A stretch of 64,000 nt of DNA from Leptolyngbya sp. SIO1E4 (GTDB lineage: Bacteria > Cyanobacteriota > Cyanobacteriia > Phormidesmidales > Phormidesmidaceae). The notes below the pieces were generated by a model. It did not search any database and had not been told where the DNA came from. It saw nothing but the letters and a program-made list of their open reading frames with translations. Positions 1 through 64,000 of this stretch are shown one piece after another (positions within the stretch are counted from its first letter, which is position 1; each line of letters opens with the position of its first letter). Both the position numbers and the translations under genes were made by a program. Location: contig JAAHFU020000001.1 of assembly GCA_010672825.2 (NCBI GenBank), positions 930,001 through 994,000 of the forward strand. Direction: 5' to 3'.

Positions 1-603
1 TACTGGGTGGTGGCTAATTTATTTGGGGTGCGTAATGCTTTGGTGCGGTTACGGGCTTTCTGCTTAGATGAGCGGCAACTCTGCAACGCGCGTATTGCAG
101 AGTTGATAGAGGCTCTGAATGTTAATGCTCGATTGCAAGAAATTCTGCAGCGACTGACTTTGCAAAATTTACCTGTTTCAACGGTGCGGGAACTGCGCCG
201 CACGATTCGGGAAACTGTGCGTGGTTATATTCGAACCCTAGGCCCTGATCTGCTGCAAGGACTAAGCAGCACCATCAATTGGCAAATGCTGGCCACCCAG
301 TTACTCAACCGATTGCAAAACTCCCATGTAATTAATGCTTCGTTAGACCCGGTGAGCGAAGAGCTGGCCCTCATTCTAGAGCGCTATCTGGAAAAGGACT
401 TAGAATCCCTCGTGGCCCAGGTGATTCCTATTCTCGATATTGATCAGGTCATTATTGATCGGGTTAATGCTACTAACCCTAAAGACTTAGAAATGGCGAT
501 TCAAGGCATTGTTCGCAACGAACTCCAGGCAATTGTCAATTTGGGGGGAGCACTGGGCTTTTTCATTGGAGGGTTGCAGGCAGTTTTTCTCTATTTACGA
601 TAA
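1..603 (+). CDS. DUF445 family membrane protein, C-terminal part
   Basis: The reading frame is open to the left edge of the window, so the true start lies outside and only about 200 residues are visible. The tail (NPKDLE, then [17 protein letters not shown], then a hydrophobic final helix [17 protein letters not shown]) matches the end of DUF445/YheB-type proteins, which are large membrane-anchored proteins of unknown function. The visible part is mostly amphipathic helix, as expected for the family's soluble middle region, and ends with one membrane segment. Nothing in the sequence indicates a substrate. It is followed by a family A repeat rather than another gene on this strand. I am fairly sure of the family and have no basis for a function. 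Confidence 0.75.
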
Positions 604-604
604 A

Positions 605-795
605 TGTAGCCTTGTTCAGTTGGATCCAGCGTATCTGAGGCAAGACAGGGTCTATAGTCTTGTTCAGGTGAGTCCAGTACATCTGGGTCAAGGCAGGGTC
701 TAGGGTTTGGGGTTTAGGGTGTGCTTGATTAGCCTGCATACCGCAATAGAGTTTGGGATCTAGGGTATGTGGTATCGGCATGCAAACCGCTCTAT
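605..795 (+). repeat. Family A dispersed repeat, copy A1 (compound)
   Basis: This is a longer, partly duplicated copy. A first half-copy (CTTGTTCAGTTGGATCCAG...) runs to about 655. A second, fuller copy follows (CTTGTTCAGGTGAGTCCAGT..., CAGGGTCTAGGGTTTGGGG, GTGCTTGATTAGCCTGCATA, CCGC). A third partial end reaches CCGCTCTAT at about 795. The same core recurs at 28267, 39388, 49278, 49505, 54197 and 62668. It fills most of the gap between the DUF445 gene and the RecB-like nuclease gene; nothing coding is supported there. Confidence 0.75.
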
Positions 796-905
796 TTTCC
801 CAATAAAAAGATGCTTCCTTTGATGAGGCCCCGATCACACCTGTACCTGCGACGACAATCCCATTAGCCCTCCAGGCTAAAATGAATAGCTGACACAAGA
901 TGCCA

Positions 906-1574
906 TTACAGAAGTTTGGGGTGCAGCATATGGTACTCAGCTAAGCGACGCTGAAAAAGGGTCCAGTGATGTTCTATTTCGGCTCTGTTTAGCCAGAAAG
1001 CTTGGGCGGGCGTCTGTTCTAGGGCGATCGCAATGAGTGTTCCTTCAACATGAATACCCTGCTCAGCGTAAACCTGTTCGATGGCCTGGGTATACGCTGC
1101 CACTTGCAGATAATAATCCCCAATCCACTCAGCTTTTTTGGGTTTGAGGGCTGTCTTCCAATCGCAGACGTAGACCTTACTGTTGTAAACGACAAGCGCA
1201 TCAGGAAACCCCACATAGCCAGCATTGTGCCAGACAGCGGCTTCTACCAATAGAGCCTCATCAACGTTCGCCAAGAGTGGCTCAATGGAATCCCAGTAGC
1301 CTGTAATGTCCGCAGGAATGTCTACCATGTCGCCCTTCAGGAAAGCAGCGATCTGTTTGTGTAGGCGAGTACCGACAGAAGAGGCTTTGCCTGCGATCTC
1401 TTGGGCCGCCTGTGCCCCTACCCTGCGGCGCCACTGATTAAGGGCCGCCCTAGCCTCTGGGGGTTTGGTGGCAGACAAAATGGTTGTGACCCCCGGATAG
1501 CGATGCCCCGCGATTTCATAGAATCGCCGACGATTTACCCGAGTAGTGCGCGCGTGATAGTGCTCTAATTGCAA
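906..1574 (-). CDS. PD-(D/E)XK nuclease of the RecB family
   Basis: A 222-residue protein that shows the RecB-type nuclease motifs in order: GTRLH (H72), an acidic residue E111, GFPDAL with D125, D138-W-K140 (the DxK catalytic pair) and Q157xxxY161. It is close to a minimal single-domain exonuclease, without helicase or zinc modules, of the type seen in phage exonucleases and mitochondrial MGME1. The expected activity is metal-dependent DNA cleavage; the substrate is unknown. The start GVTTIL region (residues 28-33) is common in this subfamily. It stands alone, with a family A repeat downstream and a small membrane protein gene upstream. The family call is firm and the biological role is not. 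Confidence 0.8.
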   Translation of the reverse strand: MQLEHYHARTTRVNRRRFYEIAGHRYPGVTTILSATKPPEARAALNQWRRRVGAQAAQEIAGKASSVGTRLHKQIAAFLKGDMVDIPADITGYWDSIEPLLANVDEALLVEAAVWHNAGYVGFPDALVVYNSKVYVCDWKTALKPKKAEWIGDYYLQVAAYTQAIEQVYAEQGIHVEGTLIAIALEQTPAQAFWLNRAEIEHHWTLFQRRLAEYHMLHPKLL

Positions 1575-1697
1575 AGCTGTTTTCTAACGTTGGTGGTGCT
1601 AGTGAGCAGTAGAAATCCTTTACAGCTCAGTCGCTTAGGAATCTGCGGCCATCCTAAAACCTTTAGCTGGGTGTAGTTCGATCAGCGTTTGGGCGTT

Positions 1698-2087
1698 TTA
1701 GGAATCTGATGCTTGGCTATCGCGACGCCCTAACTCATAAATACCGCTGCCAATCGCAAAGATTAACCCCAAACTAATTGACCAGCTTGACCCTAACCCT
1801 AGCTTGACCCCGTAGTGCAATAGGGTACCGACGCAAATAAAAGGCACGATACTAAAAATAGAGGCCCAAAAAGCATTCTGAGACTCACGACCTTTGCGAG
1901 TACGCTCAAACTCTTTATCAGAAAAATAAAGGGATCTTTCTGCAAAGTTAAACCACCGATTGATCTGCTCAGTTATCCAGGCGCTTAAGGGAGAAAAGGC
2001 AAGATATAAAGCAAGTGCCCACAACGCTGCACCAGCAATAGCGGTTCGATCAATCGTGAATGCGAAAGGAAACAGTTCGGTCAGCAT
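1698..2087 (-). CDS. small membrane protein of unknown function
   Basis: A 129-residue protein with about three predicted membrane segments: residues 12-37, 73-92 and 98-117. The first and second are separated by a charged cytoplasmic-like stretch rich in Arg, Glu and Lys (NFAERSLYFSDKEFERTRKG). I do not recognise the family. The start ATG is at 2087, immediately after a long hairpin (2091-2149) that separates it from the DUF6918-like gene on the same strand. The two genes may be cotranscribed, but the hairpin argues against simple read-through. Confidence 0.6.
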   Translation of the reverse strand: MLTELFPFAFTIDRTAIAGAALWALALYLAFSPLSAWITEQINRWFNFAERSLYFSDKEFERTRKGRESQNAFWASIFSIVPFICVGTLLHYGVKLGLGSSWSISLGLIFAIGSGIYELGRRDSQASDS

Positions 2088-2090
2088 ACT

Positions 2091-2149
2091 GATGCGTTGA
2101 TACCCGTTGAGTAGATTACTGTTATCTACTTAACAAGTATCAACGCATC
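2091..2149. repeat. 59-bp near-perfect inverted repeat between two genes
   Basis: The outer arms GATGCGTTGATAC (2091-2103) and GTATCAACGCATC (2137-2149) are perfect complements. After a 2-nt mismatch, inner arms GTTGAGTAGA (2106-2115) and TCTACTTAAC (2125-2134) continue the stem with one G-T pair. The hairpin therefore has about 24 pairs. There is no clear U-run on either side, so it may be a processing or termination structure, or a tiny mobile palindrome. Confidence 0.7.
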
Positions 2150-2180
2150 GAGAGGATTTGTATAGGTAAAGCGTAACGTC

Positions 2181-2627
2181 TTAAGATTGCTGCGCCGCTT
2201 GAACATGGGTGCCAATGATTTTGGCAAACCCTGGGATAGCGTCTTCTACGTCGCCCTTCACTGATTTACGGAGTTTATTGTAAGAAGAACGAATGACTCC
2301 GTCTGATCGCTTAATTCTGTTATCGGTAACGCTGAGCAACATATCAGCAGTACGGGAGCGATTTTGAATAAGGTGTTCTACAGGATCCCCTGCCTGAAGT
2401 CCTTCGTTCCACATTGGATCTAAAGCATCAAAGACTTCTGGTAACAGTCGGCCGACTGCCCCTGGGATGTATTGAGGCCCTATCCCTTTCACAACGCGAT
2501 AGGCTGTCTTTAAAGCAAGGCCAGACAGACCTCCTTTAGCTGTTACCTGCTCGTCAATCAGCTTGGTGCAGTCCGCAACGATACCTGCTTTGACTGACTT
2601 GTCTTTAACAATATCGCTGAATCTCAT
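2181..2627 (-). CDS. DUF6918-like protein
   Basis: A 148-residue soluble protein. Its layout resembles the DUF6918 family as I know it from actinobacteria: an N-terminal VADCTKLIDEQV segment, a GLSG turn followed by a KTAYRVVKGI helix, GAVGRLLPEVFDALDP in the middle, and a C-terminal helix with SYNKLRKSVKGDVEDAIPG. No catalytic residues are obvious, and the role of the family is unknown to me. ATG at 2627 is the only sensible start. It precedes the small membrane protein on the same strand. The family call is from memory of the pattern and should be checked by profile search. Confidence 0.6.
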   Translation of the reverse strand: MRFSDIVKDKSVKAGIVADCTKLIDEQVTAKGGLSGLALKTAYRVVKGIGPQYIPGAVGRLLPEVFDALDPMWNEGLQAGDPVEHLIQNRSRTADMLLSVTDNRIKRSDGVIRSSYNKLRKSVKGDVEDAIPGFAKIIGTHVQAAQQS

Positions 2628-2915
2628 GATAGTTCCTTATCCCAGCAAGCTGTTCTTCAACTGATTGTTCATGATCTTGGGGCAAAATCGGCCTGTTTTG
2701 TTTAAGGTTCGAACTTCCTTGATAAAAGTATGAACCTTTGAAGAAGGGCCGAACCTCTATTGTGAGGCTGAAGTCGTATGTGAATCACTTGGGGGCTGGG
2801 TAATTCAGGATTTAGTATTCCCGAAGCTCTCAGAGTTGAGTCTACGAGAGATTGAATCCTAACTCTCTTAGTCGTTAGGATTCTGTTGGTATGAAAGACT
2901 GTCAGCCGTAAAGGT
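2628..2915. other. intergenic region with two hairpins
   Basis: No gene is supported. There is an imperfect hairpin with arms AAGGTTCGAACTT and AAGTATGAACCTT (about 2703-2738), and a perfect 10-bp stem GAATCCTAAC (2854-2863) / GTTAGGATTC (2874-2883). The second lies just beyond the stop codon of the SDR gene and may end that transcript, although no U-run follows. Confidence 0.45.
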
Positions 2916-3698
2916 TTAGTTCCCCTTAAACAGGTTGCCGACGGCGTTGGTTAAGGCTTCACGCGGTAAGAACCGACCCGCATTGACCATCACCTGATTC
3001 ATGAAGCCCCCTGTGACAATATTGGAGTGTTCCTGTTCTAGGGCCTTGAGGGCATTTTCTACCACCGCATCAGGAGATGCGTAGTTTTGCCCGACCCGCT
3101 CTCCCAAACTGTTAGGAAAGTCTGCAACCTTAAAGAACTCTGTTTCTGTAGGGCCAGGGCAAACGGCTAGCACCTTGACACCGTAGGATTTGCACTCATG
3201 CCATAGAGATTCGCTAAAGCTCAACACGAAGGCTTTCGTTGCGGCATACACAGCAAAATATGGAATCGGTTGAAAGGATGCTGTGGAGCCAATGTTCAAA
3301 ATACTGCCCGATCGCCGCGATCGCATGGGCTGCAAACACCGATGGGTCAGATCTACTAACGCCAGCACATTGAGCTGAATCATGCGTAGGTACGTATCGA
3401 GTTCCCCTTCTGCAAAGTCTCCATAGGTGCCAAACCCAGCATTGTTAATCAGCAGGTCAACTTCGATGTTCTGATGCGCTAGCTGAGTGACAATCGTCTG
3501 AGCGGCATCTGGAGCGGTTAAATCTTGAGGAATTACCGTGACCTGAATTCCATGCTGCTGCGCTAGCTGATCGGCAAGCGCCTGAAGTTTATCGTGCGAT
3601 CTCGCCACCAAAACCAAATCATGATGGCGACTCGCGAGCTTTTCTGCAAAAACGGCTCCGATACCGGATGATGCGCCTGTGATGAGTGCGGTTGTCAT
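2916..3698 (-). CDS. short-chain dehydrogenase/reductase (SDR, DltE/YqjQ-like)
   Basis: A 260-residue classical SDR. The NAD(P)-binding motif TGASSGIG is at residues 7-14, NNAG at 85-88, the catalytic Ser in NIGSTAS near 138, and the YxxxK pair is Y151/K155. VARS with an Arg after the second strand suggests NADP(H). The C-terminal part (ALEQEHSNIVTGGF) is typical of the DltE-like SDRs often annotated as short-chain dehydrogenases of unknown substrate. It would be a cytoplasmic oxidoreductase; the substrate cannot be read from the sequence. It is divergent from msrA, with about 120 bp between the starts. Confidence 0.85.
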   Translation of the reverse strand: MTTALITGASSGIGAVFAEKLASRHHDLVLVARSHDKLQALADQLAQQHGIQVTVIPQDLTAPDAAQTIVTQLAHQNIEVDLLINNAGFGTYGDFAEGELDTYLRMIQLNVLALVDLTHRCLQPMRSRRSGSILNIGSTASFQPIPYFAVYAATKAFVLSFSESLWHECKSYGVKVLAVCPGPTETEFFKVADFPNSLGERVGQNYASPDAVVENALKALEQEHSNIVTGGFMNQVMVNAGRFLPREALTNAVGNLFKGN

Positions 3699-3819
3699 GG
3701 GTTTTATGATTTAATTCCTAAGCTATTATGACGATTTATTAAGAGAACTGCTTGTCAGATAGAGTGCAGTCAGTCTGCTTCAGCTGCTCAAGCCAAGCAA
3801 TGATAGTGAGTGATTGGGC

Positions 3820-4305
3820 ATGGATAACGCCAAGACTGATTTAGCCACCTTCGGAGCAGGGTGCTTTTGGGGCACAGAGGCGGCCTTTCGCAAATTACCT
3901 GGGGTAATTGTCACCTCTGTTGGCTATATGGGTGGCCATTTTGAAAACCCGTGCTATCTCGATGTGCTGTCGCGGATCACAGGGCATGCGGAGGTAGCCC
4001 AGATAGCATACGACCCTGAACAAATCAGCTACGAGGCGCTGCTGGCTGTGTTTTGGGAATGCCATGACCCAACCAGTCTCAACCGGCAGGGAGCCGATCG
4101 CGGTGAGCAGTATCGATCGGTGATTTTTTATCACACGCCAGAACAGGGGGCGATCGCTCGGCGTGCAAAAGATGCGTTGGAGGTTGCAGGTCGGTATGGT
4201 AAAGCGATCGTCACCCAAATTGAACCTGCTTCTACCTACTGGCTCGCCACCGAGGATCATCAACAATACTTTGAGAAACAGGCGCTGAAAAAGAGCCAAG
4301 CTTGA
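3820..4305 (+). CDS. msrA: peptide-methionine (S)-S-oxide reductase MsrA
   Basis: This enzyme reduces methionine-S-sulfoxide in proteins back to methionine. The catalytic GCFWG motif is at residues 14-18 with nucleophile C15. The conserved stretches GYMGG, GHAEVAQIAYDP, FWECHDPTSLNRQGADRGEQYRS and QIEPASTYWLATEDHQQY follow in the usual order. ATG at 3820 is preferred over an upstream TTG. The length of 161 residues is on the short side, and there is no obvious resolving Cys pair at the C-terminus (it ends KKSQA), so recycling probably follows a simpler thioredoxin-dependent route. It is likely part of oxidative-stress repair. Confidence 0.93.
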   Translation: MDNAKTDLATFGAGCFWGTEAAFRKLPGVIVTSVGYMGGHFENPCYLDVLSRITGHAEVAQIAYDPEQISYEALLAVFWECHDPTSLNRQGADRGEQYRSVIFYHTPEQGAIARRAKDALEVAGRYGKAIVTQIEPASTYWLATEDHQQYFEKQALKKSQA

Positions 4306-4485
4306 TGATAGTAAAGTCTCGTTAATTGCTGACCATAAAGCAATCGTTCAAAAGATTGGCTTTGCAACAAAAGTCGATGACTTGAGGGACCTCTGATTGC
4401 ATAGGGTACTGACTGAGAAAATGGGCATTTGAGGATTGGAGCACTCCTAACAACACCATCGCTCATGAGTAGAGGCAATATAATC

Positions 4486-4782
4486 ATGCCTATGAGACGC
4501 GATGAAGTTATCGATCATCTTCAGTCACACCGTACGGCACTAGAACATTACGGCGTCATATCTTTGGCGCTGTTTGGTTCAGTGGCACGGGATGAGGCAC
4601 GGGATGGCAGTGATTTGGATGTTCTGGTGGAGTTTGAGGGGCGGGTAACGTTCGATCGCTATATGGATCTCAAATTTTATCTGGAAGATTTGCTGGGGAT
4701 GTCGGTTGACTTGGTAACGAAGAAGATGCTCCGCTCTGAGATTAAAGAAACTGTAGAACGAGAAGCCATTCGTGTCGCGTAG
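4486..4782 (+). CDS. MntA-type nucleotidyltransferase antitoxin
   Basis: A 98-residue minimal nucleotidyltransferase with the exact GSX10DXD signature (G31-S32 ... D43-L-D45). Family members of this size are the antitoxin of MntA-HepT modules; MntA AMPylates the HepT toxin to silence it. The stop codon overlaps the GTG start of the downstream HepT-like gene (4772), the tight coupling typical of such operons. ATG at 4486 (or 4492) is preferred over an upstream in-frame start at 4429, because the extra residues do not look like the family. Cytoplasmic. Confidence 0.85.
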
Positions 4783-5116
4783 TTTTCAGCTTTATATCAA
4801 CGATATCGTGGAGAGTTGTGACAAAATACTTCGCTATACCCAAAGTTTGTCTTTTGAAGGTTTTGTCACAGATGAGCGAACCTATGATGCAGTGATTCGC
4901 AATCTCTCAGTCATTGGTGAAGCCGTGAAGAACCTTCCAGATGAGATATGTTCTCGTCATCCTGAAGTGGAGTGGCGCAAGATCGCTGCAATGAGAAATA
5001 TTCTGGTTCATGCCTATTTCACTGTTGAGCATGAAGTTATCTGGGATGTCGTGCGAGATAAAATTCCAGTTTTGAAAGCAACGGCAGTCGAAATTCAGAA
5101 GAGTTCTCTGCCTTAG
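4772..5116 (+). CDS. HepT-like ribonuclease toxin (DUF86)
   Basis: A 114-residue helical DUF86/HEPN protein. It carries the RX4HXY ribonuclease motif as R75-NILV-H80-A-Y82, preceded by the conserved [18 protein letters not shown] helix. Family members cleave RNA and are neutralised by the adjacent nucleotidyltransferase, which modifies the motif tyrosine. The GTG start at 4772 overlaps the antitoxin stop by 11 bases, implying translational coupling. The complete motif suggests a working toxin. No other genes are linked, and the module sits at the edge of an AT-rich region. Confidence 0.87.
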
Positions 5117-6058
5117 AGTGCCGTCAAAATCAGAGCAAAGCTTATAGACCGATAATTTTATAGATTTTGTGCTTTCGAGAAAATAGTCTAAAAGGAGCTC
5201 ACTTAGCCACTTATCAAAGTGGCTGAGCGTTTAGATATCACTGTTATACAAGGAAACGTTTACAGGTCATGACGCTAATGAACTCGCCGTTTTTGCAAAA
5301 AGCTGAGCGTTTATATCTCAGAAACCTCCTCTCTACTGAAACTATATAATTGATTTTTCTGCAAAATTCAGAGTATATTTTGAAGGCAAATTCCTACGTG
5401 ATAGTAATACTCAAAATATTCATCTCTGGTTACGAGCCAAGCAATTGGATCAGCATGGGAAACCGGGTTCTTATTTCTCCTGTCAAAGAAATTCCTGATT
5501 TTGACAAACGTTTCATGTGGAACCTGTTTTTGTCTTAGAAAAGCTTGCACATCAGCAGCTTTATATTGATTTTCCTTTTTATAGACTTATTCAAAATGTG
5601 TTTTTAGTATTGGATATTTATGAATTGTAAATTCATTTTTCAATCCACAAAAAAGATTTTTCTCGACTTTTCCTTATAAGTAAATTTTGCTTTTGACAAA
5701 TGCTTTCTGCTTACTTTTAAGTCTTTCATAGTAAAACATGCTGAGAGTGTTTAAGTGGTGATTTCTCTTCTTTAAACTCAGCTAATATTCCAGCTTCCCA
5801 AAGTTCCAACTCTATGAAGTAGCCGATTCTGTTAGGTGATTGCTGTACTACCATTTAATGTTTGGATGATGGGCTTTTGGAGGTTGCCGATATTATGCCC
5901 AACTGGATAAGCTACTGTCCGTATTGATTAAGTTTGCCTGCAGACTATTATTGTACTTACAGCTAACACTTGAGCATGCCTCATATGCTATTTGAGGACT
6001 GAGCTGAATTAATGGATGTCATACTAAGGGATGTTTGCCATCCACTAGCCCCTTGCCC
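5117..6058. other. AT-rich gap without a supported gene
   Basis: About 940 bp between hepT and pcrA, clearly more AT-rich than the surroundings. A perfect 8-bp hairpin AGCCACTT-ATCA-AAGTGGCT (5205-5224) may terminate the toxin-antitoxin transcript. Open frames of about 60 codons exist on both strands near 5350-5550, but they overlap each other, lack ribosome binding sites and resemble nothing I know. The stretch may be the remains of transferred DNA. Confidence 0.5.
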
Positions 6059-8419
6059 ATGACGGCTTCCACCGACTTCCTTGCCCAGCTCAACCCTTCC
6101 CAACGTCGTGCCGTCGAGCACTTCTGCGGCCCCCTGCTCGTTATTGCCGGAGCGGGGTCTGGGAAAACCCGTGCCCTCACCTTCCGCATTGCCAATCTAG
6201 TGCTTAACCAGCGGGTAGACCCCGACAACATCCTGGCGGTGACCTTCACCAACAAAGCTGCCAAGGAAATGAAAGAGCGGATTGAGGTATTGTTTGCTGA
6301 GCAAGAGGCCCAGGCGAAACAAGGCAAGCGACTGTCGGCATTGCCGGAGTACGAGCAAACCAAACTCAAATCCCAAGTCTACAAAACCGTCACCAAGTAC
6401 CTGTGGATTGGGACCTTTCACGCCCTGTGTTCCCGCATTTTGCGGTTTGATATCGAGAAATTTCAGCACCCTGACGGCTATAAGTGGACCAAAACCTTCT
6501 CCATTTTTGACGAGTCTGATGCTCAGAGTCTCGTCAAAACCATCGTCACTAAAGACCTGAATCTAGACGACAAAAAATTTAATCCCCGCTCGGTACGCTA
6601 TGCCATTAGCAATGCCAAAAACCAAAACTTCACCCCCGATGAATTTGAAAAAGACCAGCCCAACTACCGGGGGCGCATGATTGCCGATGTCTATCGCCGC
6701 TACGAAAAAGCCCTAGCAGAAAATAATGCCTTAGACTTTGACGACCTGATTTTGATTCCGGTCAAACTATTTCAGCAGAATGAATCAGTGCTGGGTTATT
6801 GGCACAAGCGCTTTCGCCACATTCTGGTAGATGAGTATCAGGACACCAACCGCACCCAATATGAACTGATTCGCCTGCTTACCACCAATGGAGAGGATAT
6901 TCAGCGCTTCAACGATTGGCATTATCGCTCTACCTTTGTGGTGGGAGATGCTGACCAGAGCATCTATTCTTTTCGCGCGGCAGATTTCACGATTTTGATG
7001 AATTTTCAGGATGACTTTGGTGATGGGTTGCCGGATGACGATACCCGCACCATGGTGAAGCTGGAAGAAAACTACCGCTCTACCTCCAACATTCTGGAAG
7101 TTGCCAACCACCTGATTGAAAACAATACCGAGCGCATTGATAAAGTCTTGCGGCCTACGCGGGGCGAGGGGGAGCCGATCCTCTGCTACCGGGCTGAAGA
7201 TGAAACCCACGAAGCGGATTTTGTGGTGGGGCAGTTGCGAAACCTGGAGTATCAAAACCCTGAACTGAACTGGGGACATTTTGCCATCCTTTACCGCACC
7301 AACGCCCAGTCCCGCGCTTTTGAGGAGGTGCTGACCCGCTACAGTGTGCCCTACCAGGTCGTTGGAGGGCTGCGGTTCTACGATCGCCGCGAAATTAAAG
7401 ATGTATTGGCTTATTTGAGGGCGATCGCGAACCCCGCTGACACCGTTAGCCTAAAGCGGGTAATCAACGTGCCCCGACGCGGTGTGGGCAAAGGCACCTT
7501 AGACAAACTCGATCAAGCAACTCAGACTCTGGGGGGGATTCCCCTATGGGAAATTCTCAGCGATGAGACGTCGGTGAAAACCTTGGCGGGGCGATCGGCA
7601 AAAGGGGTGCTGCAATTTGCCAGCCTGATCAAAAAGTATCGCGAACGCTTAGATAGTGCCAAAGGCTCAGAAATTATCCAAGAATTACTGGAAGACTCTG
7701 GCTATATCGAAGCGTTAAAAGCTGACGGCACCGATGAGGCGTTGGAACGGGTTGGCAACGTCCAAGAACTCTACAACGCCGTTCTGCAGTTTGAGGAAGA
7801 AAACGAAGATAGCTCCCTCATTGCTTTTTTGGCCAATGCCTCCCTGGCCTCTGATTTGGATGATGTGCAAGAAGGCAACAAAACCGTCTCCCTCATGACC
7901 CTGCACTCGTCTAAGGGATTGGAGTTTCCCGTCGTGTTTTTGGTGGGCCTAGAGCAGGGGCTATTCCCCAACTACCGCTCCCTCGAAGACCCTGCTGCTA
8001 CGGAGGAGGAACGTCGCCTCTGCTATGTGGGCATTACCCGCGCGAAGGAGCGGCTATTCATCTCCTATGCCCGAGAGCGTCGCCTCTACGGAAATCGTGA
8101 ACCCGCTAGCCCGTCTCTGTTTTTAGGGGAACTGCCGATGGACCGCATCAACACCAATGCTGGGATCGGGTTACCCCAACGCATGACCACCCCCATCCGC
8201 GAAACGCGTCGGAAAAAAGAGGTCGCGGCCCAACCGGGTAGTGGTGCCCACGAGTTTGATTGGAGCGTGGGCGATGTGGTGGTTCATAAGGCCTATGGGT
8301 CTGGGGAAGTGACGCATATTTTTGGAGCCGGAAACAAGATTTGTCTGGCGATTAAGTTTCCGGGGCAGGGGCGTAAGATTATTGACCCGAAGTTAACGAA
8401 ATTGCAGAAAGCAGAGTAG
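6059..8419 (+). CDS. pcrA: UvrD/PcrA-type superfamily 1 DNA helicase
   Basis: A 786-residue 3'-5' DNA helicase of the UvrD/PcrA group, used in repair and in removing protein or RecA roadblocks. In order: the Q-motif region LNPSQRRAVEH, Walker A AGAGSGKT (30-37), TFTNKAAKEMKER (Ia), GTFHALCSRILR, LVDEYQDTN (motif II), GDADQSIYSFRAAD (III), LEENYRSTSNIL (IV), VSLMTLHSSKGLEFPVVFLVG (V) and YVGITRAKERLF (VI). The C-terminus WSVGDVVVHKAYGSGEV...IKFP is the Tudor-like RNA polymerase-interacting tail of PcrA. ATG at 6059 follows an upstream TTG that adds eight poor residues. Housekeeping gene bordering an accessory region. Confidence 0.95.
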   Translation: MTASTDFLAQLNPSQRRAVEHFCGPLLVIAGAGSGKTRALTFRIANLVLNQRVDPDNILAVTFTNKAAKEMKERIEVLFAEQEAQAKQGKRLSALPEYEQTKLKSQVYKTVTKYLWIGTFHALCSRILRFDIEKFQHPDGYKWTKTFSIFDESDAQSLVKTIVTKDLNLDDKKFNPRSVRYAISNAKNQNFTPDEFEKDQPNYRGRMIADVYRRYEKALAENNALDFDDLILIPVKLFQQNESVLGYWHKRFRHILVDEYQDTNRTQYELIRLLTTNGEDIQRFNDWHYRSTFVVGDADQSIYSFRAADFTILMNFQDDFGDGLPDDDTRTMVKLEENYRSTSNILEVANHLIENNTERIDKVLRPTRGEGEPILCYRAEDETHEADFVVGQLRNLEYQNPELNWGHFAILYRTNAQSRAFEEVLTRYSVPYQVVGGLRFYDRREIKDVLAYLRAIANPADTVSLKRVINVPRRGVGKGTLDKLDQATQTLGGIPLWEILSDETSVKTLAGRSAKGVLQFASLIKKYRERLDSAKGSEIIQELLEDSGYIEALKADGTDEALERVGNVQELYNAVLQFEEENEDSSLIAFLANASLASDLDDVQEGNKTVSLMTLHSSKGLEFPVVFLVGLEQGLFPNYRSLEDPAATEEERRLCYVGITRAKERLFISYARERRLYGNREPASPSLFLGELPMDRINTNAGIGLPQRMTTPIRETRRKKEVAAQPGSGAHEFDWSVGDVVVHKAYGSGEVTHIFGAGNKICLAIKFPGQGRKIIDPKLTKLQKAE

Positions 8420-8451
8420 GCAATATCGCACTCCTGAACTAGGAGATTTTG

Positions 8452-8706
8452 ATGTTCTTGCATGTCATATCGGTTGATTACTTAAAGGGCTATCAATTAC
8501 GTCTCACGTTCAGCAATGAAGAAGTTCGAATCGTCGATTTATTGCAAGAAATCCATGGCGAGATCTTTGAGCCTTTGCAAGATATCGGGTTTTTCAGGCA
8601 GGTAGCTATCAATTCTGAAACCAATACTATCGAATGGCCTAACGGAGCTGACTTTGCTCCTGAGTTCTTATACAATCTCGGCAGTCGGGCTCAGCAGATT
8701 GCCTGA
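8452..8706 (+). CDS. DUF2442 family protein
   Basis: An 84-residue DUF2442 protein. It opens FLHVISVDYLKGYQLRLTFSNEE, has the VDLLQEIHGEIFEPL centre, and ends with the hallmark TIEWPNGADFAPEFLYN. These small proteins usually sit beside a DUF4160 or other toxin-like gene and are suspected toxin-antitoxin or mobile-element passengers. Here no partner is visible on either side, so it looks like an orphan. AGGAG at 8441-8445 lies six bases ahead of ATG 8452 and fixes the start. It directly follows pcrA but is probably not functionally linked to it. Confidence 0.85.
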   Translation: MFLHVISVDYLKGYQLRLTFSNEEVRIVDLLQEIHGEIFEPLQDIGFFRQVAINSETNTIEWPNGADFAPEFLYNLGSRAQQIA

Positions 8707-8851
8707 TTGGACATCGAATGGTACTCCATAGTGGAATTGAGATTGCCCAGCACGCAATTAAAATCCTCAGAGAAAATTTGAATCTAGCCTAGATCGACTT
8801 CTCGCTCTGTCAGGAATCTTGGGTTAGATTCTAGACAAAAAACTTTCTACC

Positions 8852-11113
8852 CTAATTCGTTATTGGCTTGAACAGACGATCTTCAATGCTATGCCATCTC
8901 TGAGGTGAAACCTGCATCGAGACTTGCTTGCATCTTACTATTAGCTCACTTATATAACAATATTTATGCAGCTTAGAGCTATCTGAAACAGATAGCTCTA
9001 GGAGAGTAACGTCAAGATTGAGTGCATCAAGCCAAATCTTGAAAATTTCATCAGCATAATTCTTATAGATTACTTTTCGATTTGGCACTTGATTACTACC
9101 CAACATTTTTTTGCTAGGTAGCCAATTAAAAGCAACAAGTTGTGAACTGCAGACGTTTAGCGAATTTTGCAGTTTACTGATAAGCTCCTCATATTCAATA
9201 TTACTGCCAAAGAGACTTGTTTCTTTTATTTTTTTTGACAATTCTACAGCTCGAGAATGATAAATCTCTCTTAAATTAACAGCATTATTGACGAGGCGAG
9301 TACTTAAAAAATCTAAGTCTCTGAATTTAAATGGCTCAAGAACACTGATAAGTGAGGAGTCCCTGGAATCGGAAAAAAGACTAATCAAGGAAAGTTGGTA
9401 AGATAAAGTCATATCAAAATCACGAATAATTTCCAAAATTCGAGAAAAATCAAATACACGAGCTTCTAAGAGCACACGGTTAGAAGCTCGCATAAGGGCA
9501 AGATTAAGGTGATGGTTACGAACAATATTAAGACTTAGAAAAATCGCTGTTGCCCTTTTAGCCAATGAGCTAGAACCATTCGTTTCATCAGATGTTATTT
9601 GATTTGCCCAATCCAGCAAGAACTGAAGTGTAGGTGTGTCAGCATAACCTGGTAATTGCTTAGCCATTGAAGCAAGTAGTGCATCTGATCCAGCCCTTAA
9701 AAGGCCTGATACTAGAAGGAAGACCTCTCGCCAACGTTCATTAGTGAGGTATTGTTCAACTAATTGTTCAGTTCTATGGTAATCGTCAATATATTGAGCC
9801 GTTAGGTATTCTTGTAAAGTGAGATGGGAAAATGAATAAATGTCCTCTGCACGCTTTACTAGTATGCCCTGCTGAATTGCAATTGCATCAAGAACAGCCT
9901 CGCTATCTAGGTTGTCAGGGGCATTTAAATTGTTTTCCAAAAAATCTTTGATATGTTCAGTAATATCTCGTTTGTGAAAGAAAAGATTATCATTGAGAAA
10001 ACCTCTTAAAGCAATGTTAGCTAGAAGAATCTCTTCCTGTTCGATGCTAAGTCCTTTATATATTTGATCTCTTAGGATTCTCTTTTCAGCTGCCCATTCT
10101 TCTAGAAGGATACGCAAAGCTTTCCGATAAAGCCCGCTTCTATTGTCAGGAAATGTTTGGGAACGATCATAGACTAGACACAGAAAAGTTAATAGCAAAG
10201 GAGTATGAGCAAGCTCTTTTGCGGCAGCGTTTTTTGGCTTTTGAAGAACTTCCCAGCATGTCTTTGCTGTACCTAACTCCTGATCTGATGGGGAACGAAA
10301 CCAGTTTTTAATGAATTGTGCAACTTGGTCATCATTGAAGTCAGCTACTGCTATATCTGTAAAGCGTCGGAATCGTGACTTATAAGCAGCCAGACGACAT
10401 GAAACGATAAAAAAATTTCTATCATATTTATCAACAAAATCTTGAATATTACGTGTATAAATGTCGATATTCTTTGATGGAATTTCATCTAAAGCATCCA
10501 GCAAAATCAGCAATTTGCCTTGACTTAGTGCAGATTCCACGAAATTTTCTGGCTTGGGAAACTGGCAAGCTTTAAATTCTTCAATGATTACATCTTTAAC
10601 ATTAATTACATCACCGCTAAGATTCTTCAATTCTATGAAAACAGGAATACATTTAGTTCCATATTGACCTCTTCTACCCTTAAGAGCCTCTAGACCTACT
10701 TTCCTTAGAAAGGTAGACTTACCTGCTCCTGGACCACCAAGAATCATTAGATATTGAACATTTTTAGCAACCTCCATGCCTGCTCGGCTAGGGGCATCTA
10801 GACCAAATTTTCTTGCTCCACGTTCCCGATAGCTTTTCTCAAGCTTTGAAATTGATTCAAATCTATATGTAGCTTGATCACTTTGAAGGAGAGCATCTGT
10901 ATAAACTTCTTCTAAAGGGATTGGCTCTCTCATCCCTAAAACTTTTAGAGAACCGTGGCGCTCCATGTAGCTGTCAACATATTTCTGACATGCCCCAAGA
11001 AGTTGTGGCTTATATTTAGCTATCTCTTTAACAACATCACCTCCAATCTCCCAAAATGTTCTTAAAAAAAGCTGAGCAACAACCTTAACTGCTTCTTCGT
11101 ATAGAATATTCAT
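8852..11113 (-). CDS. NACHT-domain STAND NTPase
   Basis: A 753-residue signalling NTPase. The N-terminal 110 residues are helical and include the cyanobacterial NACHT lead-in VLGMREPIPLEEVYTDAL. The NACHT core has Walker A GGPGAGKST (126-134), Walker B LLILLDALDEIP (201-212), a sensor-type SCRLAAYKSRF, and the FSHLTLQEYLTAQYI motif that ends the core. The last 300 residues are helical, with no recognisable leucine-rich, WD or TPR repeats. Bacterial NACHT proteins (bNACHT, Avs relatives) act in phage defence, so defence is the best guess. The gene is AT-rich, I see no GCGATCGC octamer in it, and it lies in an accessory island, all consistent with horizontal acquisition. It is transcribed alone. 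Confidence 0.82.
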   Translation of the reverse strand: MNILYEEAVKVVAQLFLRTFWEIGGDVVKEIAKYKPQLLGACQKYVDSYMERHGSLKVLGMREPIPLEEVYTDALLQSDQATYRFESISKLEKSYRERGARKFGLDAPSRAGMEVAKNVQYLMILGGPGAGKSTFLRKVGLEALKGRRGQYGTKCIPVFIELKNLSGDVINVKDVIIEEFKACQFPKPENFVESALSQGKLLILLDALDEIPSKNIDIYTRNIQDFVDKYDRNFFIVSCRLAAYKSRFRRFTDIAVADFNDDQVAQFIKNWFRSPSDQELGTAKTCWEVLQKPKNAAAKELAHTPLLLTFLCLVYDRSQTFPDNRSGLYRKALRILLEEWAAEKRILRDQIYKGLSIEQEEILLANIALRGFLNDNLFFHKRDITEHIKDFLENNLNAPDNLDSEAVLDAIAIQQGILVKRAEDIYSFSHLTLQEYLTAQYIDDYHRTEQLVEQYLTNERWREVFLLVSGLLRAGSDALLASMAKQLPGYADTPTLQFLLDWANQITSDETNGSSSLAKRATAIFLSLNIVRNHHLNLALMRASNRVLLEARVFDFSRILEIIRDFDMTLSYQLSLISLFSDSRDSSLISVLEPFKFRDLDFLSTRLVNNAVNLREIYHSRAVELSKKIKETSLFGSNIEYEELISKLQNSLNVCSSQLVAFNWLPSKKMLGSNQVPNRKVIYKNYADEIFKIWLDALNLDVTLLELSVSDSSKLHKYCYISELIVRCKQVSMQVSPQRWHSIEDRLFKPITN

Positions 11114-11765
11114 ATAATATTTCCATTAAATGTAAATACTGTCAGATCATATCATTTAAGATAGCCTCACAAAGTATATTTTAATACCTGAAATAGCTTC
11201 TTATCTTCTCCTAGCAACTGTCACAATCCCGGTTTATTGTTAAAATTGAATAACCTATATTAGGGCTTGCTTAAAAAGTTTGGAGTGCTGACTATACAAA
11301 GGTTATAGTCGTGGTCGCTCTTGTCGATATTTATGTGCAAGGCAAAACCGCTAAAACTTCTATAATTTCTTCAATCAGCCTTGCACTTGACATAGCTTTT
11401 ATTAGCTGAAATGGCCGTATATCAATGAACTCGACTCTTTGTAGTAAACCCTAATTAAATCTTCTGTAAGGTTAAGTTAAATATCTTTTCCTGACAAAGA
11501 GGTTCTTGATTGAGGATTTTATAAGAGCTTAGAAAAATAATGTTTAAATATTGAGACGTTATCTCTCTTTGAAAGTTGTTCAGCAGAGCAATTCTCACAC
11601 TATATTTCTTCCTTTCAATTTAAGATATATTTGCTTAGGCTAAGAATCTGACAGGATTTGCCCCGAAGCCGATGAAATTTTATTCGTTGTGAAATGATTA
11701 GCATTGCGATGTGAAATTTGGCTTAATTTGCTATTGATTCTAAATCTTCAAATACTTCCCCAATT
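11114..11765. other. AT-rich intergenic region with inverted repeats
   Basis: About 650 bp between the NACHT gene and the EACC1-like gene, both on the minus strand. No coding potential is convincing. It holds a 9-bp inverted repeat GTGCAAGGC (11335-11343) / GCCTTGCAC (11378-11386) and a short hairpin CTATA...TATAG near 11292-11308. It is where an effector gene would be expected downstream of the EACC1-like gene, but I find no trace of one. Confidence 0.45.
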
Positions 11766-12059
11766 TCACATCCTATACTCCAGTTTCAGGGTGGCCCCTG
11801 CAATCCGATTTCGTAGCCAACCCAACACCGCCAGGATATTTTCAAGATTGACCTCTGCCTGCAGAATGCCTAGGTCAAAACCCGCGTCGCCTGCTTTGCT
11901 ACCCTCCGGCACAGTTGCCGCTCGGGCGAGGCTGGCCGTTTCCACGAGTCCATCTTTCAGGTCAATTATCAACCGCTGGGAATAGGCTTCCAGTTCCTCT
12001 GGCTCCAAATCCAGCCCCACTTCATTCAGATCAATGAAGAGACTTAAAGAATCTGCCAT
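11766..12059 (-). CDS. EACC1-like effector-associated protein (orphan)
   Basis: A 97-residue protein whose layout fits EACC1 (effector-associated constant component 1): strand-rich start, an ELEAYSQRLIIDLKDG helix, an ETASLARAATVPEGSKAGDAGFDLG turn, and LENILAVLGWLRNR followed by a final strand LKLEYRM. Such proteins are known beside caspase-like, trypsin-like, CHAT and other effectors in NTPase-linked conflict systems. It is short at the C-terminus and no effector follows, so it may be a remnant or may work with a distant partner. A NACHT NTPase lies about 650 bp downstream on the same strand. The family call is by pattern and moderately sure. Confidence 0.5.
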   Translation of the reverse strand: MADSLSLFIDLNEVGLDLEPEELEAYSQRLIIDLKDGLVETASLARAATVPEGSKAGDAGFDLGILQAEVNLENILAVLGWLRNRIAGATLKLEYRM

Positions 12060-12190
12060 TGCCGGTATTGCATGAGTAAAAAGCTACTCGAATTCTATCC
12101 TTAGATTCTTGGCGAGGCATTCATTCGGTCAGGGCATTGCCCTTGTGAGCCACAAGCTACACTGAAAACATCTTGACGCAACCGATCGCG

Positions 12191-12802
12191 ATGGTTCAAG
12201 CACAGCCCCAACCTCTCACCTTCGAAGAATTTCTTGCGACTTATCCAGACGACGGTGGGATATATGAGCTGATTAACGGAGAAATCGTTGCTGTGAATCC
12301 GACCGGAAAGCATGAAGAAGTGGTCGCGTTCATCGTTGCTGAACTCAACTTTGAAATCCGTCGTCTGAGTCTGCCTTATTTGTTGCCACGCACCTGTACC
12401 CTCAAGCCTGCAGTACCGAATACAGGCTACAAGCCAGATATTACTGTTTTGAACAGAGCTGCCCTAGATAGAGAATCCCGATGGGAGCCTTCATCGACTA
12501 TTTTGCAGGGCAGTTCTGTGCCCCTGGTTGTGGAAGTTGTCAGCACTAACTGGCGCGATGACTACGACCATAAACGGGCAGATTATGAGGCCATGGGCAT
12601 ACAGGAATATTGGATTGTGGACTATCTGGGGTTAGGAGGACGCCGTTACCTAGGTGTTCCCAAGCAGCCTACAGTGATGGTCTGTGAATGGATAGATGGG
12701 GAATATCAAATGCAGCGATTCCACAGGGGCGATCGCCTAGTGTCCAAGATTTTTCCCGAATTACAGATGCATGTCAGTCAGATTTTGAAGGCAGGTTCCT
12801 AA
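12191..12802 (+). CDS. Uma2 family (DUF820) putative restriction endonuclease
   Basis: A 203-residue Uma2/DUF820 protein, a PD-(D/E)XK-fold family greatly expanded in cyanobacteria. Visible family features are LTFEEFLATYPDDGGIYELINGEI near the N-terminus, YKPDITVLNR with D83, PLVVEVVSTNWRDDYDHKR with E115 as the exchanged catalytic acid, and YEAMGIQEYWIVDYLG near the C-terminus. No cognate methylase accompanies these genes and their cellular role is unsettled. ATG at 12191 matches the family start; an in-frame TTG upstream does not. It runs opposite to the EACC1-like gene. Confidence 0.9.
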   Translation: MVQAQPQPLTFEEFLATYPDDGGIYELINGEIVAVNPTGKHEEVVAFIVAELNFEIRRLSLPYLLPRTCTLKPAVPNTGYKPDITVLNRAALDRESRWEPSSTILQGSSVPLVVEVVSTNWRDDYDHKRADYEAMGIQEYWIVDYLGLGGRRYLGVPKQPTVMVCEWIDGEYQMQRFHRGDRLVSKIFPELQMHVSQILKAGS

Positions 12803-12902
12803 CGCGATCGCCCCCTACAGGCGCTATCAGAAAACCTGTAGGGCAGCGATTTACACACCTCGGGTCTGCCTCCCTTATGAGTCTTGAAGGCTTGGCTAGC
12901 AG

Positions 12903-14210
12903 CTATAGCGTCAGCGACTGAGGAGCGGTTTCAATCAACTTTGCCAGATCCTGTAAAAATGCGGCGGCCTCTGCTCCATAAATGATGCGGTGATCGCAGG
13001 TAATATTGACCTGCATCTGCCGCTTAATGCCCATCATGCCGTCAGGTGTAGCCACCACCGTGGGTTTAGCTCCTCCGATCGCCAAAATCGAGCCTTGCCC
13101 TGGCATCAAAATTGCATCGAACCGATCTACCCCGAACATGCCTAGATTTGAGAGGGTGAAGGTGCCGGTTGAATACTCCTCTGGCTGCAGTTGCTTGGTG
13201 CGTGAACGGGCCACCAAATCTTTCCAGCCCCGCGAGAGAGAATAGATATCCATCTGATCCGCGCCGCGCAAAACAGGGGTAATCAAGCCTCCGCCAGGCA
13301 TGGCTACCGCGACAGCAATGTTGATACTACTGCTGTATTGAATGCCCTGATCCGTGTAGCTGGCGTTCAGCAGCGGATGCTTTTGTAAGGTCACGGCCAC
13401 GGCTTTAGCCAGCAGCGCCGTCATGGTCACCCCTTTCGATTTAATTTGCTTGTAGAGCGCATCTAAAGCATCTGTAGTGATGGTGTAGCCAACGCGGAAG
13501 GTGGGTAACGCCAGGCTGGCCACCATGTTCCGCACTACGGCCTGCTGCAGGGTGTTGAAGGGCACTAACTGGCCTGGAGCAGCTGGGGCTGGGGTTGGCG
13601 CGGGTGCAACGGTAGAGGCAAATGCGGGGGTTGGGCTGGGGGCTGCCACGGGCGATGGTGCCGCCGTGGGCGTAGGGGGCGTCGGTGTTTTGCCAGCGGC
13701 CAGTTCTACATCTTGGGCCACAATGCGTCCGTGGGGGCCGCTGCCCTGAACCGTGGCGAGATCGACCTTCAGCTCTTTAGCGAGCTTACGGGCCCGAGGC
13801 GACACGATGGTTCTGCCGCTATGCGTGGCGCTGCCGTTTTGAGATGAGGTTGCAGCGGTCGGAGCCGGTTCTGGGGTGGGGGCGCTAGGGGCGGGCGCCG
13901 TCGATGTTGGAGCTGCGGCGCTACCCCCATCAAGGCTGGCTGCTTTAGTCTTGGCTGCCTCCATTTCGGCTTCCGTTTCTGCCAGGAGGGCGATCGCGTT
14001 GCCGACGGCAGCGAGTTCCCCAGCTTCTACCACAATGGCTGCCAGGTAGCCCTCATAGAAGGACTCCACATCCATGTCTGCCTTGTCTGATTCAACAATG
14101 ACGACAGTTTCGCCTTTTTCTACCTTGTCCCCAGGCGACTTCACCCAGGAGACAATTTTGCCTTCCGTCATAGTCGAGCTTAGGGCGGGCATGAAAACTT
14201 CACGAATCAT
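12903..14210 (-). CDS. pdhC: dihydrolipoamide acetyltransferase, pyruvate dehydrogenase E2
   Basis: The E2 core of the pyruvate dehydrogenase complex, transferring acetyl groups from lipoate to CoA. Domains: lipoyl domain 1-80 with the lipoylated Lys in ESDKADMDVES (K43); a long Ala/Pro/Thr linker; the E1/E3-binding domain VSPRARKLAKELKVDLATVQGSGPHGRIVAQDV; a second Pro/Ala-rich linker; and the catalytic domain ending CDHRIIYGAEAAAFLQDL. ATG at 14210 gives MIREVFMPALSSTMTEGK, the usual cyanobacterial E2 start, rather than an upstream TTG. The 435 residues are typical. E1 and E3 genes are not nearby, as is usual in cyanobacteria. Confidence 0.95.
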   Translation of the reverse strand: MIREVFMPALSSTMTEGKIVSWVKSPGDKVEKGETVVIVESDKADMDVESFYEGYLAAIVVEAGELAAVGNAIALLAETEAEMEAAKTKAASLDGGSAAAPTSTAPAPSAPTPEPAPTAATSSQNGSATHSGRTIVSPRARKLAKELKVDLATVQGSGPHGRIVAQDVELAAGKTPTPPTPTAAPSPVAAPSPTPAFASTVAPAPTPAPAAPGQLVPFNTLQQAVVRNMVASLALPTFRVGYTITTDALDALYKQIKSKGVTMTALLAKAVAVTLQKHPLLNASYTDQGIQYSSSINIAVAVAMPGGGLITPVLRGADQMDIYSLSRGWKDLVARSRTKQLQPEEYSTGTFTLSNLGMFGVDRFDAILMPGQGSILAIGGAKPTVVATPDGMMGIKRQMQVNITCDHRIIYGAEAAAFLQDLAKLIETAPQSLTL

Positions 14211-14438
14211 GGAGGATTTGCTTCCAAAACAACAGCCTTTCAGGTGCTGGACAATGCCGAGCAACAGTTTCTAATTTTATCCTGTTGCGATACTTCCTAC
14301 CCATGCCAAATCCTAATCCTCAGTGCCCTGTCAAATCTTGGGGCATCTTGATAGGGACTTGGCAAAAGACCCTTGGGTAAATTGCTCAGCGGCAGCATAC
14401 CCAAGGGTCATTGAATGTTGCATGCTCAGGAGCGGAAA

Positions 14439-14882
14439 TTACACCTCGCCGCGAATTTCCTCAACTACCCCGTCTCTCAACAGGATCTCCAACTGCATTT
14501 TCTTGATTAAGTTTTCACCGACACCCACCGTAAAGAAGCTTTCTACCTGACCCTGGTTGACTTCTTTATCTAACTCTAGGGTCTGAACAGTTTGTAGCTG
14601 CTGGAGAAACTGATTCTTTTGCTGGAGGAGCTTGCTCTTATCCTGGTTAAGCTTATTTTGGACTGAGCCAATCTGCTGCTTCACGGCAGGGTCTTCAGGA
14701 TTAGCACTTTGCTTTTGCACTTCCGAGACTACCCGCTGACCTTGCACTTCCAGCTGTTGAAGGCGGCTGTCGACTTGGTTAATTTGGTTTTGCAGTTGTT
14801 TTTGGGCTTCCTCTTTCCACAGAGGCGTCACGATCGCCTTAATGGTGATATTCCGCTTGAGCTGGAGTTGAGAACCATCCAT
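14439..14882 (-). CDS. YlqD-family coiled-coil protein
   Basis: A 147-residue protein with a strand segment LKRNITIKAIVTPLWKEEAQKQLQ, a long Gln-rich coiled coil (about residues 25-100) and a C-terminal strand region VGVGENLIKKMQLEILLRDGVVEEIRGEV. This matches the YlqD family, small proteins of unknown function common in cyanobacteria and Firmicutes. The ATG at 14882 (MDGSQLQLKRN) is the family start; an in-frame upstream start adds eleven unconserved residues. It lies between aas and pdhC on the same strand, with about 115 bp to the former. Cytoplasmic and probably self-associating. Confidence 0.75.
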   Translation of the reverse strand: MDGSQLQLKRNITIKAIVTPLWKEEAQKQLQNQINQVDSRLQQLEVQGQRVVSEVQKQSANPEDPAVKQQIGSVQNKLNQDKSKLLQQKNQFLQQLQTVQTLELDKEVNQGQVESFFTVGVGENLIKKMQLEILLRDGVVEEIRGEV

Positions 14883-14997
14883 AGACTTTAAGTGTGTTGG
14901 AAACTCTAAACGCACTAACTAAAAAATCGGCATGAGATACGCCCGCTAGCAAACTATACCCTTGAATCGTCAAAAGTTCACAAGCCAGGGCCAACTG

Positions 14998-16971
14998 CTA
15001 GGCAAACATTCCGTCAATCATATCGCGATACCGTTCCCGAACTACGGGTCGGCGCACCTTCAGAGTTTGGGTCATCATGCCATTTTCGATAGAAAACGGG
15101 TCTAGGATGAGACGGAAGGGGCCAACCCGATCATCGGGCCGATACCCGGGTCGATCTTTGACCTGTTCATTTAACTCAGTGCGGAATAGTTTTTGGACCC
15201 GATCGTCTTCAAGGGAGAGGGGTTGATGGCCGGTGGGCAAAGTGTAGGCTTCCCCTGGCACCTCTAGGTAGAGTGACTGGCTGCTCGCCCACTGCTGCAG
15301 GGCATCAAAGTTAGGGACAATCAGCGCCCCCAGCGATCGCTGATCTTGCCCTACCACCATGATTTGGTCAATATAAGGGCTCCGCACACAGGCATCTTCA
15401 ATAGGCTGTGGTTCAATGTTTTCCCCATTTAAGAGGACGATGGTATCCTTAGCTCGCCCCGTCAGCACAATATTGTTGTCGTGGGTAAGCAAGCCCAAAT
15501 CTCCGGTATCAAACCAGCCCTCTGGGTCAATGGCCTTTTGAGTCGCTTCTGGATTTTTGTAATAGCCTGGCATCACCTGAGGGCCACGGGCTAACACTAA
15601 GCCCCGTTGCCCCAGCGGTAAGGATGCCCGAGTCTCAGGATCGACCACTTTGAATTCTGTATAGGGGATAGGCTGCCCTGCGGCCCCTCTGAGGTTGCGC
15701 CAAGGGCGACGGGCAGACAAGACAGGGGATGTTTCTGTCAGACCATAGCCGACTAAAATCTGGACATCAATAATCTCAAAGAAAAGGTCGATATGACGAG
15801 GCAGCGCGCCGCCGCCGCTAATGAGCTGTTTTACTTGCCCCCCCGTTGCTTCTCGCACTTTGCCATAAACGAGTTTGCCCCCCAGCAGGTGCCCCGGCCA
15901 AAAGACGACAGACAAAAGGCGAGCACCGAGTTGCTGTAGGGCATTGGTATTGGGGGATTCCAGGCTCAGATCATTCGCGATGCGGCAGTTTTCAATGTAC
16001 TTTTGACTGCAAGCGAGCAGCGTATTGATCAGCCGCTGCTTACTGGCGGGCTGCTCCCGAAACTGCTTTTGCACCCCTTCATAGATTGAATCCCAGAGCC
16101 GAGGAACCCCAACCATATACTGGGGCTTGACCTGTTTGAAGTCGGCTTTGATGTTGCGAATGTTGGTATAGGTTTGGGTGCAGCCTTGTGAATAGAGAAA
16201 ATATTCGGCAGTGCGGCCAAAAGTATGCCAGGTAGGCAGTAGCCCTAACACGCGATCGCCCGCTGCTGGCTGTACAACTGCACCCAGGGTATTGATCTGG
16301 TGCAACAGGTTGGCGTGGGTGATCATGACGCCTTTGGGCCTACCCGTCGTGCCAGAGGTGTAGAGCAGCGTTGCCAGGCTATCTGATTCAACAGCTACAG
16401 GGCTCCAAGGATGTTGCTCGCCCTGGGCTAACACCTGACGATAATTCAGAATTTTGTGCCCAGTGTCTTCAGGCACTGCATCATCAGAAAGCAACACCGT
16501 GAACTGGATGGGCAAGCCTTGAATGCGATCTCGCAACCGTTGCCACAGCTTTACATCTTGCAAAATCAGGATGGTGCTGTCGCTGTGCTCGGCAATGTAG
16601 CGGAGTTCTTCGGGGTCTGCTTGGGCGCTACGGACAGCGTCAATGCCCCCCGCTGCCATGATGCCCTGATCCGCAATCAGCCAACGGTGGCTGTTATCCG
16701 CAAAAAGCGCCACATGGGTCTGGGGTGACATACCCAGGCTCTGTAACCCGGCGGCAAATTGGCGAATATTGTTCCAAAGGTCTTGATAGGTTAGCTGAGC
16801 GCTTGGGTGGTTGTGAGGGTCATCAAGGGCTAGTTGATGACCGTATCGTTCTGCTGCGATCGGCCAAATCTCTGACAGGGAGCGGACTTGGCTATAGTCT
16901 CGCAGCGCATTAATACCAGCGCGATTACGCTGCTCAAGCGTTTTAAGAATGTGGGGCGCAAACTGACTCAT
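14998..16971 (-). CDS. aas: long-chain acyl-ACP/acyl-CoA synthetase
   Basis: A 656-residue AMP-forming ligase of the long-chain fatty acid type. The adenylation P-loop is LLYTSGTTGRPKGVMITHAN, the core motif is GYGLTETSPV, and GWFDTGDLG, LTGRAKDTIVLLNGENIEP and the late-domain lysine segment follow. Cyanobacteria usually have one such gene, encoding acyl-ACP synthetase, which recycles free fatty acids released by lipid turnover into acyl-ACP at the membrane. The length fits. The sequence alone does not separate ACP from CoA as acceptor; the assignment rests on that knowledge. ATG at 16971 is chosen over an upstream start that adds twelve unconserved residues. Confidence 0.88.
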   Translation of the reverse strand: MSQFAPHILKTLEQRNRAGINALRDYSQVRSLSEIWPIAAERYGHQLALDDPHNHPSAQLTYQDLWNNIRQFAAGLQSLGMSPQTHVALFADNSHRWLIADQGIMAAGGIDAVRSAQADPEELRYIAEHSDSTILILQDVKLWQRLRDRIQGLPIQFTVLLSDDAVPEDTGHKILNYRQVLAQGEQHPWSPVAVESDSLATLLYTSGTTGRPKGVMITHANLLHQINTLGAVVQPAAGDRVLGLLPTWHTFGRTAEYFLYSQGCTQTYTNIRNIKADFKQVKPQYMVGVPRLWDSIYEGVQKQFREQPASKQRLINTLLACSQKYIENCRIANDLSLESPNTNALQQLGARLLSVVFWPGHLLGGKLVYGKVREATGGQVKQLISGGGALPRHIDLFFEIIDVQILVGYGLTETSPVLSARRPWRNLRGAAGQPIPYTEFKVVDPETRASLPLGQRGLVLARGPQVMPGYYKNPEATQKAIDPEGWFDTGDLGLLTHDNNIVLTGRAKDTIVLLNGENIEPQPIEDACVRSPYIDQIMVVGQDQRSLGALIVPNFDALQQWASSQSLYLEVPGEAYTLPTGHQPLSLEDDRVQKLFRTELNEQVKDRPGYRPDDRVGPFRLILDPFSIENGMMTQTLKVRRPVVRERYRDMIDGMFA

Positions 16972-17288
16972 GGTGGGCAGCTCACAACTAGGGTTGCCTG
17001 GGGTCAATCGTACCGCAGGTTTCCATAAAGCCTATCGAGATCTTGTTGATGTCATGTATTGATCAGGGACACAATAGAAAGTGACTGAAATCGCTTATTG
17101 TGCTGGCAACAGTCAGCGCAGCGGGCAAGGAATGCTCAGCACAGCGTTTCTGAATTGAAGCGGTGGTTGGGGATTCTTTGCCCGTTTCCTACGAAAAGTA
17201 ACGTAAACAAAAGCCAGCAAGCCGCAATCATCGCGCCTTTTGCAGGTGGCAGTTTTTCACGATTTTGGATGTTTGGAGCATAAAACCG

Positions 17289-17573
17289 ATGCCTAAAGCT
17301 GTGTGGAATGGGGTTGTCCTGGCGGAGAGCGATCGCTGTGAGGTGGTAGAAGGCAACCAGTACTTTCCACCTGATTCCTTAAATCGTCAGTACTTTAAGG
17401 CCAGTGATAAGAAAACCATGTGTCCCTGGAAAGGCACTGCTAGCTACTACACCCTAGAGGTTGATGGCCAGACGAATCCTGATGCCGCCTGGACCTATCC
17501 CGACCCCAAGCCTGCCGCTAGCAATATTGCCGGTTACGTTGCCTTCTGGCGAGGCGTGACGGTGGAAAGCTAA
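17289..17573 (+). CDS. DUF427 family protein
   Basis: A 94-residue single-domain DUF427 (NTP_transf_9-like) protein. It begins MPKAVWNGVVLAESDRCEVVEGNQYFP and has the conserved CPWKGTASYYTLEVDG (about 51-66) and a terminal GYVAFWRGV. DUF427 proteins are small beta-rich cytoplasmic proteins of unknown function, common in cyanobacteria. ATG at 17289 is the family start. It converges on cupB with only about 20 bp between the ends. Confidence 0.9.
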   Translation: MPKAVWNGVVLAESDRCEVVEGNQYFPPDSLNRQYFKASDKKTMCPWKGTASYYTLEVDGQTNPDAAWTYPDPKPAASNIAGYVAFWRGVTVES

Positions 17574-17595
17574 TCCTTAGCGTGTCGAGGGATGT

Positions 17596-18741
17596 CTAGC
17601 GGCTAGGAAGCTGGGCCACTTCTAGACGAGAAGACATGAGCCGATCCATCCAGGACGCTAAGAAGGCTTGGTTTTCGGCCTTTTCTTGTGGATCAGACGT
17701 GTTGGGGGCGTGGGGTAAGAGCCCCTGGAGTGCTGCTGACGTTACACAAAACATCGATTTTTGAAAGCTCTGGGTGATTTGCACCCGCACATCATCCTCC
17801 CCCCGAATCCCCTGTCGGTAGTAGTTTGCCAGATACTCTGGAATAAAGTGGCGCATGTCTTGCATCAGCAGGGTAGGTGGGATGCCAGCCCCTCCGACGG
17901 GTAAGGGATCGGCATAGAGGGCGCCATAGGCAAAACGGCTCTGTTCTGGGGAGATTTGCTGCGCCTGGGCATTGTATGAAACCGTGCCCAAAAACGGGGT
18001 ACCTCGAAAGAAAATGGCTTCCACATAGGGAACTGCCACATCCATTAAAAAGGCCAACCCAGCTGATTTAGGAATCAGGTCATATTGTTTGTTGTCAATG
18101 GTGACGCTGTAAGTAATGGGGTTACCCGCAGCCGCAACCAGACCCGCTTTAATGTGAGCCACGACCTCAGGAATAGCCTGAATCTTTCCCTGGTCATATT
18201 GATCAGACAGGGTGAGGAAAATGTCGCTCATGACTGTCCAAAATTGCCCCAGAGCACTGTAATAGGCTGACTGACGCACCTGCTCAGGCAGAAACTCAGA
18301 TGCTAGGCGGTGTAATCCTTGCAGAAGGGGGTTGCCTTTTGTTTTGGCCTGAATCGCAGCCTCACATGCCTGTAGGAATTCTGGCGTATCTAAATATTCG
18401 TCGAATCCACCGCCACCGTGCCATAGCATGCCTCGCATGCAATATTCGGCATATTCGTAGTTGATGCGATCGTGCCACCAGTGCTTCAGCAGTTTGTTGA
18501 GACTCACCTTTCCATTGAAGTATTTGAAAAAGGGAAAAAGGACGAGAAACTGCTCATCTGCGATGTAAATCAGGTTCTTAGCATAGGCATCCAGCACTAC
18601 CCCGTAACTTTTAAGAATGCCAACCACCTCTATCAGGTTGGTCTTGTTATCAGGCAGTAGGGCTTCTGCCCTCAACAGACGCTCAATGAAGGGTTGCAGT
18701 GGATGGTCGGATTTTGAGGTTTGGGTCAGGGTGTTGGTCAT
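17596..18741 (-). CDS. cupB: CO2 hydration protein CupB/ChpX
   Basis: A 381-residue ChpX-type CO2 hydration protein, the peripheral subunit of NDH-1MS' that converts CO2 to bicarbonate on the cytoplasmic face, coupled to NDH-1 proton pumping. Recognisable stretches include ILKSYGVVLDAYAKNLIYIA, FPFFKYFNGKVSLNKLLKHWWHDR, EYCMRGMLWHGGGGFDEYLDTPEF and HFIPEYLANYYRQ. The many His and Cys/Glu residues in the first half are plausible metal ligands. The length and neighbours (ndhF4, ndhD4) favour the constitutive CupB form over the larger CupA. It is the last gene of the ndhF4-ndhD4-cupB transcription unit, with about 30 bp after ndhD4. The ATG is at 18741. Confidence 0.88.
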   Translation of the reverse strand: MTNTLTQTSKSDHPLQPFIERLLRAEALLPDNKTNLIEVVGILKSYGVVLDAYAKNLIYIADEQFLVLFPFFKYFNGKVSLNKLLKHWWHDRINYEYAEYCMRGMLWHGGGGFDEYLDTPEFLQACEAAIQAKTKGNPLLQGLHRLASEFLPEQVRQSAYYSALGQFWTVMSDIFLTLSDQYDQGKIQAIPEVVAHIKAGLVAAAGNPITYSVTIDNKQYDLIPKSAGLAFLMDVAVPYVEAIFFRGTPFLGTVSYNAQAQQISPEQSRFAYGALYADPLPVGGAGIPPTLLMQDMRHFIPEYLANYYRQGIRGEDDVRVQITQSFQKSMFCVTSAALQGLLPHAPNTSDPQEKAENQAFLASWMDRLMSSRLEVAQLPSR

Positions 18742-18772
18742 GGGGAACAACTCGGAGGGACGAGGCTTTATG

Positions 18773-20287
18773 TCACAGCGAAGAAGAAATCTGAATAATT
18801 TCTGGGCTGGGCGATCTCATGGCGATGGTCGTGACTTCACTCCACCGACTAAGCCAGTTAGGCTGTAGCCCCAGCACCACGATGACGATGGCTAACACGA
18901 TAGCTGGGAGACGATCATGCCACGCCACAGGCGGCAGCAGTATATCGGGGGCGACCTGATCATTCGGGGGAGCCACAGCTAACCGCCCAAAGAAAGCTCG
19001 ATTCACCAGAAGCAGAAAGTAGACCGCGGTTAAACCAGAGCCAATCATGCAAAGTAGCGTCTGGGTTTGAAAGACTAAAAAGCTGCCTCGGAACACCACA
19101 AATTCTGAGATGAAGCCCACCATACCCGGAATGCCAGCACTGGCCATAACCCCTAAAATCATCAAACTGCCAATAATTGGCAAGCCCCGCTCAGGGTTTA
19201 GCAAGCCCCGCAACAAATCTAAATCGCGGGTTCCGGTTTTGACATAGACAACACCCACCAGCAAAAACAGCAGCCCTGAAATCAGACCGTGGCTCACCAT
19301 TTGCATCACGGTTCCTAGGATGGCTAAGGGGGTTGCGGCAGCGGCGGCTAATAAGACATAGCCCATGTGGCCAATTGAGCTGTAGGCCACCATCTTTTTC
19401 ATGTCTTTCTGAGCGATCGCGGCCAAAGAGCCATACAGCACGCTGACCACTGCCCAGCTTGCCAACCAGGGAGAGAACGCCCTCCAGGCTTCTGGAAATA
19501 GCTGTAAGCCAAAGCGCACCAGCCCATAGGTTCCTAGCTTCAGGAGCACCCCAGCCAATAGGACTGATACGGGGGTTGAGGCTTCGACGTGGGCATCTGG
19601 GAGCCAGGTGTGAAAAGGAAAGAGAGGAATTTTGATGCCAAAGCCGATCAAAATGGCACTGAGTAAAATCCCCTGCTGAAGGAGCGTCAGCGACTGCGCT
19701 AAGGACACGTCATAGTTGAACGTAGTCCCCCCTCCCAGCCATACCAGCCCTAAAAACCCCCCCAAAATGAGGGCACCTGAGGTGGCGGTATAAATCAAGA
19801 ACTTGGTAGCGGCATAGCCGCGCCGCGCCCCACCCCAAATCGCAATCAGCAAATAAAGCGGGATCAGCTCTAGTTCATAGAAAATGAAGAACAGCAGCAG
19901 ATTCTGGGATAAAAAGGCCCCTGCTACCGCTGCATTAATCAATAAAATCAGGCTGAAATATAAACGGGGGCGTTGAATGGTCGCCGCACTGGCGTAGACG
20001 GCAATGCCCCCCAATAAGCTGTTAATCAGCAGCAATGGCAAAGACAGACCATCTACCCCTAGCTGGTAGGTCAGACCTAGGGCGTCGATCCACGGCAAGG
20101 ATTCCAGAAACTGCAGCCCTGACTGGTGGATGTCGAATCGTGCTGCCAGGACAATTGCCCAGATTAAAGAAAGGGCCTGGATACCCAGAGAAACTTGCCA
20201 AACTTTTTGCCCTGCCCAGTGCCTTGGCCAGAGACTAATCACCAGTGCCCCTAACAGGGGAATCAATATCAATGCACTCAGCATCAT
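18773..20287 (-). CDS. ndhD4: NAD(P)H-quinone oxidoreductase subunit NdhD4
   Basis: A 504-residue proton-pumping membrane subunit of the NDH-1 complex (NuoM/MrpD family). About 14 membrane helices are visible, with family landmarks YELELIPLYLLIAIWG, PLFPFHTWLPDAHVEASTPVSVLLAGVLLKLGTYGL, QKDMKKMVAYSSIGHMGYV and MVSHGLISGLLFLLVG. The conserved Glu in YELELIP and the Lys residues of the pumping channel are present. The D4 assignment rests on its place between ndhF4 and cupB. It begins ten bases after ndhF4 ends, in a tight operon whose product is the CO2-uptake form of NDH-1. Confidence 0.92.
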   Translation of the reverse strand: MMLSALILIPLLGALVISLWPRHWAGQKVWQVSLGIQALSLIWAIVLAARFDIHQSGLQFLESLPWIDALGLTYQLGVDGLSLPLLLINSLLGGIAVYASAATIQRPRLYFSLILLINAAVAGAFLSQNLLLFFIFYELELIPLYLLIAIWGGARRGYAATKFLIYTATSGALILGGFLGLVWLGGGTTFNYDVSLAQSLTLLQQGILLSAILIGFGIKIPLFPFHTWLPDAHVEASTPVSVLLAGVLLKLGTYGLVRFGLQLFPEAWRAFSPWLASWAVVSVLYGSLAAIAQKDMKKMVAYSSIGHMGYVLLAAAAATPLAILGTVMQMVSHGLISGLLFLLVGVVYVKTGTRDLDLLRGLLNPERGLPIIGSLMILGVMASAGIPGMVGFISEFVVFRGSFLVFQTQTLLCMIGSGLTAVYFLLLVNRAFFGRLAVAPPNDQVAPDILLPPVAWHDRLPAIVLAIVIVVLGLQPNWLSRWSEVTTIAMRSPSPEIIQISSSL

Positions 20288-20296
20288 GCTACCGCG

Positions 20297-22132
20297 CTAC
20301 CACATCGTCCACGTCATCAACAGCCCCAGCAGGCTGACCCCTACCACAATGGTGAGTAGGTAGCCCTGCGATCGCCCAGAAATGCTATATTTCAAGCTTT
20401 CTCCCCCCATCAGGGAAGCCAAGCCCACGCTGTTCACCAGCCCATCAACGATGTAGCGATCAAACCAGCTACTGGCGAAAGATAGCTTTTCAACCAACCA
20501 AACCACAGTGAAGCGATACAGCTTCTCGGTGTAGAAGTCGTAGGCTAAGAGATCCTGCAGGATCCTGACCGGACGCTGCATAGAGCGAGCCAGGGTCTTA
20601 CTCAGCGGGATCAAGGCCCCAATCCCTACGCCCAGTGCCCCAGAGGCCACCAGCAGCAGCAGGGCCAGCTTATTGATGTACATCCACGGCGGTAAGAGGG
20701 ACATCCGCAACAGCAGCACGGGCACCATCAGCGTAAAGACGGTTAGCATGACCATCGGCAGAGCCATGGGCCAGGCTACCTCAGGTGCCCGGCGTGTCTT
20801 CGGCTGGGATGCGCCCAGAAATACCAGTCGAAAGACTCGGGTCAGGTTGAGGGCAGTAAGGGCATTCACTAACAGAAAAACAACCACCAGAGCTGGGCGA
20901 TCGCGCCAGAAGAAATCAATCCCTAGGCGATACCCCCAAAAGCAACCCAGCGGCAACAACCCCACCAGGCCAAGAGAGGCCACACCGTAAGACAAGGCTG
21001 TGGCGGGCATCTTTTTACCCAGCCCCCCCAGCTCGGTCAAGTCCTGGCAGTTGGTGGTTAAGATGACGGCCCCGGCGCTCATAAATAACAAGGCTTTGGC
21101 GATCGCGTGGGTGAGCAAAATCATCAGGGCGACCCCAGGCCACTCGGCACCTACGGCAATAAACACCAGCCCCAGATAGGCACTCGTGGAGTAGGAGAAA
21201 GTTCGCTTAATATCGATCTGGGCCAGGGCGACCAGCGAAGCCCCAATGGCAGTGACCGTTCCAATAAACATCAGTAAAGATAATGCCACTGGCGAGAGCA
21301 CCACGATGGGCTGCAGGCGAATCAGAATATAGGCCCCGCAAGTGACCACCACTGAGTTGCGCAAAATCGATGCCGGATTCGGCCCTTCCATCGCCTCGTC
21401 TAACCACAGGTGCAGCGGAAATTGAGCGCATTTACCCGTTGGCCCCGCAATCAAGGCAATGCCTAACAAGGTAGCCGCCCAAGGGGCCAGGTCAGCCACC
21501 TTAACCCACTCATATAAGTCGTTAAATTGCAGGCTGCCTGCCAGTGCTGACAGTGTAATTACCCCCATCAGCAGCAAGACATCGCCAATGCGCTTGGTTA
21601 AAAAGGCATCTCGCGCAGCGGTGACCACCAGCGGCTGAGCATACCAGAACCCTACAAACAAGTACGTCGAAAGGGTCAGCATCTCTAGCAGCGAATAGGC
21701 TAAAAACAGCGAGCTGCTGAGCACAACCCCGCTCATGGCTGCTTCAAAGAAGCCCATAAATCCATAAAATCGGGCCAGAGCCCAATCTTTTTCCATGTAG
21801 CCCAGGGCATAAATCTGAGCAAGCAAGCTCAGCCCTGTAATCAGATCCACAGCCCCCAGGTTTAGGACGGAGAGTTCTAGAGATAAATGCAGATCCAGAT
21901 CCGCCACCTGAAACCAGGTCAGAGTCAGCTCTTGGGATCCCTGTTCCCAAATGCCCCAGAAGGCCAGAGTCCCATGGATGAAGGCAAGCAGGGTCATCAA
22001 AATATTGATGTATGCCGCTGGTCTGGAACCCGTGCGTCGAATTAACCCCGTTGACCAGGGCAAGACCGCGATCGCACCAATAAAACCGTAAGCCGGTATG
22101 AGCCAGCCTGTTTGCACCAAGAACTGTGTCAT
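20297..22132 (-). CDS. ndhF4: NAD(P)H-quinone oxidoreductase subunit NdhF4
   Basis: A 611-residue NuoL/NdhF-family membrane subunit. Landmarks: ALGYMEKDWALARFYGFMGFFE, LLEMLTLSTYLFVGFWYAQPLVVTAARDAFLTKRIGDVLLLMGV, GKCAQFPLHLWLDEAMEGPNPASILRNSVVVTCGAYILIR and DIKRTFSYSTSAYLGLVF. The ending includes the long amphipathic arm and a last membrane helix. It is first in the operon ndhF4-ndhD4-cupB, encoding the module that specialises NDH-1 for CO2 uptake. Its start faces the carboxysome operon across a shared 680-bp region, so the two are probably coordinately controlled by inorganic carbon. Confidence 0.92.
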   Translation of the reverse strand: MTQFLVQTGWLIPAYGFIGAIAVLPWSTGLIRRTGSRPAAYINILMTLLAFIHGTLAFWGIWEQGSQELTLTWFQVADLDLHLSLELSVLNLGAVDLITGLSLLAQIYALGYMEKDWALARFYGFMGFFEAAMSGVVLSSSLFLAYSLLEMLTLSTYLFVGFWYAQPLVVTAARDAFLTKRIGDVLLLMGVITLSALAGSLQFNDLYEWVKVADLAPWAATLLGIALIAGPTGKCAQFPLHLWLDEAMEGPNPASILRNSVVVTCGAYILIRLQPIVVLSPVALSLLMFIGTVTAIGASLVALAQIDIKRTFSYSTSAYLGLVFIAVGAEWPGVALMILLTHAIAKALLFMSAGAVILTTNCQDLTELGGLGKKMPATALSYGVASLGLVGLLPLGCFWGYRLGIDFFWRDRPALVVVFLLVNALTALNLTRVFRLVFLGASQPKTRRAPEVAWPMALPMVMLTVFTLMVPVLLLRMSLLPPWMYINKLALLLLVASGALGVGIGALIPLSKTLARSMQRPVRILQDLLAYDFYTEKLYRFTVVWLVEKLSFASSWFDRYIVDGLVNSVGLASLMGGESLKYSISGRSQGYLLTIVVGVSLLGLLMTWTMW

Positions 22133-22815
22133 TACCTATCAACTCTAAGTAGTGCCCGTGGCTGACTTAAAAACAAGCAATCGAGACACCCTCGATGCGA
22201 GTCAGCCAACCTAAAGGCCATCTTTCTATCTAATCAAATTTATTTACTCAACAAAGTGATCCACGGCCTGTAGAACACTCCGTTCAAAGAACGATGAAGA
22301 CAACTCCTAAGAATGCGTCACAGACACGCTTAAAGTGCGCCTGCAAAAGCGGCCTGCATCAGCCAAAGTGTGAAACTCCACACGACTTGATTGCCTATTA
22401 TCTTACCTGATTATTAACACTTGCAATCATAGAGTTGAATCAATGATTTTGTTGTTTGTTGGCCATGGTTTGATTGTTCGAATAGGGGTATTTGCCATAA
22501 ATTCCTAGCAAAAGTATTAACTCGAAACACCGACTTCAGTTATGACTGTTGCCTTTCTTGCGAATCTCTACAAAGTAATTCAAGTTGTTTCATTAGCTAT
22601 GGTGATATTTAATATTAGGGACAATCATTGAGGCTTATATTGCCAAGGTCGCACTCCCCTCATATGCTTGGTGTACATGGAGTTTAAGTGAGCCACCTTC
22701 GTGCATTTTTTAGGTTGTGCAGCAAATCTTAACGATTCATTCTCGGGCGAATCCTAGACTTAATTTGCTGTTTTTAGGGATGGCTCACACCGCATCTTAG
22801 AGGGAGATTACGACG
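22133..22815. promoter_or_regulatory. divergent control region between ndhF4 and ccmK2
   Basis: About 680 bp with no gene, AT-rich in its centre (22380-22640), between two divergent carbon-concentrating transcription units. It must contain both promoters. There is a small hairpin ATCGAG...CTCGAT at about 22173-22190. I looked for LysR-type (CmpR/CcmR-like) and NtcA sites and could not defend any by eye. A Shine-Dalgarno-like AGAGGGAG lies just before ccmK2. Confidence 0.55.
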
Positions 22816-23124
22816 ATGCCTATTGCAGTTGGAATGATTGAGACCAAAGGGTTTCCTGCGGTTGTTGAAGCGGCTGATGCGATGGTTAAGGCAGCTCGAG
22901 TGACACTGGTTGGATACGAGAAAATTGGCAGCGGTCGCGTTACGGTGATTGTCCGTGGTGATGTCTCTGAAGTACAGGCATCTGTATCAGCGGGTATTGA
23001 GTCTGCTAAGCGGGTGAACGGGGGCGAAGTATTGTCTACCCACATCATTGCCCGTCCCCATGAGAACCTTGAGTTTGTCCTCCCCATTCGCTATACCGAA
23101 GCCGTTGAGCAGTTCCGAACTTAG
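22816..23124 (+). CDS. ccmK2: carboxysome shell hexamer protein CcmK2
   Basis: A 102-residue single bacterial microcompartment (BMC) domain protein that forms hexameric tiles of the beta-carboxysome facets. It shows [22 protein letters not shown], the pore loop KIGSG (about residues 36-40), [15 protein letters not shown] and [15 protein letters not shown]. The C-terminus ends [11 protein letters not shown] with no extension, as in CcmK2. It is the first gene of ccmK2-K1-L-M-N-O and nearly identical to the next gene over the first 90 residues. It is usually the most abundant shell protein. Confidence 0.96.
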
Positions 23125-23290
23125 CCGTTGTCTGCATCAATGACTGAGTCTCATTGAAGAGAGTTTGAGTCGGGTTTGCGAGGCGGCTATTTTAACCGTG
23201 CGGGATTGGATGCCTGGTTTCGAGTCTGCCTGCGCTGCAGATACCCGAAGGTTCATTTCCAGAAATATTAGGTTAAGGAGTTAGTGAGAT

Positions 23291-23629
23291 ATGGCCATTG
23301 CAGTTGGCATGATTGAAACCCTAGGCTTTCCGGCAGTTGTAGAGGCGGCAGATGCGATGGTAAAAGCTGCCCGTGTGACGCTGGTGGGGTATGAAAAAAT
23401 TGGGAGTGGCCGCGTTACCGTAATTGTGCGAGGAGATGTCTCCGAGGTGCAGGCATCGGTCGCTGCAGGTGTTGAAAATGTGAAGCGCGTCAATGGCGGG
23501 CAAGTGCTATCGACTCATATCATTGCTCGTCCCCATGAAAACCTGGAGTTTGTGCTGCCGATTCGTTACACCGAAGCCGTTGAGCAGTTCCGTGAGAGTG
23601 TCAGCGGCATTCGCCCCTATGGTCGCTAG
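23291..23629 (+). CDS. ccmK1: carboxysome shell hexamer protein CcmK1
   Basis: A 112-residue BMC-domain protein, nearly identical to the preceding CcmK2 but with a C-terminal extension [11 protein letters not shown] typical of CcmK1. The pore loop KIGSG and the edge residues are unchanged, so mixed facets are expected. AAGGAG about ten bases upstream of ATG 23291 is a good ribosome binding site. A 166-bp spacer separates it from ccmK2, and ccmL follows 13 bp after. The pair probably arose by tandem duplication and is held together by gene conversion. Confidence 0.95.
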
Positions 23630-23642
23630 GTAATCGCTTTCT

Positions 23643-23945
23643 ATGTTATTGGCTAAAGTTCGCGGCACAGTCGTGAGTACCTGTAAGGAACCTAGCTTAA
23701 GCGGCGTCAAGTTCCTCATGGTGCAGCTGCTTAGTGATAGGGGTGAACCTTTGCCTGATTATGAAGTAGCTGCAGATGTCGTAGGTGCTGGCGTCGGCGA
23801 GTGGGTTCTGATTGCTCGGGGAAGTGGTGCTCGGCAACATGAGGGTTACCAAGATCGTCCGGTGGATGCCACGGTCATTGCGATCGTGGACACCGTTTCT
23901 TTAAGCTCGGGCTCACTTTATAGCAAGCGCGACGATTTCAGTTGA
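23643..23945 (+). CDS. ccmL: carboxysome vertex pentamer protein CcmL
   Basis: A 100-residue EutN/CcmL-family protein that forms the pentamers closing the twelve vertices of the carboxysome. Features: MLLAKVRGTVVSTCKEPSLSGVKFLMVQ at the start, VAADVVGAGVGEWVLIARGSGAR, and DRPVDATVIAIVDTV, in the order seen across the family. The start codon is 13 bp after ccmK1, so the two are cotranscribed. A C-terminal tail LYSKRDDFS is of usual length. Confidence 0.95.
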   Translation: MLLAKVRGTVVSTCKEPSLSGVKFLMVQLLSDRGEPLPDYEVAADVVGAGVGEWVLIARGSGARQHEGYQDRPVDATVIAIVDTVSLSSGSLYSKRDDFS

Positions 23946-24056
23946 TCGCTAGACATTTTGAGATGGCACCGAGGGTTGGGTCATCTCTAGCTGTTAGCGA
24001 ACGCAAGCCAATTGAATTGGATGGCAGCTGATATTTTGAACGGAGGGATCGGGTTA

Positions 24057-26105
24057 ATGGTGACCCGTAGTGTAGCCGCTCCGCCAACTCCCTGGTCCCG
24101 GGATTTGGCAGAGCCCACAATTGAGCCATCAGCATTTGTGCATCCTTTTTCTCAGTTGATTGGGGATGTTCACATTGGTGACAACGTTTTAGTGGCCCCT
24201 GGAACTTCGATTCGAGCGGATGAGGGGTCACCGTTTGCCATTGGTGCAGGGTCATCGATTCAAGATGATGTGGTGATCCACGGTTTAGAGCAGGGGCGAG
24301 TACTGGGCGGTGATCAGCAGCCCTATTCGGTCTGGATTGGCGCTAACGTTTGTGTGACCCACAAGGCAATTATTCATGGCCCTGCCTACCTTGGGGATGG
24401 CTGCTTCGTGGGGTTCCGCTCTACGATCTTTAATGCTCGGCTGGGGCGCGGGTGTGTCGTCATGATGCATGCCCTGGTTCAAGATGTGGAAATTCCCCCT
24501 GGGAAGTTTGTTCCCTCTGGGGCTGTCATTACTCGGCAGGAGCAGGTAGCACAGCTATCGGATGCCAAGCCAGAAGATTTAGCCTTCGTCCAAGAACTTA
24601 TCAGCGTTAATCAAGATTTGCGTGCGGGCTATGCCTGTGCTGCAGATGAGGCCTGCATCAGCGATGTTCTCTCTGATCGCGATCGCATCCCTCTGACACC
24701 TATCGATCATGACAACGGAACCAAAACTATGCAACCTCAACGCTTGACATCCGACATTGTGCACCAGGTACGACAGCTTCTGAGTCAGGGATATCGCATC
24801 GGGACTGAACATGCAGATATTCGCCGCTTCCGCAGTAATGTCTGGCAAACATGTATGCCCATTCAATCCTCCCGTGAGGCAGAGGTGCTAGGTGCCCTCG
24901 AAGCCTGCCTGGAAGAACATACTGGAGAATACGTGCGCCTCTTTGGCATTGATCCTGTGGCCAAGCGCCGAATTGCGCCCACAACCATTCAACGGGCAGA
25001 CGGTAAGCCCGTTGCCGTGAATGCTCAGTCTGTGCCTAAGGCCGTTCCATCAGGGTATGCGGCCCCTCAAAGCCGTCATTCCAGCGGCAGCAGCCAAGAT
25101 GCCGCAGGGTTATTACAGCAGGTGCGGCAGCTCTTGAGCCAGGGCTACCGCATTGGTCTAGAACATGCAGACAGCCGCCGCTTCCGCAGTAATGTTTGGC
25201 AGAGCTGTACTCCGATTCACTCCAATAATGAGCGAGAAGTGATGGCAGCGCTGCAAACCTGCCTCGCGGAGCATGCGGGCGAATACGTACGGATGTTTGG
25301 GATTGATCCGGTGGCTAAACGTCGCATCACGCCTATCACGGTACAGCGTCCAGATAGTAGGGCGACCGTGGGCGCTGCCCCCTCAGGTGGCGGCACCTCT
25401 GCCCCTGCCGGTCATTACAATGGGGCCGCGAGTGCTGGCTCTGCAGCGGCACCAGGGCAGCTGTCTCCAGCGGTGGTTCAGCAAGTCCGTCAACTACTGA
25501 GCCAGGGCTATCGCATTGGATCAGAGCATGCCGATAGCCGTCGTTTCCGCAGTAATGTTTGGCAGACCTGTCCGCCCGTGACTACGACACAAGAAGCGGA
25601 TGTGCTCTCAGCGCTGAGTGCCTGCGTGCAAGAGCATGCCGGGGAATATGTCCGCATCTTTGGCATTGATCCCGTTGCGAAGCAGCGGCTGTCTCCCGTG
25701 ATGGTGAACCGACCCAATGGCAATGGCCACAATGGGCACGGGGGTGGATCTGCTGGAGGCGCATCTGTCGGGGCATCTACACCGAGCTATCAAGCGCCGC
25801 CACCATCGGCCCATAACGGTTCTGCCACTAGCGGGGGGGGGCCAGGGGTGACCAGTGACGTGATGCAACAGGTTCGCCAGCTTGTGGGTCAGGGGTATCG
25901 CATTAGCTTGGAGCATGCCGATGTGCGGCGATACCGGAGTGGCGCCTGGCAAAGCGGCGGTGTCCTGGAAGGGCACGGCTCTTCTGATGTGATTGCTGCT
26001 TTGGAAGCCAGTTTGGCCGCCCATGCGGGAGAATATGTGCGCTTGGTGGGCATTGATCCGCAAGCCAAGCGTCGGGTTTCAGAAACCACGATTCAACGTC
26101 CTTGA
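24057..26105 (+). CDS. ccmM: carboxysome assembly protein CcmM, full length with four SSUL repeats
   Basis: CcmM links RuBisCO into the carboxysome matrix and carries a gamma-carbonic anhydrase-like domain. From ATG 24057 (preceded by GGAGG at 24042-24046) the protein has 682 residues. Residues 1-210 are the left-handed beta-helix domain, with zinc ligands H75, H102 and H107 and the pair C194/C200. Four RuBisCO small-subunit-like (SSUL) repeats of about 85 residues follow, joined by Gly/Ser/Pro/Asn-rich linkers. Repeats 1-3 each have a WQ(T/S)C cysteine and an (E/Q/S)(A/T)C cysteine; repeat 4 has neither. An internal ATG at 24729 could give the short form of about 458 residues with all four repeats. 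Fourth gene of the ccm operon. Confidence 0.95.
24729..26105 (+). other. possible internal translation product CcmM-short
   Basis: Beta-cyanobacteria make a short CcmM from an internal start just ahead of the first SSUL repeat. Here an in-frame ATG at 24729 ([13 protein letters not shown]) sits exactly there. The upstream sequence has only a weak GGAA for ribosome binding, so the use of this start is inferred from family knowledge. Confidence 0.5.
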
Positions 26106-26116
26106 TCCTTGAGTGA

Positions 26117-26716
26117 ATGCGGCAGCAGGATGATGTGTCAGATGCAATAGCGTATTACGTTGGGGATGCCGTGGTGGTTAGCTCCGATGTCGTCATTGCA
26201 TCGGGATCCGTGCTGGAGGCCGTGCCGGGGAGTCGGTTAGTGGTCGGGCCAGGGGTCTGTATTGGAGCTGGCGTGGTGATTCAAGCCTATGGCGGTGAGC
26301 TCAAAATAGAAGCGGGAACCAATTTGGGCCGTGGAGTTTTACTGTTAGGGGCGGGCGTTGTGGGAACCCGCGCCTGCATTGGAGCCGAAAGCACCCTGAT
26401 TAATCCTAACGTTCAGGCTGATCAGGTGATTGCAGCGCGATCGCTGGTGGGAGATATGAGCCGCGCGTTGGCCGCAGGGGCAACGCCTACGCCTAAAAGC
26501 CCCTCACAAAATGGCAAAACTCCCCATCCTGCCGATGCCGTGGCCAATGCCGATACGCTTCTGGATTCCCCTGATGTCGATTCCCCTAATGGCAATGGTC
26601 AGGCAGGTTCCCTGGCTTCTATGAACTCAGTGTATGGGCGCGACCAAGTGTTACAGCTTGTGCAAATTTTGTTTCCCCATCGCAATGCGGTCATGTCAGA
26701 TTCAAATTCCCCGTGA
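26117..26716 (+). CDS. ccmN: carboxysome scaffold protein CcmN
   Basis: A 199-residue protein bridging CcmM to the shell. Residues 20-115 are hexapeptide left-handed beta-helix repeats (VVVSSDVVIASGSVLEAV..., GVCIGAGVVIQAYGGELKIEAG). A Pro/Ser/Asn-rich linker of about 60 residues leads to the C-terminal encapsulation peptide VYGRDQVLQLVQILFPH, an amphipathic helix that binds CcmK. It lies 11 bp after ccmM and is clearly cotranscribed. A short SDSNSP tail follows the peptide. Confidence 0.95.
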   Translation: MRQQDDVSDAIAYYVGDAVVVSSDVVIASGSVLEAVPGSRLVVGPGVCIGAGVVIQAYGGELKIEAGTNLGRGVLLLGAGVVGTRACIGAESTLINPNVQADQVIAARSLVGDMSRALAAGATPTPKSPSQNGKTPHPADAVANADTLLDSPDVDSPNGNGQAGSLASMNSVYGRDQVLQLVQILFPHRNAVMSDSNSP

Positions 26717-26803
26717 TGTGACGATTCCAGTCTCTTTTCTAAGCCCTTCGTAAACAGTTCTTACAATAGAGGGGTGCCCATTGATATTCTGTGAGGCCCC
26801 GTC

Positions 26804-27649
26804 ATGGCGGCAAATACCAACTTATCTGTGTCTAAACCTTCACCCTATGCGCAACGGTGGGCTTCTAAGCTCCGGAATGCTGCGCTTGGCCTGGTGTCCA
26901 CAGAAAGTTTCCCTGCGGTTGTTGGGACAGCGGATGCCATGTTGAAGTCGGCGGATGTCATGTTAATCGGCTACGAGAAGACGGGCTCAGGGCAGTGTAC
27001 TGCAGTGGTTCGGGGTGGGGTTGCCGATGTGCGCATGGCTGTCGAGGCAGGAACCCAGACGGCAAAGCAATTTGGTCAATATCTTTCGTCTTCACTGATT
27101 CCGCGGCCTCTACCGAATCTGGAGGCGGTTTTACCGATCTGCATCCATTTAGATGCGCTGGAGCGGGTCGGGGGTGGTCGCATGGGGAACCAAGCCATTG
27201 GTCTGCTAGAAACTCGGGGTTTCCCGGCAATGGTGGGGGCAGCGGATGCCATGACCAAAGCAGCGGATGTGAAGGTCGTAGCTCACCAAACAATTGGCTC
27301 AGGTCTGTGTACCGTGATTATTCGCGGTTCATTGCCAAACGTAGCGATCGCTGTTGAAGCGGGCATGCACGAGGCCGAGCGCATTGGCGAACTCCATGCT
27401 GTGATGGTGATTCCTCGTCCGCTGGATGAGCTAGAACATTCGCTACCGATGGCAGCAGAAGAGCTAGAGACCGAGCAGCCTATGCGCCTGCCGCTGAAGC
27501 TAGAAGAGAAAGAGAAAGAGTTGGTGCCCCTGGCGGAAGCAAGTGAGGCTGAAGTTGTCCAGGAGATGGTGCTGCCAGAAGTAGAGACAGAGCCTCGCCC
27601 GGCTCCGATGCCCTTGCCTGAGCCCTTGAAAGAAGGCGAGTTGGACTAG
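26804..27649 (+). CDS. ccmO: carboxysome shell pseudohexamer protein CcmO
   Basis: A 281-residue protein with two tandem BMC domains: residues about 24-112, with pore loop KTGSG, and about 126-213, with TIGSG. It forms trimers that resemble hexamers and is needed for shell formation. An N-terminal extension of 24 residues and an unusually Glu-rich C-terminal tail of about 65 residues (LEEKEKELVPLAEASEAE) flank the domains. In many beta-cyanobacteria ccmO lies elsewhere; here it closes the ccm operon, 87 bp after ccmN. I see no strong terminator after it, only a 17-bp duplication. Confidence 0.93.
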   Translation: MAANTNLSVSKPSPYAQRWASKLRNAALGLVSTESFPAVVGTADAMLKSADVMLIGYEKTGSGQCTAVVRGGVADVRMAVEAGTQTAKQFGQYLSSSLIPRPLPNLEAVLPICIHLDALERVGGGRMGNQAIGLLETRGFPAMVGAADAMTKAADVKVVAHQTIGSGLCTVIIRGSLPNVAIAVEAGMHEAERIGELHAVMVIPRPLDELEHSLPMAAEELETEQPMRLPLKLEEKEKELVPLAEASEAEVVQEMVLPEVETEPRPAPMPLPEPLKEGELD

Positions 27650-27660
27650 GGCTATCATCA

Positions 27661-27694
27661 CTTGGCGGAGCACTCATCTTGGCGGAGCACTCAT
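27661..27694 (+). repeat. 17-bp tandem duplication after ccmO
   Basis: CTTGGCGGAGCACTCAT occurs twice head to tail at 27661-27677 and 27678-27694. It is a simple recent duplication in the intergenic space. Confidence 0.8.
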
Positions 27695-27800
27695 CACTGT
27701 AAAGGTTTCAGCCCCTAGCCTGTGACACTAGAGCGGGCATGGTCATGCTAATCCCACAAGGTTTCTAGACTCAACTGATGACGCGCCCTCATCAATAACC

Positions 27801-28208
27801 TTATCGACAAGCCGCCATTAGCCGTTCTGTGTGCAGTTGAATGTTATTCATTGAGCGCATTTCTTGAGCCTGTACTTGCGTGTAGGTGTCTTCTCCGCGA
27901 ATTGTCCCTTCATCGGTGGTGACTTCAGCGGTCGCCTGCCAAGAGGCAGCATGGTCGCGGTAAGCCGCTGATAAGTTTTCCACAGTCTCGCGAATCGACG
28001 GATTTTGAAGATCCAGCTCAGTTAACTCAGCGGCCAACTCCTCATAAAGCGAGGCATTTTCTATCAGGACCTCTGGGGTCTGTCTTCCCAACGCAAGCTC
28101 GTTTTCCGTTGCGAAAACCATTTCTAGAACAGACTCGCACTGGGCCTTTTTGCTCGGCCCGCAGGCAACAAGCGCCAAACAGGAAAGGGCTAAGCCGCTA
28201 AGGCGCAT
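27801..28208 (-). CDS. putative lipoprotein, paralogue of the next gene
   Basis: A 135-residue exported protein. From ATG 28208 it starts MRLSGLALSCLALVACGPSKKAQC, a signal peptide with lipobox LVAC, so the mature protein is probably lipid-anchored at the inner membrane. The rest is helical and acidic, with a C-terminal HTERLMAAC. Together with the gene at 28401 it shares the opening CGPS..AQC and a terminal Cys, pointing to an old tandem duplication. I do not recognise the family. A family A repeat lies between the two paralogues. Confidence 0.65.
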   Translation of the reverse strand: MRLSGLALSCLALVACGPSKKAQCESVLEMVFATENELALGRQTPEVLIENASLYEELAAELTELDLQNPSIRETVENLSAAYRDHAASWQATAEVTTDEGTIRGEDTYTQVQAQEMRSMNNIQLHTERLMAACR

Positions 28209-28266
28209 TATAAAGGTTGGTGAAAGCGTCAGCATCGGCAATCATGGTTAGAACAAAACTGTGACG

Positions 28267-28358
28267 ATAGCCTTGTGCACTTGAGTCCAGGACATCTGGG
28301 TCAAGACAGGGGCTAGGGTTTGGGGCTAGGGTGTGCTTTATCCGAATGCACACCGCTA
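28267..28358 (+). repeat. Family A dispersed repeat, copy A2
   Basis: Runs from ATAGCCTTGTGCACTTGAG through GGTCAAGACAGGGGCTAGGG to GCACACCGCTAT. It separates the two paralogous lipoprotein genes. It is bounded by ATAG and CTAT, in line with the other copies. Confidence 0.8.
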
Positions 28359-28400
28359 TCTATGGATCAGCTAAATAGATCAGCCAAAAACCAGCCCAGG

Positions 28401-28847
28401 CTAATAGCCCACACATCGGAGAGAGAGGGCTTGGATGGCAGGAGGAATGTCTGCTTCTGCCTGTGCCCGAATATCATCAATCTGCTGTCTGCGTTGAGCA
28501 CTCGGGTTGCCCCTCGCTGGTATGAGCTGAGCCATTTCGGTGTGGGCGGCGGCAGCCTTGTCATAAGCGCTGACTAGATCAGCCTGCACAACCTGCAGCT
28601 GTTTATCGTGAATTTCTAAGGCGTCCATTGCCTGGGCTGATTCCGTCAAGGCAGCCGCGATCGCTGTTTCTGTGCTGGCCTGATAACCACTGGTGCCAAT
28701 GTTGGCGCTGTACGCTTCTGCAAATTGAGTCATGGCGTCTTGGGTGACCTCGCTGATGGCTTGGCACTGAGCCTGGATACTCGGGCCACAGCCCAGTATC
28801 CCTAGCAGCGGAACAATTGCCCCATATCTCCCCAATTGCTGCATCAA
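28401..28847 (-). CDS. putative lipoprotein, paralogue of the previous gene
   Basis: A 148-residue protein with a short signal peptide ending in the lipobox LGILGC and mature start CGPSIQAQCQAISEVTQ. The body is helical and Ala/Gln-rich (AMTQFAEAY, AIAAALTESAQAMDALE, DLVSAYDKAAAAHTEM) and ends with LRCVGY. The conserved CGPSxxAQC opening and matched length show it is a diverged duplicate of the lipoprotein encoded just downstream (27801). Both probably sit in the periplasm. No function can be assigned. Confidence 0.65.
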   Translation of the reverse strand: MMQQLGRYGAIVPLLGILGCGPSIQAQCQAISEVTQDAMTQFAEAYSANIGTSGYQASTETAIAAALTESAQAMDALEIHDKQLQVVQADLVSAYDKAAAAHTEMAQLIPARGNPSAQRRQQIDDIRAQAEADIPPAIQALSLRCVGY

Positions 28848-28959
28848 CTAATCCTGGTACGTTTTCCCTAAGGTACCCATGTCCAGTCTTTAGTTGCCGA
28901 TATTGCGGACATCACTTAATAGCGGTTTTCAGTGAGTCTAGGACGTCTATGGAAAAAGG

Positions 28960-29040
28960 CGGAAGGCAGAAGGCAAAACCTGGCTGCATAAGGATTCCAG
29001 GAAATCCAATTGTCCTAACTAGCACTTCAGGTGCAAGATA
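28960..29040 (+). repeat. Family B dispersed repeat, copy B1
   Basis: About 80 bp: GGCAGAAGGCAAAACC, TGGCTGCATAAGGATTCCAG, TGTCCTAACTAGCACTTCAG, GTGCAAGATAG. The same sequence recurs at 37432 and, inverted, at 49384. It is intergenic and non-coding. Confidence 0.75.
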
Positions 29041-29210
29041 GCCCTGTTCAGGTGTCTAATACCAATTCTCCAAATCAGCCCTACACATCGCCACCCCACC
29101 GCCAGCGCTGGCAAGGGGAGGCTGGGAGGGGTCTGATCGGTCGCTTTAGAAACGAGAACTGATATAAATTCCGCAAGGATAGTGGCGATCGCTATAAACC
29201 GCTATAAAAC

Positions 29211-29246
29211 GACTGTCGGGATGCCAAATTTGGCATCCCGACAGTC
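29211..29246 (-). terminator. 36-bp perfect palindrome, likely terminator of the RTX gene
   Basis: GACTGTCGGGATGCCAAA is followed directly by its exact complement. On the minus strand the stem is followed by GTTTTATAG, a modest U-run. It lies 46 bp after the stop codon of the RTX gene, so a Rho-independent terminator is the natural reading. Confidence 0.75.
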
Positions 29247-29291
29247 AACAAACATCCGTTAAACAAGCATTACGCTTGACAGTCAAATCAA

Positions 29292-30533
29292 CTAACTGAC
29301 TGGCGGCGTGGTTCCTGCATCTACTCCTGGCGTTGGCTCAGGAGCAAACACTACATTTAGCGAACTGGTTGGCTCTAGCGTCCCATTCTGATAGAACGTT
29401 AGCTGGAAGCCCTCCGATGCGCCGATGCCGTAGAGGGTCTCAAACGATTGGTACTCAACACCAGCATGGGCGTTGGCATAGGCCCGCGCATCCCCAGCCG
29501 TCGTTAGCTCGGAGGTGCCTGCTCCCCCAAACAGCCCCTCGTTCTGTAGAAGGATGCGGTCTATGCCCTGTTCAAAATCCAAGATCCAATCAACGTCTCC
29601 ATTCGCGGCCTGAGTCAGGTTAAAGGTATCTGTCCCTTCGCCCCCCATAAGCACATCACTACCCAAGCCAGCGGTGATAGTGTTATCACTCACGCCGCCA
29701 AACAGGAGCGTATCCTCTGGCTGACCGTAAGAAACACTCACCAGATCAGTTGCTGCCGCTGCATTAACCTCAGCTAATGGGGTGGGCGCTGTAGACTGAA
29801 ACTGCAGCGTTAACTGGTTGGTTGGTGCAAGGTCAAAGACCAACCCTGCTCCTGTGCGGCTAACGTCAATGCCCCTGCTCGCAGCTGTATCCAGAAGGTC
29901 TTGCAGGTTGTCAAACGTTTGAACCTCATCGTTGAAAACTCTGCGGAAGGTTAGCGTATCCCCTTCTTGGAAGTTGAGATCCGTGATGGTGGTATTGGCG
30001 TTGTTAGCGCCAGGCACGATGAAGCGATCGGCCCCTGCCCCTCCAGTGAGGAAATTGGTTCCGCTACCGCCATTAAGGGTGTCGTTCCCTGAGCCACCAA
30101 TCAGGGTATCATCACCCCCGCGCCCGTCGAGCACTACGTCAAAGCTTACCCGCGAAGCATTAACATAATCGTTAAACCGAGATCCTCGAAAGGCTTCAAC
30201 ACTCGCAGCACCGAAAATCAGGTCAGCAATGGTGATCCCTTCAACGGCATCCCTTGCATCAACAGTGTCGTAGCCTGGGCCACCATTGAGAGGGATGGAG
30301 ACTGTAGGGTTAGAGTAGAGGCTATTGTTGCCGAAGTCATTGCTGTCATGCAGCATAAAAACATCATCACCTGCGCCCCCAAATAAAGTATCGATGCCAG
30401 GGCCATCATAAATAATATCGTTGCCGTCACCGCCGGATATAACGTCATTGCCACCACTGCCGAAGATAATATCGTCAGCAGCAGTACCAGCAAGGAACTC
30501 ACTATTTGCGGTTCCTCTAATTCGATTAGCCAT
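29292..30533 (-). CDS. RTX-type calcium-binding repeat protein
   Basis: A 413-residue protein built around hemolysin-type nonapeptide repeats GGxGxDxUx. Clusters are at about residues 20-55 (GSGGNDVISGGDGNDIIYDG, GIDTLFGGAGDDVFML), 135-175 (LDGRGGDDTLIGGSGNDTLNGG) and 290-310 (GLGSDVLMGGEGTDTFNL). Such repeats bind Ca2+ and fold outside the cell after type I secretion. There is no signal peptide, which fits RTX export, but no ABC/HlyD secretion genes are adjacent. No catalytic domain is visible, so it may be a surface or matrix protein. ATG at 30533 (MANRIRGTANSEFL) is preferred over an upstream extension of 37 residues. It is followed by a strong palindrome. Confidence 0.82.
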   Translation of the reverse strand: MANRIRGTANSEFLAGTAADDIIFGSGGNDVISGGDGNDIIYDGPGIDTLFGGAGDDVFMLHDSNDFGNNSLYSNPTVSIPLNGGPGYDTVDARDAVEGITIADLIFGAASVEAFRGSRFNDYVNASRVSFDVVLDGRGGDDTLIGGSGNDTLNGGSGTNFLTGGAGADRFIVPGANNANTTITDLNFQEGDTLTFRRVFNDEVQTFDNLQDLLDTAASRGIDVSRTGAGLVFDLAPTNQLTLQFQSTAPTPLAEVNAAAATDLVSVSYGQPEDTLLFGGVSDNTITAGLGSDVLMGGEGTDTFNLTQAANGDVDWILDFEQGIDRILLQNEGLFGGAGTSELTTAGDARAYANAHAGVEYQSFETLYGIGASEGFQLTFYQNGTLEPTSSLNVVFAPEPTPGVDAGTTPPVS

Positions 30534-31077
30534 CGTCAAGGGATCCTTAGCACTGAAACTAAATAATGCCTTCTGACTTTCAGGACGGTCTGCAAGGGCT
30601 CTGTGGGAGCAGACGTATCTGTTATCTAAGTGGAAGCAAAGCAACTGTCTTACAGCTCTATGCAGAATGCCACCTTCTCTTCTGTCACAGTCAGGTGGCT
30701 TGCTGAGGGTCAGGTTGCTAAGCGACTACCGATGACTAATGGCGCTCCTAAATCACATTAGTCATTGATCAAACAGCCTCTTAAGGGATATTTTTCCACA
30801 TTTGCAGTCAGATTGCAGTCAGGTTAAAACATGTAGGCTTCAGTAGAAGCACGTATACAAGTAGATGAACCAATTTGAAAGTATCATTTCCAGCATTTCT
30901 CAATCCACGTATTGACGGTATCTTCATCAAGTTTTCGTGTTTCCTTCATTGGACGCTTATATCGTATTGATGACAACTTCAAACCCTTATAGGTAAAGAT
31001 ACTGACGTCAAAAATAGGGGTGCCCTATGCTGATTCACTCAGGGACTATGTTATGCTTGTTGAGCATATTTCCAGAC
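30534..31077. other. intergenic region upstream of the RTX gene and tRNA
   Basis: About 540 bp between the divergent RTX gene and tRNA-Pro. No gene is supported. It contains a close direct repeat GCAGTCAGATTGCAGTCAGG at about 30803-30822 and is AT-rich near 30860-31000, where promoters for both flanking units would be expected. Confidence 0.4.
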
Positions 31078-31151
31078 CGGGGCGTAGCGCAGCTTGGTAG
31101 CGCACCACTTTGGGGTAGTGGGGGTCGTGGGTTCAAATCCCGCCGCTCCGA
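31078..31151 (+). tRNA. tRNA-Pro (anticodon GGG)
   Basis: A 74-nt cloverleaf. The acceptor stem is CGGGGCG/CGCTCCG with one G-T pair and discriminator A. The D arm contains AGCTTGGTAGCGC, and the anticodon stem CCACT/AGTGG encloses a 7-nt loop TTGGGGT, placing GGG at 31112-31114 with G37 after it. The T arm is GTGGGTTCAAATCCCGC. CCA is not encoded. It decodes CCC/CCU proline codons. Confidence 0.95.
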
Positions 31152-31157
31152 TTGATG

Positions 31158-31184
31158 AAAACCCTCTGAATATCAGAGGGTTTT
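31158..31184 (+). terminator. terminator after tRNA-Pro
   Basis: Stem ACCCTCTGA (31161-31169) / TCAGAGGGT (31173-31181) with a 3-nt loop, flanked by AAAA before and TTTT after. It follows the tRNA by a few bases. Confidence 0.88.
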
Positions 31185-32165
31185 CGTGTTTCTTTATGAA
31201 GCTTTTATAGAGTTCGGTTCTTAATCAGCCGTAGTGCGGGCTGGCATCCTCATGGCTTTCGAAGCATTCCATATCAAGAGGATGTCGGTTGCATGAAGGG
31301 TCACTGGTGGAGCTTTGCATTCCCTATCTGGCAGTGACACGCTTCGCAAATGACACGCTCGTCACTGAGTTGCGACAGCAGCGCCCGTCGAGTTGAAGGG
31401 ATCTTAAAGACAAGGTGAAGAAAAAAGGGCTCTGATTAACCAGATTTTTTTTCGACTCCTGTTTAATCGTCCACTGATCTGTCCTCATGTTGGGGTGGGG
31501 TCATGTTCACCTTTGCTATGGCAAAAGGATGAAGAAAAAGATTGAATTAGAGGGCCGTCGGGTTATCTGGGCTGAACACGAATGTGGACTGCCTGTATGA
31601 AACTGGTGCAATATTGCGAAATGATCCAATTTGGTGGGGCGGCCTGATGCAGCGGCTAGTATGCCGGATAAGGCTCCGGCTTTTTGTGGGGGTCTATTGA
31701 CCCTTGAAAATTCCATATTTTCCTTGACTGCAGTGAATCAATTGATGTAGCGAATCAATTGGTGTTTATAAGTTTCAATCATTTTTGCAGGGGGTCTAGC
31801 GGAATTCTCAACTGGTTTGGGTTCCGTGGGGCTCCCACAAAAATGGCGATTTAACGCTAATGCGGCCAAACTTCAGAAGACTGAAGCCCGGCACCCCATC
31901 ACTCTGAATAGGGTGGATGCGCGGATGAAGGGGTGTTTTGAGGGCATCAGGGAATGTCAGGGGCTAAATGCTTACAGGCATTATGCTTCAGCGTTTTCTT
32001 GAAGAAAACGATCCGCGCAAATGGCGTATCCTTTGTGTGGCAAGGCTTTTGAGAGATTGTACGGGTTCTTTTCTAGGCTCAAGTGCAGTCTGATGAGTGA
32101 ATATTCTGGGATTCGCGCGGTCTGGCCTTGAAGTTGCTTCTGCCTGCGCCTTTGAAGAAGCCGCC
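31185..32165. other. gene-free region containing the presumed CRISPR leader
   Basis: About 980 bp with no convincing gene on either strand. Short frames exist but have no ribosome binding sites or recognisable content. The last few hundred bases adjoin the first CRISPR repeat on the side opposite the degenerate repeat, so the leader and array promoter should be here. An AT-rich segment (31715-31785) and a hairpin CGTTTTCTT-G-AAGAAAACG (31992-32010) are the visible landmarks. No cas gene is present. Confidence 0.5.
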
Positions 32166-33595
32166 GTCGCAACCACCTAATTCCCCGCAAGGGGATTGAA
32201 ACTATGTTGGCCACTCGGAGATGGGTGAGATTTGGCGGTCGCAACCACCTAATTCCCCGCAAGGGGATTGAAACGAGAAAAGAGTATCTCGACTCCCATC
32301 GCAATTGAGTCGCAACCACCTAATTCCCCGCAAGGGGATTGAAACAACAGGGAAGCGGCAAAGGGTTCCTGGCGGGGGTGTCGCAACCACCTAATTCCCC
32401 GCAAGGGGATTGAAACCAGATTCATGATGACCCCGTGGCAGACGTGCAGAGGTCGCAACCACCTAATTCCCCGCAAGGGGATTGAAACTCTCTAGAGGCA
32501 GTCTTAGGAATGCCGGATTGACAGGTCGCAACCACCTAATTCCCCGCAAGGGGATTGAAACTTTTCTATGTAGCCGTAGCCAACTGGTAGGTGCCGACGT
32601 CGCAACCACCTAATTCCCCGCAAGGGGATTGAAACGCTGTAGTGGAGGTCGATTGCGAGGCTTTTAGGGCGTCGCAATCACCTAATTCCCCGCAAGGGGA
32701 TTGAAACTCGCCGTTTGGGTATACGACGGTGTACTTGTGTGGGTCGCAATCACCTAATTCCCCGCAAGGGGATTGAAACCCTAGCGAAGCCCTTGCGGGG
32801 GTGCACGTAGGCCGCTCCATCGTCGCAATCACCTAATTCCCCGCAAGGGGATTGAAACTTCTCCTGTTAATTCTCCTGTTGGACAGGGTTAAGTCGCAAT
32901 CACCTAATTCCCCGCAAGGGGATTGAAACGAGGGGAATCAGTACGACTCCCTCATAGGGGTAGGTCGCAATCACCTAATTCCCCGCAAGGGGATTGAAAC
33001 TTCTTCTATTGGCTCCCATTTGCCTTCATCATTTTTGTCGCAATCACCTAATTCCCCGCAAGGGGATTGAAACTTCTTGCAGAACCTATGGCAGAGGGAT
33101 ATTTGCAGTCGTCGCAATCACCTAATTCCCCGCAAGGGGATTGAAACAACGAGGCGGACACCTATTCGGTCACGGCATCAGTGGTCGCAATCACCTAATT
33201 CCCCGAAAGGGGATTGAAACATAAAGGACCCGTTCCCACTCAGGGAGACGTTAGAAGGTCGCAATCACCTAATTCCCCGCAAGGGGATTGAAACCGTTTA
33301 ATGAAACTAGGCTCCGGCAAAGCTCACCTCGTCGCAATCACCTAATTCCCCGCAAGGGGATTGAAACACTACCAGTACGGGCCTCAATCAGATCCCTTAG
33401 CCATCTGTCGCGTCGCAATCACCTAATTCCCCGCAAGGGGATTGAAACATTGACAAGATGGCCGCTGAGATAACTCTCGATCCGCGTCGCAATCACCTAA
33501 TTCCCCGCAAGGGGATTGAAACCCGCAAATATGCTCGTATTTATCAGACGGAATATCCGTCGCAATTACCTAATTCCCCGTCAGGGGACGGAAAC
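32166..33595 (+). CRISPR. CRISPR array, 20 repeats and 19 spacers, no cas genes in the window
   Basis: The repeat is 37 bp: GTCGCAA(C/T)CACC, then TAATTCCCCGCAAGGGG, then ATTGAAAC. The CCCC-GCAA-GGGG centre is a hairpin with a GNRA tetraloop. Repeats start at 32166, 32238, 32309, 32380, 32452, 32525, 32599, 32671, 32743, 32822, 32893, 32964, 33037, 33111, 33184, 33258, 33331, 33412, 33486 and 33559. Spacers are mostly 34-37 bp; two are longer (42 bp at 32780 and 44 bp at 33368). Repeats 1-7 read CAACCACC, 8-19 CAATCACC and the last CAATTACC. The last repeat is degenerate, marking the old end, so the array should be read left to right, which also puts ATTGAAAC at the 3' end. The type cannot be set without cas genes; the repeat style resembles type I-D and III arrays of cyanobacteria. 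Confidence 0.98.
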
Positions 33596-33662
33596 ACTTA
33601 ACAAATCAACCCCCTAGCAGTCATCCAATGCCGATCGCCGCCCCCCATCTAATTGACAGGCC

Positions 33663-33690
33663 AAAAAAAGCGGGAACCGAAGTTCCCGCT
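33663..33690 (-). terminator. Rho-independent terminator of the CP12-like gene
   Basis: Perfect 9-bp stem AGCGGGAAC (33669-33677) / GTTCCCGCT (33682-33690), loop CGAA. On the minus strand it is followed by a run of seven U. It lies about 75 bp after the stop of the CP12-like gene. Confidence 0.9.
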
Positions 33691-33763
33691 GGTACCGTGT
33701 TCACGAAAGAATTGTGTTAACTAGGAAAATTGAGTCATATAGAAGCGCTAAGTACTCAGGAAA

Positions 33764-34039
33764 TTAGACATCATACATGCGGCATTCAGGCGCATCGGGG
33801 TTAGCCGCACAATACTGGGCAAAGGCAGAAGGGCGAGAGGCTTGCTGACGTCTCTGGGCAACTTCAAGCTCTTCAACGGTTTCCCACGCGATCGCAACCT
33901 CGATTTGGCCCACTTCATACATCGCTGTCAGTCGCCGGGCATGTTCGAGAGCAGCCTGCAATCGGCTGTTGAGGCTGGGCTCATAGTTAACCCTAGCGAT
34001 CGATTGCTTGGTTTCTAAAATAGCTGTGGCTGGGCTCAT
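33764..34039 (-). CDS. CP12-like protein lacking the N-terminal cysteine pair
   Basis: A 91-residue protein. Its C-terminal half is CP12-like: AWETVEEL (51-58) matches the AWD.VEEL core, and FAQYCAANPDAPECRMYD (73-90) matches the C-terminal GAPDH-binding motif with its cysteine pair C77/C86. Classical CP12 also has an N-terminal Cys pair that binds phosphoribulokinase under dark, oxidising conditions; here that region (LQAALEHARRLTAMYEVGQIEVA) has none. It may therefore bind GAPDH only, or have a different partner. ATG at 34039 with the body MSPATAILETK is preferred over an upstream start. It ends in a strong terminator and stands alone next to the CRISPR array. Confidence 0.82.
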   Translation of the reverse strand: MSPATAILETKQSIARVNYEPSLNSRLQAALEHARRLTAMYEVGQIEVAIAWETVEELEVAQRRQQASRPSAFAQYCAANPDAPECRMYDV

Positions 34040-34732
34040 GGATGTGTGCTCCTTCGTGCTGCAGTTGAATCTTGAATACAGTTTATTCATAATTCAACTA
34101 AATAGCTATATGCATTAGATATAAGTTTTTTCTATGTTTAATCAGGTTTGCTTACCTCTACCACGCTTCAGACCTTCCGCACGAATAAAATCAGGCCCCT
34201 CCTGTCCCTCAATTCTGATCCTGCTGGCGAAATCAACAGTTAGAAACATTGGCAGCGGCATCAAGGTTTCCGAGGCCCCCAACCCCTAGGGATGATTCTC
34301 TGCTAGAAGGAAATCGCGTTGACGTTAGAAAGGAAGGCTGATGGCACTTCTGGTGAAGGCGGTAAGGCGAAGAGTCTGGTCTGGTTAAGGGGGGTTACCT
34401 GGGGGCATTTCGCTTGCCCCCAGACCCCTAGCTTCGCACGTCCTTCGGCCTACGACCAGGACGTTCCGCCGTCCTGGACCTCGCGGAAGTAGGGGGTTGG
34501 CAAGGCTGATAGACCAGATGGTTTCAGCTTGATCTGGGTCAGGATATTCGAGGCACAGCAGCAGGTTAACGGCAATAATAGCCGTTTGAAGTATTTTCTC
34601 TGTTGAATGAATCAGCCCTACCCCCAACCCCCAATCCAGAGGGAGCAAGTGCTCGGTTTCCCCCAGAATTGGGGGATTTAGGGGGCTTCCAGTAAGTTCG
34701 CAAGTTTGCGAAATATTTCGCCAGCAGTCTCA

Positions 34733-34846
34733 ATTCTGGGAGAGGCCGTGCTTCAACGACCCAAAAATATGAAGAAACTGTCTAGAAATCCCCTAATAAT
34801 TTTGGGGGATTAAGGAGGCTATTCAGAATTGATGCAAGCGGTCTAT
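34733..34846 (+). repeat. Family C dispersed repeat, copy C1
   Basis: AATTCTGGGAGAGGCCGTGC, TTCAACG, GAAGAAACTGTCTAGAAATC, TTTTGGGGGATTA, GATGCAAGCGGTCTAT. It aligns along its length with 62042-62160. Both copies include near-palindromic CCCCCAATT/AATTGGGGG-type segments. Confidence 0.75.
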
Positions 34847-34889
34847 CGGCTTAAGCAGTGGAGCATCAATCTACAGGTGTAGGCAGAAA

Positions 34890-34993
34890 CCTTGGTCAAG
34901 ACAGGGATTTGGGATAGGAATGACTCATTCGACCCCAATCCCTAACCCCCTGTCTTGACCCAGATGTACTGGACTCATTTGAACAAGGTTATA
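34890..34993 (-). repeat. Family A dispersed repeat, copy A3 (inverted arrangement)
   Basis: The right part is a minus-oriented family A end (CAGATGTACTGGACTCATTT, GAACAAGGTTATA). The left part carries the inverted complement, so GGTCAAGACAGGG (34894-34906) and CCCTGTCTTGACC (34948-34960) face each other. It looks like two half-copies joined head to head. Confidence 0.7.
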
Positions 34994-35189
34994 AGCCACA
35001 ACATCTTTCCCCATCAAGGCTTTAAAGTTCCTTGGGAACCAAAAAGTCCACTGTGTATTCAAGATCCCAAAAGCAGATAACTGTTCGTTGCGCTTTATCA
35101 GTCATCACCTAACTTTCTAGGCTGTTTAGAAAAACACCTGGGTCAGCACGATAAAGCACAGCATATGTTGAGGGGGTAGAAACATTATT

Positions 35190-35711
35190 ATGAAAATTCG
35201 ATTGGTGGCTCTGACATTAACGGTTCTAGCGGTAGTTGCCTGTGGCGGAAGGGTTAAAACTTCTCAACCCGCAGAAGCTGAAGTAATCAGTCAAGAAGCC
35301 ACACCGGTGAATACAGCTGTCGCGGTTGCAGAAGATCGCAGCGTTCTGGTTGAACGCAGCGAACAGGTCGATGCAATTTCTGTCATGAATGACTTTACAG
35401 AGCCAGTGACCGGGAATGGTCAAGACCTCATGATTGTCTACGTGACTATTGAAAATACTGGCGAAGCGTTCGGCAGTATTTTTGGAACTCAGTTTCGATT
35501 AGTAGATAGTGACGGCCGTGAGTATGACCCAATTCAGAACTTAGAGGAAGCCGTTACGATTAATATGTGGCTCGATAAACGAGATTTAGAGCACTCCTCA
35601 GCCCGGCTTTTTCCTGGCAGCACAGTGCAGACTGCCAAGATATTTCGAGTCGCACCCGATGCCTCTGAGTTGAAGCTGCTGGCAAATGAAATCATGATGG
35701 ATATTAATTAG
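35190..35711 (+). CDS. DUF4352-like lipoprotein
   Basis: A 173-residue exported lipoprotein. The signal peptide MKIRLVALTLTVLAVVAC has lipobox AVVAC with the mature Cys at 18. The mature part is a single beta-sandwich domain (DLMIVYVTIENTGEAFGSIFGTQFRLVDSDGREYDP ... FPGSTVQTAKIFRVAPDASELKL), the pattern of DUF4352/immunoprotective extracellular domains. It probably sits in the periplasm, tethered to the inner or outer membrane. Neighbours give no hint of its role. The family call is by fold pattern. Confidence 0.72.
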   Translation: MKIRLVALTLTVLAVVACGGRVKTSQPAEAEVISQEATPVNTAVAVAEDRSVLVERSEQVDAISVMNDFTEPVTGNGQDLMIVYVTIENTGEAFGSIFGTQFRLVDSDGREYDPIQNLEEAVTINMWLDKRDLEHSSARLFPGSTVQTAKIFRVAPDASELKLLANEIMMDIN

Positions 35712-36023
35712 CGCTATCGCCAAATAGCGCTGATTTAAACCTTGATAGAATTGCCGAAAACCTCAAAATTTCATAGGATGGCACCGCCTACCGACCACAT
35801 GTCAGTGCCATTCCGGCATAGCCTTGTCAACGTGAGTCCGACAGCACGGTTTTGGCTACGTTTATTCCCCACCTGCAGATGCTTACTGCGATACCGACAC
35901 CAGGCAAACAGCCCGACAATCGCTACCTTGGTAAAAGCGAGTGATGATCTGCCCGGCAATATCAGGGCAGTTACAGGGAATTGGTGACAGGCCATCAACG
36001 TAGACGTGTCAGTAACAAGCTGT
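35712..36023. other. intergenic region before the carotenoid oxygenase gene
   Basis: About 310 bp with no supported gene. A weak inverted pair AGCGCTA / TAGCGCT around 35711-35731 follows the lipoprotein gene and may act in termination. Confidence 0.4.
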
Positions 36024-37430
36024 ATGACTCCGACCTCTCAAGCGAATCCTTTTTTAACTGGTAACTTTGCCCCCGTCAGTAAAGAAATGACCACCGAGCC
36101 CCTCCCTGTGATTGGGGAAATACCTGGGGCACTAGCGGGAATGTTTGTGCGGAATGGTCCGAACCCTCAGTTTCCGCCCATTGGTCAATATCACTGGTTC
36201 GACGGGGATGGCATGGTGCATGGCGTGCACTTTCAGCAAGGGCGCGCCGTGTATCGCAACCGCTTCGTCCAAACCGAAGGCTTTTTGAAGGAGCAGGCTG
36301 CTCAAAAAGCCATCTGGAGCGGTCTATTAGAGCCACTCCAGCACGATTTGCCTGAGGGATCTGGCAAAAACACGGCCAATACCGCGTTGATTTGGCATGC
36401 GGGGAAGTTTTTTGCCCTGAATGAAGGGGGTGCTCCCCATGCCCTGCAGCTGCCTGAACTCAAAACACTCGGAGCCTACCATTTTGACGGGCAGCTACAA
36501 TCCGCCGTCACCGCTCATCCCAAGGTTGACCCTGAAAACGGTGAGATGCTCTTCTTTGGCTATTCGTTTGCGCCGCCGTATCTGCAGTACAGCGTCGTTT
36601 CCCCGGAGGGGGCTTTGTTGCGCACGGAGCCGATCGCGCTGCCCGTCGGTGTGATGATGCACGACTTTGCCATCACAGAGCATTACATCGTATTTATGGA
36701 TCTGCCCCTGACGTTTCGTCCTGAACGGATGGCGCAAGGGCAACCCGCCCTAGCCTTTGAGCGCGATCGCCCCAGCCGCTTTGGTCTTTTGCCTCGGGAT
36801 GGCAGCGATCGCACTGTCCGCTGGTTTGAAGGACCTTCCTGCTACGTTTTCCACGTCCTCAATGCCTATGAAGACGGGGACGAGGTTCGGTTACTCGCCT
36901 GTCGCATGCAGGTGTTTGATCTCTCCGGTTCGGGTGATCCTGACGCCGAGATGCCCTATCTGCATGAATGGCGCTTTAACCTGACATCAGGGGCTGTACA
37001 CGAGGCTCAGCTATCGGCCCTTGCCTGTGAGTTTCCCCAAATCAACCTAGCCTATACGGGTCGCAAAATGCGGTACGGCTATGCAGCCAAAGTGACCGAT
37101 TCTCCGAGCCCGCTGCTTGATGGGGTGATCAAATTTGATTTTGGGGATGGCACAACAACCGTGCAGACCCAAGCCTATGAGCTGGGAGCGGGCCGATACT
37201 GTGGCGAAGCCGTGTTTGCCCCTCGCCCTGGGGCAACGGCAGAAGATGACGGTTGGTTATTAACCTTTGCCCACGACCAGACGGCCAACCAGTCAGAACT
37301 GTTGATTTTTGAAGCCCCGCAAATAGAAACAGGCCCCATTGCCCGGGTCATACTGCCCCAGAGGGTGCCCTATGGGTTTCATGGGGCTTGGGTCAGTCAG
37401 AGTCAAATTGAGGCGATGGTTGCAGGCTGA
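36024..37430 (+). CDS. carotenoid cleavage oxygenase (RPE65/CCD family)
   Basis: A 468-residue non-haem iron oxygenase that cleaves carotenoid or apocarotenoid double bonds. The seven-bladed propeller family signatures are present: NPFLTGNFAPV and PGALAGMFVRNGPNPQF at the N-terminus, HWFDGDGMVHGV, and the four iron histidines, which I place in TAHPKVDPENGEM, MMHDFAITEHYIVFMD, YVFHVLNAYEDGD and YGFHGAWV at the C-terminus. Length and start fit cyanobacterial apocarotenoid oxygenases (Diox1/ACO type) and lignostilbene dioxygenase relatives. The substrate cannot be told from sequence. ATG at 36024 is preferred over an upstream GTG. It is a single gene followed by a family B repeat. Confidence 0.9.
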   Translation: MTPTSQANPFLTGNFAPVSKEMTTEPLPVIGEIPGALAGMFVRNGPNPQFPPIGQYHWFDGDGMVHGVHFQQGRAVYRNRFVQTEGFLKEQAAQKAIWSGLLEPLQHDLPEGSGKNTANTALIWHAGKFFALNEGGAPHALQLPELKTLGAYHFDGQLQSAVTAHPKVDPENGEMLFFGYSFAPPYLQYSVVSPEGALLRTEPIALPVGVMMHDFAITEHYIVFMDLPLTFRPERMAQGQPALAFERDRPSRFGLLPRDGSDRTVRWFEGPSCYVFHVLNAYEDGDEVRLLACRMQVFDLSGSGDPDAEMPYLHEWRFNLTSGAVHEAQLSALACEFPQINLAYTGRKMRYGYAAKVTDSPSPLLDGVIKFDFGDGTTTVQTQAYELGAGRYCGEAVFAPRPGATAEDDGWLLTFAHDQTANQSELLIFEAPQIETGPIARVILPQRVPYGFHGAWVSQSQIEAMVAG

Positions 37431-37431
37431 T

Positions 37432-37514
37432 ATGGCAAAAGGCAGAAATCAAAACCTTGCTGCATAAGGTTTTCAGGAGATTTGACTGTCCTAACCAGCA
37501 CTTCAGGTGCAATA
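37432..37514 (+). repeat. Family B dispersed repeat, copy B2
   Basis: GGCAGAAATCAAAACCTTGC, TGCATAAGGTTTTCAGGAGA, TTTGACTGTCCTAACCAGCA, CTTCAGGTGCAATAG. It lies between the convergent carotenoid oxygenase and potC genes. Confidence 0.78.
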
Positions 37515-37559
37515 GTCCTCAGTCCCAGGGGCGACGAGCATGATCGTGAGGGCGCTGGC

Positions 37560-38369
37560 TCATGATTGCTGACGGCGGGAGAGGGTGCGATAGGTGAAAT
37601 ACGCGATCGCAATCAAGCTAAAGGAAAATAGCGTGGTCAGCGTCCCTAAGGCATAGAGGGCAGGGGATGTCACATTAGTGGTCATCCCAAAAATCTCTAG
37701 GGGCAGGGTGTTGTGTTGCCCAGACACCAGAGACGTGCGGGTGAACTCATCGTAGGACAGGGTAAAGGTAAGTAAGCCCACCCCCACCAAACTCGGCGCT
37801 AGCAGCGGCAGCACAATTTCCCAAAAGGTTTTGGCGTCATTAGCACCCAGGTCTTTAGCTGCCTCCTCATAGGAGGCATCAAAGCGGTTGAAAATGCCCA
37901 GCATAATCAGAAAGGCAATGGGCAGCGTCCAAGTCAGATGTGCGCCTAAGCCAGAAGAAAACCAGTTTGTAGACCATCCCAACACCTGAAACATGACTCC
38001 CAGCCCCAGGGAAACCAAAATGCTTGGCACAATTAGGCTGGCAATGGTCAGGTAAAACAGCACCGTTGAGCCCCTAAACCGTTGCCGAAATGCCATCGCA
38101 GCCAGCACCGACATGCTCCCCACCAAAACCGTCACAAAGCCCCCCAACACTAGCGATCGCTGAAAGGGCTCTACAAAATTGCCCACCCGCTGCTCCTGAA
38201 ACACCTGCCCCAGCCAATAGACCCCAAAGCTCCGCACCGGAAACGTCAGCGCCCCATCGGGTCCCTGCAGCGACAGGATGAAGATGGTAATCATCGGACC
38301 GTAGAGAAACAGCACAAACAGCCCGAAAAAAGCAGCCAGTAAATAAAAAGACAGCGATCGTTTTTTCAT
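37560..38369 (-). CDS. potC: polyamine-type ABC transporter permease PotC
   Basis: A 269-residue inner-membrane permease with about six membrane helices, beginning KKRSLSFYLLAAFFGLFVLFLYGPMITIFILSLQ. The permease EAA-like loop is EEAAKDLGANDAKTFWEIVLPLLAPSLVGVGLLTFTLSYDEF, the ATPase contact site. It is the last gene of the minus-strand cluster potA-potD-potB-potC for spermidine/putrescine-class substrates, starting about 110 bp after potB. SYDEFTRT and the order of genes are typical of PotC. The substrate is inferred from family. Confidence 0.87.
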   Translation of the reverse strand: MKKRSLSFYLLAAFFGLFVLFLYGPMITIFILSLQGPDGALTFPVRSFGVYWLGQVFQEQRVGNFVEPFQRSLVLGGFVTVLVGSMSVLAAMAFRQRFRGSTVLFYLTIASLIVPSILVSLGLGVMFQVLGWSTNWFSSGLGAHLTWTLPIAFLIMLGIFNRFDASYEEAAKDLGANDAKTFWEIVLPLLAPSLVGVGLLTFTLSYDEFTRTSLVSGQHNTLPLEIFGMTTNVTSPALYALGTLTTLFSFSLIAIAYFTYRTLSRRQQS

Positions 38370-38479
38370 GGATTAACCGAAATTCGGCATGAACGGAGCC
38401 TCTGTACCCGCGAGGCATTTGCATCAACCCAGTTGTGACGAACCCCAATCACCCGAGTCAAACGCCTTACCCCAACCGG

Positions 38480-39337
38480 TCATAATTCCTTGCGAATATT
38501 CACCACCCGCAAAATCGAAATCACCAAAATCATCGTCACCGCCAGCAGCACAATCGCATTTGCCGCCGCCAAGGGATACTGCAAACTGCCGATCTGCGTT
38601 TGAATCAGCTTGCCGACAGACGCCGCCTGCCCACCCCCCATCAGACGCACCGTCACAAATTCCCCCATGACCAGGGTGACGATAAAAATCGAGCCAATGG
38701 CAATGCCCGGAGCCGAGAGGGGCAAAATGATTTCCTTAAACACCCCAAACCCCGACGCGCCCATATCTTCTGCAGCTGTGATTAGGGTGCGGTCAATGCG
38801 CATGAGGCTATTAAAAATCGGCGCGATCATAAAAATGATGTAGAGGTGCACCATCCCCAACACCACGGCAAAATCTGAATACAGTAAAAACGCCAGCGGC
38901 TGGTCAATTAGCCCCACCCCTATGAGCAGTTGATTCACTAACCCCTCTTTACCCAAGAGCGGGATCCAAGAAATCATGCGAATGATGTTGGAGGTCCAAA
39001 ATGGGATGGTGCAGACCAAAAACAGCAGCACTTGCCAGCGCAGCTTGGGCACATGAAACGCTAGAAAATAGGCCACTGGATAGCCAATCAGAAGCGTACC
39101 CAACCACACCAGCCCCACAAATTTGAAGGTGTTGAGATAAGTTCTCAGGGTGACATCGGAGGTAAAAATGCCGATGTAGTTGTCCAGGGTGAAGGCAGGG
39201 GTCATGGAATACCCATTGAACTCCCAAAAACTCACCACCCCAATCAGCACAATCGGAAAGATCAGAAACAGCGATAGGGCGATCGCTTGGGGCGTTGCCA
39301 ACACATAGGGTTTAAGGGTCGTCCAGGGTTTAGCCAT
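38480..39337 (-). CDS. potB: polyamine-type ABC transporter permease PotB
   Basis: A 285-residue permease with six membrane helices. Its start VLATPQAIALSLFLIFPIVLIGVVSFWEF, the IPFWTSNIIRMISWIPLLGKEGLVN loop and the EAA-like ITAAEDMGASGFGVFKEIILPLSAPGI (ATPase docking) are PotB-like. It pairs with PotC to form the membrane channel. A family A repeat of about 100 bp lies between it and potD, so the operon is either read through the repeat or split into two transcripts. Confidence 0.87.
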   Translation of the reverse strand: MAKPWTTLKPYVLATPQAIALSLFLIFPIVLIGVVSFWEFNGYSMTPAFTLDNYIGIFTSDVTLRTYLNTFKFVGLVWLGTLLIGYPVAYFLAFHVPKLRWQVLLFLVCTIPFWTSNIIRMISWIPLLGKEGLVNQLLIGVGLIDQPLAFLLYSDFAVVLGMVHLYIIFMIAPIFNSLMRIDRTLITAAEDMGASGFGVFKEIILPLSAPGIAIGSIFIVTLVMGEFVTVRLMGGGQAASVGKLIQTQIGSLQYPLAAANAIVLLAVTMILVISILRVVNIRKEL

Positions 39338-39387
39338 GGAATGTAACGGTTAAATCAATTGAGCGGGGGGTAGGGATGTAGCGGAGC

Positions 39388-39490
39388 TATCGCCTTGTTC
39401 AGTTGAGTCCAGTACATCTGGGTCAAGACAGGGTCTAGGGTTTAGGGTTTAGGGTCTAGGGTGTGCTTGATTAGCCTGCATACCGCGATA
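39388..39490 (+). repeat. Family A dispersed repeat, copy A4
   Basis: A complete copy: CGCCTTGTTCAGTTGAGTCC, AGTACATCTGGGTCAAGACA, then TAGGGTTTAGGGTTTAGGG heptamers, GTGTGCTTGATTAGCCTGCA and TACCGCGATAT. It sits between potD and potB inside the transporter cluster, opposite to their direction. Confidence 0.82.
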
Positions 39491-39658
39491 TCTCCCCAGG
39501 CAATGACCTATGGGGTGCGATCGGGTCGAACAACACCTTGGTCGAACACCATTTTGGGCAGGGCAGGTTTTGCAGACATCTATTGGCCATAACCTTTGGC
39601 TATAACCTTGGAGTCTGGCTCAACCTGCCCCTACGGAGATGCGCTTTCTCAGAAATCC

Positions 39659-40963
39659 CTAAGAGGCAATAAACTCATTCCATTTCTGGACGAGGTAGGT
39701 GTTCTCATCCATCGTGGAATTCCAAACCACAATATTGCCAAAGCGTTCTGCAAAGGCACCGCCGTCCCGTGTGGCCCCGGTCTTAGCCAAAGTTTTGCCA
39801 AAGGGGTCAACAATGTCTTCAGGGGCAGCCTGCCCGTCATACCAATAGGCCCATTCCGCCTCAGACATGTATTTCTTGGAGTTTTCAGGGGCCGCGCTGT
39901 AGTAGCCCTGGCGCCCTAAGAAGGCACCCACCCAGCCTTCTAGCATCCAGTTCAGGTACTCATAGGCGGCATCTAGCTGGATGCCTTCCAGGTTTTTAGA
40001 GAGGCCCACACCGCCGCCCCAGCCGCGATAGCCTTCCTTCAGGGGCGCATAAATACACTCAATGCCCTGGGCTTGTACAGCCGTCACCGCTGGAGACCAC
40101 ATCGACTGCAGAATCACCTCTCCAGAGGCCATGAGGTTCACCGACTCATCAAACGTTTTCCAGAAGGCTCGGAACTGGCCTGCTGCCTTTTGTTCCTTCA
40201 GGATGTCGGTAATCTGGTCAATTTCTTCTCGCGTCATGTTGCCCTTGTCGCCAAAGGCCATGAGGCCCAGCGCTTCAGCGATCATGGCCGCGTCCATGAT
40301 GCCAATCTGAGGAATATCGAGGATCGACGTTTTACCTCGAAATTCTTCATTAAATAACTCACCCCAGGTTTCAATCTGACGGCCCACCAGGTCAGGGCGA
40401 TACCCCAGCGTATCAGCGTTGTACTGGAAGGGAATCAACGTCGCATGGTCAGTGGGTGTATCAGCAAATTCTTTAGAATCTGGCCCGGTCAGATACATCA
40501 CCCGGTAGGGGGCCGTGCCCTGGGAGCCTTCTACAGGCATGCCTTCAAACTGGCCCGTGGTAAAGAAGGGCACAATCTTATCCCAATCGTTAATCTTGGC
40601 GACTTCAATGGGCTGCAGATTACCGGACGGAACTACCAGCGGCAGGCTGAAATACTCCCCATCAAAGATGTCGTATTGGTCAGGCTGGGTGATTGCGATC
40701 TGGTTATTTTCTTCGGTGCTCAAGGCTCGCATTTCTAGCTTGAAGCCCAGATCTTCCTGCGCTTTGTCACGAATCTCATTGATCTGAGAAACGCCCGTAC
40801 CGATAAGCCGCAGGGTGACATCCTTAATCTGGTTGGTGTTCACTTCGGGGCCTGGCGCAGGGTTATTAGGCGTTCCCTGGGGAGCGCCGCTACAGCGGGC
40901 TGCAGCCACAGCAGCCCCAGCCGCTAACCCGGTACGAATCACATGACGACGAGACAATCCCAT
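39659..40963 (-). CDS. potD: polyamine-type ABC transporter substrate-binding protein PotD
   Basis: A 434-residue extracytoplasmic binding protein. It starts MGLSRRHVIRTGLAAGAAVAAARCSG, a twin-arginine (Tat) signal with R5R6, and a Cys at 24 that could be a lipid anchor, though AAARC is a weak lipobox. The body is a periplasmic binding protein of the spermidine/putrescine group (FDGEYFSLPLVVPSGNLQPIEVAKI, EALGLMAFG, EYLNWMLEGWVGAFLGRQGYYSA). Acidic and aromatic residues that usually hold polyamines are present but not individually assignable. It lies 51 bp after potA. Confidence 0.87.
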   Translation of the reverse strand: MGLSRRHVIRTGLAAGAAVAAARCSGAPQGTPNNPAPGPEVNTNQIKDVTLRLIGTGVSQINEIRDKAQEDLGFKLEMRALSTEENNQIAITQPDQYDIFDGEYFSLPLVVPSGNLQPIEVAKINDWDKIVPFFTTGQFEGMPVEGSQGTAPYRVMYLTGPDSKEFADTPTDHATLIPFQYNADTLGYRPDLVGRQIETWGELFNEEFRGKTSILDIPQIGIMDAAMIAEALGLMAFGDKGNMTREEIDQITDILKEQKAAGQFRAFWKTFDESVNLMASGEVILQSMWSPAVTAVQAQGIECIYAPLKEGYRGWGGGVGLSKNLEGIQLDAAYEYLNWMLEGWVGAFLGRQGYYSAAPENSKKYMSEAEWAYWYDGQAAPEDIVDPFGKTLAKTGATRDGGAFAERFGNIVVWNSTMDENTYLVQKWNEFIAS

Positions 40964-41014
40964 AATTCTTTTGAGTCCTCACGAACAGCAATTGTTAAAC
41001 TTCCATGCCCCAGG

Positions 41015-42223
41015 TCAATAGGGCAAAAATACACAGTCATGGGCCGACCATTGCAGTGTGACAAGCTGGCCTTCTTGAAGGTTGGCTGCAGTCCAGTCTT
41101 GAGTCCGCACTTTATAGAGCAATTCTTGCCCCGTGGCTTCGGTCAACAGCCCGACACGGGTCACGTAGCCTGTCAATTCCACATCCACAATGCGGACGGA
41201 GAGTTGATTAGCCTGAGCCGCAGAAGCAGCCGCCAGCTCAGCCCCATGGGGGGCGACGGTCAGTAGATCAGGACGCACAGAGCAGGCCGCCGTTTGCCCT
41301 GGCTGTACGGCATTGCCCCGACAAAATACAGCGCCAATACCGGCTACATCCAGTTCAATCATGTCGAACCCATCGCTCTCGGGCTGCGATCGCACCACCA
41401 TTCCCTCAAAAATGTTGTTGTCACCGATGAATTTTGCCACGAAGCGAGAAGCAGGTCTATTAAACAAGTCTGTGGGGGTAGCAACCTGATCGATGTGGCC
41501 ATGATCCATCACCACAATTTGGTCAGACAGAGAAAAGGCCTCTTCAACATGGTGGGTGACCTGGATGAACGTGAGACCAAACTGTTTCTGAATTTTGCGC
41601 AGTTCGCTGCGCATGCGTACCCGCAAATTTTCGTCTAGCGCGCTCAGGGGCTCGTCTAGCATGAGCACCTGAGGGCGGGTCACCAGGGCACGGGCCAGGG
41701 CAATGCGCTGCTGCTGACCACCACTGAGCTGATCAGGCTTACGGCTAGCGGTATGGCTCAGACCCACCAGCTCTAAAATTTCACCCACCTGCTTTTTCCG
41801 CTGAGGGGCGCTGACACCCTGCATCCGCAGCCCAAACTCAATGTTTTGCCACACCGTTTTGTGGGGAAAAAGGGCATAGTTCTGAAACATCATGGCCGTG
41901 TTTCGCTGGGCCGGAGGCAGGGTGGTCACCCGGCGATCGCCAATCAACACCTCCCCGCTGGTGACCAATTCATGTCCCGCAATCATTCGCAGCGTCGTGG
42001 TTTTGCCGCAGCCACTCGGCCCCAGCAAACAGCAATAAGACCCAGCTGGAATATCTAGGGTGAGATTTTCAACCGCAGTGACTGCCCCATACTTCTTCGT
42101 CACAGACCGTAACGCCACCCCTGCCGCCCCTTCTGCCAGCGCGTACTGAATCTTTGCTGCAGCGCTGCCTGCTTGGGGTTGCAGTGCAGAGGAAGAGGTC
42201 GTTTTGTCCATGTCGACTGTCAT
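41015..42223 (-). CDS. potA: polyamine-type ABC transporter ATPase PotA
   Basis: A 402-residue ABC ATPase. Walker A GPSGCGKTT, Q-loop MMFQNYALFPHKTVWQN, signature LSGGQQQRIALARALV, Walker B QVLMLDEPLSALDENLR and H-loop VTHHVEEAF are intact. The C-terminal TOBE-type domain (CSVRPDLLTVAPHG...) is the regulatory part seen in PotA and MalK. It powers PotB/PotC. A 30-residue N-terminal extension rich in Ser/Ala precedes the ATPase fold, so a start further in is possible. It is first in the operon; an inverted repeat CGTTTCA N6 TGAAACG (42226-42245) directly precedes it. Confidence 0.92.
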   Translation of the reverse strand: MTVDMDKTTSSSALQPQAGSAAAKIQYALAEGAAGVALRSVTKKYGAVTAVENLTLDIPAGSYCCLLGPSGCGKTTTLRMIAGHELVTSGEVLIGDRRVTTLPPAQRNTAMMFQNYALFPHKTVWQNIEFGLRMQGVSAPQRKKQVGEILELVGLSHTASRKPDQLSGGQQQRIALARALVTRPQVLMLDEPLSALDENLRVRMRSELRKIQKQFGLTFIQVTHHVEEAFSLSDQIVVMDHGHIDQVATPTDLFNRPASRFVAKFIGDNNIFEGMVVRSQPESDGFDMIELDVAGIGAVFCRGNAVQPGQTAACSVRPDLLTVAPHGAELAAASAAQANQLSVRIVDVELTGYVTRVGLLTEATGQELLYKVRTQDWTAANLQEGQLVTLQWSAHDCVFLPY

Positions 42224-42225
42224 TG

Positions 42226-42245
42226 CGTTTCACCGTTTTGAAACG
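42226..42245. promoter_or_regulatory. inverted repeat upstream of potA, operator candidate
   Basis: CGTTTCA and its complement TGAAACG are separated by six bases, a few bases ahead of the potA start codon. Position and symmetry suggest a repressor site or an RNA hairpin in the leader. Confidence 0.45.
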
Positions 42246-42431
42246 ATAGCGCTTTACCCACGAGCCCAATTAACCTGACACATCAGAGTTTACGAAACTG
42301 TAGCAGTTGCAGCACCTCGACCCAGAACAGCCTGATACGTCTGTCGCTGCCCCTGGCTGGCATTCACCGCAGCCCGCGATCGCAGTCAGGACCCCCTACG
42401 ACACCTTCGGGCAGCGTCAATTTCGATGGAA

Positions 42432-42446
42432 TGTATACTGTATACA
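42432..42446. promoter_or_regulatory. 15-bp perfect palindrome TGTATACTGTATACA, operator candidate
   Basis: Two 7-bp arms around one central base, in the divergent region between potA and the site-2 protease gene (42224-42616, otherwise gene-free). It also reads as a tandem GTATAC. Such a site is typical of a dimeric regulator; which one is unknown. Confidence 0.5.
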
Positions 42447-42616
42447 GCGATACCTCCGGCGATATTGTGCCTTGGCATACGATTTTGCGGTTCCCCTTGC
42501 CTCGCCTCGCCCTTCTTCCTTGACGGTGGATATCCGCACTCAGGTTTATCGATTGTGGTGCAGCCACTCGGTTAAATTATTCAGTATTAGAATCTCACTT
42601 TTTATAAAAAGTCTGA

Positions 42617-44155
42617 ATGGTTACCCTGCTGCTTTTCTTGACCGCGATCGCCCTACTCGTCTGGGGCTTTAATCGCGCCCGCCCCTACGGCAAGATAGGC
42701 ATTTTTGCCTGGTTACAGTCGGTCGTCTTGATGGTGCCGTGGCTGCTATTTTTCGGCCTATTTACCCTTGGGGTTTATCTCAACCTGGCAGGGGTGCTGT
42801 TGCTGGTGGTGGTGTCTGCCGGTCTCTACATTTATTTAGGGCGGCGCTTGCGGGCCATGGGCCAAGATGAACTCATGGCCCAACGGTTAGCCGCAATGGT
42901 CGCCACCGACGAGGCTAAGGAAGCGGGTCAAGAAACCGCTGATGACACCGCCTCTAACGGAGAGACCGCAGAAACATCGACCCCTTTAGATGCCAATGGC
43001 AGCGGGCATGAGCACTCAACAGAGGTGCGGCCTACGGTTGAAGTGGCCTCCATGCCTGCAGCGGATCTCGCGGCTTTAGAAGGTATCTTTGGCATCGATA
43101 CGTTCTTCCGTACAGAAACCGTGCCCTACGAACAGGGCGCCATCTTTAAGGGAAACTTGCGGGGTCAACCAGATGCGTCTTTAGAGCAGCTTTCAGCGTT
43201 AGCTGAAGAGCGGGTGGGAGACACCTATCGACTCTTTCTGATTCAAGATCCGAGTGAGAAACCGGTGGTGGTAGCGCTCCCGAAGAGTGTCGATCCTCAA
43301 CCGCTTACGCCGCTGCAGAAGGGATTGACCGCTGTTTTAGGCATTGCCACTTGCTTGACCTGTATGGAAGCCAGCGGCATTTTGTTGGGATTTGACCTAT
43401 TCGCCACACCCGCAAAATGGCCGTCGGTGCTGCCATTGACCATAGGCATTTTAGCCATCCTCATTGCCCATGAACTGGGGCATTGGGTCATGGCTCAGCA
43501 GCGAGGTGCCAAGCTCAGCTGGCCTTTTTTCTTACCCGCCTGGGAGATCGGCTCTTTTGGCGCCCTGACGCGCATTGAGTCTGTTTTGCCCGATCGCAAA
43601 ACCCTGTTTGACATTGCCTTTGCAGGCCCGGCAGCAGGGGGGCTACTGTCTTTTGGCATGTTGTTATTGGGCCTGGTACTGTCTCACCCTGGCAGTCAGT
43701 TTCAGATTCCGGTGGAGTTTTTTCAGGGCTCCGTCTTGGTGGGGGCGTTGGCAAAAGGCGTCTTGGGGGCGGCTCTGTCAGAACCTTTGGTAGATGTGCA
43801 TCCTTTAACCATTGTGGGGTGGCTGGGGTTAGTAATTACGGCCCTCAATTTACTCCCTGCCGGGCAACTCGATGGGGGGCGTATTGTCCAGGCTATCTAT
43901 GGTCGCAAAACGGCGGGTCGGGCCACAGTCATCACCCTGATCATTTTGGCGATCGCCTCCTTAGCCAATCCTTTAGCCCTGTATTGGGCTGCGCTGATAC
44001 TCTTCTTGCAGCGCAACCTTGAACGCCCTGCCCTGAACGAACTCACCGAACCGGATGATGCCAGAGCAGCCCTGGGGCTGTTGGCGCTCTTTCTTGCCCT
44101 GGCTGCCTTGCTACCGTTAACACCTGGGCTGGCGGGGCGCTTAGGCATTGGCTAA
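42617..44155 (+). CDS. site-2 protease family membrane metalloprotease
   Basis: A 512-residue M50-family intramembrane protease, similar in layout to cyanobacterial and plastid EGY proteins. Residues 1-75 carry two membrane helices, residues 90-140 are an acidic, Thr/Glu-rich linker, and 140-220 form a soluble domain (FFRTETVPYEQGAIFKGNLRGQPDASLEQL). The zinc motif is H285-E-L-G-H289, and the third ligand lies in NLLPAGQLDGGR (Asp). Several helices surround these motifs. It would cleave membrane-bound substrates such as anti-sigma factors. ATG 42617 directly follows a stop. The last codons overlap a 15-bp hairpin (44121-44170). Confidence 0.88.
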   Translation: MVTLLLFLTAIALLVWGFNRARPYGKIGIFAWLQSVVLMVPWLLFFGLFTLGVYLNLAGVLLLVVVSAGLYIYLGRRLRAMGQDELMAQRLAAMVATDEAKEAGQETADDTASNGETAETSTPLDANGSGHEHSTEVRPTVEVASMPAADLAALEGIFGIDTFFRTETVPYEQGAIFKGNLRGQPDASLEQLSALAEERVGDTYRLFLIQDPSEKPVVVALPKSVDPQPLTPLQKGLTAVLGIATCLTCMEASGILLGFDLFATPAKWPSVLPLTIGILAILIAHELGHWVMAQQRGAKLSWPFFLPAWEIGSFGALTRIESVLPDRKTLFDIAFAGPAAGGLLSFGMLLLGLVLSHPGSQFQIPVEFFQGSVLVGALAKGVLGAALSEPLVDVHPLTIVGWLGLVITALNLLPAGQLDGGRIVQAIYGRKTAGRATVITLIILAIASLANPLALYWAALILFLQRNLERPALNELTEPDDARAALGLLALFLALAALLPLTPGLAGRLGIG

Positions 44156-44170
44156 CCCGCCAGCCAGGTG
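44121..44170 (+). terminator. long hairpin overlapping the end of the site-2 protease gene
   Basis: CACCTGGGCTGGCGGG (44121-44136) pairs with CCCGCCAGCCAGGTG (44156-44170) with one bulged G, 15 pairs, loop 19 nt. It spans the stop codon at 44153. No U-run follows, so it may stabilise the message end rather than terminate. Confidence 0.55.
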
Positions 44171-44206
44171 CCTGTCACGGTTTGCGTTCGAATCAATTCA
44201 AATCAA

Positions 44207-44272
44207 TCAGACCCTAAATCCCAGCCCCTGTCTTGTCACAAATGGACTGCCTCAACTGAAACGGGTATAGCG
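44207..44272 (-). repeat. Family A repeat, degenerate copy A9
   Basis: CAGACCCTAAATCCCAGCCC, CTGTCTTG, ATGGACTGCCTCAACTGAAA and ATAGCG keep the order of the minus-oriented family A core, but the sequence has diverged. It is placed between the site-2 protease gene and the next gene. Confidence 0.5.
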
Positions 44273-44285
44273 CTTGCCAATCGGT

Positions 44286-44711
44286 TCAGGTGACATTGGG
44301 CTTAGGATCAGGTTGGCCCTGGGGCAAGGGAAAATCAGATAGTGTAGTCAGGCTAGCGTCAATCGTAAACCTGACCAGCGTCTGCTCTAGGGTAATCAGA
44401 TACTCAACAGTGGTATGGAGATGCTTAATCGCCTCTCTCAGGGTAACCGGACTGAGGTTATGGGCAACTTCAGCAAAGGTGTGCGACAGGTTCTCTGCAG
44501 CCTCACCCTGTTCCACATGGGTCAGTTCGCTCTTGAGGGTATCGCGGCAATAGCTGATGGCATCTCTCAAGGTCAGATTAGGTGCATCCAGCAGAGGATA
44601 CATCATCGGGCCTGGAGAACACCCAATTTCTAGATCAAGAATACTACTGCAGGTGTGCTCAAAACGATCAATGGAGATTAGGGCACTTTTGATTTCGTGT
44701 TCAAGGGTCAT
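44286..44711 (-). CDS. hypothetical protein
   Basis: A 141-residue soluble, mostly helical protein that I do not recognise. It opens MTLEHEIKSALISIDRFEHTCSSIL and has a middle NLTLRDAISYCRDTLKSELTHVEQ and a second SPVTLREAIKHLHTTVEYLITLEQTL. The two LREAI/LRDAI segments suggest an internal helical repeat (about residues 47-70 and 90-112). It ends with a Pro-rich tail. No neighbouring gene on this strand is close. The reading frame is well formed, with consistent codon use, so I take it as real. Confidence 0.55.
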   Translation of the reverse strand: MTLEHEIKSALISIDRFEHTCSSILDLEIGCSPGPMMYPLLDAPNLTLRDAISYCRDTLKSELTHVEQGEAAENLSHTFAEVAHNLSPVTLREAIKHLHTTVEYLITLEQTLVRFTIDASLTTLSDFPLPQGQPDPKPNVT

Positions 44712-45159
44712 TTCAGGATGCCTCTACGGGTCTAAATCAGGTATCACCAATGGCAGAGCACAGACACAACCTACGGGTCTGCCCCTGCTTTCTAGCAAGA
44801 CTGTCGAGACCGCTAAAAGCATGACAGTAAGGCTTAGAGGAGAAGGGGAGGGTGGCATTGATACGGTCTGAGTGGTGTCTGAGTATGATGTCTACGGAAA
44901 TTACTCAACCCCAGCACGCTGCAAAGCATCGTGGGCAGATACCGTTTATTATTCGCTCAGGCAGCCGGTCGTAAAGAAGGCAGATGCCCCTGATTCACAT
45001 CGAGTTCCACAGGAACAAACACACAACCATAGTCACAAAGCTAACGAGAGAATGTGACAATTAAGTGACTGTGATCCATGAGTTCACTGAAAAAGTCAAA
45101 AACTGGCCATGCAATTGGGCCCCTGAATTATTGAGCCACTGCATTACTGGCCCCTGAAT
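44712..45159. other. intergenic region without a supported gene
   Basis: About 450 bp. A 14-bp near-repeat GGCCCCTGAATTAT / GGCCCCTGAATTTA occurs at about 45118 and 45150, just after the stop of the cyclo-ligase gene. No ribosome binding site leads a plausible frame. Confidence 0.4.
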
Positions 45160-45759
45160 TTAGGGAACATCTGCAAGGTAGAGCCCTGTTTCTGTACAAA
45201 TCCCTTGCATGGGTCGATCCCACGGGTCTTTGGGAATCGTGGGCAAGCGGGCATATTCAAACACGATCGCGATCGTGGTCTGCCGACGCCACTGGGGCTG
45301 GCTGAGCATACGGTCATAAAACCCGCCGCCATAGCCCAGCCGATAGCCCCTGACATCACAGGCCACCGCGGGTACCAAAATCAGATCCACCTGAGCGGGG
45401 TCGACTGGGGGCGCATCTGGCCTGGGCTCAGTGATGCCAAAGCGCCCCGTTTGCAGGTTCTGCGCCCCCTGCCATTGATGCCAGATCATGGTTTTGCCAC
45501 TACAGCGGGGGAGTCCCCACAGGCGTTTGGCATCCATCAGGGCGCTGAGGGTGGGCTCGTTGCGAAAGCTCCAATAGGCCAAGATGCAGCGAGCACGCTG
45601 AAACTCAGGCCAACTCTGTAGATGGGCACAAATGCGATCGCTCTTTTGCTGCCAGAGCGGCGGCGGGATCGCCTGCCTCGCCTTAAGCAAACGGCGACGG
45701 AGATCGGCCTTGTCCTGCTGACGCGGGTTATGGAAATCGGAAGGGGCAGAAAATGACAT
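45160..45759 (-). CDS. 5-formyltetrahydrofolate cyclo-ligase
   Basis: A 199-residue enzyme that converts 5-formyl-THF to 5,10-methenyl-THF with ATP, returning stored folate to one-carbon metabolism. Conserved segments: KADLRRRLLKARQAI at the N-terminus (ATP-binding), YWSFRNEPTLSALMDA, and near the C-terminus DLILVPAVACDVRGYRLGYGGGFYDRML, the family signature. ATG at 45759 fits the usual length (about 190). It is a single gene, convergent with nothing close and upstream of an independent gene on the same strand. Confidence 0.93.
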   Translation of the reverse strand: MSFSAPSDFHNPRQQDKADLRRRLLKARQAIPPPLWQQKSDRICAHLQSWPEFQRARCILAYWSFRNEPTLSALMDAKRLWGLPRCSGKTMIWHQWQGAQNLQTGRFGITEPRPDAPPVDPAQVDLILVPAVACDVRGYRLGYGGGFYDRMLSQPQWRRQTTIAIVFEYARLPTIPKDPWDRPMQGICTETGLYLADVP

Positions 45760-45959
45760 CTAAAGGCTGAAAAGAAGGCGTTTAGTCAGCACCAAGGGCG
45801 CTGCTAGAGAATTGGAGCACTATTTCTCAGAGGAGTCCTGCAATGTTCATAATTATTCAGGAATATTCTGGGGCAGTCGACCCACAAACCACCAGGTACA
45901 CGCCAGGTCAAAATCTTCTGCCTTCATCCTTGCTGCTTTCCCCCCTGCCTTTCCCTTCA

Positions 45960-46868
45960 TTACTTAGGCGGATGGTAGGTTCGCCAGTGGTGCGCAATAT
46001 CGATCCGGCGGCAGATCCAGACGTTATTGTGGCCTTGCACATAGTCTAAAAACCTGGCCAGAGCTGCAGCCCGGCCCGGTCGCCCACTCAAGCGACAATG
46101 CAGCCCCACACTCAGCATCTTGGGGGCCGTTTCGCCTTCAGCGTAGAGCACATCAAAGGCATCGCGCAGATAGGCAAAAAACTGATCGCCTGAGTTAAAC
46201 CCCTGATAGGTGGCGAAGCGCATATCGTTGGTATCCAGGGTGTAAGGAATCACCAAATGGGGCCGCCCGTAGTCGTAGACCCAATAGGGCAGATCGTCGG
46301 CGTAGCTGTCAGCATCGTAGAGAAACCCGCCTTCTTCCACCACCAAACGACGGGTATTGGGGCTAAGGCGGCCCTGATAGAAGCCCAGGGGGCGGCTGCC
46401 AGTAACTTGGGTCTGGATTTCAATAGCTTTGCGAATGTGTGCCTGCTCGACAGCTTCGCTGACGTATTGATAGTCAATCCAGCGATAGCCATGGCTGGCC
46501 ACTTCCCATCCGGCTTTGACCATGGCTTGCCCCGCTGCGGGATTGCGTTCCAACGCCATGGCCACTGCATAGACCGTAACGGGGATTTGCCGTTGGGTAA
46601 ATAAGCGGTGTAGTCGCCAAAAGCCTGCTCGGCTGCCGTATTCGTACATCGATTCCATATTGAGGCTACGGACCCCCAACAGCGGCGTAGCCCCCACAGT
46701 CTCAGATAAAAACGCTTCTGAGGCAGCATCGCCGTGCAAAATGCAGTTTTCGCCCCCTTCTTCGTAGTTGATAACAAACTGAAGCGCCAGTTGAGCTTCA
46801 TTAGGCCACTGGGGATGGGGCGGGGTTTGACCATAGCCAACAAGATCACGGGGATAGGGAGAAGACAT
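45960..46868 (-). CDS. PuuE-type allantoinase (polysaccharide deacetylase fold)
   Basis: A 302-residue protein of the NodB/polysaccharide deacetylase superfamily, most like PuuE allantoinase, which opens the hydantoin ring of allantoin in purine breakdown. It starts PYPRDLVGYGQTPPHPQWPN, then ALQFVINYEEGGEN, MESMYEYGSRAGFWRLHRLF, GWEVASHGYRWIDYQ (metal-binding His), GFYQGRLSPNTRRLVVEEGGFLYDADSYADDLPYW, and MLSVGLHCRLSGRPGRAAALARFLDYV, all typical of PuuE. ATG at 46868 is the family start. It diverges from a GNAT gene by about 110 bp, and a Rid gene follows that gene, suggesting a small ureide or nitrogen salvage group. Confidence 0.82.
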   Translation of the reverse strand: MSSPYPRDLVGYGQTPPHPQWPNEAQLALQFVINYEEGGENCILHGDAASEAFLSETVGATPLLGVRSLNMESMYEYGSRAGFWRLHRLFTQRQIPVTVYAVAMALERNPAAGQAMVKAGWEVASHGYRWIDYQYVSEAVEQAHIRKAIEIQTQVTGSRPLGFYQGRLSPNTRRLVVEEGGFLYDADSYADDLPYWVYDYGRPHLVIPYTLDTNDMRFATYQGFNSGDQFFAYLRDAFDVLYAEGETAPKMLSVGLHCRLSGRPGRAAALARFLDYVQGHNNVWICRRIDIAHHWRTYHPPK

Positions 46869-46978
46869 GGGGCAGCCAACCTCAACAGTCAGAAATTTAA
46901 CAGGGAGAGACACGGGGAGATCGTGTCTTCAAACAGCAATCACATAAGAGAATGTCATAATCCATCAAGTCTGAACCC

Positions 46979-47833
46979 ATGGCAGCGCAAAATTACACGA
47001 TTAAAACAATGACTCGCAGCGAGCTTGATCTCGCCATTGACTGGGCCGCCTCAGAAGGGTGGAATCCGGGGCGATATGACGCTGACTGTTTCTATGCTGC
47101 CGACCCTAACGGATTCTTGATGGGGTGGCTGCAGGATGAGCCCATTGCCTCTATCTCGGTGGTCAAATACGGGGCCTCTTTTGGATTTCTGGGTTTCTAC
47201 ATCGTCAAACCAGAGTTTCGGGGATTGGGGTACGGCTTCCAAATTTGGCAAGCGGGGCTGAATTATTTGCAGGGATGCAACATTGGACTGGACGGCGTCG
47301 TGGCCCAACAGGACAATTACCTCAAGTCTGGCTTCAAGCTGGCCTACAGAAATATTCGATATGAGGGCAGGGGGGATGGCGTAGCGGCGGCACCTCAGGC
47401 GGAGTTGGTTCCCCTCACGTCACTCCCCATTGATACTGTGATTGAGTACGATCGCCCGTTTTTTCCCGACGATCGCACGGCCTTTCTTAAGCGCTGGCTG
47501 GCTCAACCCGACTGTGTTGAGATCGGGTTGATGCATGATCAATCTCTGGCGGGTTACGGGGTTCTGAGGGTTTGCCGCAGCGGCTATAAAATCGGCCCCC
47601 TCTTTGCCGATACGCCACAATTTGCAGACGTCCTCTTTTTGGCCCTGAAATCCAAGGTTCCATCCGGCAGCCCTTTTTATCTGGATGTTCCTGAAATCAA
47701 TGCCCCCGCGATCGCCCTAGCCGAAAGACATCACATGCACAGCATGTTTGAAACAGCGAGAATGTACACGCAGCAACCACCACAGCTGCCTTTAGACCGG
47801 CTATTCGGAGTGACAACCTTCGAGCTTGGGTAG
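46979..47833 (+). CDS. GNAT family acetyltransferase with C-terminal domain
   Basis: A 284-residue protein. Residues 1-140 are a GNAT fold with the acetyl-CoA motif VKPEFRGLGYGFQIWQAGL (R-x-x-G-x-G/A). The rest (PIDTVIEYDRPFFPDDRTAFLKRWLAQPDCVEIG ...) is the two-part arrangement seen in YitI-like acetyltransferases with an Acetyltransf_18 type second domain. The substrate is unknown. ATG at 46979 is 110 bp from the divergent allantoinase gene and about 100 bp ahead of the Rid gene. Cytoplasmic. Confidence 0.82.
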   Translation: MAAQNYTIKTMTRSELDLAIDWAASEGWNPGRYDADCFYAADPNGFLMGWLQDEPIASISVVKYGASFGFLGFYIVKPEFRGLGYGFQIWQAGLNYLQGCNIGLDGVVAQQDNYLKSGFKLAYRNIRYEGRGDGVAAAPQAELVPLTSLPIDTVIEYDRPFFPDDRTAFLKRWLAQPDCVEIGLMHDQSLAGYGVLRVCRSGYKIGPLFADTPQFADVLFLALKSKVPSGSPFYLDVPEINAPAIALAERHHMHSMFETARMYTQQPPQLPLDRLFGVTTFELG

Positions 47834-47858
47834 GGGAATTGGTACAATTTTTAGTCCA

Positions 47859-47900
47859 GTGAACTCAGTGAAGTGAACTTAGTGAAGTGAACTCAGCGAA
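47859..47900 (+). repeat. 14-bp tandem repeat, three units, upstream of the Rid gene
   Basis: GTGAACTCAGTGAA, GTGAACTTAGTGAA and GTGAACTCAGCGAA head to tail at 47859, 47873 and 47887. They lie 40 bp before the Rid start codon, so they could affect its expression or be a simple tandem expansion. Confidence 0.8.
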
Positions 47901-47940
47901 TTGAGTGCATCGATAAGCCCATTCAGCAACTAGAAACACG

Positions 47941-48351
47941 ATGGCAGCCCATATCGAACACCTTAATCCGGCTGGACTACATCAAAATCCGGCCTTCTCT
48001 CAAGTCGTGGTCACCCAAGGCCCGATGCGCACCGTCTACGTGGGGGGGCAGAACGCGGTAGATGCCTCGGGGAACGTTATGGGCAAAGGGGATATCAGAG
48101 CCCAAGCTGAACAAATTTTTAGCAATTTGGAAATTGCCCTGGCAGCAGGCGATGCCACCCTAGACAACGTGATCAAGTGGCAAATTTATGTGCTTCAAGG
48201 GCAAGCACCGCAACCTGCGTTCGAGGTATTCCAACGAGTGTGGGGAACGCGGCCCAATCCGCCCCTGATTACGCTGCTGTTTGTTTCAGGGCTGGCACAC
48301 CCAGACTTTTTGATGGAAATTGAAGCCGTAGCTGTGGTGCCAGCCGCGTAG
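47941..48351 (+). CDS. Rid (YjgF/YER057c/UK114) family protein
   Basis: A 136-residue Rid-fold protein. Family features include NPAGLHQNPAFSQVVVTQGPMRTVYVGGQNAVDASGNVMGKGD, a middle QAEQIFSNLEIALAAGDATLDNVIKWQIYVL and a C-terminal PPLITLLFVSGLAHPDFLMEIEAVAVVP. RidA proteins hydrolyse reactive enamine/imine intermediates, but this one lacks the classic RNxxR-type signature near the end (it has NPPLITLLFV), so it belongs to another Rid subgroup whose reaction is not settled. ATG at 47941. It may work with the divergent allantoinase/GNAT pair. Confidence 0.82.
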   Translation: MAAHIEHLNPAGLHQNPAFSQVVVTQGPMRTVYVGGQNAVDASGNVMGKGDIRAQAEQIFSNLEIALAAGDATLDNVIKWQIYVLQGQAPQPAFEVFQRVWGTRPNPPLITLLFVSGLAHPDFLMEIEAVAVVPAA

Positions 48352-48524
48352 GAATCATCCTAAAATTTGCAGCCAGCAGGATGCCTTTCCGCCTCCGTAT
48401 GCATGATCCTGGTTGAGGGCAAGAGCGTGTAAATTTACGGAAGCCTGATGAAATTTGTCACATGCTAGCCGTGAACTCTGTACGATCGCACTCAGGCACT
48501 TTTAATACTCTCTTGCCCTGATTT

Positions 48525-49163
48525 ATGTCCCTGAACATTCTTATTGTCGAAGATGACCCAATGATGCGACTGGGTCTCACCCATGCCCTCGCCCAACAGC
48601 CTGCAATCACGATTATTGGTGAAGCAGAAGATGGATATCAGGGATTGACCCTCGCCCATGAACGGCAGCCAGATTTGGTGTTGATGGATGTCGGGATGCC
48701 TCGCTTAGATGGTATCGCCACGACCCAGAAGCTGAAGCAGGCTCTGCCCCACATTAAAGTGGTCATCCTGACCTCCCATACCAATCAGACAGAGGTAATG
48801 GCCGCGTTATCGAGCGGGGCCGATGCTTACTGCATCAAGGGGACAGATATTGATATGCTGATGCGCGCGATCGCCGCTGCCGCCGGAGGGGGTATCTATC
48901 TCGATCCGCAGATTGCCCGCCAGGCGATGGCCAGTTTAACCCCACGACGCCCTGCACCAGTGAGCGATCACCCGCTGTCTGAGCGAGAGTTAGAAGTCCT
49001 AAAGCTGATTGTTGAAGGCTATAGCAATCCCGAAATTGGAGAAAAGCTGTTTTTGAGTATCAACACCGTAAAAACCTACGTCAAAGGCATTATGAACAAG
49101 CTGATGGTGAGCGATCGCGTGCAGGCAGCAGTCATTGCCCTGCGCCAGGGCTGGATCGAATAG
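48525..49163 (+). CDS. NarL/FixJ-type response regulator
   Basis: A 212-residue two-component response regulator. The receiver domain has the acidic pair DD at 10-11, phospho-acceptor D55 in LVLMDVGMPRLDG, Thr in VILTSHTN and the Lys in YCIKGTD. The LuxR-type helix-turn-helix is LSERELEVLKLIVEGYSNPEIGEKLFLSINTVKTYVKGIMNKL. It binds DNA as a dimer when phosphorylated. The convergent histidine kinase at 49637-50974 is a plausible partner, though they are on opposite strands with repeats between. Start ATG 48525. Confidence 0.92.
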   Translation: MSLNILIVEDDPMMRLGLTHALAQQPAITIIGEAEDGYQGLTLAHERQPDLVLMDVGMPRLDGIATTQKLKQALPHIKVVILTSHTNQTEVMAALSSGADAYCIKGTDIDMLMRAIAAAAGGGIYLDPQIARQAMASLTPRRPAPVSDHPLSERELEVLKLIVEGYSNPEIGEKLFLSINTVKTYVKGIMNKLMVSDRVQAAVIALRQGWIE

Positions 49164-49242
49164 CCCGCAGACAGCAGCAGGTTCGGGTAAGGACAGCAGG
49201 TCCGGGTAAGGACAGCAGGTTCGGGTAAAGATGCCGATTCGG

Positions 49243-49270
49243 GTAGGGACAGCAAATTTGTTGTCCCTAC
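49243..49270 (+). terminator. hairpin after the response regulator gene
   Basis: Stem GTAGGGACA (49243-49251) / TGTCCCTAC (49262-49270), loop 10 nt. It is about 80 bp after the stop codon. No U-run is present, so termination is likely but not certain. Confidence 0.55.
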
Positions 49271-49277
49271 AGACAAA

Positions 49278-49374
49278 TATAGCGGTATGCAGGCTAATCA
49301 AGCACACCCTAGACCCCAAACCCTATACCCTGTCTTGACCCGGATGTACTGGACTCAACTGAACAAGGCTATAG
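49278..49374 (-). repeat. Family A dispersed repeat, copy A5
   Basis: Minus-oriented complete copy: ATAGCGGTATGCAGGC, TAATCAAGCACACCCTAGAC, CTGTCTTGACC, ATGTACTGGACTCAACTGAA, CAAGGCTATAG. Both outer ends carry TATA, fitting a TA-type target duplication. Confidence 0.82.
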
Positions 49375-49383
49375 GAATTCCCA

Positions 49384-49488
49384 ATATTGCACCTGAAGAG
49401 CTGGTTAGGACAGTCGGATTCCCTGAAATCCCTATGCAGCAAGGTTTTGATTTCTGCCTTCTGCCTTCTGATTTCTGCCTTTTGCTAT
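49384..49488 (-). repeat. Family B dispersed repeat, copy B3
   Basis: ATTGCACCTGAAGAGCTGGT, TAGGACAGTCGGATTCCCTG, CCTATGCAGCAAGGTTTTG, ATTTCTGCCTTCTGCC, then repeated TTCTGCCTT units. It directly abuts family A copies on both sides. Confidence 0.75.
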
Positions 49489-49504
49489 ACCGTGGGCATA
49501 ACCA

Positions 49505-49608
49505 GATCTAACGGTGTGCATTTGGATCAAGTACACCCTAGACCCCAAACCCTAGACCCTAGACCCTGCCTTCACCAAAATGTACTGGACTGAACTGAAT
49601 AGGGCTAT
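49505..49608 (-). repeat. Family A dispersed repeat, copy A6
   Basis: Minus-oriented: ACGGTGTGCATTTGGATCAA, GTACACCCTAGACCCCAAAC, CCTAGACCCTAGACCCTGCC, TTCACCAAAATGTACTGGAC, TGAACTGAATAGGGCTATAA. It shares the CACCAAAATGTAC and GATCAAGTACACC variants with copy A7, so A6 and A7 form a subfamily. Confidence 0.8.
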
Positions 49609-49636
49609 AAATCCTGAGCACTACAGAATCAGGTCT

Positions 49637-50974
49637 TTACGGGTAGAGCGGCAGGGTAAACCAAAAGGTACTGCCCTGATCGATCTCAGAGTCAACGCCT
49701 AGCCTTCCTCCATGGGCATCAATAATTTGTTGCGCAATATAGAGCCCCAAGCCTATGCTCAGGTGACGGCGGAGATGGCCACCCTGGACATAGAGACTAA
49801 AGATCTGAGCGCGTTGGGCTGGGGTCATGCCAACCCCGTTATCGCGGACGGTGCAATGGATATGGGGATGAGAGGTTGAGGTGACCAAGGCGGCCTTGAC
49901 CCAAACAGCAATACCGGGGGGGTTGTGGTGCAGAGCGTTGATGATGAGATTATGAAACACACGCCAGAGCTGAGTGCTATCCCCATAAACCGAAGGCAGA
50001 TTCGGATCAATCTGATTGTAAGTTGACGCTTGAGCATCGGTGAGGAGTGGGGCCACCTCCTGGCAAACAGACTCAACCAACGTGTGCAGGGGTACCTCAT
50101 GGCGCTGCAGTGCTAGACCTTTGAGATCGTTGTGATGGGCTTCTAGCAAGCTGTTGATCAGGGTTAGCTGGCGTTCTCCCCCTTGCAGCATTTGTTGTAA
50201 GACCTTGCGCGGGATGGTGATAGTGTCGCTGGGCTGGTTAAGAAAGCTTTTGAGCAGTAGCTGAGTACCCGTTACCGGATTGCGAAGATCGTGAGATACC
50301 GCATGCAAAAAGGTTTGGGTAGCTTGGCGAGCTTCAAATTCGGCGTAGCGCAGGCGTTCATATAGATAGACAGACAGATTAGCGATAAAACAAACCCACA
50401 GCAGATAAATGTAAAGCGGGATAGAGCCGATGAGCACGGCGAAGAAATCTTCTGCGATCGCAATCGCCATAATCAGCAGCGTTAAGGGAATGAGCAGGGT
50501 CAGTTGCGATCGAAGATGCACCTTCCACCGCACAGGCACCAGGGTAGACTGCGCTAAAAACATCATGGTCCATATGCCCACGTCCCCTTCATTCAACTCA
50601 TGCTCTACAATCCCTTGTCCTAACAGCGTCAACGTCAGCGTGCCTGAAATGCCGCAGAAAATGACCCCTGGATGACGCCTGCCCCAGGGGGTTGCTTGCA
50701 GCCCCAATCCCAGCACAAACCCGCCGCCAATCAAGCCATCTGCGACCAACCTCTCAGTTGCGAGTCCTTCGCTAGAGCTGGTGAATGCGATACACACCTC
50801 ATACAGTACAAAGCTCGCCAGCACCACCAAACATAGACAGATCAATAACCTCAGCCGTTGATGAAAAAACTGATGCTGCCACCGTCGATAGCTGCTCATG
50901 ACTCCGGGTGCCCCGGTTGGGGAACGCCAGCGGCTAAACCAAATTTTCCATTGTTGGGGGTTGAAGCGCTTCAT
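49637..50974 (-). CDS. membrane-bound sensor histidine kinase
   Basis: A 445-residue kinase. Residues 1-40 are basic and cytoplasmic, then about six membrane helices (roughly 41-205) form a membrane-embedded sensor with no large periplasmic loop. The H-box is AVSHDLRNPVTG with H228, followed by N-box HNLIINALHHNPP, G1 DNGVGM, an F-box-like QIFSLYVQGG and G2 IGLGLYIAQQII. ATG at 50974 is preferred because an upstream extension would run through a 17-bp hairpin (51018-51067). It probably works with the convergent NarL-type regulator at 48525, which is an inference from proximity. Confidence 0.9.
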   Translation of the reverse strand: MKRFNPQQWKIWFSRWRSPTGAPGVMSSYRRWQHQFFHQRLRLLICLCLVVLASFVLYEVCIAFTSSSEGLATERLVADGLIGGGFVLGLGLQATPWGRRHPGVIFCGISGTLTLTLLGQGIVEHELNEGDVGIWTMMFLAQSTLVPVRWKVHLRSQLTLLIPLTLLIMAIAIAEDFFAVLIGSIPLYIYLLWVCFIANLSVYLYERLRYAEFEARQATQTFLHAVSHDLRNPVTGTQLLLKSFLNQPSDTITIPRKVLQQMLQGGERQLTLINSLLEAHHNDLKGLALQRHEVPLHTLVESVCQEVAPLLTDAQASTYNQIDPNLPSVYGDSTQLWRVFHNLIINALHHNPPGIAVWVKAALVTSTSHPHIHCTVRDNGVGMTPAQRAQIFSLYVQGGHLRRHLSIGLGLYIAQQIIDAHGGRLGVDSEIDQGSTFWFTLPLYP

Positions 50975-51017
50975 TAACCCACCATGCGCGGCACTGTATC
51001 GGCACTGTCTATGACGT

Positions 51018-51067
51018 GTGAATGAAGGGGTGAGGTAGCAGTAACGATATCTCACCCCTTCATTCAC
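51018..51067 (-). terminator. 17-bp stem hairpin between the exported-protein gene and the kinase gene
   Basis: GTGAATGAAGGGGTGAG (51018-51034) pairs perfectly with CTCACCCCTTCATTCAC (51051-51067), loop 16 nt. It follows the stop codon of the gene at 51102 on the minus strand. There is no U-run after it, so it may terminate or separate two genes of one transcript. Confidence 0.65.
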
Positions 51068-51101
51068 TCACTGCCACTGACAATAGCCCCTGGACACAGT
51101 A

Positions 51102-51665
51102 TTACAGCAATTCGAATGAGCGCATAAATTGGTCGACAGCAGCTTCCTCAACGTCAGCACCCGCCACAAGATACATCCGCTCACCTACCAAGTACAGGCG
51201 CATATCAAGGGTGAAGTCGCTATTGCTATAGCGATAACTGCGTCCAGGATGACCATTCATGGACGTATTCATCTCTAGATCGCTGAAGTCACCGAGATCC
51301 ATATCTTCTAGCAACATGTCACGGACTTCATCGAGCACCATTTCTGGGCCTAAGCTCAAAAACGTCTCGGGCAAATCAGCGTAAGCGACTGTGTAGCTGC
51401 TGCCAATGTTTTCTGATGAAAATTCATAGATTTCGACCGGAGTGCCGTCAATATCATCGGTCTCACTGCTGATGATGGGATCATCGGGGAATGCGATCGC
51501 AAAGCGCCCAGCCGATGAAGTAAAGACAGACTCTAGCATTTGAGCAAGCTGCTGGGGTGCCAGCGGTTCATAGGCCGCCGCCGGGAGGGTTGTTGGAACC
51601 GTCACAAAGCCCCCGAGTGCTGTGACACCTAGAAGCATGAAACGCTGCCATTGTTGAGGAATCAT
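51102..51665 (-). CDS. exported protein of unknown function
   Basis: A 187-residue protein with a signal peptide (MIPQQWQRFMLLGVTALGGFVTVPTTLPAAAYEP, cleavage after AAA near 31). The mature part is acidic, with a beta-rich body (RFAIAFPDDPIISSETD, TVAYADLPETF, LRLYLVGERMYLVAGAD-like strand pair). It has a layout common in cyanobacterial periplasmic proteins that I cannot name. It ends VDQFMRSFELL, a motif seen at the end of such domains. A hairpin separates it from the kinase gene downstream. Confidence 0.6.
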   Translation of the reverse strand: MIPQQWQRFMLLGVTALGGFVTVPTTLPAAAYEPLAPQQLAQMLESVFTSSAGRFAIAFPDDPIISSETDDIDGTPVEIYEFSSENIGSSYTVAYADLPETFLSLGPEMVLDEVRDMLLEDMDLGDFSDLEMNTSMNGHPGRSYRYSNSDFTLDMRLYLVGERMYLVAGADVEEAAVDQFMRSFELL

Positions 51666-51800
51666 GGAAGTCTCTCCAGAACAAGTTGGGTGAGGTTAGG
51701 GGGTTGCTTAACCACTCTCTAAAAGTAGGTCTGGCAACCCATCCGTCACTACGCCCAGCTGGTTCACCTGATCGGGTGATCTTCTTTGTCCTCTTAGCCT

Positions 51801-52400
51801 TCACTCCAGTTTTTCACCACTGAGAATAAAGATAGGGTCAATGGATTTAAATACTTGCTGATAGCCTCGGGTTTCTAAACGGTTAATCGCGGGCTGCACA
51901 ATTTCCACATTCCGCACTCGCAGGGTAGAAAAGGTTTCTGAAATGCCGTATAGCGTCTCTAGGGTGCCGGTTGTCACCACCATCCTGCCGCCGCTGGGAA
52001 GATATGACCACGCCGCCTGGACAATTTCCTTCATAGAGCGCCCCCCCTCAATAATGATGCAGTCAGGGTGGGGCGGCAGATCAGCCAAACAGTCAGGGGC
52101 CAGACCTTCAACAACCTCTACGTTGCTGAGTCCGAAGCGATCGCAGTTTTGACGAATCAGCGTTGCCACTTCCTCGTCTCGCTCAACAGCCACCACCTGC
52201 CCTTGGGGGCACAGCAGCGCCGCTTCAATAACCAGGGTGCCGGTGCCTGCCCCCACATCCCAAAGCCGGGCGGTGGGTCTGAGTCGTAAGGCCCCCACAA
52301 TCAGGAGCCGAACTTCCCGCTTACTAATTGGAATGCCAGGTAGCTGCTCAAATAAATGGTCGGGAATGCCAGGGGTGGCATAGGGCCAAAGGGAGGTCAT
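51801..52400 (-). CDS. cbiT: precorrin C5,15-methyltransferase / decarboxylase subunit CbiT
   Basis: A 199-residue SAM-dependent methyltransferase of the CbiT family (the decarboxylating C15-methylase part of CobL) in cobalamin synthesis. It has the typical start PGIPDHLFEQLPGIPISKREVRLLIVGALRL, SAM loop DVGAGTGT (48-55), VVAVERDEEVATLIRQNCDRFG and PDCIIIEGGRSMKEIVQAAWSYLPSGGRMVV. Length matches a stand-alone CbiT, with CbiE expected elsewhere. It lies 71 bp after the decarboxylase gene on the same strand and may be cotranscribed, though not functionally linked. Confidence 0.92.
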   Translation of the reverse strand: MTSLWPYATPGIPDHLFEQLPGIPISKREVRLLIVGALRLRPTARLWDVGAGTGTLVIEAALLCPQGQVVAVERDEEVATLIRQNCDRFGLSNVEVVEGLAPDCLADLPPHPDCIIIEGGRSMKEIVQAAWSYLPSGGRMVVTTGTLETLYGISETFSTLRVRNVEIVQPAINRLETRGYQQVFKSIDPIFILSGEKLE

Positions 52401-52471
52401 ACAAAATGATGGGTAGAGAAGCTTGCAAAGGCGTGCCGTGCTTAAGGGTATCAGGCTCTTCCAAAGGGTTA

Positions 52472-53950
52472 CTAGGGCGCATCTACAATCCGCAATGTCT
52501 GTAAAGTTGGATCGAGACTCCCAGTAATCACGCCCCCCAGCTTCTGAATCTGCTGGAGATAGGCCATCGCGGCTGGGGTAATAGTTTCCCCAGGCAGCAA
52601 CGTGGGAATCCCAGGCGGATAGGGGCAGAGGGTATCGGCGCTCATGTGACCAACGGCATCATCAGTGGGGACCGTGCGGCTGGGGGCAAAGAAGGCATCT
52701 CGGGGAGATAACGGGGGTTCGGAAAGCGGTGCGGTGCCCCCAGTTTCCCCCACAGAGATATCGGGCAGAGTGTTAGCGATCGCTGCGGCGTTGTCTTTCA
52801 GGCTGGCTAGGGCTGTGATTAAACGCTCTCCATCAGCTACGGTGTTGCCCAGGCTGATAATGAACGTGAGCTGACGTAGGGTGGGTAACTCTGCGGTTAC
52901 GCCTAAATGCTGATGCAGTAACTCGTCGGCAGCAAACCCAGTGATGCCTAAGGTCGACACATCCACAGTGAGCCGGGTCAGGTCGAGCTGAAAATCACCG
53001 GGCAGAGCCGTCACCTGCTCAGGGGTCAGGCTCTGGAGTGGGGCCAGGGAAATCAGCTGCGATCGCACCTGTTGAGCGATGCCTAAGGTATGCGCCATCA
53101 ACGCTGGCCCCGCCACCGCCATTTGTTGCCGGGCCGCATCTAGGGAGGCCAACAACAGATAATTAGGACTGGTGGACTGGGTCAGCTGCAGGGCTTGCCG
53201 CAGGCGATCGCGATCTACCCGCTGCCCCTGCACATGCAGCATAGAGGCTTGAGTGAGGGCAGAGAGCACCTTATGGGTAGACTGAATCACCAGGTCTGCG
53301 CCCCCTGAGATCGCCCCTGGGGGCAGCTGATCGTGAAACCCCAGGTGTGGGCCATGGGCTTCATCAACAATCACTACCCCCGATCGGGGGTGGACGCAGG
53401 CGCAGATAGCGGCGATGTCGGCACAGACCCCCTGATAACTGGGCGACACCACCACCACCGCCCGCAGGTCCGGATGTTGCGTAAAGGCAGCGGCCACCTG
53501 CTCAGGGGTGATGCCGTAGGCCAGATCCCACTGGGAATCGTAGATGGGTGACACAAACACCGGCCTCGCTCCCGACAAAATCAGCGCTGATAGCACGGAT
53601 CGATGGGCATTGCGGGGAATCAGAATTTTATCCCCCGGTGAGCACACCGCCAGCACTGCTGCCTCAATCCCACAGGTAGAGCCGTTGGCAAGAAAAAAGG
53701 TTTCATCAGCGCCAAAGGTAGCCGCAGCCAGCTGCTGGGCCTGTTGAATCGGCCCTTCCGGCGCAAATAAGTTATCGAGTTCTGGCAATTCTGGTAAATC
53801 TGCCCGCAACCCCTGCTCACCCAGCAGAGCCGCCAGGGGTTGCGATACCCCCTGCCCCTGCTTATGCCCTGGGGCATAAAACGCTGCATGATCTCGCTGG
53901 GCAGCGGCAGCTAAGGCGGACAATAGCGGGGTTGCGCTGGGGTCAGTCAT
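52472..53950 (-). CDS. Orn/Lys/Arg decarboxylase family PLP enzyme
   Basis: A 492-residue fold-type I PLP enzyme of the Orn/Lys/Arg decarboxylase major-domain family. FLANGSTCGIEAAVLAVCSPGDKILIPRNAHRSVLSALILSG, IVDEAHGPHLGFHD (195-208) and the PLP lysine in QSTHKVLSALTQ (K227) are clear. The C-terminal family domain follows (LCPYPPGIPTLLPGETITP). Cyanobacteria use such enzymes in making or breaking basic amino acids and polyamines; the exact substrate is uncertain. It is compact compared with the 700-residue inducible decarboxylases. A potABCD transporter lies about 10 kb away and could handle its products, an inference. Confidence 0.88.
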   Translation of the reverse strand: MTDPSATPLLSALAAAAQRDHAAFYAPGHKQGQGVSQPLAALLGEQGLRADLPELPELDNLFAPEGPIQQAQQLAAATFGADETFFLANGSTCGIEAAVLAVCSPGDKILIPRNAHRSVLSALILSGARPVFVSPIYDSQWDLAYGITPEQVAAAFTQHPDLRAVVVVSPSYQGVCADIAAICACVHPRSGVVIVDEAHGPHLGFHDQLPPGAISGGADLVIQSTHKVLSALTQASMLHVQGQRVDRDRLRQALQLTQSTSPNYLLLASLDAARQQMAVAGPALMAHTLGIAQQVRSQLISLAPLQSLTPEQVTALPGDFQLDLTRLTVDVSTLGITGFAADELLHQHLGVTAELPTLRQLTFIISLGNTVADGERLITALASLKDNAAAIANTLPDISVGETGGTAPLSEPPLSPRDAFFAPSRTVPTDDAVGHMSADTLCPYPPGIPTLLPGETITPAAMAYLQQIQKLGGVITGSLDPTLQTLRIVDAP

Positions 53951-54071
53951 ACCAATACCAAGTCTCTTGCAGGGAACTTCTCAGCAGACTTTCATTTTGC
54001 GCTTAGATCACTTCGCGAAGGCTAGGACAGAATTAAAGGACTCACAATCCCCTCTGTGACACTGCCATTAT

Positions 54072-54550
54072 GTTTGATCGAGGGTAAACAACCTTTACTT
54101 CCGTTACCCCTACGACACCTACTTGACGGATGAGAACATTATTTTTCCGGTGCGAAACCAGGCTGAGCGATCGCGTCATCCCAAGGCAGGCATCACCTAT
54201 AGCCCTATTCAGTTCAATCCAGTACATTTTGGTGAAGGCGGGGTCTAGGATTTGGGGTCTAGGGTGTACTTGATCCAAATGCATACCGCTCTATATCTGG
54301 GAGACTGACGCGGGGACTCGGTTTAGCCAATTTTCTGGAGACAGCCATCAGTTTGTTCCCCGCGATCTACAGGCAAGTGGCGAACAGCAGGTGACCTTTA
54401 ATAGCCGTCAAGTTCGCGCCTATTGGGATCCAGCTTTAGCCACTGTAGTGGTCACTGAGGTGGTCACTGAGATGGACGGCCAACCCCTTGCGAGTTCACC
54501 AGCTTTGCGTTTGTCTATCCGGTGTTTTTCTAAGCCAGTTAAATTTTTGC
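54072..54550 (+). pseudogene. decayed gene interrupted by a family A repeat
   Basis: Two stretches look like protein: 54078-54200 (VNNLYFRYPYDTYLTDENI..., ending HPKAGITY) and, in another frame, 54295-54552 (IWETDAGTRFSQFSGDSHQF ... ALRLSIRCFSKPVKFLP stop). Removing the 94 bp between the CTATA copies at 54197 and 54291 joins them in frame as ITY-IWETD. A stop and probable frameshift also break the front (TGA at 54075; MFDRG in another frame), so this is a remnant even without the insert. I do not recognise the protein. Confidence 0.55.
54197..54295 (+). repeat. Family A dispersed repeat, copy A7, inserted in a reading frame
   Basis: AGCCCTATTCAGTTCAATCC, AGTACATTTTGGTGAAGGCG, GGGTCTAGGATTTGGGGTCT, AGGGTGTACTTGATCCAAAT, GCATACCGCT, with CTATA at both ends (54197-54201, 54291-54295). 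It is the copy that best defines the boundaries of the element. Confidence 0.85.
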
Positions 54551-54614
54551 CATAAACAAGGGGCTTGACAGCGCCAAGCCCCCGACAGGTAGTATGCAAT
54601 TTCTCTACAGATCC

Positions 54615-55004
54615 CTAACGCGAAGAGAGTGCATGTTCTGCAATTTTGTAATGGGGTTGCGAAGCACGATCGCGCATATAGTTGCGCCACAGTTCAGCCA
54701 ATTCCTCGGCCTGCATGCGCCAGTCTGGGTTCAAGCGATACATCCGGCGAGGACGCCCCCGTCCTTCTACCTTTTTCCAGTACCCATCAATCGCCTTTTG
54801 ATCTTCTAAGAATTTCAAAGCGCTGTACAGGACAGTATCCGACAAGCGGTAGTCAACGTAGGTTTCAGAAAGCTTTTGAATCAGCTCGGTACCGTAGGAA
54901 TCTTGCTGCAGAAGAACCGCCAGAACATAGCAAACCGCCAGTTCTTTATTGAGATAAATGGGGGGTGGATCCTCAAAAAATTGATAGATATCTTCGAATT
55001 TCAT
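54615..55004 (-). CDS. PadR-like transcriptional regulator
   Basis: A 129-residue winged-helix regulator. The body LNKELAVCYVLAVLLQQDSYGTELIQKLSETYVDYRLSDTVLYSALKFLEDQKAIDGYWKKVEGRGRPRRMYRLN is PadR-like, with the wing at GRGRPRRMYRL. The C-terminal helix (WRMQAEELAELWRNYM) would dimerise. The first 14 residues (MKFEDIYQFFEDPPP) are an extra N-terminal arm seen in cyanobacterial members. ATG at 55004. It is single, and its targets and ligand are unknown. The preceding broken gene on the other strand is not obviously related. Confidence 0.82.
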   Translation of the reverse strand: MKFEDIYQFFEDPPPIYLNKELAVCYVLAVLLQQDSYGTELIQKLSETYVDYRLSDTVLYSALKFLEDQKAIDGYWKKVEGRGRPRRMYRLNPDWRMQAEELAELWRNYMRDRASQPHYKIAEHALSSR

Positions 55005-55395
55005 CGGATTGCTCCTAATTCTTATAATCAGACATCAAGGCAATCGCCTCCAATTAAGCCTTCAAGGGGAACCTTTGCTGACGCTCGTCTCCTAATATGA
55101 GCAGCAGAAATAACAAGGCAAATGGTTCATTGGATAGCGATTAAGATGCGCCAATTGTCTAGCGGATCAACTACAAAATGAGCCGGCCCAAAAAAAGTAA
55201 TGGATGATCCCGGCTGCCAACCCTGTAGATTCCTTGACTTGTAGATTTCTCGATTCGTAGATTAATTCTACGCAATATAGTTTACATAGAGCGCATTAAG
55301 GGCCCAGATAGTTACCATATGCAAATAATTTTTGACATTATTAAATTTCCCTCGTGAGAGGGAATTTCTGCAGGCTTTCTGGTCTTCAAAATGGC
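55005..55395. other. intergenic region without a supported gene
   Basis: About 390 bp, AT-rich near 55240-55350, between the PadR gene and the end of the DUF3084 gene. A short near-palindrome TTCCCTCGTGAGAGGGAA (55348-55365) could help end transcription of the DUF3084 gene. Confidence 0.45.
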
Positions 55396-56811
55396 TTATT
55401 CATCTGACTCGGGTGTGCTCTCATCTTCGTCTGGAGTTATAGGGCGTGGAAGTTCATCTGTACGCGTTAAAACCCCACTATTGCCCACAGCTAACAGTTC
55501 TACTTGCAAAGGGCCGATAGTATAGATGGGTTGTGCGGCGATCGCCTGAATGTCAATCGGCTGGCCGCTACGTTTAATTTCATCTAAAAACGCAATTAAT
55601 GCGTCTGTTCTACCATCAGCAATTTGTAACGTATCTCCCACAATGCCGTCTTGCCTGGCCCGAAACTGCAAAGACGCAATCAGCAGGTTCAGCTTCTCTA
55701 CCAGGGCTTGATTGGTGAGATTAGTTGGATTAACTGAAACCGTCGCCAGGCGCTCGTTCTGAGTGTAAATCACCTCATTGGCAACGGCACTAATAAAGAC
55801 TTGGATACAGGGATCGCCTTCGGCGACAACACAGGGTTCGCCAATGATGTAATTAGCAGCCGATAAGATGCGCACCACATATTCTTGGCCATCGCTGATG
55901 CGATTAACCAGTTGCGTGACATCCTCTTGGGGAATCAGAATGACTTGCTGTTCGGTACTGGTGCCGGGGGCAATTTCTCGGATGGCGGTGCGATTCGCCT
56001 GTCGCAGCAGACGATCCACGGCTTGGCGAGCTTCTTGCAGATTACTGACTCGAATTAACCCTGCGACCAATGGTTGGTTACGGCCAACCACCACACTGCC
56101 CCGAAACAGTCCTTCAAACTGGCGTTCTAGGGTGGCAATATCGTCTTGCAAGATACCTTGCTGAGCCTGCAGCTGATTGAGGCGTTCTTCTCGTTGGGAA
56201 ATTTGGGCATCGCGCTCTGCAATTTCGCGATCGCGCTCTGCAATTTGCCCCTGCACAACTTCTTGCTGCCTGAGCAGTTCTGCTCGTTCAGAGCCTAGTC
56301 GCTGAATCTCACTGCGCAATTGTTGCGCTTGCTGCGAGACGGTTCCTAATTGCTCACGCAGTTGCCCTAACTGCGTTTGAGTTTGTTGCAGTTCTGATTG
56401 AGTAGTGCGTTGCTTTTCAACGGCCTGGCTTAGAGACTGATCAATACTTTCAAGTTCATCTTGTGCCTGGCGCTGGCGTTCTCGGGCATCCTCTAAGGCG
56501 GTCTCAATTTGGGATTTTTCCGCTTGGGCACTCTCCAAATCATCCTTCGCCTGAGACAAATCTTCTTGAATTTGCTCTAACTCAAAAACCCCAGTCCTTA
56601 ACTGACGGCTGACCCCAAATAGGAGGGCCAGGGTCGAGGCAGAAATCACGCTGCCGGTCACAATGCTGACCACCGTGGCAGTTTGACGAGGGCGCAGGCG
56701 AAACAAGCTGAGCCGCGCTTTGCCCACGCGCATGCCAATGCGATCGCCAAGCGTGGCAATCACTCCTCCTAAAATTAAGACTGCCAAAACTAGGACGTAT
56801 CCCGTGGTCAT
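55396..56811 (-). CDS. DUF3084 coiled-coil membrane protein
   Basis: A 471-residue cyanobacterial DUF3084 protein. An N-terminal membrane helix (residues 4-22) and a second (47-66) are followed by a coiled coil of about 150 residues (SQAKDDLESAQAEKSQIE ... REERLNQLQAQQGILQDDIATLERQ). A globular C-terminal domain then starts FRGSVVVGRNQPLVAGLIRV and ends with an acidic tail PDEDESTPESDE. It probably spans or anchors to the inner membrane. The function of the family is unknown. It lies 47 bp downstream of ntcA on the same strand and may share its transcript. Confidence 0.9.
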   Translation of the reverse strand: MTTGYVLVLAVLILGGVIATLGDRIGMRVGKARLSLFRLRPRQTATVVSIVTGSVISASTLALLFGVSRQLRTGVFELEQIQEDLSQAKDDLESAQAEKSQIETALEDARERQRQAQDELESIDQSLSQAVEKQRTTQSELQQTQTQLGQLREQLGTVSQQAQQLRSEIQRLGSERAELLRQQEVVQGQIAERDREIAERDAQISQREERLNQLQAQQGILQDDIATLERQFEGLFRGSVVVGRNQPLVAGLIRVSNLQEARQAVDRLLRQANRTAIREIAPGTSTEQQVILIPQEDVTQLVNRISDGQEYVVRILSAANYIIGEPCVVAEGDPCIQVFISAVANEVIYTQNERLATVSVNPTNLTNQALVEKLNLLIASLQFRARQDGIVGDTLQIADGRTDALIAFLDEIKRSGQPIDIQAIAAQPIYTIGPLQVELLAVGNSGVLTRTDELPRPITPDEDESTPESDE

Positions 56812-56858
56812 GCCCCGTCACCTGCGGCTCAAAACCACTCTACTGTATAGCTTCACAG

Positions 56859-57530
56859 TCAGGTGAACTGCTGGCTCAGGTTAACCGGATCGTGAACCGT
56901 AATCTTTTTTTTATGAATTGAAATCATGCCATCCTGCCGCAGATCGCCCAGTAAGCGAGTCACAGTTACCCGAGTCGACCCAATCGCCTCTGCAATCGCC
57001 TGATGAGAGAGCTTGAGATCGATGGTAATGCCATCTGGGCTCGGGATGCCAAAATCTCGACAGAGAATCAGGAGAAAACTGACTAAGCGAGACCCCATAT
57101 CTCGGTGAGCCAGGGTTTCGATCATCATCTCTGTTTGCAAAATCCGAGATGATAACCCCCGCAGCATCACCATGGAGAGTTCCGGGTTTTCTTCCAGGGC
57201 CTGCTCAACCTGATCAATCGGCATCGATAACAGTTCAACTGGGGTGAACGCGACAGCATGATAAAAGCGATCAGAACGTTCACCGGTAATCAACGAAAGC
57301 ACGCCAAAAACGCTGTTTTCCCGCAGGAGGGCGACAGTAATCTCTTCACCGACTTCATAAACCCGCGATAGCTTAACGGCTCCCTTCAAAAGGAAGTAAA
57401 CCCGCTCTGCAGGATCCCCTGGGAAAAAAATTGTTTTGCCCCGTTCATAGGTCTCAACCACTGGCGGAAAAGCTCCGCCAGCCAGCTGTCGAAACGCATT
57501 CGCAAGGGGCTTATCCTGCGTTACCACCAT
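56859..57530 (-). CDS. ntcA: global nitrogen regulator NtcA
   Basis: A 223-residue CRP-family regulator that activates nitrogen-assimilation genes when 2-oxoglutarate is high. The effector-binding beta-roll has [53 protein letters not shown]. The helix-turn-helix is [24 protein letters not shown] near residues 173-196. Length and ending ([15 protein letters not shown]) match NtcA almost to the end. A consensus GTAN8TAC NtcA box lies 167-180 bp upstream (57697-57710), pointing to autoregulation. It is divergent from thrC and upstream of a DUF3084 gene. Confidence 0.97.
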
Positions 57531-57696
57531 ACTAAGTCCACTCTGCTATCTGCTGGATCCATCAATTCTAATCGGGCACCGATTAATTAAGGAAGCAAAT
57601 GCCCCTCATATTTGGATCGGTTTCTTGCCCGCAATGCCTGAGTACCTGCTGAAATCAGTTGAAACCTAATTAACGCGACTAATGAGAATAGCTTTT

Positions 57697-57710
57697 GTAT
57701 TCTTGGATAC
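57697..57710. promoter_or_regulatory. NtcA binding site GTATTCTTGGATAC
   Basis: It fits GTA-N8-TAC exactly, with extended symmetry GTAT...ATAC, in the 436-bp gap between ntcA (minus) and thrC (plus). I could not match a TAN3T -10 element at the ideal 22-nt spacing on either strand, so which gene it serves is uncertain. Autoregulation of ntcA is the simplest reading. Confidence 0.7.
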
Positions 57711-57966
57711 TCAATTATGGCAAAGCTCCCTAAAAGTGAGCAGATTTTTTAGCCTGGCTAGAGGAAACCAGCGTTTCAGCCTCTTTCAGAGCTAGATCAG
57801 GGGTTGCGCAGCGGGTTACATCTGCAGCTTTTTAATCCCGATAAAAATAGTCGGGTATGTTTGACGGCGTTTTTCGTCCTGTGTTACTATCCGCGAAAGT
57901 TTGCCGGAACGCGCTTCCCAAGGCCCATCTGTTTACCCCCTGCCCTAACTTAAAAGCGAGAAACCC

Positions 57967-59289
57967 ATGACCCAGGCGATCGATAGACCCCAAGCGACAA
58001 ACGCTGCTACCGCTACAGCACAGACCTTTACTCAACTGCGATGCCGTGAGTGCGGCGAAACCTATGAGCTAGGTGCCATGCATGTTTGTGAAGATGTGTG
58101 CTTTGGCCCCTTAGAGGTGGCCTACGACTACGATGCAATTCGTCGGCAGGTGACCCGGGCCAGCATTGAAGCGGGGCCAAAATCTATCTGGCGCTATAAA
58201 GCCTTTTTGCCCGTGGCCACCGATACCCCTATCGATGTCGGTACTGGGATGACGCCGCTTTTAAAGGCCAATCGCCTGGCACGACGCCTGGGGTTGAAGT
58301 CGCTCTACATTAAAAATGATGCTGTTAACATGCCTACCCTGAGCTTTAAGGATCGGGTGGTGTCTGTTGCCCTCACCCGTGCCATGGAGCTGGGATTCAC
58401 AACAGTGTCTTGCGCCAGCACAGGCAATCTGGCAAATTCTACCGCGGCGATCGCGGCCCACGCCGGGCTCGATTGCTGTGTCTTTATCCCCGCTGACTTA
58501 GAAGCTGGCAAGGTCTTAGGAACGCTGATTTATAGCCCCACTGTGATGGCCGTTAAGGGTAACTATGATCAGGTAAATCGGCTGTGTTCTGAGGTGGCCA
58601 ACACCCACGGGTGGGGCTTTGTGAACATCAATCTCCGTCCTTACTATTCTGAAGGGTCGAAGACGCTGGGCTTTGAGGTTGCTGAGCAACTCGGGTGGCA
58701 GTTGCCCGACCACATTGTGGCACCGCTGGCGTCTGGCTCTCTCTTCACCAAGATTTACAAGGGCTTCCAGGAGTTCATTAAAACCGGCCTGGTAGACGAT
58801 AAAAACGTGCGCTTCAGCGGTGCCCAGGCAGAAGGCTGCTCCCCCATTGCGCAAGCCTTCCAGGAAGGTCGGGATTTTGTGACGCCAGTGAAACCCAATA
58901 CGATCGCCAAATCCATCGCGATCGGCAACCCCGCCGATGGCATCTATGCCTTAGAGACTGCGCGCAAAACTAACGGCAACATTGAATCCGTCACGGATGC
59001 TGAAATTGTTGAAGGGATGAAACTCCTGGCAGAAACTGAGGGCATCTTCACAGAAACCGCAGGCGGCACGACCATTGCAGTTCTGAAAAAGCTGGCAGAA
59101 GCGGGCAAAATCAACCCGGATGAAACCACCGTTGCCTATATCACCGGCAATGGCCTGAAAACTCAAGAAGCTGTGCAAGGCTACATCGGTGAGCCCCTAA
59201 CCCTGGAGCCCAAGCTCGACAGCTTTGAGCATGCCCTGGAGCGGGCGCGCACCCTGGAGCGTTTGGATTGGCAGCAGGTTCTCGTCTAG
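57967..59289 (+). CDS. thrC: threonine synthase
   Basis: A 440-residue PLP enzyme that makes threonine from O-phosphohomoserine. The PLP lysine is K128 in TLSFKDRVV. STGNLANSTAAIAAHAGL is the phosphate/cofactor-binding loop region, and AGGTTIAVLKKLAEAG is near the end. The N-terminus has four cysteines, C26xxC29 and C41xxxC45, a zinc-ribbon-like element common in cyanobacterial and archaeal-type threonine synthases. ATG at 57967. It is followed about 190 bp later by a MoaD/ThiS-like gene, a pairing seen in cyanobacteria. Cytoplasmic. Confidence 0.95.
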   Translation: MTQAIDRPQATNAATATAQTFTQLRCRECGETYELGAMHVCEDVCFGPLEVAYDYDAIRRQVTRASIEAGPKSIWRYKAFLPVATDTPIDVGTGMTPLLKANRLARRLGLKSLYIKNDAVNMPTLSFKDRVVSVALTRAMELGFTTVSCASTGNLANSTAAIAAHAGLDCCVFIPADLEAGKVLGTLIYSPTVMAVKGNYDQVNRLCSEVANTHGWGFVNINLRPYYSEGSKTLGFEVAEQLGWQLPDHIVAPLASGSLFTKIYKGFQEFIKTGLVDDKNVRFSGAQAEGCSPIAQAFQEGRDFVTPVKPNTIAKSIAIGNPADGIYALETARKTNGNIESVTDAEIVEGMKLLAETEGIFTETAGGTTIAVLKKLAEAGKINPDETTVAYITGNGLKTQEAVQGYIGEPLTLEPKLDSFEHALERARTLERLDWQQVLV

Positions 59290-59479
59290 AGAGTTGCCTG
59301 CAGGGGGCCGCGAGTTTAACCTAGCTTGCCCCCCCTTGCTGGTTTCTCTGATTCACACCTATACCGTACGATCGCACGAATGGGCAGTTGTTTGGGTAAA
59401 TGTGGGGTGAGCGATCGCCCCAAGGGTTTGCCCCCAAGTTGTTAGTGTGTTTGAAATTTCAACCCGTCACGATTAAGTT

Positions 59480-59755
59480 ATGGCTATTAAAGTTTTAGTT
59501 CCAACCCCACTGCAAAAGTTCACCAATAATCAAGCCACCCTGGAGTGCGAAGGGGGCACGATTGTCGATCTGATGAACACCCTAGACACACAATTTCCCG
59601 GCATTAAAGCCCGCCTGTGTGATGATCAGGGTGAACTGCGGCGCTTCGTTAATTTCTACGTCAATAGCGAAGACATTCGTTTCTTAGAAGGCAAAGAGAC
59701 GGCCCTGAAGGACGGCGACGAAGTCAGCATTGTACCTGCCGTTGCAGGGGGCTAA
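59480..59755 (+). CDS. MoaD/ThiS-like ubiquitin-fold sulfur carrier next to thrC
   Basis: A 91-residue beta-grasp protein ending [12 protein letters not shown]. The terminal Gly-Gly is the site of adenylation and thiocarboxylation in sulfur carriers. It resembles CysO and MoaD in length and in the [30 protein letters not shown] stretch, the pattern of CysO of actinobacterial CysO-CysM cysteine synthesis. Its partner here is threonine synthase rather than a cysteine synthase. The roles of this protein, and whether it acts with ThrC or another PLP enzyme, are unknown. The ATG at 59480 has a poor ribosome binding site. Confidence 0.85.
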
Positions 59756-59760
59756 TTTCA

Positions 59761-59786
59761 TAGAGACGCGATTAGTCACGTCTCTA
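59761..59786. terminator. hairpin between the MoaD-like gene and ilvN
   Basis: TAGAGACG (59761-59768) pairs with CGTCTCTA (59779-59786); another copy of GCGTCTCTATAAAC follows at 59794. It lies between two convergent genes, so it may act in both directions. Confidence 0.55.
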
Positions 59787-59815
59787 TAAACATCGCGTCT
59801 CTATAAACTAGGGCT

Positions 59816-60337
59816 CTATTGCAGCTTGCTTTGCAGAGACTTGAGATATTCAGTGTTGACCCCTGACTCGCGGGTCAGCGCGATCTTGCCTGTGCGGGCA
59901 ACTTCGCGGAGGCCAAAGCGGGTTAAAACCTGCACGATCGCCACCATTTTGCCCGGATCACCCACCACCTCAATCGTGAGGGAATCTTCAGAAACGTCGA
60001 CCACCCGCGCCCGGAAGATTTGCACCAGCTCTAAAATTTCTGAGCGGGTGGTGCTGCTGGCGTTGACCTTAATCAGCATAAGCTCTCGCTCAACACAAGG
60101 CACTTCAGTAATGTCTTGTACCTTCAGAACGTTGATGAGCTTATAGAGCTGTTTGGTTAATTGCTCGATCGCTTGGTCATCCCCCGGCACCACCATGGTG
60201 ATGCGTGAAATGCCGACCTGCTCAGCAGGCCCCACTGCTAGGCTCTCAATATTGAATCCGCGCCGCGCGAATAGCCCAGCAATGCGCGTAAGAACCCCAG
60301 CTTCATCTTCAACCAGAACTGACAATGTATGCTTCAT
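59816..60337 (-). CDS. ilvN: acetolactate synthase small (regulatory) subunit
   Basis: A 173-residue regulatory subunit of acetohydroxyacid synthase in branched-chain amino acid synthesis, giving valine feedback control. The N-terminal ACT domain reads [40 protein letters not shown], with the family [35 protein letters not shown] next. The second half is [50 protein letters not shown]. Length is normal for cyanobacterial IlvH/IlvN. The large subunit gene is not adjacent. It is convergent with the MoaD-like gene and divergent from thiE. Confidence 0.95.
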
Positions 60338-60481
60338 AACCTTGGCGGCATCATTTCCCGAGCCGTGATGCTCACAATTAGGAGGGACAATGCCCGATCC
60401 TAGCCTGACTGATGCCCTTTGTTAAGCGTTTGCTTTTCTCTCGCACTAGGATGAACTAAGACCGTTTGTAGACCCAGGTAT

Positions 60482-61582
60482 ATGAGCCCCCCGAACTCAC
60501 CCGTGACGTACACAGATATCAGCGTCTATCGTATTCTGGATGCCAATTTAGACAGAGCGCGGGAAGGGCTGCGACCCCTGGAAGACTGGTGTCGCTTTGG
60601 CCTCAATCATCGTGAACTTACCGAGAAGTTTAAGCACCTGCGTCAAAGTCTGGCCCAGTGGCATACGGCTGATCTACGGGCAGCCCGAGATACCCCAGGC
60701 GACGAGGGCACTGCCATTACCCATCCTCAAGAAAAGGTTCGTAGCAGCGTTACCCAGGTGCTGCAGGCAAACTTTTGTCGGGTAGAAGAAGCACTGCGAT
60801 CGCTCGAAGAATTTGGCAAAATCCAGCGGCCTGATATGGCGGCAGCCTGTAAGCAAATGCGCTATCAGGTCTACACCTTAGAAAGCACTGTCCTGGGTCA
60901 TCAGCGACGACAACAGCTGCTCAAGGCCCAGATTTACCTCGTCACGGCCCCAGCAGAGAATTTGTTGGAGGCTGTAGAAGCAGCGCTCCAAGGGGGGCTG
61001 CAAATTGTGCAATATCGTGAGAAGCAGGCAGAAGACTGCGATCGCATCGTCATTGCCCGTCAGTTGAAGGCCCTTTGCCAACGCTACGGGGCGTTGTTTT
61101 TAATCAATGACCGGGTTGATTTGGCGATCGCGGTGGATGCTGACGGGGTGCACTTAGGGCAACAAGACCTGCCCATCGCCGTTGCCCGCGATCTTTTAGG
61201 CAGCCATCGCATTATCGGTCGCTCTACCACCAACCCAGAAGAAATGGCAAAAGCCGTGGCCGAAGGGGCTGACTATATTGGCGTGGGGCCAGTGTATGCG
61301 ACCCCCACCAAGCCGGACAAACCGGCCGCTGGGTTAGACTACGTACGCTACGCCGCCGCCAATGCCCCGGTTCCTTTTTATGCCATCGGCGGCATTGATA
61401 CCCAAAACCTGAGCGAGGTCATCGCGGCAGGGGCGCATCGTGTCGCGGTGGTTCGCGCCATTATGAAGGCGGATGACCCGACTGCAACGACCCAACGCTG
61501 CTTAAGCCAACTCCAGCATCATCCGGTTTTACCTCCGACGCGAGATGATGATCCTAATGTGAGCATTGCTGACAATCCATGA
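60482..61582 (+). CDS. thiE: thiamine phosphate synthase with N-terminal extra domain
   Basis: A 366-residue protein. Residues 155-345 are the TIM-barrel ThiE that joins HMP-PP and thiazole phosphate: QIVQYREKQAEDCDRI, LFLINDRVDLAIAVDADGVHLGQQDLP, IIGRSTTNPEEMAKAVAEGADYIGVGPVYATPTKPDKPAAGLDYV and FYAIGGIDTQN. The first 150 residues (VYRILDANLDRAREGLRPLEDWCRFGLNHRELT ...) are the helical domain fused to ThiE in cyanobacteria, of unclear role. The stop overlaps the ATG of thiS (ATGA), so both are translated together. No THI-box riboswitch is visible upstream. Confidence 0.95.
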   Translation: MSPPNSPVTYTDISVYRILDANLDRAREGLRPLEDWCRFGLNHRELTEKFKHLRQSLAQWHTADLRAARDTPGDEGTAITHPQEKVRSSVTQVLQANFCRVEEALRSLEEFGKIQRPDMAAACKQMRYQVYTLESTVLGHQRRQQLLKAQIYLVTAPAENLLEAVEAALQGGLQIVQYREKQAEDCDRIVIARQLKALCQRYGALFLINDRVDLAIAVDADGVHLGQQDLPIAVARDLLGSHRIIGRSTTNPEEMAKAVAEGADYIGVGPVYATPTKPDKPAAGLDYVRYAAANAPVPFYAIGGIDTQNLSEVIAAGAHRVAVVRAIMKADDPTATTQRCLSQLQHHPVLPPTRDDDPNVSIADNP

Positions 61583-61803
61583 GTTTCCCAATGGCTAATT
61601 CGATTCAGTTACACGTTAACGGTGAGGCCAAGACCTGCCCCTCCCAAACACGTTTACCCGATTATTTGCAGCAGTTAGGGCTCAATCCTCGCTTGATCGC
61701 GGTGGAATATAACGGCGAAATTTTGCACCGTCAGTTTTGGGAAAAGACCTATCTGCAGACGGGCGATCGCCTCGAAATTGTCACCATTGTCGGCGGCGGC
61801 TAA
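61579..61803 (+). CDS. thiS: thiamine biosynthesis sulfur carrier ThiS
   Basis: A 74-residue beta-grasp protein ending EIVTIVGGG, the Gly-Gly tail that is thiocarboxylated before sulfur is passed to the thiazole ring. IQLHVNGEAKTCPSQTRLPDYLQQLGLNPRLIAVEYNGEI is typical. The start overlaps the thiE stop by four bases (ATGA), an operon mark. ATG at 61579 gives MSFPMANSIQL; the internal Met at 61591 (MANSIQL) is equally plausible. It acts with ThiG, ThiF and ThiH or ThiO encoded elsewhere. Confidence 0.93.
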   Translation: MSFPMANSIQLHVNGEAKTCPSQTRLPDYLQQLGLNPRLIAVEYNGEILHRQFWEKTYLQTGDRLEIVTIVGGG

Positions 61804-61843
61804 TCAGCGTGAAGCAACGCATTGGTTGACTGTCAAAACCAAT

Positions 61844-61884
61844 CAGGAGCCAATACTCAAGCTGCTGAGCTTCATTGGCTCCTG
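61844..61884 (+). terminator. terminator of thiE-thiS
   Basis: Stem CAGGAGCCAAT (61844-61854) / ATTGGCTCCTG (61874-61884), 11 bp, loop 19 nt, followed about 12 bp later by CTTTT. It sits 40 bp after the thiS stop. Confidence 0.7.
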
Positions 61885-62029
61885 AACACACTCGCTTTTA
61901 GAATGTCTGGACTTGAGGACACACTCAAAACACTGTTTCCAGACCCCTGTTGAATCGCTCTCTATGGAAAGGATGCAAGACCTACGCCCCTATCCAGCCC
62001 ATTCATTAGGCCTCTTGCACAAATAAATA

Positions 62030-62160
62030 AGGCCCCCTCCTGTCCCCCAATTCTGGGGGAGGCCCTGCTTCAACGGTCAAAAGATACGAAGAAAATGTCT
62101 AGAAGTCCCCCAATTTTGGGGGATTAGGGGGCCACCCAGGATTGATGCAAGCGGTCTATT
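62030..62160 (+). repeat. Family C dispersed repeat, copy C2
   Basis: AAGGCCCCCTCCTGTCCCCC, AATTCTGGGGGAGGCC, TGCTTCAACGGTCAAAAGAT, GAAAATGTCTAGAAGTCCCC, CAATTTTGGGGGATTAGGGG, GATTGATGCAAGCGGTCTAT. It aligns with C1 (34733-34846); the first 30 bases also match 34184-34216. Confidence 0.78.
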
Positions 62161-62192
62161 GTGAATAGGGGACATTGCATACAGATTGGGCA

Positions 62193-62525
62193 TTAGCTCT
62201 TGGTAAAGCCAAGACCGTTCTCTTCTGCATAACGATTCATAAAGCGCATAAAGCGCTCCCACTCTGCGAGGCTTTTGATGACAAACGTTGCTTCAATACC
62301 CGCAGGTTCACCATTAATGAATTTACCGTTCACCTCACGGGTCACCAATTCCCCTTCTTCGTCAACCATATACATGCCTGTAATTTCTAACCCTTCTTCA
62401 GAAAAGGCTTTGGGGTGTTCGAAGTAAAAGGTAGCCGTGCCGTCGGTGCCGTCCCGAGAACGCGTTAAACGCACGTCGGGAACGACTTCTTCCACGACCC
62501 CTCGCGCAAATTCGATGTGAGCCAT
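62193..62525 (-). CDS. psb28: photosystem II assembly factor Psb28
   Basis: A 110-residue soluble Psb28 (PsbW-like) protein that binds CP47-containing assembly intermediates of photosystem II. It reads [38 protein letters not shown], then [61 protein letters not shown], along the full length of the family. No membrane segment is present, which fits a peripheral cytoplasmic-side factor. The gene is monocistronic, with repeats on both sides. The ATG at 62525 is clear. Confidence 0.95.
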
Positions 62526-62835
62526 ATCTGTGCCTGTTTACAATCGTTAAACTTAAACTCTAATTTTCTCATTTTAAGGAACACTTCTGCTGAATCCCAG
62601 GAGAGATTCTTAGCAAATGGTCAACCTAACGCCTGTGCGAGCATAATTGCAGCATTGATAGCTTTGTTTAGCCTTGTTCAGTTGAGTTCAGGACGTCTGG
62701 GTCAAGACAGGGTCTAGGGTTTGGGGTTTGGGGTCTGGGGTTTGGGGTCTAGGGTTTGGGGTCTAGAGTGGACTTTATCCCAATGCACACCGCTCATCGA
62801 TAACTGGAACGTCTGAACAAAGCGATGACGAACGC
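62526..62835. other. intergenic region with family A repeat A8
   Basis: About 310 bp between psb28 and the CHAT gene. It is mostly family A copy A8; no gene is supported. Confidence 0.6.
62668..62793 (+). repeat. Family A dispersed repeat, copy A8 (expanded heptamers)
   Basis: TTAGCCTTGTTCAGTTGAGT, TCAGGACGTCTGGGTCAAGA, then an expanded GGGTTTGGGGTCTGGGG type tract (about 62705-62767), GACTTTATCCCAATGCACAC and CGCTCATCG. The heptamer tract is the longest in the window. Confidence 0.8.
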
Positions 62836-64000
62836 TCATTCAGGGCTGCCAAGCAGGGTAAAGGCAGCCCAGTCGCGTGGGTGTGGATGCTGCTGCAGGG
62901 TTGCTAGCATTGCTTGCCGTAGGGCTTGAGCTTTGTTTTGACCGGTGGTGAGTTGACGATAAAACTCAGCCATTAACGCTGCCGTGGGCGCATCGGGAAC
63001 TGACCAGAGTGAGACAACGACGCTGGGAACCCCTTTCGTCATCAGCGATCGCGATAGGCCCATCACCCCATCTCCGGTGATGTGCCCTCGGCCGGTGTCA
63101 CAGGCACTCAAAACGACTAAGTCCGCTGTCCATGGCAGTTCTAAGATTTCAGCCGCGGTGAGCAGGCCATCTTCCCCATTGCCAGGGGCCAGCGCGATCG
63201 CCCCCGGCAAATCTCGAATGCCAGAATCTTCAACATTGCCATATTCCAGCAGACCATGGGTGGCCAGATGCACTAATTGCGCTGAGGGCAGGGCTTGTTT
63301 AACGCTCTGCTCCGTCGCCTCGGCCCCTAACACCGCATGGGTACCCAACAGGGTGGCAATGTCTAGGGCCTCTTGCTGTGCCCCTGGGAGGGCAGGCAGG
63401 GGGTGTGGGGTTTCTTGCTGGGGTGACCATACCGTGGGCATTACTGGATTACCCACCACGAGAGCATTGTCGAACCGCCCGCCGCGAGCGGTTTGAGCAG
63501 CCTGCTGCGTCAGCCCCCAGACCTGAATCGAGGGTGCCGTCAGAATCGTGTGCTGCTCAATCAGATAGGTGTTGTCGGCCCGCTGCAAAGCGGCAAAAGG
63601 CACCTGAAACAGCAGGTCTTGGGGAATAAAGACAACAGGGGCGTCCGGATCCGTGGGCAGCAAATCAGCAATCGGTGTAATCAGTTGGGTATAGAGGGCC
63701 TGGTAGCTATTGCCTTGCCCAGCTGCCGAAGCAGTCACCACCCCGAGCCCCCGATTACCCACCCCAACGGAATGCCGCAGTTGATTCACCAGGGTGGTGA
63801 GCGCGGTTTCTGAGGGATCGCCCGACTGCGCCGCAGACGCTAGCGGTTGAGCGCGAAAATCAACGTCTCCTGTTGGCTGCACTACCCAGATAAACAATTG
63901 GGCTTCATCTTTGGGGTTGGGCTGAATCAGAGCATATTCCACGAAAGTGGCCTGCTGCGATCGCGCCATCGCGCGAATCTCTTCAATGCTGGGTGATTCA
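62836..64000 (-). CDS. CHAT domain (caspase-like peptidase) protein, N-terminus cut by window edge
   Basis: The last 388 codons of a larger protein; the frame continues to the window end, reading ESPSIEEIRAMARSQQATFVEYALI. It is a CHAT (caspase HetF associated with TPRs) domain. The catalytic His is in LVHLATHGLLEYG and the Cys in LVVLSACDTGRGHITGDG, in the standard spacing, with preceding FIPQDLLFQVPFAAL and the ending ALRQAMLATLQQHPHPRDWAAFTLLGSP. CHAT proteins usually have TPRs at the N-terminus (expected beyond the edge) and act as peptidases in conflict or developmental regulation such as HetF. Both catalytic residues are present. Confidence 0.9.
   Translation of the reverse strand, partial: ESPSIEEIRAMARSQQATFVEYALIQPNPKDEAQLFIWVVQPTGDVDFRAQPLASAAQSGDPSETALTTLVNQLRHSVGVGNRGLGVVTASAAGQGNSYQALYTQLITPIADLLPTDPDAPVVFIPQDLLFQVPFAALQRADNTYLIEQHTILTAPSIQVWGLTQQAAQTARGGRFDNALVVGNPVMPTVWSPQQETPHPLPALPGAQQEALDIATLLGTHAVLGAEATEQSVKQALPSAQLVHLATHGLLEYGNVEDSGIRDLPGAIALAPGNGEDGLLTAAEILELPWTADLVVLSACDTGRGHITGDGVMGLSRSLMTKGVPSVVVSLWSVPDAPTAALMAEFYRQLTTGQNKAQALRQAMLATLQQHPHPRDWAAFTLLGSPE

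Follow-up and report, generated by a model that had tools for sequence, protein, structure and literature searches.

The 92-bp repeat at 54200-54291 of the window (the whole 64,000-nucleotide stretch of Leptolyngbya sp. SIO1E4 DNA analysed here) belongs to family A, which is very probably an IS630/Tc1-type MITE (type I), moved by the transposase of a separate IS630 element, with one copy lodged in a DUF3179 gene. The family inserts as a unit with exact ends, duplicates a TA, is present in high copy number, and has ends similar to those of TA-flanked IS630 elements. IS630-type transposition thereby accounts for a family of several hundred repeats, for which exact boundaries and a target site are given, and which may be an example of MITEs outliving their mover, the likely source transposase copies in this genome being apparently dead. 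The features of the window are collected in Table 1.

Table 1. Family A, its relatives and the interrupted gene in the window
Feature	Position	Strand	Basis
Family A element (92 bp), noncoding, with imperfect ~27-bp terminal inverted repeats	54200-54291	+	Copy alignment, inverted-repeat match
Left TA of target-site duplication	54198-54199	.	Copy alignment, empty sites
Right TA of target-site duplication	54292-54293	.	Copy alignment, empty sites
Left end of element	54200-54226	+	Consensus vs left (5') IS630 end of relative G022, 20/27
Right end of element	54265-54291	-	Consensus vs right (3') end of same-genome IS630, 22/27
Core, degenerate 7-bp units GGGTCTA GGATTTG GGGTCTA GGGTGTA	54241-54268	+	Sequence, copy comparison
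DUF3179 pseudogene, upstream fragment, internal stop	54040-54096	+	Residues 144-162 of 343-aa homologue
DUF3179 pseudogene, fragment left of insertion	54096-54200	+	Residues 234-268
DUF3179 pseudogene, fragment right of insertion	54292-54504	+	Residues 268-334, with 4-residue insertion
DUF3179 pseudogene, frameshifted 3' end (...SFAFVYPVFF)	54471-54530	+	Homologue comparison
Orn/Lys/Arg decarboxylase family gene, divergent neighbour	52475-53950	-	Also beside CS-180 DUF3179 gene
Further family A copy of 99 bp, longer by one 7-bp unit	49509-49607	-	Pattern, profile, copy alignment
Related-subfamily copy	28268-28358	+	Pattern, profile
Related-subfamily copy	49280-49371	-	Profile
Related-subfamily copy	655-746	+	Profile
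Related-subfamily copy	39392-39486	+	Profile
Related subfamily, interrupted or longer copy	62669-62794	+	Two collinear matches

Element boundaries and target-site duplication

The first-pass annotation had described the repeat as flanked by CTATA direct repeats and as carrying a short, TA-containing target duplication. The two CTATA copies are present when the window sequence is read directly, at 54197-54201 and 54291-54295, but aligning the copies, first 30 and then 73, gave the element as TAGCCC...CCGCTC (consensus termini TAGC...GCTA) and its target-site duplication as the 2-bp TA. In the left CTATA the second TA already belongs to the element, as its first two bases, and in the right CTATA the C is the element's final base (A in the consensus and in most copies) and the second TA is target sequence. 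On this alignment the 5-bp CTATA was dropped as the duplication, its extra letters being chance matches, while the TA within it stood, both among the 73 copies and at the empty sites described below.

Among these 73 family A copies, TA flanks the left end in 62 and the right end in 63, and beyond it the flanks are not conserved, except for a mild T bias. Three copies without TA duplicate a dinucleotide of their own (TT at C2:985721, CA at C4:615839 and TG at C1:1899354), and the presence of the same non-TA dinucleotide on both sides indicates that the dinucleotide derives from the target. The terminal inverted repeats are imperfect, being 72% complementary over 29 nt, and the element, which is short (92 bp here, with length classes of 71-102 bp), carries no transposase gene.

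The interrupted DUF3179 gene

Deleting the 94 bp between the CTATA copies joins ...KAGITY to IWETDAG... in one frame, as had been proposed, reading ...HPKAGITYIWETDAGTRF..., and the joined frame matches Pfam DUF3179 (PF11376; E 3e-8). The insertion point is ACC-TA-TATCTGG, where the element shifts the frame. The repeat thus does interrupt a reading frame, but the gene is not merely split by it: upstream of the insertion there is an in-frame stop at IMFDRG*, after which residues ~163-233 are missing, a 4-residue insertion (VVTE, from a repeated GTGGTCACTGAG) is seen relative to homologues, and a frameshift lies near the 3' end. The window's DUF3179 gene is a pseudogene with several lesions besides the MITE, and the element may have landed in a gene that was already dead.

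Could the two halves of the frame reflect chance or a programmed frameshift, with the repeat an old part of the gene? The other lesions do make the pseudogene's frame unreliable. Chance is nevertheless excluded by the DUF3179 match of the joined frame and by the repeat patterns, which gave zero matches in shuffled sequence, and the homologues are without the repeat and continuous at the junction, which refutes an old part of the gene and leaves this account a negligible probability.

Empty sites

The empty-site check suggested at the outset was run, and the DUF3179 homologues proved uninterrupted at the junction. They are gapless through the junction in 9 of the 9 clearly spanning loci from the search of relatives (L032-L040), and a scan of named genomes gave 31 of 33 loci gapless over residues 33-46, with the gaps of the other two (L251 and L269) lying away from the junction and not at residues 38/39. 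At L032 the equivalent gene is an uninterrupted 343-aa frame. The closest homologue, from Oscillatoria sp. CS-180 (66% identity), reads ITYIWEAD, and in that genome an Orn/Lys/Arg decarboxylase homologue (69% over 362 aa) has the same divergent arrangement as in the window. With its DUF3179 gene uninterrupted and beside the same divergent neighbour, the CS-180 locus is an orthologous and syntenic empty site.

Empty sites within the genome were sought by joining the flanks of copies and then searching 2 Mb of the same genome. The copy at C4:382878 lies inside a second, unrelated repeat, which is empty as GGCGATAGGTAGCGC at C2:608770 and filled as GGCGATA, element, TAGGTAGCGC. For a related copy, C5:328677 is the filled site and C7:134930 the empty one, and a third, at C7:291143, is nested inside another family member. 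All three of these paralogous sites show exactly one extra TA, and together with the orthologous site they bear out the earlier proposal that family A is, or was, mobile.

Spread of an ordinary intergenic repeat, whether REP, ERIC-like or palindromic, by recombination or slippage, instead of by transposition, is a highly improbable reading of the same data. Copies within a convincing reading frame are few, and many of the genome's repeats lie close together, but the precise ends and their 2-bp duplication, the four empty sites and the existence of a matching IS all argue against it. Moreover, a single strand of the element is no more stably folded than its shuffles (z -0.36), unlike REP palindromes, and on this lack of stable single-strand folding a REP/REPIN palindrome was rejected.

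Other genes whose frame would be restored by excision were sought among 154 copies, giving 6 candidates, of which 4 had their frame restored and none was convincing. A related copy at C2:821096 (L142) sits at the end of a GAF-like protein frame, and its removal lengthens the open frame by 83 codons, possibly marking another gene interruption. The second dispersed repeat, within which a family A copy is inserted, forms a family of its own, ~110 bp long (ATACCAGTTCTCGTTTCTAAAGC...GGGGAGGTGCCGCAGGCGGTGGGG...TAGCGCTGATTTGGAGAATTGG), found in L169 (C4:382678-382999), at C2:608788, C5:329923 and C1:1527320, and at ~20 other places.

An IS630 element as the candidate mover

The genome has 21 DDE_3 matches. 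One IS630 element (L078, C1 at ~2.119-2.121 Mb) has TA flanks and the ends TAGCGGTGTGCA...TGCACACCGCTA, and shares 99.5% identity with another copy at C1:2004148. In the same-genome copy the C-terminal portion matches DDE_3 at 3.4e-32. In relatives G080, G022 and G032, IS630 elements of ~1.02-1.03 kb have both inverted ends and TA flanks. Their transposase frame is single and open in G080, where the protein matches NCBIfam transpos_IS630 (3e-56) and Pfam DDE_3 (2.8e-34), and is divided into two overlapping frames in G022 (L210) and G032 (L208). In L208 and L210 the overlapping frames surround a run of A, as if by a programmed frameshift.

The ends of family A were compared with those of these elements over 27 positions, against a background of other TATAGC sites that match at a mean of 10 and a maximum of 17. 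The right end of family A matches the right end of the same-genome IS630 at 22/27, its left end matches the left end of the G022 element at 20/27, and the right end of a sister subfamily matches G032 at 24/27. In the best matches of family A, left pairs with left and right with right: the MITE's left end is closest to that of an IS, and its right end to IS right ends. The left-end assignment is the weaker of the two, since within the same genome the family A left end matches the IS630 left end at 15/27 and the IS630 right end at 19/27. The direct parent is not in hand, given that the left ends of the element and the same-genome IS match at just 15/27, and nothing corresponding to the element's core was noticed in the IS.

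The suggestion that an IS630/Tc1-type transposase acted in trans is supported by the matching ends and TA flanks of IS630 elements in this genome and in relatives, and from the ends we infer that this IS630 clade supplied the transposase. Transposases of the IS630/Tc1-mariner group bind the ends of their element, cut it out and insert it at TA. Family A, which is just two ends and a short core, would have its ends (TAGCggTrTGCA...GyACA) recognised by the IS630-family transposase of a separate IS, which would excise the element and insert it at a TA, duplicating the TA (with cut-and-paste presumed from knowledge of the IS630/Tc1 family). One copy would in this way have entered the DUF3179 gene at ACC-TA-TATCTGG and shifted its frame.

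The mover may, though, have been another IS630 of the genome, such as a 951-bp element with TAGCAATCCG ends and two copies, or one since lost. Further IS630 elements with TATAGC ends are present, and the best-matching IS is damaged in both copies: an in-frame TGA lies within the N-terminal part of each, the transposase gene of L078 is broken at ~905-1400 by a fragment of ~500 bp containing the beginning of an IS982-family transposase, and the C1:2004148 copy is without its right end. Against this, the ends of the other IS630 elements examined in this genome match the element at 4-14/27, inside the background range, versus 20-24 for the preferred clade, and we consider a different or lost IS630 unlikely. 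For the preferred clade no intact transposase was found in the genome. Since both copies are damaged, the mover is probably dead here and the family probably no longer mobilised by this clade, although another transposase source may exist.

Copy number and distribution

Across the 8.2-Mb genome there are 74 matches to the left-end pattern and 96 to the right-end pattern, with none for the reversed control. Copy-number estimates are based on a sample of 2.04 Mb of non-redundant stretches around copies, in which a profile search found 231 copies; sampling away from the seeds gives an estimate of ~490 related copies genome-wide besides family A, roughly matched by the 425-507 candidates of a first-look DNA search. 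We therefore count ~74 family A copies and, with relatives, roughly 500 or more. The 54 family A copies compared include 42 identical pairs, which points to amplification not long ago.

A distant-mode MITE search of plasmids and a search of viral contigs with the exact right-half pattern each gave zero matches. In G006, a genome of another genus of the same family, related elements (L196, L202 and L205) share 76-82% identity across the core and right end. Core matches in G013, G034, G043 and G061 were rejected as element copies, being merely free-standing G-rich 7-bp repeats.

Relation to known elements

Family A is a new family of a known kind. Nezha, the MITE of Zhou et al. from 2008, is likewise from cyanobacteria and is reportedly active; it was compared with family A by description.

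Among described elements the closest is RUP (Repeat Unit of Pneumococcus) with IS630-Spn1 (PMC3049150). RUP is ~107 bp long, gene-free and present in high copy number, has ends like those of the same-species IS630-Spn1, lies inside broken genes, and has been hypothesised to move in trans (PMC3049150). Family A is similarly short, gene-free and of many copies, with IS630-like ends and a copy inside a broken gene. Unlike RUP, which is AT-rich and structured, it folds like shuffles, has a G-rich 7-bp core, and differs in sequence and host.

Cyanobacterial MITEs that break genes are already known (PMC3542288; review PMC10969869). In Anabaena sp. 90, 15 of the 147 MITEs (77-541 bp) break genes; these MITEs are described as type II with no matching IS in the genome (PMC3542288), whereas family A is type I with a matching IS630. 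BrickBuilt of Porphyromonas gingivalis is a MITE with an internal tandem repeat, which is a minisatellite (PMC4596501), whereas the units of family A are 7 bp and few.

The 7-bp core

Length variants of the element step by 7 bp, the size of the G-rich core unit, through 78, 85, 92 and 99 bp. A G-quadruplex pattern fits 126 of the 154 full-length copies, and within family A it fits 61 copies versus 40 expected under random substitutions, in a test that ignores shared ancestry. The consensus fits the motif; the window copy, without one of the G runs, does not. That the core is kept as a possible G-quadruplex, and could aid the element's spread or the regulation of neighbouring genes, is quite doubtful, and we treat the 7-bp length steps and the possible G-quadruplex core as minor leads.
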